This document shows, piece after piece, positions 1 through 64,000 of a stretch of DNA of 64,000 nucleotides. The stretch is taken from the NCBI GenBank assembly GCA_963678705.1, contig OY783211.1, forward strand, positions 18,118,603 through 18,182,602. Reading direction: 5' to 3'. Each line of letters starts with the position of its first letter. Within the stretch, counting starts at the first letter, position 1. Under the pieces are notes generated by a model. It made no database searches and was not told the DNA's origin. It saw only the letters and a list, made by a program, of their open reading frames with translations. Origin of the DNA: Panorpa germanica (Eukaryota; Arthropoda; Insecta; Mecoptera; Panorpidae). A program made the translations under genes and the position numbers.

Positions 1-538
1 AGTGTCAGATGAACATAGATCATAATGTTAATGATCATTAATTTAACAGATTGAAAGTTTCATCATTTTCCGGCTATTTGTTCTCTTGATTTTTTTCATC
101 CAACAAACATTCATCTCACAATGATAAATTGATTTTTGGTTTTATAATTGAATCAAATATTTTTTTGTGGGAATGATATTTTAATTGCTTCTTTGTGGTC
201 AAGTAAATATATTAAATACAGCTGTATGAATTGTTTATATCTAGAGAATTAATAGATAATAGAATTTCATAATGAATTTAATAAGATTATTATAAAAACA
301 TTAATGACTTCCGTTTGGTTTCAGGTAATTTGATTACACATGGTTATTGCTTAATGAGATGAATTTTTGTAAATGAATTTCTACTAATTGTCTATTAAAA
401 AATATTTCACGTGAGATGCTTTTTAAATTTTAATTTTTCACGAACACTTGTAAACCTCTAAACATAAAGAGAAAGAGAGATACAGGCACGATAGAGTGGT
501 AGAGAGCATTTATGCTTGACGTTGTATAGCATTGTGCG
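1..538. other. AT-rich non-coding DNA
   Basis: I see no coding signal or structured repeat here. A short GA-rich patch near 469-480 precedes the family A MITE. Confidence 0.6.
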
Positions 539-539
539 C

Positions 540-882
540 AGCACCGTTAGCCGCATTGTGTGGTCGATGCTGGAACTAAATGTGTTCAATGTCAGGTGTC
601 CAACGTTCATGTTGGAAGAAGTTCGGACTGTTGTCGGTGTTTTAACCGTGTCAATATGGATTTTTCTATCCCCACCACACACTTGAACCACATGTCATGC
701 ACTGCTGCACGATTCGTCCAACAAAGGAAGAGTTTTTGTTAAACAGTGTAAAATAAACAAATCATTCGGATCAAACATTCGTTCCTCCGTGTAGTAAATC
801 TAAAATAGGAAATCTTCCAATATTTGACTCGTTAGATGCATGCATTTGAATTAAACGTTCACCGCATCGTTTGGAGCAGGCT
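540..882 (+). mobile_element. Family A MITE, copy 1 (Harbinger-like, left end decayed)
   Basis: This is one of four copies in the window of a non-autonomous DNA element of roughly 340-420 bp. Shared landmarks in order are a CATTGTGT/GATGCTGGAACTAA block, a GTTGGAAGAAGTTCGG block, GTCCAACAAAGGAAG, AAATCATTCGGATCAAACATTCGTTCC and TCTTCCAATATTTGACTC. The right end reads CACCGCATCGTTTGGAGCAGGCT and is followed by TTA. It matches, as a reverse complement, the left end of copy 4 (AGCCGCCTGCAAACGATGCGG). The left terminal repeat is not recognisable. No transposase is encoded, and short ORFs on both strands here are incidental. A TAA/TTA target site suggests PIF/Harbinger; that superfamily assignment is inference. 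Confidence 0.8.
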
Positions 883-885
883 TTA

Positions 886-2465
886 ACAGAATTAGTTTGA
901 TTATGTGCACATATATATGAATCCAAGACACCATAAATACAGCTTACATTGTAGAAAGTCGTTGTGATAAATAATTACCACTATTCCGCCCGAATTATAT
1001 CAAAATAAATAGAATTAAATTTCCCTCATTACTTTTTTGTTTATTTTTGTGTGTCTACATCAGGATCTCCAACAGGGCTTGATTCTATAGTAAATAGAAT
1101 CACTTTTTTCATATGTGTTTTAATCTTGTCATCCGTGATTTTACATCCGGTTGTAATGTTAATATATATAACGAACTCAAGGTCACAACTTAAAATAAAA
1201 TAATTCTAAAAAAAACTGTATGCAACTGAATTGAATCTGCGGAAGTCGTTGAGCATTAAAAAATATTTAAATTAAAATAGAAACAGAACAGTACAAGGTA
1301 TAGTCCAAATTACGGTAGTTCGGCGGTGACTTATATATAAAAGAGGTTATAAGAGCGTTATAAATCTATAATACGATAATGAATTATCTTATTCGTTTCT
1401 ATACACATTATAGAAAAATAAGTGAGTCAGTGCTTTTTAGTTATATTGACCCACAACGTGTTTTATGTAAGAGTCGCCGGCGAACTCTCGTAATTTGAAC
1501 TATATCAATTTAATTTTGATTATTTTATTTATTGGTTTGATTTAAAAAAAATTTCATGTAAATGAACGCCTCTAGACTTTAAAATAATCGATTTATAGTT
1601 CTCATTTGATGATTTATTAGTATTTAAACTACGTATCTACCTGCTTTTGAAATTTCTTTATATTAGTAAGCATAGATATGCTATATAACATTTACGTAAG
1701 ATATGCGGTACATAAATCATATTATCTTGAATGTGCACTGTACAACATTGTAAAAATTATTATGTGGACATTATGTGAAACACTCTTACTTAAAATGTAA
1801 AACTTACTAATGAACATATTTTTCATTTTGATCTACAGTAATTTTTGTAATAAAACCAGTAAACGCCCTGGTACTATATCACACAGTAACGTTTACTGTG
1901 TGTTTCTCACAATGTTTATTTGCATGTGTTCATGAATTGTGTTCCTGACTATCTCCAACAATGAAACTTTACCAGTTAGTAATAAATATCGCAACATCAT
2001 ATAATTTCGAACATTTTATTTATCTGTTGATTTTATATTTTGATTGATATTTGACCTGAATTGCAGTGCCAAAATGTACAGCTCGTCACATCCAAACCCC
2101 ATGCATATGCGTGTGCGTGAGGCCTTGCAACATTCAAACTTATAAATATTACATTAAGTACGTACGCTTTAATGTGCTTGTACTTTTATACTCGAAGATC
2201 GACGATCGAAGATATTGCATTTCATATGTTGAATATAAACATAAAGATTTTTTAACGGTTATTTTAGTTGTACACAATATTTGATTTAATCGATTATTAT
2301 TTCACATGGAAATAAAACTTTTATGGATAACACGTGATATTGTTGCGAGAGATATTGGAAGATATCGCTGAATCATAAGGTTTTATCGCTTTTCTTATGT
2401 ATGCTACCTGTGCAAGTACCACATTCTTAAGTCAAGAGATATCGTCTGCCCGGAGAAATTTGGAA
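886..2465. other. AT-rich non-coding DNA with one short palindrome
   Basis: No gene or repeat was recognised. A near-perfect 23-bp palindrome lies at 1880-1902, with arms CACACAGTAA and TTTACTGTGTG. It is too short to call more than a hairpin or dyad. Confidence 0.5.
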
Positions 2466-2566
2466 TGGGCTTGTGTCCTATGTCTTAATTTCTAAAAGTG
2501 TACTACATATTGATATAGTGGGTTACTAGAACCTTAAATGTTCAATTACTTTTTAATAACTCAAAG
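2465..2566 (+). mobile_element. GGGCTTGTGTCC element, copy 1 (left-end fragment)
   Basis: The segment starts ATGGGCTTGTGTCCTATG and runs about 100 bp, closely matching the left end of the complete element at 35759-36392. Both then share TGTCTTAATTTCT, a GTGGGTTACTAGAACCT block and TTTTTAATAACTC. Similarity stops abruptly near 2566 and no right terminal repeat follows, so this is a truncated or solo end. No coding sequence is present. Confidence 0.75.
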
Positions 2567-3719
2567 GTTATAATGAAATGTATGATCTAAAAAATAATGA
2601 CAGCGATGGGAAATTTGTAAAGTAATTTATGTGTAACCCTTCACTCAAATGAAAGATTAAATAAACTAATAAGAGAGTAACAGTAAATTATTAATTAGTA
2701 ATATCAAAAAATTAATTAACAAAATATCAATTTAAAGTTTATTACCTTTCTTTCTATTAATCATCTAGTAGCTAAACCGGCAACGGTCGAATGCAGCGAC
2801 TTAATTAGTTCTCAGTTTGTTAACAAAGGACAGTATGACTCATTGGCGCAGTTCAATGTCTACTAATCAATCAATTTTATGTGACATAAATCATAAATTA
2901 TTAAACCTACAACTTAATCAAAACTTCGATAATTATGTCTGATTAATAAAATGGTTTTTACTTATGGGTACGCGAATGCAATTATAGAAATTACTACGTC
3001 CACTAAGATTTATGTCCCATCATTCGTAGCATTAAGATGTTTATTAATTGAACTGTGGTCTACAGTCTTCTCGGTCCATTGTGTGATAATCTCCTTGCTG
3101 CTTTCTTACGCAGCATCCCCGCCACCGTCGTGGTCGTGTCGATGTTTGTTGAATTCAGCACTCATCCATCATATTGATGTATAATCATTATTTTATTTAA
3201 ATCAAAATAGATTACAGACATTTCCAATAAGACGTAAAACAAACTGCTACCAAATGGAAGCGGATTTGATTTAGTGCGAAAGTAATTGACATGGCACCTT
3301 ATTGCGTGTTACTGATATTGTAGACGGAGAGCCAGAGGATGTTTGTCTTAAATAATGATTCACGGAAGCTGCAATTTATCGTGAAGCAGTTTAACATGAA
3401 GGAAGAATAAGTGAAAAGGATGGACAGAGCAAAATGGTCTAAGTAAAAGAAACTGTGCGAATAATTGCGGTAAAGTGTTGCACAATGAATTTCATTACGA
3501 TAAAGTAGAAGAATGCAAATATAAATTTCCACTTTTGACATGTAAGACTTAGAAAATAACTTAAAACATCGCTCTTTGGCAGCACCTATATTTATAAGCA
3601 ACTCTTCTCTAGAATGAAGCGCTTGAATCGAAATAACCGATTGAGAATGTCAAGTTCTTCCATCAAACCAGAAGCAGCTGCAATATTTTCACAAATACAA
3701 TGACTTTTGTAATATTTTT
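2567..3719. other. Non-coding DNA with a GC-richer patch
   Basis: Mostly AT-rich with no recognised gene. A GC-richer stretch near 3105-3165 stands out and could be a conserved element, but neither strand gives a protein I recognise. Confidence 0.5.
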
Positions 3720-4219
3720 TGCTTATTTAAGGCATTTTTTTTTTTTTTTTTTTTTTTCATTTATTAAATTTAATAGCACCTCCTAGGCTTCCGCCCATAT
3801 GTGCTGCTTTTTCCACTTATTCTATCCCCCTTAATTTTACATTTCAATTACATTAATATATGTTTATAGGAACAAATAAAATATGTACAAAGTAACTTAT
3901 TATAACTCATTTTATCTAATTTACTGTTCAATGTCATCCACCGTGAAATTATCCCAATTCCCTTGCTCTAATTCCTCTCCTTCACTTCCTATTATTGTCT
4001 CTGCATCTCTTCTTCTTCTTACTTCATCATTCTTCAATAGCATTTTCCTAGTTTCAAAAATCTCCTTCGCATACTCATTATAATATCGATACCTAATCTC
4101 TTCATTTACTAGGTACTCTAGACTTTCAATTTCTCTGACTTTTATTCTATCTTGAAATTTCACTCTCGCTTCATAGTAGTCTGGGCATTCTTTTAATATA
4201 TGTATGCTTATTTAAGGCA
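3720..4219 (-). mobile_element. 5'-truncated non-LTR retrotransposon with target-site duplication
   Basis: On the minus strand the 15-base sequence TGCTTATTTAAGGCA occurs on both sides (3720-3734 and 4205-4219), a perfect target-site duplication. Next to the left copy is an uninterrupted run of 23 T (3735-3757), which is the poly(A) tail read on the other strand. Between them lie the last ~95 codons of a LINE ORF2 and a ~160-base 3' UTR. This is the classic product of target-primed reverse transcription with 5' truncation. The intact duplication and tail suggest a fairly recent insertion. Confidence 0.93.
3921..4202 (-). pseudogene. C-terminal fragment of LINE ORF2 polyprotein
   Basis: The minus-strand frame opens at the truncation point and reads HILKECPDYYEARVKFQDR near its start. 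The H-x-L-x-x-C-P-x-Y pattern is the end of the zinc-knuckle-like motif found downstream of the reverse transcriptase in many Jockey/I-type LINE ORF2 proteins. The rest is a charged tail (residues ~20-94) rich in E, R and D. The reverse transcriptase and endonuclease domains are absent, lost by 5' truncation, so the fragment cannot act. It belongs to the insertion at 3720-4219. Confidence 0.8.
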
Positions 4220-5755
4220 GATAATATCGTGATTAGAAATGTAACATGTCCATGATTGTTAGCTATATTTTCTATATTTTACAGATGGCAGTTAGAATTA
4301 GGGGCCACTGTATCTTAAGAAAAAAAATCACAAAATATCATATAATACCCCAATTACATACTGGCTTTATACTTAGTTGCAAGGAATCAACATAATTTCT
4401 ATGCCGAATTAATTAAACTAAATTATACATCGCGTAGCGCGTGAGACAGAGGAGGATACTCAGTGCAAACTATATGAAGAATCTGGCGTTGAAAATGCGC
4501 CACACGAGATTAAAGATTACCGGGGCTTGCTGAAATAACATGACATGAGCCGGCGGATTGATTGAATATATAAAAAATAAAATAAATAATAAGAAAAATT
4601 CATTTTATTGCAACTTTAAGTCATAATTCTCTATAAGCTAGTAAAGTGCACTATCAGTTCTCGTAGCCAGCAGCCGCCACTGGTGAGAACACACAATTTT
4701 AAATATGGACGTAAACGCTCTATTCAACAAAATTTAAATCATGATATTATCATTCATAAGTTACAAGAACCAAAAGGATTTCGTAGAGACCTTCGTCTGA
4801 AAAAAATTGAAAGGCACTAAATTTCTTTGGTGAAGTCATCACGAGGAATATATTTACTGGCTCTTAGTCTATTAGTTCTGTTTTTTAGTCGTGAAGCGTA
4901 AAGTGGCGTACCATGTACAACCGGGTAACTGGGCGACCGCGCGAAGTGAGAATCATTGTAAATATAGGTGTGTTTAATAGAATAGAATAGAATATGATCG
5001 TATTTAATTCATGACATATATTTATGTTAATCACTTTCGTATGATACTTAAAGTGACCTAATTACAACGAAAAGTCTAATTGGATTCGTGCTGTTATGCA
5101 ACCAATGATATATTTATTAAAATGATCGTAACAGTTATGAAATACTGACATTAATTTTCTGTTGTATTCAGGGGCGGCTATCACCTGCAGGAGTCGGCTA
5201 ATTTTGTGAAGAATTCATCCAACTTTTCAAAGACTTTACCTCAAAAAATGTAGAGACATTCTTTTCCTAAAATTCTATAGACTCAAAGCTCAAGAAATCA
5301 ACACAGTACTAATAACAGATGGATATACATTTAATAACATTCTTATTATGGTACAAAAATTATGATCGTATTATGGTCTAATTTGGTAAAAAATACATCA
5401 TCTCCTCATCAGTTTTAACGAGCCTATAAAGGTTAGTTGCCTTAAGCTTCGCATTTGCTCTGATTATACCTAAACTTGGGTGCTCACTTGATCCAAAATT
5501 GTTACCACTATCTTCGTATTATAAATGGCTGTATCTCTATCTAAATGTAACAAGGAGAAGACCACTTAAAGAAGTGTGCATCTAGGCTTAACCGAACACG
5601 TGTTAGCCAACAATTAACAACGGCCTCTCTACCAACATAACAATACAATTCAACATTGTTTATGTTCGTGCTTTATATTTTATTATTGCATTGTGTAATA
5701 AAATAATTGTTTATATTTAATTATTCTACTTAACGAGAGACAATATCTGCTTAAT
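4220..5755. other. Non-coding DNA, nothing recognised
   Basis: AT-rich with a few short CpG-containing patches (near 4430-4510, 4660-4690 and 4905-4955). No ORF, element end or repeat shared with the rest of the window was found. Confidence 0.5.
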
Positions 5756-5759
5756 GGTT

Positions 5760-5965
5760 CATTAGGTCCACGCCTAAGTAGCTGCGCTGCGCTCTATCTC
5801 GGTTATTGAGTCTTGTCGAGTGTCGAGTGTCACACATTGACAGGTATTTCAACGTCGGCGGAGGCTGTGACGGTGACGGTGACGGTGGACCAGGTCACCC
5901 GTCAGACGGGACAGGAGTGCTATTTGAATTATTATCCTCTCATACCTCTTGGCACGAGAACAATA
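5760..5965. other. GC-rich island with GACGGT tandem repeats
   Basis: This ~200-bp patch is clearly richer in G+C and CpG than its surroundings. It holds short tandem repeats: GTGTCGA units near 5818-5832 and three GACGGT units near 5870-5886. Two overlapping + strand frames stay open for ~63 codons but differ only by the repeat phase and show no recognisable domain. It may be a regulatory island or a non-coding exon; the sequence does not decide. Confidence 0.35.
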
Positions 5966-8900
5966 TCTCACAGCTACCAAGTGCAGTCAAATTTGTTTAA
6001 ATAATAATTATGTTGCTATTTAAACGATTTTCTAAGTTTGAAGCGATTGTAATAGTAATAGAGCAATTGCCAAGTGATCTTCTTTTCTTATTCAAACGCC
6101 AAATTGAATTCTTTATTTACTCAGCTGCAAGTCTTTTATAAATCGAAGCTTTAGATTTCAGAGTAGTAGTCTAACACAGTGGAAGCATTTGGAGGGCCCT
6201 AAATACAACCTGGTTTAAAGGCGCCCTTATTCTAAATATTAGGAATTTAAAGACAATTATTAAGGTGGGTCCAAGCGCACGTTTTTTGCGCCGATCTAAG
6301 ATGAGGAATAGCCAAATTTAAAAACAGCAGAGATATATCTTCACGTCAAATTCTTGTATATAGAATTAAATCCCTTGGACGAAACCAAACTGAATCCAAC
6401 AAGTTATGAACTGGTTTCTTTACCTCACGATCTAACATTCGAGTGCTTGTTATCAACTTCCTCGACGTCAGAATAACAAATTTAATCATGTTTAATCAAG
6501 TCAACTTAATGGATCTATAGGTTTAAGTAATAAATACAAAATTAAACTATCGTATGTATACCTTTTTTCGAAAAAACCCATAGGAGCTCTGCTTTGTTAT
6601 AGTTTAGATTGCTCTTTTTTTAAAGCTGGTGAAGTTTTTGGCAATAATTATATAGAATATCAGTTTGGTTAATAATTCTAAGAATGTTAAATGCAATAAA
6701 TTGAATAATCTACTTTTATTAACGGGTGTCGTTAAAAAGTTACAAAATGAGGTCATTGTGGGTTATCCTAGTTTACAATTTACAGCGATCTTACGTAAGA
6801 AGCATTTTAAAAGCACTACTTAATTAATCCAAATATGCGTTATAAACCGACTTGACTAACTCTCCAAACAATGCACTTGAGGATCAGAGTGGGGGGTAGT
6901 AAACAAAGCCATGTTTATATTATTTATATTTGTTTTTAACGCAATTATATTTAATATACACATTCCTTAATAAACTGGCAGCGCTAGCGAGGTGTTGCGG
7001 CAATACAATTGAACGATTACCACTCATTGATCCGGATCTTGAACTGAATGCAGCCCGCACACTGATATTGAAACAAGACAATTAAATCTATACTTAACTT
7101 GTAACCCCAGGGGCTGGCTGTTGTAGCTGTTGTTGAATAGCTACAGCTTACGTGGATGCTGTAGAATCGTGTGGGAGGATAATAAGTGTCATTAGCTACT
7201 TAGCTTGGTTATAACTAATAATAATAGGCCAGCTTTGTCATAATGTCCTTGCCTAGAGCATGCGATGGTTCAGTTCCTATTTAGTTTAAAGTTTAAATTT
7301 ATTTTCTGTTCCGGGCTAATAGAATTCACCAGTGATAACGTTTTTTAAACGAGTCACCACAAATAAAGTATATTTAACTTTGAGGTAAACCTTTTTTGAA
7401 TCAAACTTAGCAGCGTTAAATTATCATTGTAGTCTGTTTGCTATCAACTAATTCTAAGGTTCATTTAAGGATTCAACATGCTAGCGTACTACAAGCTAAT
7501 CATTTGTTACATTTCTATATCAGAAGGAAGATGCTTTTTTGTTTTAAAAAGGAGAAAATTTAATTATTGAAACGATTTGCACAATAAAATCTGAACTCGC
7601 AATTTCTATTTATAGAAAAGAGTATCGAATTGGATGTGTCGTCGATTAAAAGCCCGATTCCTTAGCCAGGGAAAAAATGAAAAAAGAAAATAGAAACTCA
7701 TTGTAACTTTTTATTTAGTGAAAGTATATAGAGCTCCTTTTAGTTAATAATTGTGATGTGGGAGTACAATAAAAGAAATTGTTTCTTAATCATTGCAAAT
7801 ACTTATAGAAATTACTGCAAGTTCAAATTATTTTTGTCGGTACCACAACAATAGAAGTATTAGCGATAATTATAATGAAATCAAAATTTCAATTGCAATA
7901 TTTTGTGATTTACAAATCCCCAAAAACCAAACCGTGCCGACAAAGAGGAAGCATACTTCCTTTATTTATATCAGATATCAATAAATATTGACCACCGATA
8001 CCACAAGTTAGTTCACTTCAAGGGGATGCCCAAAACTAAGTTGTCATTGTTATTTGATATTGGTTTTTAATAGAACTTTGGTAATTATGAAATGCAGATA
8101 ACCTTTTAATACTGCTTTTGTTATCTACCTCTACTATGATTCAATTTACGCAATTTTTTGATAAGAAATGACAACACTAGACAACGTGGCACCTCAGTCG
8201 GAAAATGTGGTATGGTAAGTAAAGAAACAAGAATTAAGATGTGCTGCATTATAACTTAATGTAGCCACAAAAATCTGTAGTCTCCTTTCTGTTTGATTTT
8301 GCTAATCGTGGCCCCAAATCAACCACTCGTAAAAGTTGGTACACACATTACTAACACCAAGACAGTATTAAAACACCAACAAGTTCGAGCGCGTGATTCA
8401 AGAAGCATATGGTCCATATCGTGATATACTCTTAAGTATTTATAATTGTTTGTGTTTAACTAAGTTGTGTGAACAATCTGGAACCTGGATGATTCATGGC
8501 ATACCTCGTATATGTAACATTACTGTTACCAGTATATTTACTCACCTGGTGAGTGAAGGAGCAGCTTTAAAAAGTAAAAAGTAAACAATGAAAAGTAACC
8601 CAGTACCCAGCCTCACACGACTACAACTATTAGGTTTTGATAAAACTATTTCCCAATTGATGCTGCTTGGAATTGGTTAGCAAACCTGTTTTGAAGAATC
8701 AACTCTCGGATAAAACTGTAGATACAATTGTTTGGGGAATCGGACACCCATAAATTTAATTAAATGTTTATAATTATAGTAATTTGCTACTTATAATTAA
8801 AAGTATATATTAAATGGTATGTACAAGGTTTGTCAACACAAGATATTTTGCTTTCTAACGATGTAAGCGTTGCTAATTCTAATAGTGTATATAACTACCT

Positions 8901-11660
8901 ATAGTAATAAGTTCTTAACGCGTTTGGAGGCAATCCAATACCTTAAACTCCATTACATCGACTATAAACTTTTACAGTTGTTACTATTGCAAACCCTTAG
9001 TTTTTAAGCTGCACAAATTTAGCCCCAAATTTAATGATAGAAGTTGTAAATTCGTAATTAATAATTTGGACAAATATTTTTTGGAGTATGGTTTATAAAT
9101 TTATGTATCATTTACGTTTAAACTTACATATACATTGTTACAACTTAGTTTACTGAGAAATTCAAATTCTAACACTCATATTTGGAGGTTAGTTCCGTGG
9201 TGAAGATAATCCTTATTACATCTTTTGTGAAATGATTTTCTTATATGTAGAAAATCAAATTAGTTTAGCCACCTGAGACGGTAGTACCCGTATTTATATA
9301 GCGGTAGGTAGTAAACTAGCAGCTATTATCTTGTTATTTTTACATTGATGACTTTGTAAATGATTATATGTCTTACATCTTGTTCTTCCATTACAGCGCA
9401 TCTATTTATAATGATAAATACATCAATAAAATAATAATATGGTTATTGAGATACATCATAAACATTATTTGCATGTCGCGAGCACAAATAGTTCTGTTAA
9501 ATGTTTTATCAGGGTCATAAATTTCTATGTAGATAATCTTGTACACACACTACCAATATGTGCAGATATCCGCGAGATGACAGTAATCCCTGCATCCTTG
9601 GACCTGGATGCTAACCATCGAGTGAGTATGTTTGCGTCTTTCAGAGCATGACCATTCAAAGAATAACAAGGAAAGAAGTTAAAGCAGAATCTGCAAAACT
9701 AACAAGGATATATATGTATATGTGTATATATCATATGTATAATATTTCAAATAAAGAAGAGAAACCATGAAATATAATCATGTTTAACAAATTTATCTCA
9801 TTAAGTAATTACTTAGTTAAAGAATCTTAATTCGCATTACTTTAAATTTGGTTGTAAGATTATAGATAATCAAAGTTAATGGAATTTTTCCAGTAACTTA
9901 TTCAAACTCAGCCTCTTATGTACACAGTAAAATTAATTGGTTGAAAAAATGCTTTAAACGCCTCTTAGTTATGCTAAAGCTGCACTGCGAAAAAGAACAG
10001 CGCGGAAATAAATCCGTAATTCTGTGATACATTGAATCATGTAAATGTAAATGCTATGCGCTGATTTAAAAATCGCAAGGAAATTATTATTTATATTTAT
10101 TATTATTTTATTTTTAATGTTTTTGCCATTTGGCACTACATTCTTGTCCCTTAACTTATTTATTTACATGTCATTGTGCTTAACTCAATTTTGGTCTTTA
10201 TTAAATCTAAACATTCTCACTCCTTCCAACATAAAGCATAAACATGCTCGCAAAACTTGAAAACTAGTCGGTCGATTGACTTGAAATTTTGACACAACTT
10301 TACATTCGAATACGCGCGTGTTTTCGAAAATCGAATTCATTTCTTTGTCTTTTATTTACTATGCCATTCCTTCATATCAGAGTGAGATAAAGTAAGCGTG
10401 GTCGGGTTTAGCTAGTCCAAAGTAATATAACAGCGTAATCAGATTTAAGTCAGAAAACCGCACTAATAAATTCAACGCTACAGTCCAAGTTTTGACAAGT
10501 TCTTGAAACAGAAATTAAGCAAATATTTGACAGTATGTATTTGCATAATAACTAATCTACTAATTAACTTGGGCATGCGCTGTTTAACAAACACACACAC
10601 ACATCCAACGGCAACGGATTTTATGTCGTGCAGTGTTCGTAATCCTCGCTGTGTCTCTGCCCCAAAAAACAGGCTCCCTGGTCCAGGATCCGGTTTGGGC
10701 ACTTCAATGCATATAGATTATCAATAAACTTATTTTTATAGCTCCTATGCCTGATGTTGTAATTTATTTCATTTTCTTACTTCATTAAATTGTTGCAAAA
10801 TGATTGCATTATATTTTTGATATACATATGAATATGATAGTCGTATAAAGCAGAGCCAGATTGAGTGGGCTGTAGCTGTAACACCATCTCCAAAATCCAA
10901 TTGACACGATGCATTGATGCCTACGGTGCTAACATCTCTACTGATCTATGGACGGGCATATTTAGCGCCCCTATGCATAAATTCGGCACTGTTCCAAAGA
11001 CCACATCAACTTCAACAGCCATATATCATTTAGAAATGTTGTTTGATTTGTAATCTCCGTGTGTCCGTCCTCGGGATTGAATTAAATTTAAAATGAGTCA
11101 ATTGTTGCACTTAATAAGCACTTAGTTTTTACTAGGAAACGAATCACGCATGCGTAGTAGACCTCCTTGATCTTATCAAGACAAACACGTTCCAATGGTA
11201 GCAGATATTGTTACTAAAATTAATTTTTACAATACAATAGGTTTTGAATATTGTACCTGTTTAATACAAGTACTTCACAGTACATTATTTGGAAGTCTTG
11301 GCCTAAATACATTTTGATCCTATAAGACTATGATGACGTCATAATTGTTTTGTAGTCTTGTATTAAAAAAGAAAGTTACAATTATCATTAAATTGATTTT
11401 TGCAAATTAACTCTTTGTGATAATTTCATCAGATTATTTTCATGTAAACAAGCAATACGTGATAAGATTGGTAATTGGTGTTAAGAATCAACTGAAATAT
11501 AGGGTTCTTTATATTCATTTTCTTATATTGAAATTATTGCTACTCATGCAACACATAAATTTAAAAAAAGGGGCAACACTACATACACATATTTAATCCC
11601 TGGAATGTAAATAGCAGGATCTAATTACTTTGTGGATAGAAAATATCTATCTACCTTATG
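5966..11660. other. Long AT-rich non-coding stretch
   Basis: About 5.7 kb without recognisable genes. It contains a short fragment related to copies near 37.8 and 50.7 kb (listed at 7440-7530). GC-richer patches near 10600-10700 and 10860-11010 have no protein match I recognise. One TGACGTCA octamer is at 11334-11341. Confidence 0.5.
7440..7530 (+). repeat. Fragment related to the CCCAGGTAGAAAATT repeat
   Basis: The block around GTACTACAAGCTAATCATTT followed by GTTACATTT resembles the right part of the segment at 37726-37885 (TTACTACAAGCTAATTCAAG then TGTTACATTT). A weaker counterpart lies near 50790. It looks like a decayed piece of an interspersed repeat, supported by short matches only. 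Confidence 0.4.
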
Positions 11661-11664
11661 AAAC

Positions 11665-11860
11665 CCAAAAATGGGCTTCGAAATTCGTTTTCTAGAAGGC
11701 ACTTTTTTAATTTTTTGAATGAATAATGATAGTATGTAGATTGGCGTTTCTTTTTTATTAAAATATCCAAAATTTGACGGAAATATAGCCATGAAAAATT
11801 GGAATTTCAGTTTCCCCGCTTTCGTTAGCTCTGCATATGACGTCACAGAATAAACATATA
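11665..11860 (-). mobile_element. GGGCTTGTGTCC element, copy 3 (fragment)
   Basis: Read on the + strand this aligns with the reverse complement of 36180-36392. Both begin ATGGGCTT, continue through TATTGGCGT/GATTGGCGT, TTTTATTAAA, TTGACGGA and GATAGCAATTAAAA/TATAGCCATGAAAA, and reach a TATGACGT block. The homology fades near 11860. The copy is therefore inverted relative to copies 1 and 2. Its TGACGTCA octamer at 11838-11845 corresponds to TGACGTGA in copy 2, so that site is part of the element. Confidence 0.7.
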
Positions 11861-11921
11861 ATCAATATTATTTTATTTTTTTCACAACAATCATAATATA
11901 AAACTTGATGGCATATATGAC

Positions 11922-12256
11922 CAGAGGCGGCCTTAGCCATTGCGAGGCACTTGTTCTTCGTATAATTTATGTAAATTGTAAGTAAGTATTTTTTATGATA
12001 ATTGACGAGAAATAAAATTTTATATTGGAAGATTTATAAAAGTTAACAAGCACAAAGACGACAAATATTAATGATGATAAACTAAGGTACATTAATGCCT
12101 TAAAAGATATACGCAGTGATTCTAGTGGGATTTCTGAAGAGCAAGGCGCGAGATTCAAATGCATATATAGTAATGAATTTTTCTACTTGGGTTGTTGCGC
12201 GAAAATGCGAGGCCCCGGGCGGTTGCCCTGCTTGCCACCTCCTAGTGCAGCCTCTG
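11922..12256. mobile_element. hAT-type MITE, 335 bp
   Basis: The left end reads CAGAGGCGGCCTTAG. The right end, reversed, reads CAGAGGCTGCACTAGGAGG and continues into a GC-rich CCGCCCGGGGCC block. CAGRGGCGGC ends with an adjacent CCCGGGGCC stretch are typical of hAT superfamily termini. The flanking 8-mers TATATGAC (11914-11921) and TACACGGC (12257-12264) agree at five of eight positions and differ only by transitions, as expected of a decayed 8-bp duplication. No transposase is present, so it is non-autonomous. Short ORFs overlapping the right end are incidental. Confidence 0.75.
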
Positions 12257-12264
12257 TACACGGC

Positions 12265-14520
12265 TCAGTTTGTCACAATCTCTGTTGTGGATCGGATCTC
12301 TGTATCGGATGCAGATTTTTTAAACCTTTGGATCTCTTTAATGATCAAAAAGTCAACAAAACATATTTTAGATGTTAATATCTTCTATAATATTGTGACT
12401 TATTACAAATAATTGGACATTTGAGGTCCTGGTAGCCAATTTTATCATCCACCAGTCCATTATTTCTCTTATAACGTGTAATTCAATACTACTAATACAT
12501 AATACTAATTACAATACGTTAGATTAAAGAGTTCTGTCATCAAATAAAAACGCTTTAAAAATAAATTTAGGTATTTAATTAAAAATAAAAACATAATTTT
12601 AACAGTTATTAACAGATTTCGCTGAAATTACGTTACAACTATAAAACATGAAATTTTAATGAATTTATTAATTGTGCAAGCAAACGTTAATATTAGTAGA
12701 TGATATGCATGCTGCTGGATATGCACTGCATTCTCATTATGCATTTAATGGAATCGTGCACATGCAGTTATGTACTTGTAACTCTAAGGTGAGAGGCTAA
12801 TATACTCACCGATCTGACACATAAGACAAACAGACCATAAATCAATACGCTGATTTTATGTTAAAATTTCAAAACATTAAATTGTACCATAAAATCATAA
12901 AAATGAGAAAGTAAAACAAAAACAATAAAAGATACAAGAGTACGATACACTGCAGTACATTTACACGTTACAGTAACGTACATTACAGTTCAGTTAACTT
13001 TAGTACATCTTAAAATATGATTACCAAATATTTTACGCAACTTTTACCAAAAACAATTGAACGATAAATTTCTTATCTTCAGACATGCAATATTTTATTC
13101 TTAAATACTTTATACAAATTCATTTTTGATATCGTATTAATGTGGGACTAGCTTAAGGCGGTACTTACAATTTTACACAAATACATATACAAATACAGCT
13201 ATTAAAACATAAGTATTGTATTAAGTATCCCACACACACATGTAAATACATACAAACATATATTGTTTATGATAAAAAATGAAGTTTCCTTTTGAATGAT
13301 CAAATTGATAAAAAATATGTTTTATTAGTTTCGTTAATGCCCGCCAGGGGTTAACTGAATTGACCCACATGGAAAAGGAATCTTTGTGAATTATTGAGAT
13401 GAAGGTCTCTTTGTAATAACACATCAACTCCGAATTAGGAACAACCTAGAGCTAAGAGATTTGTGTATTAATTCGTGAACCAGCGAAATGTAACTTAACC
13501 TTAAATATTCAATTTTTATGACCCGCCATGTTTATGACGTCATATTCGTTTTTTGAAGTGTTTTACCCCTTTAATTTTTTGACTGTTTTAATTTTTAATA
13601 TCTGCCATACTAATGCGACTAATTAAATTTGAGTTAAGGCATTTACAACTCAATTTAAATCATATCTCTGTGTAAGTTGCTTTGACGGTATATCAACTGT
13701 GTCGGATACGAATTACAAATTTGAAGAGGTTTTAAAGTTAAGACGCAAAACCAGAAAGCAGAACAAAGTATTTAATTATTTAATAATGGTTCATTTAAAT
13801 AACACGCTCCAAGCGCAACAAACCAAAGCTCATTTGCATAAATTGTAATATTAGTTAATAGATTTAACATTTTTTAGTAAAAGTAAATTATTTTAAGATT
13901 TAATTATAACGAAATAAACTACTTGTATTGTGTAAAGAAATGTCAAATAATTATATAAATGCAAAAGTTGTAGGGGTCAAATGTTAAATCAGGAAAAAAA
14001 GTAGCGGTATTTTCTTATTAGAGTGTTTAGTTAATTCCAGTATGTCGTACACTAAGTGGTATCCCAGTGGTTGCAAACAGTTTGTTACAGTACAATAATC
14101 ATTGTGAAATAATATATGTAGTGCAGAATCGTAGAGGCACAAAAGGTTCAATTTTAACTAGCTTAGCATAATAGACAAAATTATAAATTTTAAGAACCGT
14201 TTGCATAAAGGTTATTTTGTAAGTTATAGCCGCGATCTTACATAATTTCCATTTCATCATAGAACCTGGTTGAATCAGACTAGACAAAATAGTTAGTGCG
14301 GTTTTATTTAACCAACTGTAAGGAAAAGCGTAAACATACTTTGCTCAAATTTAGTACGGTAATTGAGAACATTGCTAACAACTCATGAAAAAAAGATTTT
14401 CCTAAAATAGGCAGGAAGTGCTTTTTAAACTATAAATTTTCTGTTACCCTTTGAACAGAATTCGTACAAAAATGGTTTGGGATTCCATTAAAAAGAAAGG
14501 TGATGAGGGAATACATAAAT
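12265..14520. other. AT-rich non-coding DNA
   Basis: No gene or element recognised. A TGACGTCA octamer lies at 13535-13542. Near 12960 there is a run of alternating GTTACAGTAACGTA-type dyads. The rest is featureless to me. Confidence 0.5.
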
Positions 14521-14526
14521 AAATTG

Positions 14527-14562
14527 TTTATAAATCAATTACTATAGTAATTGATTTATAAA
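14527..14562. repeat. Perfect 36-bp palindrome
   Basis: The half-site TTTATAAATCAATTACTA is followed directly by its exact reverse complement, with no spacer. It abuts the left edge of the CAGTAAACA element fragment at 14563. The dodecamer AATGCGTATGAT then occurs twice (14561-14572 and 14583-14594). Confidence 0.95.
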
Positions 14563-14793
14563 TGCGTATGATGCATTTTGAAAATGCGTATGATTTTTTT
14601 GTCATGAAAGAGTTTATTTACAGTTCAGTTTCTCACAGTCATTCATGTGAAATGTCTATTTCATCGACTACAAATGACAAAACCACTCCATCTGTCGGAA
14701 TACAAATGAAGATAAGGTTGATGCGAACTTTAATTGAAATGGAATAGTGATAGAAACGTCACAAAAAGGACACTTCACCAAATTGTTTACTCT
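14563..14793 (+). mobile_element. CAGTAAACA-ended MITE, copy 1 (left end missing)
   Basis: This matches copies at 30538-30766 (inverted) and 31751-32011. Shared blocks in order are GATGCGTATGAT, TTTGTCATGAAAGAGTT, ACAGTTCAGTTTCTCACA, CCACTCCATCTGTCGGAATA, ACAAATGAAGATAA, ATAGTGATAGAAACGTCACA and CACTTCACCAAATTGTTTACT. The right end should read TTTACTGGG but here reads TTTACTCTG. The left CCCAGTAAACA terminus is missing and the palindrome lies in its place. Non-autonomous, no ORF; superfamily not assigned. Confidence 0.8.
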
Positions 14794-15685
14794 GAAACCT
14801 ATCTAAATTAAAATTGAGGCTATTGGAGCCGCAAATTGGCCGCATAAATGGCCGCAAATTGGAGATAACAAAAATTTGCTAACGCACATATATTGATATT
14901 TAAAGGACTGCATAAATATTTGTTAAGCAGAAACTCTATTAGTTTTCAAAACCCAAGAAATTGATTAAAATCGATTTCTATAATTTTACGAAACTAAAAT
15001 TAAAAATTATCGTTCAAAGAGGAATAAGTGATAGATGAATCTATTGTGTACGCAGACATTACGTTCCAAGTCCATGTAAAACACCATTTGGTAATCAACA
15101 TAACATTAGTAGTCATTTTGTATAAGGTTTGTATTTGAAAATTTGCATAATCAAAGTGCATGTACTACAAATTACAAATTACGGAAAAAAATAAACAAGA
15201 AACTAGCAACAAAGTATGTACACAGTAATAGAAGTTCTGAGTCGACCCGACGACCGAGAACACTGACACCGACACCGACACCACCACCGCACCACGCCAC
15301 CGACATCAACTACTGCACTCTGCAGCAATTTACAGTTCACTTCTGTAAGTTTCTGCTAAAATATAACCTAATTAAATGTACGTTAAATATTATATGTATG
15401 TAACCATTTGTTTATGAATATACCCCGTATACGTATAGAACACATGCGTTCGAAACTGTTTAACTAGTCATAAAAAAATGTTGTCGCCTGAATTGTATGC
15501 AACTTGTTATTCATTTTTATAGTAAATTTGTATAGTGAATATTTTTTATACAATTAAATTAAGAAATTACGATTTAAGACAGCAAAAGCTATAGTGATAA
15601 TAAATAGAAAATGGCACATTCAAATCTGGATGACAGTTGAAAGTGTAGCAGAATCGTAATTGTTGTACAGTAAATCGTTTTCTAA
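14794..15685. other. Non-coding DNA with a CCGACA-type simple repeat
   Basis: AT-rich except for a GC-rich patch at about 15240-15310 containing CACCGA/CACCAC tandem units. An ORF of 86 codons crosses it but has low-complexity Thr/Pro content and no domain I recognise. Confidence 0.45.
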
Positions 15686-15686
15686 T

Positions 15687-16096
15687 GCCGGTTCCAAACG
15701 ATGCTACGAACACCTTCCTACGTTGGATACTTGATTGTTGGAAATGTCCAATATCATGTGTCCAATGACTTCGTGTTGGAAGTAGTTTCGGGCTGTTGTA
15801 GGTCTTTTGAAACGCTTCAAGAGGGATTTTTTACCCCCGCCACACACTTGATCCACATGTGCAGGAATCGTTCAACAAAGGAAGGTTTTATACTTGAAAG
15901 TTTCTTTATTTACTTAAACAGTGTCAGTGTCAATAATATCAACAAATTAATAAAATAAATAAATCATTCGTATCAAACATTCGTTCCACCGTGTAGTAGG
16001 AAACTTGCAATGTCAATCTTCCAATATTTGACTCACACGTTGGAGGCTGGAGTTGAATTTGAATCGAACGTTCATCGCATCGTTTGGTACCGGTTT
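15687..16096 (+). mobile_element. Family A MITE, copy 2 (both ends present)
   Basis: The left end reads GCCGGTTCCAAACGATGCTA and the right end GCATCGTTTGGTACCGGTTT, giving inverted repeats of about 20 bp with a few mismatches. The interior carries the same landmarks as copies 1, 3 and 4, including AATAAATAAATCATTCGTAT, CAAACATTCGTTCCACCGTG and TCTTCCAATATTTGACTCAC. Length is about 410 bp. The target duplication is not clear for this copy (TAA left, TTG right). An 85-codon ORF inside is not conserved between copies, so I do not treat it as a gene. Confidence 0.85.
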
Positions 16097-16342
16097 TGAC
16101 GTTGTAGCAGCACGATTTACTATTATATGGCTATGTTAACTAGTTTTTGCGATAACTAAGAGTTCAGCAAACGGGCTGTCGTTGAAGTTGACACTGGATG
16201 ATAGTAAACTGTCTTAGGACACGTTGCTAACTCGGTACAGGCCATATAAAACTAATTTCTTTCTAATCTCAAATAGTTCCTTAAGCTGTTTTTAACGCCA
16301 CTATCGACAAGAACCTTTTAGGAATTAGTTAAATAAGTTAAT

Positions 16343-17340
16343 ACATTGGTTTTTTTTATTATTTATTTATTAAGCTTTGGCTTAGTCAGCCTTCTTGCCA
16401 TTTTAAAATATAAACAAATATTACATTTTATAATACATAAAAATTATTTATAACTATATATATATATCTACTATATTTATTACTCTTGTTCTTTGAAGAT
16501 TTTCCATGCATGTTATATATCAATTCCATTGTCAAATATAAACTCAATCACACATTTTGCAGAGGCTAATACTCGTACATTGGTGTATTATATTAAATTA
16601 TGATGTTTTTATTAATAAATGAAATTTTTTTGCAAACAAGGAATGCATTGTGACAATCTCACTAATGTTCAAGGTGTTTTGAAATACATTCTTTAACTGT
16701 TTTTTCCAATAATTTATATTCCACAAAGCATCTTTGATTAATTTGAACAACTATTTTCATATTTGCAAGGATTCCTAAACTTATAAATTATGCAATCAAA
16801 ATATTTAAATTTTTTCTCTTAATCATTTTAATTTGTTATACATCCATCTCTCTCTACCTCATTGAAGTCACAAGGATATTTGAAGCACAAGTCGTATTCA
16901 TATTTCTTCTTCTAACATAAAATATTGATACATTGGATTCGACAAGCCGTTATGTTATGTCTCATTTATTGTCTAACATCAATATTTTTACAAATAATAA
17001 ATTATTGAATTTCAAAACACTCCTTAGTATTAGATTACGGTCAAAATAGTTTGGTTCGTAAAAAACTATGGCGTGGATATTATAAATACATTAGTGTCAT
17101 TTCTGAACAATTTATTAGAATCTAATTTTAATTTATAATCACGCTTTGAACACATGTTGGATCGCATGTAACACTCATTTAAATAATTCCAAAATTTATT
17201 ATTGTTCCACTGGTTAGTTTTACCATTTTTAATAATTACGTTATTTATTTTATTATAAATATTAATTTTATTTAATTTTAACGCTGGTATGACTGAAATG
17301 TTACCTATTCTTCAATTTCTAAGTTTTGCTTTTTTCAAAA
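16343..17340 (-). mobile_element. Possible decayed retroelement 3' region on minus strand
   Basis: Read on the minus strand, the low-coordinate end carries GGCTGACTAAGCCAAAGC, an AATAAATAAATAATAAAAAAA run and then unrelated flank, resembling a polyadenylated 3' end. Upstream on that strand (17275-17070) a frame stays open for about 65 codons, including FWNYLNECYMRSNM, before a stop. I cannot assign this peptide to a family and no duplication was found. It may be a decayed LINE or retrocopy; the extent is approximate. Confidence 0.35.
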
Positions 17341-17374
17341 AATCAAAGTGAATTCCCGTCCGGCAACCTCTTAT

Positions 17375-17820
17375 ATGACTCTCACTATGGGGTACTGCAT
17401 CTACCTCAAATATTGAGATAATCCAAAGATTTCAGTCCAAAATGCTAAGGATTGTCACGAATGCACCATGGTTTATACCTAATCACATAATATATCGGGA
17501 CCTGGATATACCTACAGTAAAAGAAGAAATAGTGCTTAGAACCAAAGTATACAAGGAGAGAATAATAGAACATCCAAACAATTTGGCCAGCTGTCTAATG
17601 TTCAATATTTCCACAGTACGCAGACTGAAAAAGAAGGTACCTCAGGACCTACTAGCCAAATAAACAGAATCTAGGATCTATTAAAATTGAGGGATGAGTC
17701 GATGGGCACATCTCACGCAAGACATTTTATTTTGACATACCTATCACTGAATGTCATATAAGCAGGACAGATTGTAATAATCTTTAGTAATCAAAAAAAA
17801 AAAAGAAAAAATGACTCTCA
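17375..17820 (+). mobile_element. 5'-truncated Jockey-type LINE with 10-bp target-site duplication
   Basis: ATGACTCTCA flanks the insertion on both sides (17375-17384 and 17811-17820). The insert runs from 17385 to a poly(A) tail at 17793-17810 (one G interruption). It consists of 92 codons of LINE ORF2 C-terminus, a stop and about 130 bases of 3' UTR. Exact duplication, tail and 5' truncation together are diagnostic of LINE retrotransposition. The frame has no internal stop, so this copy is probably young. Confidence 0.94.
17385..17663 (+). pseudogene. Jockey-clade ORF2 C-terminal fragment
   Basis: The frame begins LWGTASTSNIEIIQRFQSKM and continues through TNAPWF and DLDIPTVKEEI. These strings (LWGTAS.SNIEI.QRFQSK, TNAPW, D.IPTVKEEI) are the conserved region near the C-terminus of insect Jockey-clade reverse transcriptase proteins, downstream of the catalytic domain. 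About 92 residues remain of a protein normally near 900. The ATG at 17442 is an internal methionine, not a start. The fragment ends at a natural stop (17661-17663). It has no expected function. Confidence 0.9.
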
Positions 17821-20800
17821 ACAATTCTAAATGCACCTTTTAAAAACGAATTATAAAACAATAGTAATTCCTTAATTACAAAAGACAATGGGATCAAATC
17901 AATCACAGCATTCTTAATGACTCCCAAATAATTTATCTTTAATGGATGGCTTCGCTAACAATTTGTTACAGATCAATTAAATCTTACGATAATTTTCACA
18001 GCCAATAAATGAAGAATGTGCATATTTAACAATAATTATTTATTTAATTTTTTGTTAAATGCTCAACACAACAACTAATCAGCAGCCGGGTCCAATTATT
18101 TCACTTGCTTCGGTAAAAGCTGCATTCGACGACCATTCCATTCAATTCGTCCGTTCGTTGAAATGTACCATTGCGAAATCATTGAAAATTCCACGCCAGC
18201 TCTAATGACTTATAATGAACAATAATGATTGTTGTAAAGACCAGGTTTAATTTAAATTCCACGTCGATGTCCTGGACATTTAACATCCAGTCGTCCGTCT
18301 CCGTTTGTTAACGACAGGTACAATTGCTGCGATGTATTACATGACGGCCTGTCCAAATTGTTGGTCACAAAAACACGAGACATGTAACTCCCAAAAACAG
18401 ACTGAACTACTAATGGCCACTACAATATGATGGTAATTTATTTTTGTCACATACTGAATTTGTCCGCAATCGTTTTATAAAAACCGTATCGTTTATTGGA
18501 GTCATAAGTAAGGCTTATGTCGGCCGAATAGCCACATTAAGAGATCAATAAACCTATAATTTTGTCCATAATTCGATGAATCGATTTAATATATTTAATT
18601 TGTCTAAAAAATTATGCTGTCTCCATTTATCGGCTGATTTTTTTTTCTGTAAATATTTATTTTATATCAGCAGTAAAAACTCGTGGAAAGTCAAACTTAG
18701 AAGGCGTAAAACACTGTAAAAGGTTAGTCCAGACTACTCAAAAAAATCTGGTACCAAAATGTTGACGCACGTTATCATGCAAGAAAAATAGGCAAATTCC
18801 AATTAACAAGGATCTCATAAACGAATTAAATTTGTAGAAAGCTCCATAATTAACCATGACAAGTAGATTGAATTATAAATCGATAAATAACAACCTTTAT
18901 CATTCAAAAAAAAAAAAATGAAACTACACTCAGGTATGTTATAATTTCACAAATTTCTTCAAAGACCAAACTTTAGAAATCCCTGTTAAAGACTTTTCCG
19001 TCCAGCAATAAGATTTTAAACTTGTTGTGCGTCTGCGTAGTAAGAGTGGGATGATTTATAGCTAAGTAGGTAAACACTTTTGCTGAACTCTCAAATAGAT
19101 TGGTTATATATACAAAATTAGTACTGCTCTCACATTTCAGCCAACAACTTCAATTGAAGTTGTTTGCATTAGCTTATCATGAGACAAAGTTTCTGCTTTA
19201 ATGATTGTCAATACACCACTGTATTATCACCCGTCCAAAAGGAATGATTCATGTAATATAAATAAACTGTGCAATTTATCAATTAACAATAATCTGAATT
19301 AAATAATACATAAGCCTAATAATTAATGACGAACTTAAAATGCCGAGGGCTTCTTTTGTGTATTTTTATTGCTTTATATTTTCCAAGGTACGCGATAAAT
19401 TCAGCAACGGCACGGCGCAGTGTTTCGTCTGCTTGGTATTCAAAATTGCAATCACAAAACATGCACAGATATAAAATCGCATAAATCATTTTTAACAAAA
19501 CATTATAACTGCATCGGTTTTGTGAATGAGATCAGATTTACTACTTCAATGGAGCACAATGAACATATTTCATAATTGGAGCACATTGCTTTGTTATTTT
19601 AAATAAGTGTTGGCTAATAAGTGGCTCTGATAAAACCTCTGATTCATCAAAGAAAACAAGTTAAACAAATATACCAAAACTACAATGTCAGTTATTTAAT
19701 TTAAAATCAATATTTACCAGGAGAAGAGAATCGATCTTATTTGTTATACATGATACTCGTAAGCAGAATCAAGACAGAGTACGAAACGAGATTCGTTATT
19801 TACCACACATGCCAATCTCTTGTCAACGTGTTATCGGTCCATCAACCCATGTCAGTGCCCAATACTCATGTCCATTATCCGTTGCCCAGCATCTGTATCA
19901 GCCATCTGGCATCTCAAGTCGTAGGACTCTTCTCCTTCCAAGTCTACCGTGGTTATCAAGACAATGGATCTGATTAATGATCTCGATACCTGCACATGAA
20001 CCAGAGGACCAGCAAAGCTCTGTGAGGAGTATTGTACAAAACAACCGTATCGGCTCAACGATCTCACTGATCAATTTATAATTGGAAAATATCAATACGT
20101 TTTGCTGACTTGATATGTAAATTTATTTACTTTTGTAATTACATTTGTATTCAAGTGTAATGGATACAATCAATGTGTTAATTATTGTATTGATTTTATA
20201 AATTTAAAGTAATCTCCAGTTTTATTCATCACCCATCCCAATCACGTGACATTCTTTTAAGATCAACTAAATCTTGGGAAACCATTTACCAGGCGTAATC
20301 TTGATTTTATTTAATTAATAGGAGTGTCAGCTACATGTATTTGATTACTCTATGGGTATGTCTTAAGTAAACTCGATGACCCAAGAGGTTAAAGTTTACA
20401 TAATTCATGAATTTGTGTGTGTGTGTTTTTTTCCTTTCTGTTTCCATTCACTATTTCAATTAATATTATTTATGCAAATTAACAAATGTGCAATTTAAAT
20501 TACTCATAGAAATTTTACAAATTAGTACAAATTAAAAAAAATTAAGTGATTGTGTGACTTTAATTGAATTTCTCTTTATGTTTCTTTAGAATTGAAGATT
20601 GTGAGATTGCAGACCACCCATTATTGAACAATTCTAGACAAATCATTTGTTGGTGCAGAGATTGAAATGGAAAAGCTTGTTTTAATGTTTAGAAACTATT
20701 GGAATAAGAACGTTGAAATATCCTCCAAGAGACTTTTACATCCAACAATGCCAAATGCGAAACGCTAAGCCAATTTTAAGGCTAAAAATTTAATGATGGT

Positions 20801-23110
20801 CAGTGTCACCAAAGTAAATCTTATCCAATCAGAATTAGACCTATGATCTATAGATCAATTCTGCATTAGTGCTTTGTACCACTAATAAGGGAAGAATATT
20901 AAAGTACCTGACGCTCTTATATTAATTTGTTGAAACAACTAACGTATCTAAACATTCTTCAATATAATATTTGTAAAATGATCAACACATTTTTGTTGCG
21001 CATTGCCGGACTCAAACTCTCGAATCATTAACAGAGAGAAATTGAAATTCTTTTTATTTGTTATGTTTGCATTCCCTAAAGTTGGCTGCACTGGTTGGTT
21101 ATTGGGCGAGGCATGCGGCATGCGGCGCACTTCAAGTCGTGCAGTTAACTGCATGCATTGCAGTTTGCATATTACGCTTAATATATTACTTAACGCTTTA
21201 ATTATTAATTATGTGTTTTTTACTGATTAATTACAACATGTCATAATGAATTCAATGGAATTGTGAATTTGGCACAAAGTCTTAATCAAATTCAGTTTAT
21301 TTTGGGTCAAATAATAACTGGGCAAGAATGGAACCGGTATATCTTTCTTAAGATCTTATTTTAATAATTTGCAGAGTCGGTGTGAGACAAGCTAATTTTA
21401 CAAAATCGAAATGAAGTCAATTTTGCATTGAAGAAATGCATCCTGCAAGAATAGAATTGGAAACTACGACTTAAGAAGTAATAGAATAAATGAGTAATAA
21501 GTGACCCCCTATGTTTTTGGGCAACCAATATATTTGAATCCAATCCGCTACTGGTTAAATTACAAGGGCGGTTCCATATTTTTTTAGTAACCGCTCCTTA
21601 GATTAGGATTTTTATTTAACTCTCTCGTGGTGTTTGTTTTGCGGTTGTAGTCAAACCTGTAACACTTTTAAAACTATTTGCCGATAAGTTGTCAGGTTCA
21701 AAAATTGCAGACACACTAGTTGTGGTTGGCGAAATAATCCAAATAATACTATATCAATACGAAAAATTATTTAATTTTTTTTTATAATGGTTTGACTTAG
21801 CTTATTGTATATAAAAACTATTATTTATCTCTCAATTTATTTTTGTTTCAATAAGCGTGTGATGAAATCGTTCATTAAAAGTTTTTCAAAATCAAATATA
21901 AATTTTAAGTACTTTACTTCTATTGCAATAGACTCGTACTCGTATAAGAATCTGTTAATTTCTTGGTAATAATAATTATTAAATTTTAATGTATAATTCT
22001 AATTAATAATTTGTAACTTTACATTTCATTTTATGATATACGAGTAGTATAGTATACCGAATAGAATATTAATTACTACGTGAACAAAAAAGTTGCTAAA
22101 TCGCAATAAACACTAATGTAAGAAAACTTCTAGAAACATAGGAATAATTATCTAATTAAGAAATTAATTGAGGTGTAAAAACTTGATAATTACTAGGTTC
22201 TCATATTGAAGAAACATTAGAAATGATGATAGTACAGGGTACTTTTATGAAATAATAATATTTTGTATATATTGGTGATAAATTACAATATACGTTAAGG
22301 ATATAGTGGTGTAAGTTACGTTTTCAAAAGACAAATGTGACGTAAAAACCAGACCTAAATAAATCAATCTGTTCTTATGTTAACATCTGAAATTGTGACT
22401 TAATATGTATGCCTGCAAAAAACTTTCTTTAAATATTTCACTAAACAAAAGCAATGATGACAAAAATAATCAAATTAATAAAATAATATGAACATAAATT
22501 TAAAATATTTGAAAGTAAAGACATATAATATATGTAATATCGCACATAGATTCCTCTTCTGGTTTTATACGATTTTTATAGATATGCTTAAAGTGGCACA
22601 AAGGTGCAACGACTTGGGTTATTAGTCAAAAGAGTAAAGAGACGGAAGGGAAGCAGAAGGAGGAGGAGGAGGACTAATAGTGTAGATGGCTACTAGCTAC
22701 CCATGTTGACTAACAGAATACGTGCATATATTATGGCATAGATCATCTCTTAATATCTGTCTAACATTGCAAAATTATAGAGCTAGCTTACAAGTTTAGG
22801 ATTAAATTAGTTCTTAACATGGAGATTATATTCGTAGTAAATTGCTGGATTACGGTAATCACAAAGCGTACTCGTATATATTACTCAAAATACTGATAAT
22901 ATTCCAAGACAGGTATTTTTTATCATTCTAATAGTGACATTAAATTTTGATAACATCTACAAAGTAAACAATAACATTTCCATGTTAATTAAATAACATA
23001 ATCAAATAATTTACGCTGATTGTAAATCGGATAACAACATTTTATAATACAAGGCGATAATTTAATAATAACATACTCAATAATACCAAATAAATATAGA
23101 AAATAAAACT
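17821..23110. other. Long AT-rich stretch with two GC-richer patches
   Basis: No gene recognised. The patches at about 18080-18370 and 19840-20060 are richer in G+C and unique in the window; the second is open on both strands for ~70 codons but matches no family I know. An isolated GC-rich patch near 21080-21160 and a purine tract near 22650-22675 are also present. Six of the TACGAGT/ACTCGTA heptamers discussed in the findings fall here. Confidence 0.45.
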
Positions 23111-23113
23111 TAC

Positions 23114-23176
23114 ATTATCTCTCTATTACAGATGCTGAGGCCCCGACGATGAAGATACCAGTAGATGCACAGAATC
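23114..23176 (-). CDS. Candidate microexon B (minus strand)
   Basis: On the minus strand a strong pyrimidine tract and TTTTTAG acceptor precede this 63-nt GC-richer island, and a GTAAGT donor follows. A second possible donor (GTAATA) lies inside. With one incoming nucleotide (phase 1) the frame reads FCASTGIFIVGASASVIER and then TAA, eight bases before the donor. With phase 2 the whole 63 nt are open. On the plus strand the same island has an acceptor-like TCTCTCTATTACAG inside it, so strand is not secure. I do not recognise the peptide. It could be a cassette or terminal coding exon, part of a lncRNA, or a chance match. Confidence 0.22.
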
Positions 23177-24215
23177 CTAAAAACAGAGAAAAAATATATA
23201 AATATATGGAAATTGATATTTGAAGACAGTTATTTAATAATAATTGAAACACATTAATTATTTATTTACTTTACTTAATGTCGGACTTGGACTAATCAGT
23301 TGAATGAAACAAATAAACCCAGTAAATACAGCTCTGGTCTATGATTCATTTTGATATATGTTTATTAACGCATGTAATTCCAAGCACAGCGTTCAAGTTT
23401 CAACTTGCATCAACCTGCTTTTGTAATGGTGACTATGTTACTCAGAGAACAGCGCAGACAATACATATTTAATTCACAAAAAAATAAATTTCAAATAAAT
23501 ATCTCAATGTTGCAGTATTACTAATTCCTAATGCATAAAGAAATTAATAAATTTACCAAATTTTGAGGTCTGAAAACTTTATTTTAAATTATTAATAATT
23601 ACTTTTCCAAAAAATTGCAAGAGCTATACTGAGTCACTGCCGTTCGAAGCACGACTGACTGACTAGTTTGAATATTTCGTTTTACCAATTAAAACAACAG
23701 CTGTTCGTCTGTTATTGTTTACAGATTGCAAAGATATACAAAAAACTGAAACTATGAATAGCAGAGTTCATAGTCAAACCATGTGCTTTGAAATCAAGAC
23801 TCGTAGAACGCTAGGTGTATTGGAAAGGGGGGGAAAGGAGACTTGGTACTTGGGCTAATATGCACATTTTAAAATAAAATTATTGTCTAACGCGCTAATT
23901 TTAAATAGTAAATGTTGACGCTTGAATATGAAACGCTCCGTCAACATGTGGCGATTTTTTGAATTAAAATATTCGGTAGTATTATCCGTAAATGTAATAA
24001 TAAGAATTTAAACGTAGCTTTAACTCTCACAAATGGAGACTTAACTTTTTACCTGGGTGTGGGTGATTTTGCGCCATTCCACTTTAACTAATGCACTAAC
24101 CGAAGAAGCATTTCATATTATAGAAAATGAATGAAGCTGTGGTTATGAAGATGACCGAACATCTTATGATTATCCATCAGAGTTAAGATAGAGCTTGCAT
24201 TCTTATGTAAGATGT

Positions 24216-24233
24216 ACACACACACACACACAC
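24216..24233. repeat. (CA)9 microsatellite
   Basis: Nine uninterrupted AC dinucleotides, a simple sequence repeat. Confidence 0.95.
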
Positions 24234-25629
24234 TTGGAGTATAGGCTAGACTCTATGTGCAAGAATATAGTAAACTCAATACAATCATAGAAATCCATTT
24301 GACATGTAAAAAGTATTCGTTCTCATTTGAAACTGTCCGATTAGATGATCAAGCTATCTCCAGCTTATTGCAAAATACCAAATATACTCGTATTAAAAAC
24401 CACTACTTTCGTAATGTTAAATATTAATTAATTATTAAATAACTAGCGTTACGTCACAGGCATTTTTCTCTGTTTATATTACAAATATTAGATCAGGGGT
24501 TTCTTAGCTATGGCCCGCGTGCCGAATTCGAAACATTTGATCCTATATGTAGTGCAGTACGTGTATACGACACAATAGCATTTTGTTCCCAATATGAGAC
24601 GGCAGAAACTTTATGTTAATTTTGTTAATACTACATAATACTCTTTATAGTATTTAAAATAAATAAATAAATTTAGAAAAGAATGTAAAATACCGTGCAG
24701 TTAAGTAAGCAATACTTAAGAAATAGCGAAAATTCAACAATTAACAGTTTGTAACTACAGATTAATAATAAATTATAATATCATGTAATTAAATAATAGT
24801 AATATTTTATGGTTTTGTAGATTAATTACAATTAGTTACTTAAATGGCTTTAAATGATGTTAAAATTACAGCAATTCTAAGTTTGATTTTCGGAGAATAA
24901 ATCTGATAGATTTTGGTTAAGTAAAATCCAAAACAATTCAAAGACATTAAAATTCAATCTTGCTGGAAATTTCCTTCTGCCTATTTCACAAGTAAATATT
25001 TAGCAAGTTTCCTTATTTCGACATATGTAATCCGCCGTTGAATTATCAATTACAGTAATAGCAATATGGGTTAAACATCATGGAATCCCCCGTTTTATTG
25101 AATAAAACAAGTTGTCACATGCATCGAACGCACTTGTTTGTTTTTGTACTCACCATTGTACATTGATCTATTTTTGGACATGTGTAATTATCCTGACTGA
25201 TACGAGTCATGTGATAACACTCGTGAGTTTCCCCCAGAGTGTGGTCGATGGTCATTGGAAAGATAACGGGTTGCATCTGACCGAAACAGTAGAAAACGTG
25301 GGTGACACGTCCACGTCCAGTTGCAACACTTCCGATGTTTCGAGTTGACCGCGAGTTATCAGCTTTGTCATGTGCTTGGGATTTTATGGTAAACATTGGA
25401 TTTTGTATAAGAGAGAGAGAACAATTATTTACATTGATATTTCGTTCATTGGAATCCCCAAAAAGCTGTTATAGGAGAACTGAGTATCCAATAAGGCTGA
25501 TACTTTCAAGGATATCTTTCAACATAAGTAAAATTATATTACCATAATATTTATGGCAAGTAACACTATGTTATGCACCTATTAACACGTCACCAAACTT
25601 ATGACTTATATTTATAAATACGAGTATGA

Positions 25630-25746
25630 CTTTAGATTAAATTTATTTTGACAATCATTTTCAAAATTTATAATGATGAAGTCAATTGGACGAGAAAATG
25701 ACTTCATCATTAAAAACAACAAATCTAATTTAAATAAAATCTAAAC
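25630..25746. repeat. Imperfect palindrome, about 115 bp
   Basis: The core is an exact 13-bp inverted repeat, AATGATGAAGTCA at 25672-25684 and its complement at 25699-25711, with a 14-base loop. Outside it TTTAGATTAAATTTATTT on the left pairs imperfectly with TAAATAAAATCTAAA on the right. The arrangement resembles a short foldback element or a hairpin-forming transcript. Confidence 0.6.
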
Positions 25747-27654
25747 TTTGCCTACTATTTTAAATAAATAAATACAAAATACTATCAGGTTATAATAATA
25801 GTTGACTTAAGTTCCTGTCAATTTGTGGTCAATTCTTTCTAATTCTGTCATAAAACAATGAAGTCATTTTGCTCGTTGTACGTGACTTGGAAACCAGATA
25901 AAAATGGCTTCTCCTTACGAAAAAGTAGGAAACCGCAAATAATTAATCTGCATCCGAATTTAATGAATGAAAATGACGCAAGCAGAGAAACCAAACCGTT
26001 AATGCAAATCTCGTTGAGTGTGGGAGCAGCCCATTGGTCATTGTGTCAGTGTCGGTGTTGGTGTTTGCTTCCTTACTGATTGCAACTTGTGTTAATTAAT
26101 TGGTATTTCTGTGGTAAGTCAAGAAACTGATAAGTTACAATAATAATTTCTTTATCATTTTCCTCATATGTTTCATTTCCCGTTGATCTCATTAAGCCAT
26201 TTGTGGGGAAGAGGAATAAAGTTCAAATATCGAAAGAAATTTTATTTTAATATTTCCTTAGCAGTTATTGAAATACCATCTCAAGTGCGGTAATGATCAC
26301 ATACTGCAATTGCTGCAATAATTTCCTGTCTTTCATAGGTTAAATTTAACCGCCAATTATTTTGTAAACGTTATCTATTATCCTTTTCAAGGAGTCCCCA
26401 GTTTTACTAAAAACTTTTTTGTTATTGTAGTTACTTTGTTTCGTAAACTAATTGCGGTAAAACGACTTTGCTGGATACTTGTAAAACATATGCGACATTT
26501 TGAAAGAATATCAAAATTTTGGAGCATGTTTGTTCTACGCATAATGTCAACTTTAGCAGCAAGTACCACAAATCGAACAAATACAGTGTGTTAATATTTC
26601 TGCTCACTAATTAAGAGTTAGTTAATCACGTTAAGTATACAACTATTAGCAATAACAATCCCTAACGACTTGAATGACGCCAATAGATATAAATTGGATC
26701 GTGTATGTTCAAGGGGAGAGTGTCAGAAGCAGGGGGGAGGGGTCTAGTAAAATACATTATAACACTAATAACAATACGAGTTTAGCAACTGTCAATTTAT
26801 CGTGATTGTGTTATTCCATGAATTGAGTTGTAAATTGAATTTATAATACAGCAAAGTTGCACGAACTGGTCGAATAAAAAACATATAAAGACAATAATAC
26901 TCGTGTGACACTCTGTAAGATTAAGATAGAGCGATAAATGCAATTTTACGTTAAACTATTAACGCCCTGTGAGAAAAGACAATGGCCAATAAATTAACAT
27001 ACAAAATAACATTTGTTAAAAAATGTTTCACAAAAATTATGGTTGTAATCTTGGGAGTTTTACAGTGTAAAATATAAATCAATCTAAAACTGATTTTTTA
27101 CAAGAGATAATATAAAAATTAATTAAAATTTTCGTTGGTGGTCCAAGTGCGTGATAATGGTAATTAATTTTATTTCAATTAAGTTTAACATGTTAATAAT
27201 AACAGGTTGTTGTTCATGTTTAAGATTATCCGAGATTCAAACTGATATTAAAATCAATATGTAGTTTCTTCTTACTGTATCATAGTGGCAACATGCGGAA
27301 TTTTCATGTACTATGTTGGAAGTTTTCCACGATGATTCGGATGACCTATATTTACAATGCTTGCTTTGGTTTATAAATATTAATAGAGATTAAATATATT
27401 ATAATTAAATTATTACATCTATTTTCACTACAATTTTTTATTCCAAAAAGTATTTAAAAGCATCATATTCTTATCGTATTGAATATCTTACCCACACCAT
27501 TAGATTTCTGATAACCTACAGATCAATTATAAACTAAGTTTTTATCGATTGAATTTTCTACTAATCATAAAATAAATAAAATTGAAACAAATAACTATAA
27601 TTAATCTTTAGAAGATGTTGATCAAAGAACAATTCATTTCCAACCCGTTATTTT

Positions 27655-27900
27655 CCTTCTGCATACAATCATCGTGGCGTACTGTTGCTTATGCGCCTAA
27701 GGCTGATTCTTCTGCCGAGCTGTGGGATCTACGATTCTCTCTGAATGCTGCGATTCTCCATAAATCCAGTCGCAAAGAAAGTGACTTTCACCTCTGCAGT
27801 ACACAGGTCGGTTATCAACCAAGAAGCAGCACCAATACCACTGTGTAAAACTGCATGAAATCATTACGTGGGTAATACAGATTCCATGCCCATCTTTACC
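27655..27900. other. GC-rich island of unknown origin
   Basis: This island stands out from AT-rich flanks. On the + strand a frame contains SSWRTVAYAPKADSSAE, which recalls the WRPVAYASR..L...E signature of retrotransposon RNase H domains. The residues upstream and downstream do not fit that domain, and the minus strand is also open for ~75 codons. I therefore give only a weak suggestion of a decayed LTR-retrotransposon fragment. Confidence 0.25.
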
Positions 27901-29092
27901 ATGCTCAGCGTTCCAATAAGTCCTAAATATGTGCTTTTGTGTTGTGTTTGTTTTGTCTCAGCAGCAGATCTTACATTGAATAGAAAATGGAAGAAGGGCA
28001 GGGTTCTACAAAATTAAGAACATGTATTCTAGAGACCATATTACGTTTCAGTACTTAAGTGCTCCGTTTTAAGACAGTCTCTGTAAGAGCTATGTGATCA
28101 TATGTGTCTTAAGACAACATTTATGCAGTATTGTCTCCGTCTTCTTGCGATAAATAATAAATTATTTAAATACAGTCATGTCCCCGTTGTTCGGATGATA
28201 TAAGAGTTTAGAAAACAACTGATTTGTTTCAGTTCTTGTTAATATATTTTATGTTTCAATAGTGACTTTATTATCAGTAAGAAATTATGGCATTGACTTA
28301 AGATATTCTCAATAAAAAAAAAGATAAGGTTCTTAGGTAGCAAATTGTCTTGCACTACAGTTTTACAGTTTCTTCCTTGCCACAAGATTAGTCCGAGAGT
28401 AATTTTCTACTTTCCGAGGACTTTGTAAATTATATTAATATTTCATTTGGATGTTTATTGTTATTTTGTCCAACCCTGTGGAAGAGTACGCGGTGCGACA
28501 CAACCTAAAAAAGCGGATAGAGGAAGAAGATCAAAAGACTGCATTTTTAAAATATTTACAAAAGAAATTTATAATCGATGGAGAAATTAAGCGTAAAAGC
28601 AAAAGTACAAAAAACTATAAAATTTACTAATCGAATTGAAAGTAACCGTAAAAAATTAATGATGTGTTCATAACGTTCAATTAGGAAGCTTGAAATTGGA
28701 ATTAACAACAAAAACTAAAATTCGTATATCATTTATATAAGTAATGGGTAGAATCCATTGGCTGATATTCGATAAACATCGATATCAATAAGTGGAAAGA
28801 AACAATTTACCGAACTCATCAATTATATAAAATTATTGGAAAAGAAGAGATGCTGTAGAAGATATTGCATCTGCGAATTCTTGTTACTTGTAAAAGTTGT
28901 ACCGCGAGTAAATTGCACGGCCTCGGCGTGGACTTAATTAAACGGATGCAACGCATACCAAAAATGCGGTAAATTAACATTTTCGTAAAAACATCGAGAC
29001 GAAATTAAGTTGATAACAAATTTCTTTTGCTCCAAAATTATACTTTATAGAATACCTATAGAATATTATACTTAATGTACTTATAGAATTGT

Positions 29093-29111
29093 TATATATA
29101 TATATATATAT
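29093..29111. repeat. (TA)n microsatellite
   Basis: About nine to ten TA units in AT-rich sequence. Confidence 0.9.
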
Positions 29112-30194
29112 CATTAATTACATATATAGAAATAATTAAATGCTTAAGAAAATCACTAAGTATTTCCTTAAAAGATAATAGTAACATACGAGTACTTATC
29201 ATTACTGTTTGCTGAATTGTACGTTTTGTTTACTATCCTTACATAAGTCTGTATTTTCTGGGTCTCACATATATGAGACCTCAACACCATAAGTACTGCC
29301 AACATTGTATTAGGTCATGGGTGATAGGATTCACTATCAGAAATAGGCCGACGTAAAAGAAATTATTGTGGAAACCCAGATTATACCCAAAAAGGATAGA
29401 CAAATTCTGTGCAAAAGCCCGAATGATTAATTTTTCGTAATATACTGTTGAATCAGCATTAAAATCACATGACAATTATCATAGGTTTTTTTCCACACAG
29501 TCGTATGCGTTAAACAAACAAAGAAATTTAAAAACGTGTACAATCCTGATTCACCGTAAAACAATAAATCTGCTGCGCATCTCATCTGACATTTGAATGG
29601 ACTTTCTATAATCATATATTCAACCAGAAAATCGTTAAGTTAACGCACTGCACTTCTTAACTGCTCAAATCTCTTGCAAGTTGAACTTGTTACTGCAATC
29701 CGAATTAAATAAGTTAATCCAAAATTCAGTGTAATCATAATAACACGTTGTGCATCCAAAATACTGCAAAGGTGTTTTGTTGTCAAATAAATTACATGCA
29801 TTTACTTGGGAGAAGTGTCTTGCGTCTTGCGTCTTGAAGCAGCCGCTGATTAGCTGGAATTGTTTCGTGGATAATAAAGGAGTTTCAAACGAAATTTAAT
29901 GATAGTGCTTGAAGATTGCAAACAGCGTATGAATCTCTGTTGTTGAATCTCTTCTCTGACTTACAACTTTCAATTGTTGTCAGAGGTGGACTAGTCAGTA
30001 AAGCAATAAACAAAACAAAACTGTCGTAAATCAGAAAATCTGGGACGGTTACATATACAGTGGGTCCTACTACAATTTGTAGTATTGTAGGTTATGAATT
30101 TGTTCAAGTTCTGATTGTTCGTAGACACATTTTCGTACATATTTGAAAACAATCTGGCACGAATATGATTAAAGAAAATATTCGCGCTTCCATG

Positions 30195-30345
30195 AAGTAT
30201 GTGAAACAAACTAGTGATCAAAAGGGGACTAGTAGTCAATAGAATCGTCCCAGCAAAGGAAGAATTATTGCGAAGAAGACAAGAAAGATATGGGGTTGTA
30301 AAGAAAAGGGACAACTGGGATCGATCATGTCAACCAATTTTCCTT
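30195..30345 (+). pseudogene. Possible decayed coding fragment
   Basis: After a TGA, the + strand frame reads through VPAKEELLRRRQERYGVVKK and then RDNWDRS, a highly charged, protein-like composition in otherwise non-coding DNA. The antisense 107-codon ORF at 29991-30314 is low-complexity and looks like its shadow. I do not recognise the family. The fragment ends about 200 bp before an inverted CAGTAAACA MITE, so it may be the remains of another mobile element. Confidence 0.25.
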
Positions 30346-30537
30346 TCCTTCTAAATGCCGAATTTTTGCTATTAATCCTCTTGTAATATCCATAATAATT
30401 TTACAATATAATATATTACAAAAAAATATTAATTAAATTTTACCAATTTTACTAGATTTACTTACTTAAAATTCTTTCAATCGTACTGGGCTCATAAACT
30501 ATTGATGCATATGCAAATTTATAATCGGAAAAGAACA

Positions 30538-30766
30538 CAGTAAACAATTTGGTGAAGTGTCTTTATTGTATTCAATTATAGTTCGCATCAGCATTATCTT
30601 CATTTGTCTTCTTACAGGTGGAGTGGTTTCGCCATTTGTAGCCCATAACATAGACATTTCATATGAACGACTGTGAGAAACTGAACTATAAATGAACTCT
30701 TTCATAATAAAACAATCATACGCATCTTCAATATGATGGCAAAGTAACTTCAAAATGTTCACTTGG
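30538..30766 (-). mobile_element. CAGTAAACA-ended MITE, copy 2 (inverted)
   Basis: The left end CAGTAAACAATTTGGTGAAG is the reverse complement of the right end of copy 3 (CTTCACCAAATGTTTACTG). The right end CAAAATGTTCACTTGG is a diverged form of the other terminus (CCAAAATGTTTAC). The interior matches copies 1 and 3 in inverted order. The 116-codon minus-strand ORF spanning it is not conserved between copies because indels shift its frame, so it is not a gene. Confidence 0.82.
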
Positions 30767-30849
30767 AAAAAAGACCGGAATAACATTGTATACAGAACTT
30801 GTTTATTCAGAGAATATATTAGGAGTAGGTAATTGTATTTACATTCCAA

Positions 30850-31748
30850 ATAATTTCTATCAATATATGCTAACTAGATATAACTATTTCAATATACTTC
30901 AACAAATTTTCCACTTATAGAACGAACATATTCGAGTCCGGAGTCAAACATATTTAGTTGCTTATACTATAAAAGTAAATGTTAAAAAATGTGGGATTAT
31001 TAAAACAGTTTTAATTTCAATGTATGCTCCTAATCCGCCCCTGAGTCTTATAAACAAATAATTGGTTCGTAAATATAGTTTAAGGTGTCCGACGAAAATA
31101 AGAATATAATTACGTAATAAACATTCTAAATGATGTTAACATTAAAATAATAAAATGCCAGTGCAGTAGTGTATATTTAATTATGTTTATTTTTTTTGAA
31201 AAACTAGCAAATATAATGTCTATTCATTTAATAAATTTATGCAGCTAGTTAACAGTAGGCCATAAAATAAGATAAGGTATAAACGCTGGCAAATAAAATA
31301 AAAGATCATTAATCTAAATTCAATCCAGTAGCTTAAAGACATAAATGCCATCTTTATACCATATTACACTTACGCAATTCTAGAATTCTAGTACGTTTTA
31401 TTACCGCGCTGCGGTGTAATAATAAAATGGAAAACAACAATTCATTTCTCAGTTCCCAATGTTGTGATACTTATGTATATCCTGGTGCATGTGCATTATT
31501 AAATAATTAATCCAGCTCCAGACCAGAGCTCCTCAAAATATTAGTTTTAAGGCATTCTTCAATATTATATACGACTAGATTAATTGTTTTTTTTTTATAT
31601 AACCAATGCAATTTAACTGCAATTGACGTTTATCCAAGAATTTTGATTGGTCTACTACTTTATTCCTGCCTACTTTCCCCATCCATTTGAAGTTTTCTGA
31701 AAACATCATTGCAGTATTTTTCCATTTATTTATTAAATTCAAAGTTTC
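30850..31748. other. AT-rich non-coding DNA between two MITE copies
   Basis: Nothing recognised. This roughly 1-kb interval separates two oppositely oriented copies of the same element. Confidence 0.5.
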
Positions 31749-31750
31749 AA

Positions 31751-32011
31751 CCCTGTAAACATTTTGGAGCATTTTGGAGTCACTTTGACATCATATTGGA
31801 GATGCGTATGATTTTTTTGTCATGAAAGAGTTCATTTATAGTTCAGTTTCTCACAATTTTCATATGAAATGTCTGTTTTATCGGTTACAGATGACAGAAC
31901 CACTCCACCTGTCGAAATACAAATGAAGATAAAGTTGTTGCGAACTATAATTGAAGTGAAATAGTGATAGAAACGTCACAAAGTAGGGCACTTCACCAAA
32001 TGTTTACTGGG
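31751..32011 (+). mobile_element. CAGTAAACA-ended MITE, copy 3 (complete)
   Basis: A 261-bp element with terminal inverted repeats: CCCTGTAAACATTTTGG at the left and CACCAAATGTTTACTGGG at the right. ATTTTGGAG occurs twice in quick succession just inside the left end. The interior agrees with copies 1 and 2 through the CGTATGATTTTTTTGTCATG, CCACTCCACCTGTCGAAATA and GTGATAGAAACGTCACAAAG blocks. No target duplication is evident from the flanks and no transposase is encoded. Confidence 0.88.
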
Positions 32012-34857
32012 AAATATGCTTAGCAACTCGGAGGCGTATCCAGATTCTCAGTTCATACGTCCTCTTCTGTTTCTACTATTTTTGTCCTCTCTACTACGTT
32101 TCACTCATTAAATCAAATGCTTCGACTCCTTTCTATGTTGAAGTGTGTGTACATTTACCAAAATACGTATGAATTGAGAATTATTTCACAACAGTGATAT
32201 ATTGATAAATATTAAAGAAGAAATTTTCTTCAATTATAAAGTAAACTAAAGCGGCTACACCCTACTGAAAAGGTCAGATATCGCAAATAGATAGTGCCAA
32301 TGTGAGAAAGAAGTGTCAAAGGAAATTTACATCAAGCGAAAACAAATACAAAAATAGTATACGATTTGACCGACTTCCTCAGCATTTTTAAGTATCATCT
32401 TAAACTTTTCTCTCAAGGCACACAACCTAGGCACTAGCGATAATTCGCCACTAAGCAACAATGTAATCGCTGTAAACGAAAACGTTTTTACGGTAAATAT
32501 TTTTTTTTACATATTACCCAAATAATCTTTCTTTATCTTCTCATCGAAAGTACTTAGGAATCTCTGATTCAGTCTATATTCCAGCCACTCCTTCAAATGA
32601 TGGCACAACTAAACACAATTACTATATGTTAATAACACACCTCCTTCTGACCCTAATTGACCTTGTATGACATCACTGTTTTATGGTCGTCATATTAGCA
32701 GTAACGAATATTCCCCATTAGTCTTAAATCGCTTGAACGGAAGTTGCGGTGATCAGAAAATGCGGCGATTTCGCAATTAATTGCATCCACGAGTTTGTGA
32801 GCTATAAATACAAGCAGTTTGTTACTTTCTTAGAAGTCCACGCTATAATTATCAACTTATTATTTATTTATATAGAATTATATTTGTTGACATTTACTGA
32901 TATTTAGCTGTTAATTGTTATACGTACGCGATGTGGTTTATATATTTAAAATAAATGTTTTGCGTGACTGTACACTTATTAGTACCTACTGATTTTATGA
33001 GAATAATAGACAGTTAGAAGTTGATTGATTTTATGACTATTAATTAGCGGTTTCTACTAGGTAAATGTGTTACCGTTTTTGCAGGTATTTTTGTTTTACT
33101 GACCAATAAAAGTTCATTTGTAAAATTTATGATCTATAGTAAAATATGTTGTTTTGTATTTGCGTTTATATGTGATATCAGAGCAAGTTTTTACACCGTC
33201 TATTAATAGTTTATGTCTTGTCTCTTGTTTGTCTCAGCCAACATGCTTGGTTGGTTATGGGTGGATAATGTGCTCGGCTTGACGATAATTGCTAACACGA
33301 ACTGAGCGTCAACATAAATGTATGTACAGAATTAAAAAAAAACTTTGAATTAGCAATTAAAATATTGACTAAAATATGCCTTTATACTATAGAGATCGAT
33401 ATACTTTTACTCGCTCATGTTCTTACTCTATTGGAAAATCCCTTCACTTAAAATGAACAACTATTTCACATAATAAATAAAACATTATCTTAAATAAATA
33501 AATCTAATCGTTATGTCTAGATATGGTCAATTTTAGTTTGACTCTTATAAACACTGGTATTTCTAATTACGGTTAAATATTTGCTTAAATCATTTAAAAT
33601 ACTATAACTAATAATAATAATAAATCGTTCGACTGCAATAGATTTACAGAAGTTATGGTACAAAAAGCTTAGTTCATTAACTGAAGAATATTGTAATAAA
33701 CTAATTAACATTTGTCATTCCACATATTTGTATGACAAAAAGCAACGTCATTAAAAGAAGAGAGTTACGATGCACTTGAGGAAAAGATTAAGTTACTTTA
33801 ATCTTCCATTGATGCAAAATACATTAATGCTAAAATAGAATCCCTATTTTCACTGAATTAATAATAACAATAAATACAATTTAACATTAAACCAAATATT
33901 ATTATATTATTAAATTTTTAAAACCATTCGTGCCCTACAGACATGTTTTAAACTGAAGCTACAGGTCATATCTTAAACCAAGGCATCAAACAAATAAAAA
34001 GTAAAACCCAGGAAACATTGAGAGAAGAGTAAGAATAAGAATAAAGCTGATGTCGTTAGATGTAAATGCAAATAAGATTACCTGCATAACCTGGCGATGG
34101 GAAACCATAGCCTGAAACTAACCGTATTTAAATAAGATGAAGATACACTTAGGTGCATAATACAGGAAATAGAAATATTTCAAAACGGGTACATAAGGCT
34201 CAGTTATCGCATCTCCATGAAGTTGTACAAATGAACGATACAAATTTGATTTTGCTGCTGGAGTCAGATGATTTATCATCACAATAAATCATTTGTTATA
34301 ACTCCTGTTGTTGTGTAATTCAACTATATATATATATATATTGTAAATTTACATAATAATAAAAGTAAGGTTTCTGTTTCAATTATAATGCACTCATTAA
34401 GTTTGGGTTTACAGTTGTACGAGGATGTAGCTGCAGTTTAAAGAATCTTATTTTATTTTCTCGATTTTTAGTCTTGTCTTTTTGTAAGTCGAATTTAAAT
34501 TAGATATCACCTAAAAGAAATGATGATTTCCTTCCCCTTGGCACTTCTTGTTGCTTCGATTAACCCCCCTTTGCATGTGACGTAATGAATAGCGTCGTTT
34601 AAGACACGACAAATAGTGATTCACAATTTAAGATACGTGCACAAACATTCTATAAAGAAATCTTAAATCTTTAGATTATTATTATACGAGTTTTCAAGAT
34701 AATTATAATAAGTGATATCATTCTAACGATTAATTATATTTATGCATTTAATTAAAAAAACCACAAATAATACCGTAAAATTATTCCAAAATAATACTTT
34801 ATTGTTAATTTAAAACCGAACAAACATAATTCTGTGGAAGGACATCTTCTGTGTCAT

Positions 34858-34900
<43 letters not shown>

Positions 34901-35230
34901 CGTATATGTTGCAAGTTCTACAGTACTTAAATATAAATATTGTCAAAGCAGAAAACAAAACTCAGCTTATGAATATGTTAATCAAATTTCTATACACATA
35001 AGTAATGCAGAGACACCTGTATTTCTACCTGTGGTATAGAGTATGTTTTAGAACCCGGATGTGATTATACAGAATCTAATTTAACAACCATAGAACACAC
35101 AAACATTCGAAATATCAGTGGCGTACCCAAAACAACCTATCGTACCTAATTTAATTGTTAGTCTTATGTACGCTTCATGGGAGATAAGCAAAGTGACAAC
35201 AAATATTTTCCAAAACGAAATTATTTATTA
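32012..35230. other. AT-rich non-coding DNA
   Basis: No gene recognised. It includes short and long (TA)n runs (near 34326 and 34861-34898). A region near 34260-34300 has a weak TGATTTA/TAAATCA dyad. Confidence 0.5.
34861..34898. repeat. (TA)19 microsatellite
   Basis: An uninterrupted run of about 19 TA units. Confidence 0.95.
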
Positions 35231-35236
35231 AAAAAA

Positions 35237-35244
35237 TGTGTGTT

Positions 35245-35291
<47 letters not shown>
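35237..35291 (+). repeat. Compound (GT)n(GA)n microsatellite
   Basis: About 13 GT units with one GTTT interruption switch directly to about 14 GA units. The 87-codon ORF crossing it (CVCVC then RERER) is a by-product of the repeat. Confidence 0.95.
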
Positions 35292-35758
35292 ACTATAGAC
35301 TTTATAAATATGAAGCGCTTGAGTCATTTGTTCAACGATTTAGCGTTTATAAATATTACCCTTTCATGTTGAAAAATGTATTTCACTTTAAAATATCAAC
35401 TCGATCTTCGGATCAGAGTTATATTATTTTGTGGGTTTAATTGTTATTAAGTTATATTGATTATGTACGTACTGGTAAAACAAAATCACACTTTAATTTA
35501 ATATGTTTTGTATTTTGTAGTTTATCTGAAATGTTATGTTATTTTGATTATTTGTTTCATTCCTTTATCTATTGTTATTATATATTTAGTTAATTTTGTA
35601 CTTTGTTGTTTTATAATAACAAGGTTTAAACGTTCTGTTCCCGGTTTAAGCTATCACTCATAATACAGCTCTCAAACCAACAACAACAGAATAATAAGTC
35701 AAACTAAATAAAATTAAGAATAAACATTTTTTGTACCATATAGATTCTATTACTTAAT

Positions 35759-36392
35759 GGGCTTGTGTCCTATGTCTTAATTTCTATAAAAGTGTACCAT
35801 ATATTGATAAAGTGGGTTACTAGAACCTCAAAAGTCCAATTAGTTTTTAATAACTCCTTATATGTTAACAGATATTAAAAATTAAAAAAGTCATTTCGTC
35901 TCTTTAATTATTAAAGGGATTCAACGTTGTACACATTCCAAGTGCATGTGACATCACAATCCTTGTGTACGGTTACCAACCTTACAGCTCATAAATCTCT
36001 GCTATATGTATTTATATATCAAAATATGAAATATTATTTACAGCTATTTCAAGGAACAATAAAATTTCAATATTATGTCTGTCTTAGCAAGGTTAAATAA
36101 ATTAAAAACTTATTATTCTTTGATTTGACTTCATCATTTGAATACCAACAGCTACAGAACATTATCACAGCACTGACCTACTCTACAAATAACTGACTGA
36201 TGCATTTCACGTCATACAAATATGTCCGACCATTTCTAGCGCTAAAACTACAATTCAAACTTTTAATTGCTATCTCTCCGTCAACATTTAGATATTTAAT
36301 AAAACAGGCACGCCAATACACATTTATTAATATCAATTTCAATCAACAATTGAAAAATCGACCACTAAAAAATGAGGACACAAGCCCATTCT
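35759..36392 (+). mobile_element. GGGCTTGTGTCC element, copy 2 (complete, non-autonomous)
   Basis: The left end ATGGGCTTGTGTCCT is mirrored exactly by AGGACACAAGCCCAT at the right, giving 15-bp terminal inverted repeats with ends about 634 bp apart. The left 100 bp match copy 1 at 2465 and the right 200 bp match copy 3 at 11665, showing independent copies of one family. The interior has no transposase; its 66-codon ORF has no recognised domain. The flanks show no clear target duplication, so the superfamily is left open. Confidence 0.85.
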
Positions 36393-38725
36393 GTGTGTAA
36401 TATAAGTGTGTTATAATAAACCCAGAGCTGTTTCATTCACTAAGCCTTAAGTTAACCAAATTCAGAGAAGGTATTTTTTCGAGACAAATCTGCTACTACA
36501 TGTATGTGTTACATATAGTCATAAAGTTACTATAAAAAAATAATAAATAAATAAATAGATCTGTAAATTTCTTAGCTATGGACTGATATTATTTCGTACG
36601 TCTCTGGCCAACAACGCTGGAGTACTAACATATGCAATGGAACAAACAATCGTGACGAAAATGATGATCCGTTTAAGATATTGTTATAAATACTTCGTAC
36701 GAAACCGACTGGTTTTTATTACTTTTTAATTTAAATAACAGATTACTAACACAGCACTATCAAGACATTCAGATCAGTCTCCGTGCTACAGCCTCTCGTC
36801 AAGAATTCGCAGGCACTGTACCAATAATATCTTTCTATATTCCAAAAGATTAAAACAATATGTTTTTGTTTTTACACATAGAGTCGTCAATGTGTGAAAT
36901 AAATGATGGCAATAAAGAATTAATTTTTAACATGATCTCGCGAAAATAAAGATTTTTTCTTAATCTATCACAGTAATATAATAACTTCTAATCTTAAAAA
37001 AATGAATGCAGTTTTTGTTACCAACTGTTAAATAAAAAAATTCTAATTTTATCACACGCTCTCAATATTATTAAAGTTCAAAAATGGTGATAGTGCCACA
37101 TGCGAATATTTGCTTTACTGTATTTTGTATATTGTATAGACGTACGAGTATGTAAAACCAAAACCTAGTTTCAAAAGCGCTATTCTTTAGCGTATTCTCT
37201 GTTGTATAGTTTGCTAATGGGAGAGCGAACTATTCAATGCGTAATATGCAGATGAGAGTATTGATACAGCCGCCATCGGATTGCAAAAAACAAGTGTGTT
37301 AACATGGAGATGTAGGCAACGAGATAAAATGGACAGAATTAGGCAGTGGTGGACTGGGTAAGAAAATTATTGCTCACTAAGCATAGTTCTGTAATAGTTA
37401 CATAAACAGGAGCTAAAAATGATGTAAATTATATATTTTCATTTAATTTGTTCAACGTCAGTCTACTTGCGATACTGAATCCTGTCACTCTTCCGGCTAA
37501 ATATAATTAAGTAGAATATTCAGCAAGTATTCAAACCGTTTTTTTAATTTCAATATAAAAGTCTAACCTCAGAATACTCAGAAATTTAACATTTTTAATA
37601 TTTTGAAAAAAAAAATACCATTTACGGCAGATTTCAACTGAAATTTTGTTTGAGAAATGGGATTTTATTTTTGTCAATTTTTCAAACATACTCGTGTTAT
37701 GCAAACGGAATTGTTTTTTTCATGGCCCCAGGTAGAAAATTATCTTGTAATGCGAGCTTTACACTTGCTAGCTTGGCCCAATGTAATTCCAAGAATCATT
37801 TTCTAGTTCTTATATTGATTGTCTTACAGTTGAATTTCATACGTGCTAGGTTACTACAAGCTAATTCAAGTGTTACATTTATATTTATAAAAAAAATGGA
37901 GCATCGTATAAAATAGATATTTTATATCATTGATTTCTTATATCATATGGAAATATAATTATTTTGCTTTTCCGACCTTAAGACATTTACGCACTACTGA
38001 TAACTAAATTCCAAAATGAGTTTGGTCCTGTATCTTTATACATATGTCTTATAGGTAGGAGGATACGCTTCTTGCATATACAACATGTTATAGCCTATAA
38101 TTCCATACTATATATGTGAATTAATTTGCATCTCAGCATGTGCTATTGATCAGGATTACAATCAAACTGACACATAGAATCTATAAGAAAGAAAAAACGT
38201 TGGAGATTTTTTTTTTTATAAATGTTGAATTCCTAACCTGTTTTCTACCGAACGGTAAGTGTGTTTTGTTAGACCTAGAGACGTCTTCTCAGATTGCTTT
38301 CTTGCTTCGTAAATGTTTATTTGTTTATTTTCTACTGCATTTATCATATTTGCTACATTTATCCTAACGAGATGCAATTGAAATTAATTCATGCGCAGTT
38401 ACAGAATGCACATCGACTATGATTTATTCGTAGATCAAGCTGTAGGAGTATACTGCATTCATTGCGAGCAAAAGATACTAATTACACTGATTTACATATC
38501 TTATTTTGATGGTAATTGTTATAAGCCTACAGGCTTATAAGCCTAGCCGTAAACAACAATAACGAAATTGTTAAACTAAAAACAAAAAGTTTTCGGCAAG
38601 CATTTTGAATAAGTTAAACCATAATAAAATTTAAAAGAAACAATGATTCCGATTTCCGGTTATATCAACTGTTTTTCTGTTTGTATTGTTAGAGTTCTCT
38701 CAATTAAAAGTCAATAATTATATAA
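36393..38725. other. AT-rich non-coding DNA
   Basis: Apart from the repeat segment at 37726-37885, I recognise nothing. Confidence 0.5.
37726..37885 (+). repeat. CCCAGGTAGAAAATT interspersed repeat, copy near 37.8 kb
   Basis: It begins CCCCAGGTAGAAAATTATCT, matching CCCAGGTAGAAAATTGTCTA at 50631. It ends around GGTTACTACAAGCTAATTC, which resembles 7485-7510 and, more weakly, 50790-50810. Length in both full cases is about 160-190 bp. No inverted ends are clear. It is likely an old short interspersed repeat. Confidence 0.5.
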
Positions 38726-38726
38726 C

Positions 38727-39370
38727 AATCATTTATTAATAATCAATTCCAATCTGATATATATATAACGCCAGTTCTCTTAAACAGTCTGTATATGTCG
38801 AAGCTCTAATGGCGAATCCGTGGTCTTGTGGCGCTAAAGCCAAAACCATAGGTGTTACACGTGTCGGCGTGTTGCTCTCAGCCACGTGTAATTGCGTATC
38901 CGCTGGTCCAACTTACTACATCTGCATTCTGAGAATTGGCACCTCTGTTCGCTTGCATGGGTCAAGTCCAGATTGAAATCACAGCGATGCACTGCGAGTA
39001 TTCATAGGGCCAAATAACGCTAACAGTGTCTTCATCAAACTGTCAGACTTCTTCTTTAAGGTCTTAGCTGCCTCAACAGCACGCTTCTTCCAACTCAATC
39101 GGTCCAAAGCAACTCTTTGCCAGTTTTTTATTTTCAAAGTTTTGATGTCCTCTACTGTGTCGTCTAGCCATCTTGTTGGTGGTCCTCGGGTACGGGATCC
39201 CGTAGGGTTGTTAAAGGTGTATATTCTAGTAACATTCTCTTCAGGGGATGTCCAGACGTGGCCGAGCGTCTCAGTCTGTTGCTTCGAAAGACCTGTATAA
39301 CTTGAGGTTGCTTAACTTTTCTTTCAAAATTTTCCAGAGCTCGCTGGGTGTCTAGGTTTAATGTCTAGAG
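38727..39370 (-). mobile_element. RTE-like LINE, 5'-truncated copy 1
   Basis: The minus strand carries about 110 codons of LINE C-terminus followed by a ~250-base 3' UTR ending GGAATTGATTATTAATAAATG. The same 3' UTR occurs on the + strand at 56510-56777. Shared blocks are CATCGCTGTGAYTTCAA, AATGCAGATG/AATGCGGATG, TTGGACCA/ATGGACCA, CTTCGACATATACAGA and the terminal GGAATTGATTAT. Two independent copies ending at the same point define the element's 3' terminus. Beyond 39311 the frame is broken, and coding similarity fades near 39370. No target duplication was identified. Confidence 0.85.
38979..39311 (-). pseudogene. RTE-like LINE polyprotein, C-terminal fragment
   Basis: The open frame reads ...ETLGHVWTSPEENVTRIY, later RTRGPPTRWLDDTVEDIK, then NWQRVALDRLSWKKRAVEAA and a stop. 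The order LGHV, R.RGPP..RW.DD and NW...A.DR..WK is the standard C-terminal pattern of RTE/CR1-like LINE polyproteins, after the reverse transcriptase. In-frame stops and a frameshift lie upstream. The protein ends naturally with MNTRSASL. The catalytic domains are missing, so this is a relic. Confidence 0.88.
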
Positions 39371-40300
39371 GGCTCTGCGCTATACTCATGAAAAAGGCAT
39401 CTTGAAAGAAGTGTTTCATCCGTCTCACGGCAAATCAAGTCACAGTTCAATCACAGTTATATCTCTGGAGAGGAAGACCTATATTCAATCTAAACGAAGT
39501 GGAACATATACCATCGGTTTTAACTCCCTTTAACGTATTAAAGCACAAAACTATACGTACAAAAGCACACTAAGAAAATATTTCAAATGCAGCCCAATTA
39601 AGAGAGTTACGCACGTATGTTCAACGCCTTATTTAAGATGTTAGATGAAGACGCAACCCAATTGGGAACAACCAAATCGGTTAAAACTAGTAATAGTTCT
39701 ATAGAGATTGCAGTCTGTCATCATCTTCTTTGAATATCCATAACTTAATTAAAACTAAAAATAAAAAAGACATAAAAATAGAACCGCCACATAAATTAAT
39801 AAATAAACACAAAATAAAAACTTTCTACTTAACAAGTTTAACAAAAATGTGTGATCGTTCAGAATCATTTGTTTAAATCACGTCCTACAGCTACAATAGA
39901 TCCCAAATAAAAAAAATACATTCTAAAATCGTGTATGACATAAGTTGTGTTTATATAATGAACAACTGCGACTGTAGGATACATACTGTCATATTATTTG
40001 CCATAAGCCATAAAACTAACACCATATCGCACATTGTACAACTTCCGAGTTCCAAACACACACTATACACTTGCATTACACAAAAAATCGTGTGTAAACA
40101 AATACTAATACATGGACATAAAGCGCAAGATCTGTCACATCACATCTCGGCACATCATCACTGTTAACGTCAGCGTCAATGTACAAATCTCTTGCGATTA
40201 TCTCACGCGCAAAACGAACACACTGTTAAGATATCCCAAACAGCATCCTAAATCATAAGCCTGATGTAAAAGTGACTTCACAACTATGTCATTTCTTTTA
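39371..40300. other. Non-coding DNA
   Basis: Nothing recognised; a 78-codon ORF at 39931-40167 has no identifiable domain. Confidence 0.5.
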
Positions 40301-40304
40301 GCTT

Positions 40305-40560
40305 AAGCGCCATTCATTAATTACGTCACAAGCAAAGGGGGAGGGTCCCCACAATGTGACAAGACATGACAACGGGGGGAGTCATAGTCTTAAACCGAAT
40401 GTAAAGTTCGATTTCCAAAAAAAGGAAAAAACAAAAGAAGACTAAAAAACTAAAAGACTAAATTTCTTTTTGAAAGATGTGACTTCATAACAGTGGAAGG
40501 GAGTCTGCAATGTGTGACAAGACATAATAATGGAGACTAATAGATCCCCATTGGATGATC
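40305..40560 (+). repeat. Decayed repeat with two related units
   Basis: Around 40320-40395 the sequence has CACAATGTGACAAGACATGA with G-runs on both sides. A related unit at 40483-40545 has TGCAATGTGTGACAAGACAT, and a third lies at 42600-42665 (TTCACAATATATAACAAGAC). ATTACGTCACA followed by GGGGGAGGG recalls ends of some insect DNA transposons, but no inverted repeat is intact enough to prove it. Confidence 0.4.
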
Positions 40561-40874
40561 CTTAATAGTGTTGACCAGATATAATCTATTGTAATAGAAA
40601 TTGTCACCTATTACCCCAAATAAAGACTCATCAACCTAAAGATGTGTCCTAAATCATGCTAGCAATCAAAAAGTTTAAGATTCAGTAATCCCTCGACTTT
40701 GTTACCCATTCGAATCCTCTTCCTTCTATGTATTGCTTTCTCTTTTATACCAGTGCAAGAATACAGAGTGTAAAAGAGATGTATAAAAGATTCAGTGACG
40801 GTTTTAGATGTACCTGTATATTTTAGTCATAGAGAAGTGCTACCGTCGGCATTGACCAGCTCTGAACACAGTTA

Positions 40875-41251
40875 AGCGGGTCGTCTGATTGCAAACCTTA
40901 GAGAAATGCAACTGTGTTGTTAGTGAGAGAACGCACGTGTATACTAGTGAGTGAACTCACACGGCACGAACGAAAGTAAACTGATTTGATATTGGTTTTG
41001 AGCACGTTTTCAGCGACTGTGATTCTTGGTCGCAGCTTTTGATGGTGACGTAATGAGCAGAGATGTGCGCAAATACTATTCAAAAATGATTAAATACATA
41101 CATACATACAAATACCTCATAGTACGACATACTAAAATCCCCTATTATGCTATTCTTAAAAATTCTATAAGCACGAAACACGGCTCGACATGGCGTTTTT
41201 CGTTTTCGGTGCGCGACTAGTTTGCAATCAGTCACCCGTGTGCAGACGGCC
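40875..41251 (+). mobile_element. Family B MITE, copy 1 (Harbinger-like, TTA duplication)
   Basis: The right end GTTTGCAATCAGTCACCCGT followed by GTGCAGACGGCC matches, inverted, the left ends of copies 2 and 3 (GGCCGTCC..ACACGGGTCGACTGATTGCAAAC). Here the left end has lost about 12 bases and starts AGCGGGTCGTCTGATTGCAA. TTA flanks both sides (40872-40874 and 41252-41254). Interior landmarks are CAACTGTGTTGTTAGTGAGA, a GAGCACGTTTT..AGCGACTGTG block, TACATACATAC and CCTATTATGCTATT. The TIR of about 33 bp and TWA duplication fit PIF/Harbinger. Confidence 0.87.
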
Positions 41252-41254
41252 TTA

Positions 41255-42136
41255 TTGTCACAGTAGCTTCCTCCTCTTCCACATTTAATTCCACAAAGGT
41301 TTTTCAGGTTTTTCGAGTTGTTAGAAATTTAATAAAAAGTGGAAAACATATATAAAAATGTTTAGTAATGTTTCTAGCTATTTATTATTATAATTGTGAA
41401 CACACTTTAAGCTTATAAACTCTTGCCACTTTTAACAACTTTGCGCCTGGAATTTGTAAGTACATCTTAAGTTTTTCTGAAGGCTCTATGTTTCTGTTTC
41501 TGTTTCGGTTTTTGCGTTTGTTGTTCCAGCATCGAAACGCAGATATATTTGCATGCATGTGAACGATACGATACAACGCAGCGGTGCGCGGATTGGCGGC
41601 CGGATTTTAATTAATAGCCACTACTAGGCATTAGGTCAGGGATTTTTAACATTTCGGCAATTTAACAACACATACACACAGACACACTATTTACAAATAA
41701 CTCGAACAATTCACATGTTTTTGTGGCATTGGTTCATTTTGTTTTTATTTGTAGACTTGCAGTGTAATGGTTTTTGTTTATTTTTCATATTACGAGTATT
41801 TAATTCAAATTTTTTTTTTCTTTCTTTGTTGATTTTGATTATATTTTTTTTAGGTTAAAATAATTTAATTATTTATTTAAATATTTGTTAATTTTTCAGT
41901 ATACGTGTTAATTGTTCTAAATTTATTTTCTAAATATATAATATTTGTATTATATTCATTCAATGAATTAGTTACAATGCATTGTTCCATAAAGGTATGT
42001 TAATTAATTAACACAGAAAACGGTGGCTACAAGATTCGAAATTAATTAGCTATAAGCAACTATTTTAACGTTATTATTTCTCTTTTATACGCTGTATAGA
42101 AGGTGAAGCTATCATTTGTATTTACTTGGGTACCAC
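41255..42136. other. AT-rich non-coding DNA between MITE copies
   Basis: Contains a short TTTCTG/TTTCGG tandem run near 41490-41510 and a CpG-richer patch near 41575-41605. No gene recognised. Confidence 0.5.
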
Positions 42137-42139
42137 TAA

Positions 42140-42461
42140 GGCCGTCCTTACACGGGTCGACTGATTGCAAACCTTAGCCTCGAATCTGCCTGAACCGAAG
42201 AGAACGCAACTGTGTTGTTAGTGAGAGAACGAATGTGTATACGAGCGATAGAAAACATATGGCACAAACGAAACTAAACTGATTTTAAGCACGTTTTGAG
42301 CGACTCTATTTCTCGGTCGCAGGGCAATTACATTGCATGCTTTTTATGATGACATCATGAGCAGAGATGTGCACAAATACTGTTCAAAAGTATTTAGATA
42401 CATACATACATATACGACACAATCAAATCCCCTATTATGCTATTGTCAAACATTATATAGA
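42140..42461 (+). mobile_element. Family B MITE, copy 2 (right end lost)
   Basis: The left end is intact, GGCCGTCCTTACACGGGTCG then ACTGATTGCAAAC, and is preceded by TAA. The interior follows copies 1 and 3 to TATTGTCAAACATTATATAG, after which similarity stops and the right terminal repeat is missing. A GATGACATCATGAGCAGAGA block corresponds to GGTGACGTAATGAGCAGAGA in copy 1. Confidence 0.85.
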
Positions 42462-45400
42462 GTCTAAGTATTCTAGAGCATAAAAGTATGGGGCGTGATG
42501 TAGAGTCTGCTAATGGGACATATAACAAATCAAATTTACAACACATTAAGAAACATCGTGTGCAATGGCTACTTTAAATAAGCGCAAGACAAAAACAGAA
42601 CAATTTTCAAAAGTGTGACACAATAGTGGGGAGCGAGTTCACAATATATAACAAGACCATGATAAACCATGAATTTGTGTGACGATTAATTCCAAATTTG
42701 GCATAATATTCCATCTAGATTTTCTTAAAATATAAATTTTTACAAACCTCACTGAATTTATTATAAAATTCCATGAGACATTGAAAGACATACCTTACTA
42801 AAGACTTGAGCACAAGTGTCATATAATCTTAAGTACTTGTAAAGACTGTAAAATGTGTAAAGACGTAAAGAGTGCTTCAACAATGGCAACGTTAGGATAC
42901 TGGCCGCTATTCTCTATTCCCAACTGGCTGAGTCGTACCGCCAAAGAAACCATTACAAATGCAAATGTGACAACACGTCATCTTAAGTCAAAGTGTCTTG
43001 CATATTTAATATAATTATATACACTTATATTGAATCATACTCTCGGTTTAGAAGAGTTAAATCATGAGAAATTGAAAGTAAAGAAATTTTAAACTTAGTT
43101 CATACATAAGCAGATTTAAAAACATTTTAAATCACTAATTAAAATTTTATTTATTAAATCATAATATTCAGTAGCTACAAAAACATATCTCTTCTCTACA
43201 ACACAGAAATTTACAAGGAGAAAGCGATTCAAAGATCGCTAGGTTTTTATACTAATTACTAATCTGGATTACACATAACCTTTATCCTAAACAATTACCA
43301 TTAACCAAATTAATCCAATAGGATTATTGAACATGGTTAATATTAGTCTGACCCACAACATTGATATTTCTAATTACTTTTTATAATTCATAACAAATTT
43401 GTAATTCAATTTAGTAACATTAATTTGTTGCTTTAATATTAATATTTTACCAATTTAGATTGAAATTTTTCTTTTATAAAAATAGTTGATAACCTACAAG
43501 TTGATTAACCTACATTTGCAAAGAGAGTAACCAATGAAAGTAACAGTATTTGCATAAAATGAATACTAAATTGTCATAATTACTACTTTTGTTTTCGAGA
43601 AATTTCGATTTTTGCGGAAACATGATAATTAAGATAAAACGATTTTCGTGATTAAAAGATTGTATTGAGTGGGATGAGTCACGGACCAATAAAATTGAAC
43701 TAACTTGTCCAGAGAGTTATTAGGTTTAACTAGACAATATTTTACTTCAATGAGCTGCATCTCCATCTTGAATCCTTTTCACACACTGCACAAGTAACCA
43801 GTATGCGTCGCTTGGAATGGATTACGAAAAAAAATTTTGAAACAGACTGACTCAATAATTTCACCGTAACGAGTTCGCTTCAATAGAATTGTATAAATAT
43901 ACCATAAATATGCTATATGAACTATAATATTCATACACAAAAAACCCCATAAATATTTCAAAGATCCTCAAATGTAGAACACGTAAATGTATTCTGTGAG
44001 ACCTGTTTTATCCAAACCAATTATGTGCATTAAATTTTATGAATGATTTGTCAAATGAAAAGGTTATAAATCAACTAAAATGTTTGAATGAAAACCTAAG
44101 TCTGACATTTAAGTTGACAGACATCATTTTAAATATAGTATATTGAGAGATTTGTGTTTAAATGACCTTTGCCATTGATCAATTAATTGGTACATTGAAT
44201 GGGTAATTGATTATTAATTTAATTGGCTAAAAAGTAATTTAATTTAATAACAAACATTTTAACAATAATTTTTTTTCTACGTTCAATTTCTTTGTTTAAA
44301 TAAAATATTCTTTTGTTATACAGAAGCTTTTTTTTCTTAAAACAATATTAAACAGTGTATAGAATAAAATACTAGACACGCCCACAATTATTCATATTTA
44401 TTGTGTAGATCATGGAGTGTGAACCAGCGATGTTTTCAAGTTTTCTTTGCGGTTTTATCAAATGTTTCAATAACTGCACTGAACAAAAGTGTTCGCTATT
44501 TCTGCACCGTAACATACGTTTCTTACAACGCGAATTTATTCTACGCGTAACTTAACCGTATAAAGAGGTCTTCCACATTGTAAAGTATACGAGTATTTTT
44601 ATGTATATTTGTATGTTTAATTACGTACGTTTCAATTTATGAATATTTTAATAGAGAGAGAAAGAAGCCAAGACGCTGAAAATTGTAATTTACTTATTTT
44701 AAACGAAGGACACACAGCACGCATAATTCCGCAAGAGAGAGTAAGTTGTACATGCATGTTCAAGATGTACATGACCATCTTTAAATGAGGTAAAAGTTGA
44801 ACAACCTAAAAAATGGCACTATACTCATAACGTTTAAACTGGTAAAATAGGACATCGGCTCAGCTGAAGTAATCGATCTTCTCTTGGAAAACACTACTGG
44901 TAAGATCGTAAACCGCTGCCTGTGCTGTTCTGCGCTGGTGAATTATTCAATTTACTCTTGGTTAACACTAATTAGCAACGTTCATTAAATATTTTTAATT
45001 ACTTTGGATGATCTCACAACCTTAAAGATTTGAGCTCATTTTTAAAGCGATAGGTTTGTAGATCGTGTAATGTAGTAAGTTAAGGAAGAGAGCGAAAGAG
45101 GGAGAAAGGAAAGGATTGTCTTTATTCTGAAGCTAAGGTAGTGTTATATAAGAGTCTTTCAATAAGAGAGGTCATTTTTAAATCAATACGAAAACGCGAG
45201 GTAAGTTAGATTAGAAAAGTATTATATTTTTCTTTATCACTCGGAGTTCCTGATGCAGTTTTAAAAAATGTTGATCTGGACACATCTGGTAAAGTAATTT
45301 ATATTAAAATTAGCATATTTCCAGATGTTGTAACATAATGCAAGAAATGAAGGCCATTAAATGTTCGAATTTTATGCAATGACTTAACGAATAGAAATAA

Positions 45401-45770
45401 AAAAGATTCCATTACGTGTTGATTATTATAATTAAAAGAAAACATTTTATTCGATTATGAAAACGATTTTAGACAAAATTTAAACGTTTTTAAATAATCT
45501 GAAAAATTCGATGAAATGTTTAAATTAGCTTCTTAGATTCAAGAACAGTTTACTGTATTATATTGATTTAAGAAACCTACATCTCTGTATAAAGATTGGA
45601 TTTTAAGCGATGTCTTAATTTCTATAAAATGCTATCAGTATAAAATTACAGAAAATATTAGATACAACAATAAAAAATAGTCGTTTTGTACATGAATCAT
45701 TAAAGAAACCTCCTGTCTGGACCTACGTCCTACCGACACCGACTTTTCCACCCCTTTTTTGTAATAGAGA
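42462..45770. other. AT-rich non-coding DNA
   Basis: Nothing coding recognised. It holds the third diverged unit of the 40.3-kb repeat (42600-42665). Near 45612 a short TGTCTTAATTTCTATAAAA match to the GGGCTTGTGTCC element is too short to call. Confidence 0.5.
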
Positions 45771-45773
45771 GGA

Positions 45774-46190
45774 GAATACCTTCTAACGTTGAACGCATCG
45801 TGTAGCCGATGTTGGAAGTAAGTGTGTCCAATGTCATGTGTCCAACATTCATGTTTGAAGAAGTTCGAGCTGTTGTCGGTCTTTTGACCCGTGTCACAAA
45901 GGCTTTTTCCATCCCCACCACACACTTGATCCACATATCATGCATTGCTGGACGAATCGTCCAACAAAGTAAGGTTTTATACTTGAATGTTTATTTATTT
46001 GCTTGAAAGTTTTTCTTAAACAGTGTCAGTGTTAATAATACCAACAAATTAATAAAATAAATAAATCATTCGGATCAAACATTCGTTCCACCGTGTAGCT
46101 GGAAATTTGCCATATCAATCTTCCAATATTTGACTCACACGTTGAAGGCACACATCGTTCAATCAAACCTTAACCGCATAGTTTCCAGCT
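45774..46190 (+). mobile_element. Family A MITE, copy 3
   Basis: Starts within the ACCTTCTAACGTTGAACGC block (compare ACCTTCCAACGTTGGACGC, reverse strand of copy 4). It keeps the GTTGTCGGTCTTTTGA, CACACACTTGATCCACAT, TCGTCCAACAAAG and AAATCATTCGGATCAAACAT landmarks and ends ACCGCATAGTTTCCAGCT with TTA next to it. The extreme left terminal repeat is not recognisable. Short ORFs on both strands in this region are incidental. Confidence 0.82.
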
Positions 46191-46471
46191 TTAAAAATAA
46201 CACGAAGGAACATGTCATTGTACTCCATAGGCACATAAACATACTGACGAGAAAATTGGCGGACAAAGAAGGCGAAAACCAGAATCTCAAATAATATTAT
46301 CTCAGACAATGTTTTATTTTAAAATAATATTTCTAATATATTACAACAAAGGCAATCAGTAAAAGGTGATTCATAATTGAATTAGGTTACGATAGAGTTC
46401 GAACAATTTCAATAAACTAAAAGCTTAGATTTAGATTGCATATGTTTAGTAGATGCATGCATTTGCAATAG

Positions 46472-46506
46472 AGCGCGAGAGTGAGAGAGAGAGAAAGCGA
46501 GAGTAT
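46472..46506 (+). repeat. GA-rich tract (possible GAGA-type sites)
   Basis: A GAGCGCGAGAGTGAGAGAGA tract continues as GAAAGCGAGAG. GAGA-repeat clusters are bound by GAGA factor in insects and often lie upstream of promoters; a CpG-rich island with an initiator-like motif follows about 200 bp downstream. Function is inference. Confidence 0.5.
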
Positions 46507-46679
46507 TTCACGATCAGATGCGGTCAATTAGCAAACAAACACATGATCAGTCGGCTACACAGTTTGTAATAAACTCGATATCAATATCATATGGGATTTA
46601 ATGGGTTTTGTGTGTGAATTAAAGTTGAATGTGATCTCATATGATTACATAACCACCAGATACAGAAGATGGCGTGAAG

Positions 46680-46860
46680 AGTGCGAGGTTGGGGGGGTTT
46701 AGAGGCTCAGTCGAACGGCGCGTCTCGGTTTACGTGTACGGCGTACACACTTGTTGATCTCAAGACGTGAAGAAGCTGTATCGTATTTCGCTCAACCAAA
46801 AACATTTACACAGTTAACTGGAGTTGGAAATGACGGAAGTGTTTTGTAGCTGTGAGGATT
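46680..46860 (+). promoter_or_regulatory. Candidate TATA-less promoter with TCAGT initiator
   Basis: In AT-rich surroundings this patch is rich in CpG. It contains CTCAGTCGAACGGCGCGTCT at about 46706-46725, whose TCAGT matches the arthropod initiator consensus (A at 46709), followed by TTTACGTGTACGG near the expected downstream-element position. A GA-rich tract lies ~200 bp upstream. Downstream is an ATG with a short ten-codon frame. No exon could be followed further, so this may be the start of a non-coding transcript or a 5' UTR exon. Confidence 0.35.
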
Positions 46861-46918
46861 AGGTGACCAGAGACCAGATACCAAACCACAAGAATTAACT
46901 AAATATAAAAAACATTAA

Positions 46919-47255
46919 GGCCGTCCGCACACGGGTCGACTGATTTCAACTGTGTTGTTGGTGATACGAGTGAGAGAACGCACAAGCTCGAATGAAAAAA
47001 AAACTGATTTGAAATTGCTTTTGAGCGACTGTGTTTCTAGGTCGCAGGGCAATTAAGTTGCATGCTTTTGATGTGCATATATACTTTTCAAAAGTATTTA
47101 AATACATATATATATATACAAATACCTCACAATACGATACAAAAAAATTCCCTATTATGCTATTGTTAAAAATTCTATAGTTACGAAACCTGGCTTGACA
47201 TGTTTTCGTTGGAAACTTCAAGTTTGCAATCAGTCGACCCGTGTGCAGACGACAC
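46919..47255 (+). mobile_element. Family B MITE, copy 3 (complete, TAA duplication)
   Basis: The left end GGCCGTCCGCACACGGGTCG then ACTGATTTCAAC, and the right end GTTTGCAATCAGTCGACCCG then TGTGCAGAC, form about 33-bp inverted repeats. TAA lies directly outside both ends (46916-46918 and 47256-47258). The 337-bp interior shares the GAGCGACTGTGTTTCTAGGT, CAGGGCAATTA, GTATTTAAATACATA and CCCTATTATGCTATTGTTAA blocks with the other copies. No transposase. The 91-codon minus-strand ORF across it is incidental. Confidence 0.92.
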
Positions 47256-47261
47256 TAATAT

Positions 47262-48095
47262 TCATAATACAAAGTATCATCGTATCCACTTTCCGAATGC
47301 CTTGAAAGAAGCTTCGTATAGATTATGAATACTGCCTTGTTTGAAGTATTCTTACATGAAGCATACTCGTAGATATATAGGGACTACATGTTATACATTC
47401 GAGAAAAAGTTAATTATCAATGAATATTACAAGAAGAATTAATTGTAGATTATCTGAATCCCGGATCAAAACTTAATTGACAACTAGTCAATCTTACATA
47501 TAAAACAAAGCAGTAATTAGTCCAACAAACCTTGAACGAAATATTTTCCACGTTTATCACATGGTGAACGTTAGAAAAAAATAGATCCGAGCAACAAAGA
47601 ATAGATCCGATTAATCCTAAAAATATTTATTTTTTAAATAAGAATTCCCAAGAACTTTGTGACAATTAAACAAGTGAGTATATAAATAAATAATATGTAA
47701 TTGTTTTTTATTAAGGTCATACTCATATGCTTTGCTAGTTGTGACAAGACGCTAGCGCATTGGCTTCCCACAAACGTTTGAATGATCGCGGAGAAATGTC
47801 GCATTGAATTATGGATAAACTACCTTATAGAGAAGAGTGCAAGTGTACTTAAGATTAAGTGATTCATTTCAAAATATTGATAATAGTTGAATAGATATAC
47901 GCAGTACCGCATTAAGATAATGGAGGCTTTATTTTATCTTTTTCCAATCGTATCCAGTTTTTATAAAAGCTTCCTCTGTGCATGTGGTCCAGACTGCCAA
48001 TGTGTACAAATAAATGGTTGTTCCGGCATTGAATTTAGGCATAGAGTACAATACAAAATTGGCAAGAGGGTTTACATTTCTGTTATTTAGATAAC
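47262..48095. other. AT-rich non-coding DNA
   Basis: Nothing recognised between the family B MITE and the long inverted repeat. Confidence 0.5.
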
Positions 48096-48099
48096 CTTT

Positions 48100-48476
48100 G
48101 GTAATTATTAGATGCGACTATCCTCTTTTGTTTTCACTTTATAAAAAAAACTACTGCATTTTTGTATGTTTTATTATGCTTATTGTATTCTCAAAACTCA
48201 AAACTTTTTCTCACTCTAAATCTCTTTAAATACATATAACTTATATATAATTACTAAATTAGAAACATGTAAGATTAAGTATATAGAGTGAGAAATTTTT
48301 TTTTGTCATAAGAAAAGGCGGTTTTGGTATAAAAAAAGCGCGGCGCTTTTAATAAATATTACGTAGTGATTTTGACATGTTTTGAGAATACAATAAGCAT
48401 AATAAAACATGTAAAAATGCAGTAGTGTTTTTTACAAAGTGAAAACAAAAGAGGATAGTCGCATCTAATAATTACC
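48100..48476. mobile_element. Foldback element with 98-bp inverted arms
   Basis: The left arm (48100-48197, starting GGTAATTATTAGATGCGACT) and right arm (48379-48476) are reverse complements with only about four mismatches over 98 bp. Inside, TTTCTCACTCTA (left) pairs with TAGAGTGAGAAA (right), forming a second stem. Nearer the centre is a 17-base dyad AAAAGCGCGGCGCTTTT (48334-48350). The structure is a MITE or foldback element whose transcript would form a long hairpin. No ORF. Near-identity of the arms suggests recent insertion or arm correction. No duplication was seen and no second copy occurs in the window. Confidence 0.88.
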
Positions 48477-48625
48477 TAATCTTTTAATTATTTAAATAAT
48501 TAGATAAAAAATAAAAATAAATAAGTTAATTCATAATTATTTTGATTCTTTATTCTATTTTTTTGTGTCTCCTTCCTCTCCTTGATCCTGTGGCTTATTC
48601 TCTTCTTTTCTTAGTTAAATTATAT

Positions 48626-49000
48626 CCCAGTAAACATTTTGGAGTAAATTCTACTTAATTTCTATTACATATCATGAATTTTTTGTCTGGAACGTGTTCG
48701 TTTTCTATTCAGTCGTTCATAGGAAAGGCCCTTTTTATGAGCTACAGACATTGCAACGACGGTTCACTGCTGAATTAAAAGCGGAGTAGGTTTATGATTT
48801 ATGACCGGATAATAAAAATATACCCATGTGGGAAAGAAACAGAAATACTTAATGAATGATGTTGGAAAAAGAAAGAATATTATTATGAAAAACTAACACA
48901 AAATCTGTGACAGGTAGAGAACTTGTAAAGCGTTAGAATAGAATTGTACGAGTGACTCGAACTTCACCAAATAGGACACTTCACCAAATTGTTTACTGGG
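48626..49000. mobile_element. CAGTAAACA-ended element, copy 4 (different interior)
   Basis: The left end CCCAGTAAACATTTTGGAG and the right end CACTTCACCAAATTGTTTAC then TGGG match the terminal repeats of the element at 31751-32011. The ~330-bp interior is unrelated to those copies. Just inside the right end CTTCACCAAAT occurs twice 20 bp apart. This may be a second subfamily mobilised by the same ends, or two partial copies flanking other DNA. Confidence 0.65.
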
Positions 49001-49129
49001 ATCTTGCTTAAACCAGTTCTTAACATTTCTTTATATCCTTTTATTTGCTTTCTTTTTCTCACTGTCCGTTTCATCTTATTAATTCGTTCTTCTTGTCCTT
49101 CAATTTCAGTTCTATTCGTTATCCTTTCC

Positions 49130-49154
49130 CTCTCTCTCTCTCTCTCTCTCTCTC
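49130..49154. repeat. (TC)n microsatellite
   Basis: About 12 TC units; the RERERER-rich ORF on the opposite strand is a by-product. Confidence 0.95.
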
Positions 49155-49159
49155 TTATT

Positions 49160-49693
49160 CCTCTGTGATTTTTCACTACACATTACCTCTCCACAAAGAG
49201 TCAACAAAGAGAACAAACTAGCATAATCTACATATTACATTATTGTTTGATAATGAACAAAATTATATGTAATTAATAATAATATCTACTCCGATTTTTA
49301 CCAAAATTATCAATTGTTTAAATTGGTAATATTACTATTATTACTCTAATAATGTAATACTCTGCTATTAATAATATATACCAGTATGTAAATGTAAAAG
49401 TTGAATAATTCTGCAAATAACCGTTCCAGTAATTGTACCGAATGAGTCGTCTGTATCTATAAGCGTAATACTAATAACTATACATTTAAATTATTAGGAA
49501 TCCACGTTTTTTAAATACGTAATAGTATACGTCCATTTAACTTGCAAAACGATATAAAGAAAACCTTTCCGAAATGCCGCGAATATAATGATGGCAGCAG
49601 CAGTGATGTCATCATTTAGCAAGTTGTAATTCGAATAAAGCCGAGTACTCAAGAAGTACGCTTAAGTGCGAATTATTAAAAAAATATAGATAC
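49160..49693. other. AT-rich non-coding DNA
   Basis: Nothing recognised. Confidence 0.5.
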
Positions 49694-49696
49694 TAA

Positions 49697-50034
49697 AGCC
49701 GCCTGCAAACGATGCGGTGAACGTTTGATTCAAGTATTGGAAGATTGACATGGCAAGTTTCATACTACACGGTGGAACGAATGTTTGATCCGAATGATTT
49801 ATTTATTTTATTAAATTGTTGATTTTATTGACACTGACACTGTTTAACAAAAACTTTCAAGTATATAAACCTTCCATTGTTGGACGATTCGTACAATACA
49901 AAAGACCGACAACAGCCCAAACTTTTTCCAACATAAACGTTCGACACACTTAGTTCCATCATCAATCACACAATGCGTTCAATCATTAAGCGTCCAACGT
50001 TGGAAGGTGCTCGTACCATCGTTTGGTACCGGCA
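49697..50034 (-). mobile_element. Family A MITE, copy 4 (complete, TAA duplication)
   Basis: The 338-bp copy is inverted relative to copies 1-3. It begins AGCCGCCTGCAAACGATGCG and ends CCATCGTTTGGTACCGGCA, with TAA on both sides (49694-49696 and 50035-50037). Its first ~30 bp match the reverse of the right end of copy 1 and its last ~20 bp match the reverse of the left end of copy 2, so it fixes the boundaries of the family. No transposase. TWA-type target choice and a GC-rich end fit PIF/Harbinger. Confidence 0.9.
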
Positions 50035-50039
50035 TAACA

Positions 50040-52035
50040 ATAACACAGATCCATGACAAATGTTCGCGAACCTTCTATCCTCCAACAAAAAGGTTTTCCT
50101 GGTGAATACGCGGCTTAAACCTTTATTTTATTGTAATTTATTTCTATGACGTACATGTCACTTCAACATCATCTCTCAGTGACTCTTTTTACGGTATTCA
50201 CACGTTTAAAGGAGTCCCAGGTGGAGTCCCCAGGTACACAGTTCCCCGATCCCAGGTGCTTACTGAAGTGACCAGTCATTGCGGTTACAATAGCTAATTG
50301 GAAACGCTAAGGTAATGTAAACGGATTTTGTTGTACGAGTATTGTATGAATGTGAATGTTATTTTTTATGTACATCGAGGAATTGTGTTTATTAATTTAT
50401 ATTATTTAATTTATTATTTTAATAAAGGTATTTCATAACGATTCTTGGTATTATGTATTATGTGTTTGAAGTAGTGACGTATTTTGAACGTAAAACAGTG
50501 TCAATAGCGTTGCCCAAACTATGACTCGTAGGCCGAAGAAGATTGCTAAACTGTTTTACCCAAAAGCTATAAGAAAATTGCTGTAATAGAATAGATAAAT
50601 TCATAACTACAATGTCATTTCCCAGGTAGAAAATTGTCTAGGAATACTTGTTAGCTTCTCATAAACTAATTCCATTCATTCATTTTGTTCCTTTTCTACT
50701 TCTTATTTAGAAATTGCATTGCAATGGAAGTTTTACCATTCTTATCTAGCTACAAAGTAATTTCAAGGTTAATTTTCTACTTGAAATGTTACTACAGACT
50801 AAATTAATAGAAAACCATAATATTTCGGTGGCACTTGGAGATATTGTGTTTCATTTCTAACCTCAGAGTTTTTACTTTAGATTAAAATAAAAATATCACT
50901 ACTTTTCATGGAAATATTGCGTTCTTCTATTGTTGACAGACCCTATACACTAATACTTCTTCTCACAAACCTTTTGCAACATAAATTACGCAACTTGAAT
51001 CCGGGAATATTGTTTTGTAATTTTCATTTAGTCACCCAAATAACAACCTGGTACTTAATGTCATTCTCTTCAGCATCACAAATCCCTGTAACCCATCTTG
51101 ATACGAGTGTCTCTGATAATTTGATTTCATTCAAAAGATTGCGGTATTTACCCATGACGCATTTGGAATAGTAATAAACAATAGTCATTCAATAAAACCT
51201 TGACCGGCCTTCAATCAGATACCGTACTGAATACGGCGTACACTGTACACTGGTGTAGTGAACAGAACACCTCCGTTTCCACGGCTATTAATAACCATAA
51301 CACTATTAATAATTCAAGTTATGATGCAAATTAAATCACGAAACAATTACCCGCGAAATGCAAAATGCGAAATGCGAAGCGAGATCAAACAGCGTCAACA
51401 ACAGCAATTCATCTTAAGTTACTCATTGGAAATAAAATGTGTGACTATTGAAAGTATTGACAGCTACGTCGATTCTAGAAAAGTTGTTAACGTTGTTTTA
51501 CCTGTAAATTAACTTTGATGTTATTCATTTGTATTTGTTTTAACGTTTTTGCCGATGATAAAACTCTAACAAAGTTATACTTTTAAAAGCGAAATATAAA
51601 TTTATCACTTGAAAAAATGAAAGTACAATAATAAATGTCCTATGAGAATAATTGAAATTTACACTCTGCTTCAAATAAATGAAAACACATCCTGTAAAAA
51701 ATGAATATTTTTAAAAATGTATTATTTTTAATACATTTACCCATAATTAACCTTTCAATAAATCTCTACGTGTTACAAATGAAAAATAACGAACCTATCC
51801 ACCCTACTACGAATAAATTTCAAGTTCATTATCAGATGATGTTTCAATGCCAAGGTCTGAGCTTAAAGCACATCAATAGAGAAGCACTGAAGTAAAAAGC
51901 TCAGGAAAATCTAACACCCTTATAAACAACTAAGTCCTACGTTATAAATCTTTCATTGTTTAAAAATTCTCATACTACATATATTTTCGAATGAATAAAT
52001 AAATTAATAACAACCCTTAAGCACTTTGTTTCCCA
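50040..52035. other. AT-rich non-coding DNA
   Basis: Holds the CCCAGGTAGAAAATT repeat copy at 50631-50815. Three ORFs of 64-87 codons (50908-51171, 51258-51512, 51701-51895) have no recognised domains and look like chance reading frames. Confidence 0.5.
50631..50815 (+). repeat. CCCAGGTAGAAAATT interspersed repeat, copy near 50.7 kb
   Basis: Begins CCCAGGTAGAAAATTGTCTA, matching 37726. Internally there is TTAATTTTCTACTTGAAATG, a possible inverted counterpart of the start, followed by GTTACTACAGACTAAATT near the end. Similarity in the middle is poor. Confidence 0.45.
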
Positions 52036-52037
52036 CA

Positions 52038-52038
<1 letters not shown>

Positions 52039-52070
<32 letters not shown>

Positions 52071-52073
52071 CCC
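52039..52073 (+). repeat. (ATTTTCC)5 minisatellite
   Basis: Five tandem 7-bp units, the last with one substitution. Confidence 0.95.
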
Positions 52074-52199
52074 GTAACTCGGTGTTCATCTGACTGGCTG
52101 CCACACACTGAACAGTTACGGTATACTACGTAGATAGGTCGGGAGACACTCGTGCTCTATCGACCATATAATAAAGTTAACTCCGTAACCGTTCGGGTT

Positions 52200-52260
52200 A
52201 TACGACATTATAATGACGTCATATGTATGACGTCACAACGATGACGTCATATATTAGTGA
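52200..52260. promoter_or_regulatory. Triple TGACGTCA cluster
   Basis: Three exact copies of the palindromic octamer TGACGTCA (52214-52221, 52228-52235 and 52242-52249) are spaced exactly 14 bp apart start to start. The octamer is the full cAMP-response element bound by CREB/ATF bZIP dimers in animals. The even spacing may equally reflect a short tandem duplication. No adjacent exon could be defined. Confidence 0.5.
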
Positions 52261-52656
52261 CTACAATGTAGAGGGGATCTAATGGAAAGGGGAAAACTCT
52301 TTAAAGCTATGAAGCAGGTATTTTACTTTAATGAAAGAGATAAAATATATACGTATATTGGTTTCTCTGTTTTACATATCTGGATTAAATGGAGATATAG
52401 TAGGTGGGATTTTTCTACTATGATAACAACGGTTTAAATTTCAGGTAAAATGCAACCATGAGAAATGTCAATCTCAATTTAATTAACGATAAAAATTCAT
52501 TTGATATTATTTGTCAATTAAGCTTGTCAAATTTTTGAAAAGTTTTTTTTTGTTATGTAGATTTTTAATAATTAATTTTATATTTATAACATACGAAAAA
52601 ATAGAGTACATTCCCATAACAGTTAAATTATATTACATTTAATAGATTAAAAAAAC

Positions 52657-52885
52657 AGTAAATGTTTTTTATTTTTTTTTTATTTTAGAATTTGAGGCGA
52701 TTCTAACAACATGGTCATATTCGCCTGAAGTTCATTTATTTTAATTAAATTTGGTTTAATATATTTATATCATTAAAGAATTCCAGCACTTTTTGAATTT
52801 TTTCTGTCTTGTTTGAAAGTATGTCCTTTAATTCTCCACTGATGTTGTGTTTTGTTCTTTGCATTTGATATTGTGCTTAGTAAAT
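52657..52885 (-). mobile_element. I-like LINE 3' end, copy 2 (minus strand)
   Basis: The minus strand reads QYQMQRTKHNISGELKDILS, then KTEKIQKVLEFFNDINILN and a stop, closely matching the C-terminus of copy 1 at 55058-55261. Its 3' UTR (AACTTCAGGCGAATATGACC, TGTTGTTAGAATCGCCTCAA, TTCTAAAATAAAA) also matches, and it ends in an A-rich tail (T-rich on +, 52665-52686). The element is truncated within the coding region. A 7-bp AGTAAAT on both sides (52657-52663 and 52879-52885) may be the target duplication. Confidence 0.85.
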
Positions 52886-53099
52886 TAGACATCACAGTGG
52901 TCAGAGCGTTGATATTTAATACCAGACAGCAATGTCTTCAGGCAGTGATGGATTTAAGGTAGATGGCTCATTCCGATAAGGCGCTTTTCTTAAATTGTAA
53001 TGATTGTAATGATTACATTTCATATTTACTTCTATTTTTAAATTGAAATAATAAACTCGCACAATAATAAAATAATTTTTCAATTTATCAAAATAAAAA

Positions 53100-53565
53100 A
53101 TATTTTCAATTTATGCGTTATTTGAGCAACTTTTTTTCAAAATTTGTGATTTTTTTTTCGATTCGTAAATAAGTTACCAAGGTTAGCCTATATACGAAAT
53201 TTGAACTTTCTAGCACAATTTTTACTCTCGGCAAATACTGCCCCCGTGCCTCCAAATAAAATTTTGAAATTTTGATTTTTTTTTAATTAATAATATATTT
53301 AATTATTCTAGAATCCAGAATATGAACTTTCTCCAAAGTTCCCTACCGGACCCCCGAATTTCTTCAACCCCCCCTTTTTCAATTTTTGGATTTCTAACTT
53401 TTGAGAAATGTCAGCATTGAATACCTTAATACACATGCAAAATTTCAACTTTCTATCTTTTACGAATTAAAAGTAATACAGCAAAAAAGGGCTCACTTTA
53501 TTTCCAATTTTTCCAAAATTACGGGTTTTCAGGAAATTCAGAGAAAAATCCGGGGACGCCAAAAG
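53100..53565 (+). repeat. Degenerate tandem repeat, period about 121 bp
   Basis: The motif AAATTTGAACTTTCTAGC at 53197 recurs as AATATGAACTTTCTCCAA at 53319 and AAATTTCAACTTTCTATC at 53440, spaced 121-122 bp. Each unit then has a cytosine-run segment (TGCCCCCGTGCC, CGGACCCCCGAA) and a T-rich AATTTT..GATTT segment. The preceding ~120 bp repeats the T-rich part and the CC-TTA-lead-in, giving about 3.5 units. Unit identity is low. It is satellite-like or part of a larger repeat; no ORF. Confidence 0.6.
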
Positions 53566-53569
53566 TCTT

Positions 53570-53990
53570 AGATTTTTTATATATATACATATATACATTC
53601 TAAATTGTGTTGTCTCTCAAATTATGATGCTCCAGCCCACAAGCTTTAAAACTTATTCTCACAGTCGACAAGAAACCCTTTCAATTTTGAATTACAATCG
53701 CCTTTAAATTTGTGGCGCCCCCGTGAGGCTCTGACCTATGCCTAATAATCCATGAGAATAATTCAGGAAAACTTAACATTTAAAATTTCTTATCTTAACA
53801 TTTTTATATCTGATATTAAATCTATAGGATACTAAAAAGCACCGCCTACATATTTTTTGAAGAGAAAATATTAAAATGCAATAAAGCGAATAGTAATGAA
53901 ATTAATTATACTTTAAAAATCCTTGTAAAAAATATGTTGTTTTTAAAATAATATATTTGAATTATAAATTGAAAACAAATGATATGGGAC
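53570..53990. other. AT-rich non-coding DNA
   Basis: Nothing recognised apart from a short GC patch (GTGGCGCCCCCGTGAGGC) near 53710. Confidence 0.5.
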
Positions 53991-53994
53991 CTGT

Positions 53995-54215
53995 AGCCAA
54001 CCACTTGGCATGGCACGTGAAACCACGCAGTCCGCCCACGCCCACGCACAAATACAACCGCCGTAGAACGCATAACGCGTCGGTGTACCTGTAAAGTTCA
54101 TCTCCATGAACACCATGGAAACAGAAAGCTCTGAATTGATGACGTCACGTTCAGAACGAGAGAGAGAACGCAATGAACGAGAAAAGAGCAAGGAACTTTA
54201 AAGCAACTTCAAACA
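53995..54215. promoter_or_regulatory. Candidate regulatory island (CpG, CRE and GAGA motifs)
   Basis: The island combines CCGCCCACGCCCACGC near 54032, a CACGTG-like GGCACGTGAA near 54012, the octamer TGACGTCA at 54140-54147 and a GAGAGAGAGAA tract near 54160. On the minus strand an ATG-led frame reads MVFMEMNFT up to an AG|GTAC donor-like site. This looks like an enhancer or promoter rather than a protein gene; the 82-codon minus ORF has no known domain. Confidence 0.35.
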
Positions 54216-54574
54216 AACAAGCAGCAACAATGTGGGAAGTTCTGAGAACTTTCAGAGCTTTGAGATTAAAGCTGCGTTTGTTAAGCTACGGTACATCGTA
54301 TGCGTATTTTGACGCAAGAGCTTTTTAAATAGATACTTTTAAAAATAAAACATTTGTAAAATTTAATGAAATTATATTTACAGATACCAGATCAATTTAC
54401 GATTTACCAAAATAAAGTGCTATTTTTCACACAACATTTCGTTTTTATTCTTATTATTGCCTGTATCAGTTGGACAGAATTGTTATTGAAAGTACGTGCA
54501 GCTTCCTCCCCGTTTGTTTTCACCGCAAAAATAGAAATGTTGTAAAAACAATAATTATATTTAGAACAGTATGT

Positions 54575-54700
54575 GTTGCAGACCTCAGGATCACATAGTG
54601 GGCTAAATGCTATGTCTTCGAGTTCGATTCATAGGCCAAGGATATATTTTCTAGATTTGGTTGTTATCAAATTAAATTGATTATTTATATACATAAATGT
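54575..54700 (+). mobile_element. tRNA-like SINE remnant
   Basis: CACATAGTGGGCTAAATGCT followed by GAGTTCGATTC (54620-54630) has the layout of RNA polymerase III A and B boxes about 30 bp apart, as in the tRNA-derived head of insect SINEs. The B box fits GGTTCGANTCC closely. A less conserved AT-rich body follows. The 3' end, tail and duplication are not clear. Confidence 0.5.
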
Positions 54701-54901
54701 AAACTTATTAGGCAGCGCTGGCGTCCCATATATGACGCCACTGCCAACGTAGTAGGAAGAAATAGGACGATAAGTAAGTTAACTAAAATTTAAAAAAAAT
54801 CAAGACTTCAGAAAGTTTTTTAGGTGAGAAAAACAAAAGCTAAGGAAACAAATCATGAAATATAAGGTCAAAGATGGTAAAAAAAGGGTATGAGGCAAAT
54901 T

Positions 54902-55330
54902 CAAAACCAGTGCTGGACGCAATTAAGTAGCAACAAATTGAAATTGATTAAGTAAAATCCGGAAAAGTGGGAAACTTCTTATCAGAGCAACAGACTATTC
55001 AACAAAGCCATCTTCAGACTAAGAACTGGATATATAAGATTAACGCATCAACACTTAATGAGTAAAATAACAGGTCCGCAGTGCAGCAACTGTCAGACGC
55101 AAATAACAGTCCATCATCTACTAGTAACCTGCCCACAATATCAAATTCATCGAACAAAACACAGCATCAGTGGTGACAAGGACATGCTTTTAGAGAATTT
55201 AGAAGAAATTCAAAAAGTGCTTGAATTCCTAACTGATATATACTTAATAAATCAAATGTAACTAAAATAAAATAACTTCAGACCAACATGACCTTGTCGT
55301 TGAAATCGCCTCCAAATTTTAAAATAAAAT
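54902..55330 (+). mobile_element. I-like LINE, 5'-truncated copy 1
   Basis: Contains about 118 codons of LINE ORF2 C-terminus with one internal stop, a natural stop at 55261 and a 3' UTR (AACTTCAGACCAACATGACC, TGTCGTTGAAATCGCCTCCA) ending TTTTAAAATAAAA. The 3' UTR matches the minus-strand copy at 52664-52878, so the shared end is the element terminus. GGCAAATTC upstream (54893-54902) and GCCAAATTC downstream (55331-55339) may be a decayed target duplication. Confidence 0.87.
54905..55261 (+). pseudogene. I-like LINE ORF2 C-terminal fragment
   Basis: The frame reads NQCWTQLSSNKLKLIK, a TAA stop, then KWETSYQSNRLFNKAIFRLR, TGYIRLTHQHLMSK and PQCSNCQTQITVHHLLVTCP. The W...NKL..IK, R.R.G..RLTH..L and C..C...TV.H.L..CP motifs are characteristic of the RNase H-adjacent and zinc-knuckle C-terminal parts of I/Jockey-group ORF2 proteins. 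The ATG at 55058 is an internal residue. The premature stop and missing reverse transcriptase make it a dead fragment. Confidence 0.88.
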
Positions 55331-55344
55331 GCCAAATTCTGCAA

Positions 55345-56505
55345 TACGAAAGATGAGTAATTTTGTAAGTAATTGCAAGTTTAGCTAAGATTAGCTAAAG
55401 AAAGGAAGAAACTTTATAATTAGACAAAAATTATACGCTGGTAAATTTATTGTACTTTTGGCAATAATAAAATGAACCAATAGCTGTTAATAATTTACTC
55501 TTGACAATGAGAGCGAAAGTGAGGTGACATTATGGTAGGCTCGGAAGTAATAAAAGCGTTGCGCATTCTAACAAAACTAATTGTTTCTATAGCAGACAGC
55601 ACATCTGTCATTCGCCAATCTTAAATGATGGTACATAGGATGCTGAGCATGAGCATTTGACTTGTTTACATTATTTAACAGTGTGTTTATGAAAACGTTG
55701 CAAAGAAAAAAAATATGTACCACATGTTGACAACAAACCAACCAACAGTGGCAAATAGAAACTAAACGACACAAAAAATAAGTAGCACAAAGTTCATTTG
55801 GAACGCAAAGTGTTAAAAAGAAGTGTTGTGTAATGACTACACAAAATACTTCAAGGTCAAAGTTAATTTAAAAAATATAACAGTAAATTAATTATACTAT
55901 GATTATTATTAGATGCATTTAGTTAATAATATATTTATCCCTGAATCATTTCATGATCTAATGAGAGGAATTTAAATCCATCTTCGGTAATTATTTTGCA
56001 CTCTAAATACAAAATATCCCGCTACTGTTATGTATATGTAAAGTGTATTTAACATAACAAAAATTACCCATCTACGTAAACAATTTTATATAATATACAA
56101 CGTCTTGTCACCTATTTTTTCAAATTTTGAAAAACCATTAAAAACTAAACTTCTCATAAAGGATTATGATAGATTTAAATGATTAAAGGCTTTTAAAATA
56201 ATATAAGGACACCCTTTTAGATTAAATATTACTAGGTTTTGTACAAGTATTGCAAGAATCTAGGGTAACATTCATGTTTTTGCCAGCGGGATAGATACGT
56301 CTGTTTGCAACATTTTCGTTAAGGAAATCTAGTAATATAATCATTTATTCCTTGAAAAAATCTTCTTAAGCACTTCTTATAATTGCAATATTTATAAAAA
56401 CGGTTATAAACGTTTATTAAACATGTGCTATAACACTGCATAATAAGTTTATGATTATGTAAGGACATTATCAAATTACCTTGATAATAACTCAACAGAG
56501 AAAAT
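55345..56505. other. AT-rich non-coding DNA
   Basis: Nothing recognised. Confidence 0.5.
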
Positions 56506-56509
56506 ATAA

Positions 56510-56777
56510 TGCTGGTCCGGGGATCGAGTGCGAACTGTGCTAACTGTTTACGAATAATCCAATTACATCGCTGTGACTTCAACCCAGGTCTGGTGAGAAC
56601 ATCATGCAGAGGAACACAGGGCCTTTCATCACAATGCGGATGCAGGGACTTATGGACCACAGGCCACGAGTCTGATGGCAACTGTTGGACACAGAGAACG
56701 CTTCGACACATACAGATCGGTTAAAAGATCTGATATTATACATATTCAATTGGAATTGATTATAAATAAATGACTTT
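56510..56777 (+). mobile_element. RTE-like LINE 3' end, copy 2
   Basis: This GC-rich island in AT-rich DNA matches the 3' end of the element at 38727-38995 in opposite orientation. It starts within the last codons (ACTGTGCTAACTGTTTACG versus ACTGTTAGCGTTATTTGG) and passes the shared stop context ACATCGCTGTGA. It continues through the 3' UTR to GGAATTGATTATAAATAAATG. The 130-codon minus-strand ORF and the 71-codon plus ORF overlapping it are by-products of UTR sequence, not genes. Confidence 0.82.
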
Positions 56778-56779
56778 TC

Positions 56780-57180
56780 ATTGCAATCGAAATTTTCCGG
56801 ACAACATCCTTAAGAAAAGCATCCCTGTTTGAGGGGAGGAAGTTTAGTATCACCCTAATACATTTATTACTCAATTTAATGGCATATCAATATAACACGT
56901 GCATAATTTGCACTGACGGACGGCACAAAATTAATTACGTCATCATCTTTATTTATATATAGATAGGTTTAGATATAGCGGACAGCTTGACCACAAAGCC
57001 AAAAGAGTTCCCCTATATCCTCTCAAACATATGTATAGATATAACCCATACAAGTCTATTAAATCACACATACGAATGATTTTTTATAGTATGCACACAT
57101 ACAAGTTAAATAAACTTAGCACACACACATATATAAGCACACAAACGTAGTGTTCATTTAACACGGAAACTGTACTTTAC
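56780..57180. other. AT-rich non-coding DNA
   Basis: Nothing recognised; several CACACAT-type short repeats near 57060-57150. Confidence 0.5.
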
Positions 57181-57199
57181 TATATGTATTATACTAGAC

Positions 57200-57345
57200 C
57201 TATACATTCTATTAATGACGTAACAGTTCGGTGACGTCATATGCGCGAACTCACTCTGCAGAGGAGAAATGGATATAGTCTAAAAGCAAACACGAGTATT
57301 CCTCAGTTGCACGTTGACTCTCAAAGCGGTAGTATTGGTGTATAT
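57200..57345 (+). promoter_or_regulatory. Candidate promoter upstream of two putative first exons
   Basis: Contains TGACGTAA at 57215, the octamer TGACGTCA at 57232-57239, a GC-richer ATGCGCGAACTCACTCTGCA segment and CCTCAGTTGC at 57301-57310, whose TCAGT fits the arthropod initiator (A at 57305). It lies 270 bp upstream of the ATG at 57579. No TATA box at the right distance was seen. Promoter function is inferred from motif grouping and position. Confidence 0.35.
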
Positions 57346-57578
57346 ATAAAATATTGTATTATTATCAATTAACATATATAAAAACTACTTTTACCTCCTT
57401 GTAAAGAAATAAATATAAATATATATTAGTAACTAATTGTGACAATCAATATATTAAAATTAAAAATAAGTGTTTTTTGTGAAAATAATTGAAGAGTTAA
57501 TTTTAACTGTTTACCATAAAGTGCAATTTGTGAAGTTCTTTTTATATGAAAGTGATGGATTAGCTAATTGTTATACGT

Positions 57579-57731
57579 ATGAATATTTGTATGAAGTTTA
57601 TAAATTTTGCTATAAAACTGGATGAACAGTTGAGGCGGCCGTTGGCCGAAGAAAAAATTAAAATTATAGATTCATGTGAAGAAACAGAATCCTCTAGCAC
57701 TAGCAAAATTACTACAGGTGACCTAGTCTAG
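57579..57731 (+). CDS. Candidate alternative first coding exon 1
   Basis: An ATG-initiated frame of 50 codons with protein-like composition: KLDEQLRRPLAEEKIKIID, then an acidic/Ser-rich SCEETESSSTSK stretch. The codons after TTACTACAG hit a stop (TAG at 57729). An AG|GTGACC donor at 57717/57718 would cut before it, leaving 139 nt, that is 46 codons plus one base. A GGCGGCCGTTGGCC segment makes it GC-richer than its flanks. The peptide contains no family motif I recognise. A candidate promoter lies upstream, and the gene would continue beyond the window on the + strand. Confidence 0.35.
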   Translation: MNICMKFINFAIKLDEQLRRPLAEEKIKIIDSCEETESSSTSKITTGDLV

Positions 57732-58030
57732 TTGTTTTTTGTAGTAAACAATTTTTTTGTTTTTTTTTTCTTAATATTATTTTTGGTGTTGTATTTTTTG
57801 TATTCAATGTTAGATATTATATATTAAAAGACAACGAAATGAAAGATTAGACAATTTAAAAAATGCATGACTTTACTTTTAAATTTACAAACTGTTTTTA
57901 CTGAAAGATTTATTTGAAAAACTTTCAGGATTGTGTAAACTAAACTTTTATAATGAGTTTTCAAAAGTGTTTCAATTTATGTGTTTATTTCAATGACGAT
58001 TGAATATAATGTATTCATTTTTAAACCGAA

Positions 58031-58177
58031 ATGCGAACAAAACTATCCAATAGAACTAAAAAACCAGAACCCCATGAGTTCTTGAACCCCGCTTTGCCTC
58101 AAGCTTCCGCAACAGATAGAAATAATAACTCCGATGCCAGAAATCTTCAAGACTATTACAATATAAAGTGTACGTAA
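58031..58177 (+). CDS. Candidate alternative first coding exon 2
   Basis: An ATG with an in-frame TAA nine bases upstream opens a 48-codon frame. It begins MRTKLSNRTKKPEPHEF, continues LNPALPQASATDRNNNSDAR and reaches LQDYYNIK. A GTACGT donor-like site follows 139 nt after the ATG (58169/58170); beyond it the frame stops at TAA. Basic N-terminus, Pro/Asn/Ser-rich middle and GC content above the flanks suggest real coding. Exon length and donor phase are identical to the candidate at 57579, as needed for two first exons sharing a downstream exon. The family is not recognised. Confidence 0.38.
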   Translation: MRTKLSNRTKKPEPHEFLNPALPQASATDRNNNSDARNLQDYYNIKCT

Positions 58178-60720
58178 AATTTTATTTTAATTGAGTTATA
58201 TTAATATTACTAACACATCTTACTAATAATTCATTAGCTATATCATTTATTTGTTTACGTATTACATTATGAATGTTTACGTACATTTAAAAGTGAAACC
58301 GAAACCGAAATCGGTATCTTCGCTTCAAAAGTAACAGACATAAAAGTTCACATCAAAGTTGTCGTTTCTTTAAATAATTTTAAAACAAACTAGTTCTTGT
58401 GCAAAAAATTATTTTGTATTATTTTTCTTTATTCAGAATTTAAAAAAATAGATTTTTTTCTAATAAATACCATAATTAAATATAATTAAATTCTTATTAA
58501 TACTTTCTGTTTGATAATTTCAAAAATTCGTGTTTTAATTTAAAAGGGTCAGTGACGGGGAGCGCTGGATTTGGAACCTATTAAGTTTTAATTTCCATGA
58601 CTTTATGAACAATTATTTTAAGTTCCTACTGTTAATTGGTGGCTCAATTTCTGTAATTAATCAGTTCTAATATTAATTATTAAAATTTTCAAAAGGATGA
58701 TTATTGTTCAAAATTTACGATGACATTCTCTTTAGTGTGAATTTGTTAAAGATTGATTTTGAGATTCTATTGATTCGATAAACAAATTTATCAATTTAAT
58801 CTACTAAACATTTCTCAAAAATAATATAACATTATATAAATGGTATATTAAATATACATAACATTTCTATAATATTAACAAATGTATAATTTTGTTAATA
58901 ATATTATTTATCTTCTTTATTAAATGTATGTTCGTCTTGTTAAAAATATGAATACGTATTTCTTCAAAATCGTAAATAAATTTATGAATATCACCAAAAA
59001 GAAAACGTAAAAAGTTGCACTTTTTTTTTCTAAGTGATCAAATTTGCATCGAAATTGATGCAAGAAATTTAGTACAGCATAAAATTATCTGCAACATGAA
59101 ATCCACGATAAAGTACAATATCATTTTCCTGACAGATGTACTAGTTGGGAAATAATTGGCTTGTTAGTTTTCACTTTTCTTTTTGTATACCATTGACTCG
59201 CTAATAAATTTTATTTAGTGTAAAAAATTACTTATTTGAGCAATTTTCGTATGACAATGTGAAGGGCATTTTGAAAATGTATATATATGTGTAATAGGGG
59301 AGGAGTTCCACAATTTACTGCATGGTTTGCAATTTATAGCAGGAAAAGTATTATTTTGCATTAACACTAGAATTGCTTTTAAATGAATTTGATAGACACC
59401 GGAAACTGAACGTATCTTCTGATAGTGTATCAATGTGTGTACCAGGAAAATTTAACTGCATATTTAACAAAATATCTATTTCTAAAATTTTAATTGAGTA
59501 CGTGACAACAGAACAACCAAAATTCGAAAATATCGCTATAAATATAAACCTTTTATATTACATACCCAACAACCGTAAATTTATAAGGTTGTAAAGTCAT
59601 ACGTATAAATTTACGTATATTGTAAAATATTTGACAAAATAATTTATGAGACTATTATTTATATATATATCATTATTATTTTCTTTTAAGGCTCCGTCGT
59701 ACAGTCTCTATTTAAACTTATTTTCTTTCTAATATGTCCCGGCAACGAGTGATACAATTTATAATTTGTTTTTTGTAATACGTAAATAAAGAATCAGATC
59801 TGTAGACTTAAAATTTTTATTGTTAAATTAAATAATATATATTTTTAAAATAACCAGGATTATGTTGGTTGAAACACTGTCTTCAGGTAGAACAATAAAG
59901 TGTCACTCTTTGAGACAAGTTCCATCAAATTTATTTTCTCGTATATTTACATCCGTTTTAGTGGATTTTGAGCGCTAATTACAGTTCTATTATTAAAGGC
60001 GTTAACGTCCTGCCCAGGATATATTTAGATACATTCTTTATACAACATATGACTTAACATCTGACTGATATAAGTTGTACGTTACATTTTGGCAACGATC
60101 TGTAACATGAATTTTCTTTGACAACAAAATACAATTCGTACTAAGTTTTTATACACTATATACAGCAGCGGATTTAGGAAAAGTACTGAGTGCTTTTAAA
60201 CTGGTATATTTCATTAGTTGTATACCACAGGTTCATTCAATATAAATAGCTACACTTTGCGTAAAAAATATTACCTAATATGTGACTCTTTTCGTATCGT
60301 AAAACATTTTTGTACTAAGAAATTTAAAAAATAACTTTTTTAGGATTTCATTATAAGCCTAAATTTTAAATTTGGTTTTACAACAACTTTTGTTTCTAGA
60401 GAATGTATAGCTATAAATAAATATAATTTAATAACAATAATTTGCAAAGATTCTAAATGTCTGTCACAAAAACATTAAAAATAAATTGTGTAACTGCAAA
60501 ATAATTTTTGTGAACATTAATTATTAAGAGATTTTTGGTTGTGAAAATAAAAAACTGATTTTTTTAAGGAAAAGAGAAAATACTGAATATGGAAATAACT
60601 GCAATTTTTTTGTAGAGAGGGAAATGGAATGGCTAAGAATTGAGGGTAAAGGAAAGTAAGGGAAGAAGAAAATGTAAAATTTATACGAAATTTTGTCTTA
60701 AGAGTATACTATACATTTCA

Positions 60721-60727
60721 TTATATA

Positions 60728-60789
<62 letters not shown>
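60721..60789. repeat. (TA)n microsatellite, about 68 bp
   Basis: TA units with a single TT interruption near the left. The YIYIY-rich ORF across it is a by-product. Confidence 0.95.
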
Positions 60790-60791
<2 letters not shown>

Positions 60792-62324
60792 CATTATAGT
60801 AACATTAGTTACAGCTTCCGTGATATATTTCTGTCTGAACTCAACAAATGCTTCTGTATAATTAAAGCTATTTTAATCCGGCAGAAACATAATTCGGCTA
60901 CAAACACTATTATTCTAAATACAAGTTCACAATTATCTCAATAATTATATCAAATTAACAAAATACTGTAAGAAATTTACTCTTCATTTCAAAAGCTTAT
61001 AAAAAAGCTCTACTCTGAGCTTTTAGTACTTTTTAATTATATAACCATTGCATTTAGAATAGCTAAAATTTGGAGATAACGAACTGGTTTTCAAGAAAAA
61101 CTTTCTTAACAGAACTAAAACTGAACTTAATACTGGAATTTATATTACATATATAGTTATATTTATTTCAAATGCTAATAAAATATGAATAATATGATAT
61201 GCTAATTATTGAATTATTGAGTAAAAGAATATTGTTAAATTGTATTACAGTTTTAAGCTTTTATCAATTGTGTCAAAAATTCCCTACCAATCAAAAATGA
61301 TTGTTCACTAATAGAACGACCTTAAGGGCCCAGTTAGAATTGTGGATTCCATGTTATTCTTTTTACTATAACTACAACAATAGAAACAATGTTGAATTAA
61401 TCGTGCACCGCGGTAATGAACATAATTAAAATAATCAGGCAGTGTTCTACAAGAAGCACAGTGTATATCGGCCAGCGTATTTATAATTAAAGATCTGATG
61501 CAGTTAAATAGTGCTGAGCGCATATTAGCTTAACGTTAGCGTTAGCGTTAGAACTATAGTCTGGTCTGGCAACGAGACACAAATGTTTTTATTTTCAATA
61601 TTACATTACTTAGATAGATGTCTGTTGCTTAAGGGCTCAGCGCCAATCTAACAATAAAACATCCAAAGACAGAGTCGAACTAGTTAAATCGTTATTAACT
61701 TGATTTTCTCGTAGAAGGTTACAAATAAAAATAGTGTTTTCGTATTTCGAATTTATTAACAAACAATTTCTCTTTTTAAAATATCTTTTGGTTTTTTGGT
61801 TAATTAAATTATAACTAGTATAAATGAATTCCTTAGAAGGTACAGATTTTTTTTTAAATATATAGCTTTAATACTTTATATCTTTGCTTATTTTTTATAA
61901 GTATAAACTAAGAAATACTAAGCCAAATTTTTCAGTTATTTTACTCACTAAAATCACTCGCCTACACTGAAAATCTTAACTACGCTGACAGACAGAATGC
62001 GACGATCTTCTTAAAAAGAATATCAATATTTAAAATAACTTCAAAATTTTCTTTCCATATAATTTTTCAACATTTTCTCACAAGTAATCATTATTTAATC
62101 AGTACATATATTCATATAGGGCTAAAGTAGCAATCTATTCTTAATATATCTATAGAATAAAAAAACCTCCCCTTAGCACAATATAACAAAACAGCTGATT
62201 GCTTCGCTTAGAACTTCGTGAGAGACCTTGGCCGTATATTACCCCTATAGATTTATATGTATATGTATACACCTTTATACTGAAATAAACTTCTATACAT
62301 AAAAAGCACATATCATCATCACAC

Positions 62325-62530
62325 AAGGGTAAATGACGTCATAAATATACCCCCACCCCCCAACTCCTATACTCTCGTCTAGATATAGGCTGTATAGACC
62401 GTTTCTCTGTGTTGATAGTATGGTAATACAGCCCACCACCTTATAGAAATAGTTAAACACTATACTCACCCTTAAGGACAAGGACGGCCACCTACCCCTC
62501 CCCCCTCTACGGCCCGTATTGTACCACGAG
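62325..62530. other. C-rich island with TGACGTCA
   Basis: TGACGTCA (62334-62341) is followed by ACCCCCACCCCCCAAC near 62350 and by CCCCTCCCCCCTC near 62495. The pattern of a CRE beside CpG- or C-rich DNA resembles the islands at 52.2, 54.1 and 57.2 kb. An 83-codon minus ORF crosses it without a known domain. Confidence 0.3.
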
Positions 62531-63393
62531 ATTTTTGAAACCATGTGCCACCTGAAATAGCAGCTGTTTTTGTGTGTGCTTTTTGTCAGTGGAAATATAC
62601 ACTAAGCTTGAACATTAAGAAAATAATATTTTCTTCGTAATATTGTTTTTTTAATTTTTTTGTATTTATTTCTGAATTCTATCCAACGCAATTTTTATTG
62701 TACCCCGCTCTGATGTTTTTAGATTGCATCCACGTTTGCTGCGAAGGGGTGTTAAGTCAAAACAAATTTATACGTTTCGTAGCTTGTGGGGGAACACTTA
62801 AGACGGTAAACATTTTTTTTCACAAAACGTTTTTACGTTTAATTTCTTTCACGTAGTAAACACAAAATATCTATAGGTACGTGTGATATATGTTGTTAAC
62901 ATCTGAATAACATGAAATAAATAAACAAAGTTAAAAATATTTAAACGTGGATGATGATGCCGATAGTGGTGATGATGATGATGAAGGTATGACGAATTTA
63001 AACTAATCCATGACGTATTCAATTTGTTTACATCATAAAATACGAGTAAATCTGATTAGTAACGACTAACAAAGTGTTTAAAATCGTAAAACATTAAACA
63101 GTATTCTCTGCAAGTAACTGTATAACGCTATACGTACGTGTTATACGAATACCCTGCTATTTTTACGTTTTATTATCAACTTAAATAAAAAACACTGCTT
63201 TATTTTCATTTATAAACATTTAATGATAATACAAACACACATCGAACAGACTTCATTCATTACGTGTTCGTTTAACATATAAATAGAAATTCGCGAAATA
63301 TTTAGACGTTGCAAAGTTTTTGTTTGAAGAATAGATTATCTTATATAATGTTGTGTACTTATTTCCGATTACTTCAAAATAAACAGAGCTTAC

Positions 63394-63430
63394 CTATTTG
63401 TATAGTTTGTGCAACGGCAAGGTTACTTCC
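63394..63430 (-). CDS. Candidate microexon A (minus strand)
   Basis: On the minus strand a 37-nt segment lies between a pyrimidine-rich TTTCAATACCAG acceptor and an AATAG|GTAAGC donor, both good matches to splice consensus. One frame reads GSNLAVAQTIQI plus one extra base (phase 1). That base joins in phase with the candidate at 23114-23176 to continue GFCASTGIF. The intron between would be about 40 kb. GC is higher than the flanks. The peptide is not recognised and the exon is very short, so chance is a real alternative. Confidence 0.22.
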
Positions 63431-63434
63431 CTGG

Positions 63435-64000
63435 TATTGAAATTGTAAAGAAAAATATAGAGCATTTGTTTTGTACGAAATTTCAATATAACAAGTTTTT
63501 TCATGAAATTTCTTGATTTCGGTTTAGCTGGTTTAACTATATAATATTTATTACCAACATAACGCAAATATTATTAATCAATTAAGATTCTATCCCTCCT
63601 CTCTTCATCGATTGCTATTATCATTCTTCAAGAAATGTTAATTAATAAATAGAATTTTAAAAACAATATGATAATTTTATATTTTTATTTTTTAAATTAC
63701 TACCTTTTTATGGCAAAAATATTTAGCTACAGCTAAAACTAACAGTAAATGCTAAAATAGTGTTCCACGTGGCAGCGATGCTTTCAAGCATAATTATAAA
63801 TATAATCTTATTAGCAGGTGTTTATAAGCAATTAGTTTTTACTAATTAATATCACGAGTTATTGAAGATATTGTTTAAAAATGTTACTTGAAAATCATAT
63901 TTTTTTCAAGTAGTATTATAGAATTTATATCTAGTTGTATGAATTTGTTATATAATATAACGAAAAAGAAATTTTCATGTATTTATGTTATCAGAATCAA
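63435..64000. other. AT-rich non-coding DNA at the right edge
   Basis: Nothing recognised. Confidence 0.55.

Follow-up and report, generated by a model that had tools for sequence, protein, structure and literature searches.

Two open reading frames and a putative upstream promoter

Towards the right end of the window, the whole 64,000-nucleotide stretch of DNA analysed here, two short open reading frames stand on the plus strand as candidate first coding exons. They are spaced by 452 nt, and promoter-like motifs lie to the left of both. The features discussed below are these (a slash marks an exon end):

57216-57239, plus strand: CRE-type pair, TGACGTAA at 57216-57223 and TGACGTCA at 57232-57239
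57274-57279, plus strand: TATA-like TATAGT, from reading of the sequence, 31 nt before the initiator A
57302-57308, plus strand: initiator motif CTCAGTT with its A at 57305; putative core promoter 57274-57308
57305-57578, plus strand: putative 5' leader, counted from the presumed start site
57579-57717, plus strand: ORF 1, 139 nt, 46 aa (MNICMKFINFAIKLDEQLRRPLAEEKIKIIDSCEETESSSTSKITT) plus 1 nt, donor CAG/GTGACC
58031-58169, plus strand: ORF 2, 139 nt, 46 aa (MRTKLSNRTKKPEPHEFLNPALPQASATDRNNNSDARNLQDYYNIK) plus 1 nt, donor AGT/GTACGT
52214-52249, unstranded: TGACGTCA three times at 14-nt spacing, another promoter-like stretch
62334-62341, unstranded: a further TGACGTCA, 3' of both ORFs
54140, 11334, 11838 and 13535, unstranded: other TGACGTCA copies from the motif scan

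The initial annotation had described ATGs at 57579 and 58031, each followed after 139 nt by a phase 1 GT donor and by an early stop, and these coordinates are exact. The two frames, their donors and their phase are directly established. In-frame stops precede both ATGs (57561 for ORF 1, 58022 for ORF 2), and others follow the donors (TAG at 57729 and TAA at 58175, respectively). Both donors leave phase 1, as alternative first exons of one gene would have to. Among the 6992 GTs of both strands, scored with an approximate insect donor matrix, the donor at 57717 belongs to the top 0.4%, while that of ORF 2 at 58169 is mediocre (top 6.2%). Two competing GTs close to where ORF 2 ends, at 58167 and 58173, score far lower and would lead to phase 2. 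The donor and acceptor matrices, the amino-acid frequencies and the codon weights used throughout are approximate insect values, and ranks derived from them are relative.

A sequence motif together with a "TCAGT cluster" had also been described upstream. The motif is there, as TGACGTCA at 57232, but the cluster shrinks to a single TCAGT (57303) in 57100-57700. The excess of TGACGTCA is itself directly established: 9 copies in the window against 0.59 expected under a first-order model, as judged against this window's composition. By this ratio the motif ranks third among the 256 palindromic octamers, behind two that occur once and twice. When the window's own sequence is used to fit a fifth-order model, the expectation rises to 4.3. 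When up to one mismatch is allowed, 38 matches are found against 17.5 expected, a number that none of 100 shuffles reaches.

The copy at 57232 lies 70 nt before the initiator motif at 57302, with the start site placed from the sequence, and TGACGTAA stands 16 nt before it. Of the 21 plus-strand occurrences of YTCAGTY, only the one at 57302 sits 55-105 nt 3' of a TGACGTCA; at least one such case arose in 634 of 5000 random placements. CRE, TATA-like box and initiator motif lie before ORF 1, and of such elements only a TCATTT, at 58015, lies before ORF 2. In addition, 8 ATGs lie upstream of ORF 2 in 57731-58030, so that its transcript would have to begin close by or carry a spliced leader.

The stretches at 52.2 kb and 57.2 kb were compared as possible duplicated promoters, and this idea was rejected: among the matches listed, their alignment consists only of CRE motifs and AT-rich runs. 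Among the listed self-matches of the window (67 at E 1e-3) none touches 56900-58300 or 52000-52400, and therefore no repeat is seen there. On the minus strand of 52080-52260, a TTCAGTG (52106-52112) and a short ORF from 52089 (MNTELREMENGKWKMENVWE...) face the CRE triplet. From these surroundings, the triplet may act as promoter for a divergent gene transcribed to the left. A further promoter-like stretch, 53980-54300, is G+C-rich and carries CACGTG at 54014, a GAGAGA run and the TGACGTCA at 54140; it is absent among the 60 self-matches listed.

Coding character, splicing routes and chance expectation

ORF 2 forms a G+C island: G+C is 38% within it, 23% on its left and 21% on its right. By this contrast with the flanks it ranks 12th among the 126 open ATG stretches of 46 codons in the window; ORF 1, with 32% G+C, ranks 33rd. 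By a simple log-odds measure of codon use, ORF 2 scores +5.3 and ORF 1 -1.5. We take this score as supportive for ORF 2 and not beyond that, because many stretches elsewhere in the window score higher, and a part of these are likely repeats or promoters. The ATG at 58031 has GAA directly before it and G at -3 (CCGAAATGC), a good start context. The ATG at 57579 has C at -3 (TACGTATGA), a poor context, and just 5' of it, at 57546 and 57555, lie two tiny ORFs. Of the two ATGs, the one at 58031 makes the stronger candidate for the start of a protein.

It had been suggested that a gene pointing to the right begins here, with both ATGs as alternative first exons. The first part is made plausible by the two CRE-type sites, the TATA-like box, the TCAGT initiator and the strong donor, and also by the raised G+C and good start context of ORF 2; from these features we infer transcription and splicing, and an insect gene that starts in this region and is transcribed to the right is more likely than not. 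The second part stays putative, given the poor context and slightly negative score of ATG 57579 and a downstream region in which no shared exon was recognised. That region, 58170-64000, was examined for exons of at least 30 codons behind a common acceptor, and its longest phase-compatible open stretch behind acceptors scoring at least 0 has 44 codons and an acceptor score of 0.1.

Between the two ORFs, the best acceptor before ATG 58031 is at 57745 (top 3.5%) and another, weak one is at 57929 (top 32%). Acceptor 57745 leaves an intron of 27 nt after 57717, and an intron of 27 nt is too short. A single frame leading from ORF 1 into ORF 2 was also considered and rejected: when 57717 is joined to 57929 the frame stays open for a further 22 codons and stops at 57994. 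As this stop comes before ATG 58031, the ORFs are not one frame via 57929.

These observations bear on a rival arrangement, in which the protein has a single start at 58031 and the ORF at 57579 is leader sequence, whether as an upstream ORF of a 5' exon or as noise. It is suggested by the contrast between the two ATGs in context and codon score, and by the two tiny ORFs before 57579. However, of the two donors the one at 57717 is stronger, and neither acceptor offers a good route from it to ORF 2, one being weak and the other leaving the 27-nt intron. We consider this arrangement rather unlikely. Two alternative N-termini remain putative, a claim for which the strength of donor 57717 is the chief argument; ORF 1 may be either an alternative first coding exon or a leader ORF.

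How often such a pair would arise by chance was estimated from the window itself and from simulation. ATG ORFs of at least 46 codons number 50 on the plus strand and 47 on the minus strand, 97 in total. When we counted ATG ORFs of at least 40 codons whose donor, 120 nt or more further on, scores no lower than the weaker of these two, the 64-kb window gave 11 cases on the plus and 16 on the minus strand; 60 order-3 Markov strands of 64 kb gave a mean of 7.0 and a maximum of 12. Qualifying pairs within 1 kb were one on the plus strand (57579/58031) and three on the minus strand, one of them same-phase and none of equal length. In the simulated strands, pairs within 1 kb occurred in 34 of 60, same-phase pairs in 19 of 60 and equal-length pairs in 1 of 60. 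With same-phase pairs in 19 of the 60 strands, the shared phase of ORF 1 and ORF 2 is unremarkable and is no evidence. The equal length of 139 nt is rare, yet it carries no functional meaning, because splicing depends on phase and not on length.

Both ORFs might be chance open frames in AT-rich intergenic DNA, with the CREs belonging to an enhancer or to repeats. The 97 ATG ORFs and the frequency of same-phase pairs in simulation argue for this, as does the outcome of the Pfam and PDB searches, in which neither a family nor a structure match was found. The G+C island of ORF 2, the donor in the top 0.4% and the resemblance of ORF 2 to a TKKP-type N-terminus argue against it, and among the listed self-matches no repeat appeared at either promoter-like stretch. 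On balance we regard chance frames as improbable.

Resemblance of ORF 2 to a Kayak (Fos) N-terminus

ORF 2 begins with MRTKLSNRTKKP. An N-terminus of Drosophila Kayak (Fos), which we take to begin MKVKVERTTKKP (believed to be isoform A, the letter being uncertain, A or sro), matches this start M to M with 6 of 12 residues identical. The ungapped BLOSUM62 score of ORF 2 against this 12-mer is 34, the best of the 1080 ATG frames of at least 12 codons in the window. Shuffles of the ORF 2 peptide reach it in 3 of 200000 cases, and some window frame does equally well against a shuffled Kayak 12-mer in 14 of 2000; the true multiplicity is larger than these shuffles imply, because the Kayak reference, which does not come from a database, is provisional and was drawn up with the peptide in view, its first versions leaning towards the window's letters. 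When the full ORF 2 peptide is compared, 31 of 5000 shuffles are as good, and beyond residue 12 ORF 2 diverges from this N-terminus.

The panel compared comprised six N-termini, three of them labelled as Kayak isoforms, and is small and likewise provisional. The other five scored at most 10 with ORF 2 and at most 23 with any frame of the window. Against the N-terminus matched by ORF 2, ORF 1 scores -4, which is no match; its best score with the five others is 12, at its second methionine and with another Kayak N-terminus, and it matches none of the three Kayak N-termini of the panel. By tblastn, a provisional Kayak stretch of 81 residues found its best window match at ATG 58031 with E 1.4, which is chance level, and three other Kayak stretches gave better but meaningless matches elsewhere (E 0.11, 0.17 and 0.29). 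The provisional Kayak bZIP and common region yielded nothing convincing in the window by tblastn. The Kayak common exon presumably starts F-E-T-G, which predicts an acceptor AG/TY-GAR-ACN-GGN; this string is absent in the window. Taken together, the identification of the gene as Fos (kayak) is a fair lead from sequence resemblance.

Other searches returned little. Pfam gave no usable match for the ORF 1 peptide, the ORF 2 peptide or the ORF at 59340, and nothing above the curated cut-off for 10 other ORFs of the window. PDB sequences gave no usable match to either peptide, the sole match having E 7.4. In the window Rfam found 0 matches at the gathering score and ARAGORN 0 tRNAs. Text searches found no paper for the peptide EFLNPALPQ or for the Kayak peptide, and no relative was found in the viral contigs scanned. 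The sole match to ORF 2 in the contig collection (residues 9-27, 68%) was rejected as a chance match to a bacterial gene: it sits inside a stop-to-stop frame of 394 codons, cupin-like by eye, on a G+C-rich bacterial contig. TKKPEPHEF also occurs in this bacterial cupin-like protein (L001:1604-1660), and therefore short peptide matches can arise by chance.

A candidate inducible gene

The reading that we tentatively prefer, at somewhat less than an even chance, is that of a rightward inducible gene with a CREB/cAMP-type promoter, the Fos orthologue kayak/fra, whose first coding exon would be the ORF at 58031. The CRE pair at 57216/57232, the TATA-like box at 57274 and the initiator at 57302-57308 would form a promoter answering CREB/cAMP-type signals. 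The ORF at 58031 would supply a Kayak-type N-terminus (M-K/R-x-K ... TKKP), and the ORF at 57579 would be a leader ORF or would give, from the upstream promoter, another N-terminus unrelated to the first. If there were two N-termini, both first exons would be joined, in phase 1, to one common Fos body lying to the right of 64000, and promoter choice would decide which N-terminal segment joins the bZIP protein.

This preferred reading can be set beside insect Fos and Egr genes. Two isoforms of fra (Fos) are described in cricket, one with a truncated N-terminus, and forskolin raised fra-A, not fra-B or egr-B (PMC6140108). The same paper describes isoform-specific N-terminal regions for Drosophila Kayak isoforms. 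ORF 2 begins with a candidate N-terminus resembling the TKKP type of the Kayak reference, and the CRE sites would fit the forskolin-inducible fra-A. Unlike in kayak/fra, the bZIP body was not found in the window. By analogy, a CRE-bearing promoter before a Kayak-like first exon would fit Fos biology. A promoter with two CREs near the putative start site and an initiator is also like that of egr-B/stripe (PMC6140108). Unlike egr-B/stripe as described there, both peptides lack the N-terminal motif MIM(D/E)F; moreover, the egr-B/stripe promoter has an SRE, whereas the three CArG (SRE-type) boxes of our window are all more than 14 kb away. Cricket egr-B was unresponsive to forskolin despite two CREs in its core promoter (PMC6140108), and therefore CREs alone do not prove a cAMP response.

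A CRE-type promoter and two in-phase alternative first exons could also belong to another inducible gene, not kayak. The CRE excess and the in-phase donors are independent of the Fos match, and alternative promoters are described in other insect activity-regulated genes, e.g. egr/stripe (PMC6140108). The panel of N-termini speaks against it, since one Kayak N-terminus out of six matched ORF 2 with 34 against at most 10, in what is a small and provisional set. We consider this explanation unlikely.

For the Fos gene, it is tempting to propose a fuller arrangement, in which two unrelated first coding exons are served by several separate CRE sites (the triplet at 52.2 kb, the pair at 57.2 kb and the singles at 54.1 and 62.3 kb) and cAMP chooses the N-terminus. 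We infer the identity of the gene and this isoform switch from motifs and frames, and consider the full arrangement doubtful. If it were true, cAMP would select whether one AP-1 protein receives an acidic/serine-rich N-terminus or one of the TKKP type. If the preferred Fos reading is right, a CRE-driven Fos promoter with isoform start exons would be at hand in an AT-rich insect genome. Such a promoter could serve to report activity or cAMP and would let one ask whether promoter choice alters the AP-1 protein. Alternative first exons of an immediate-early gene are a well-known arrangement, so that this would be a new instance of it, ordinary if true.

Elsewhere in the window, decayed frames resembling non-LTR retrotransposons were recognised by eye at 54956-55258 (plus), 17379-17660 (plus) and 3924-4211 (minus), for which Pfam gave nothing above the cut-off. 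One dispersed repeat is present in four copies, at 552-887, 15685-16100, 45789-46184 and 49694-50035, which are 67-90% alike and partly open in frame.
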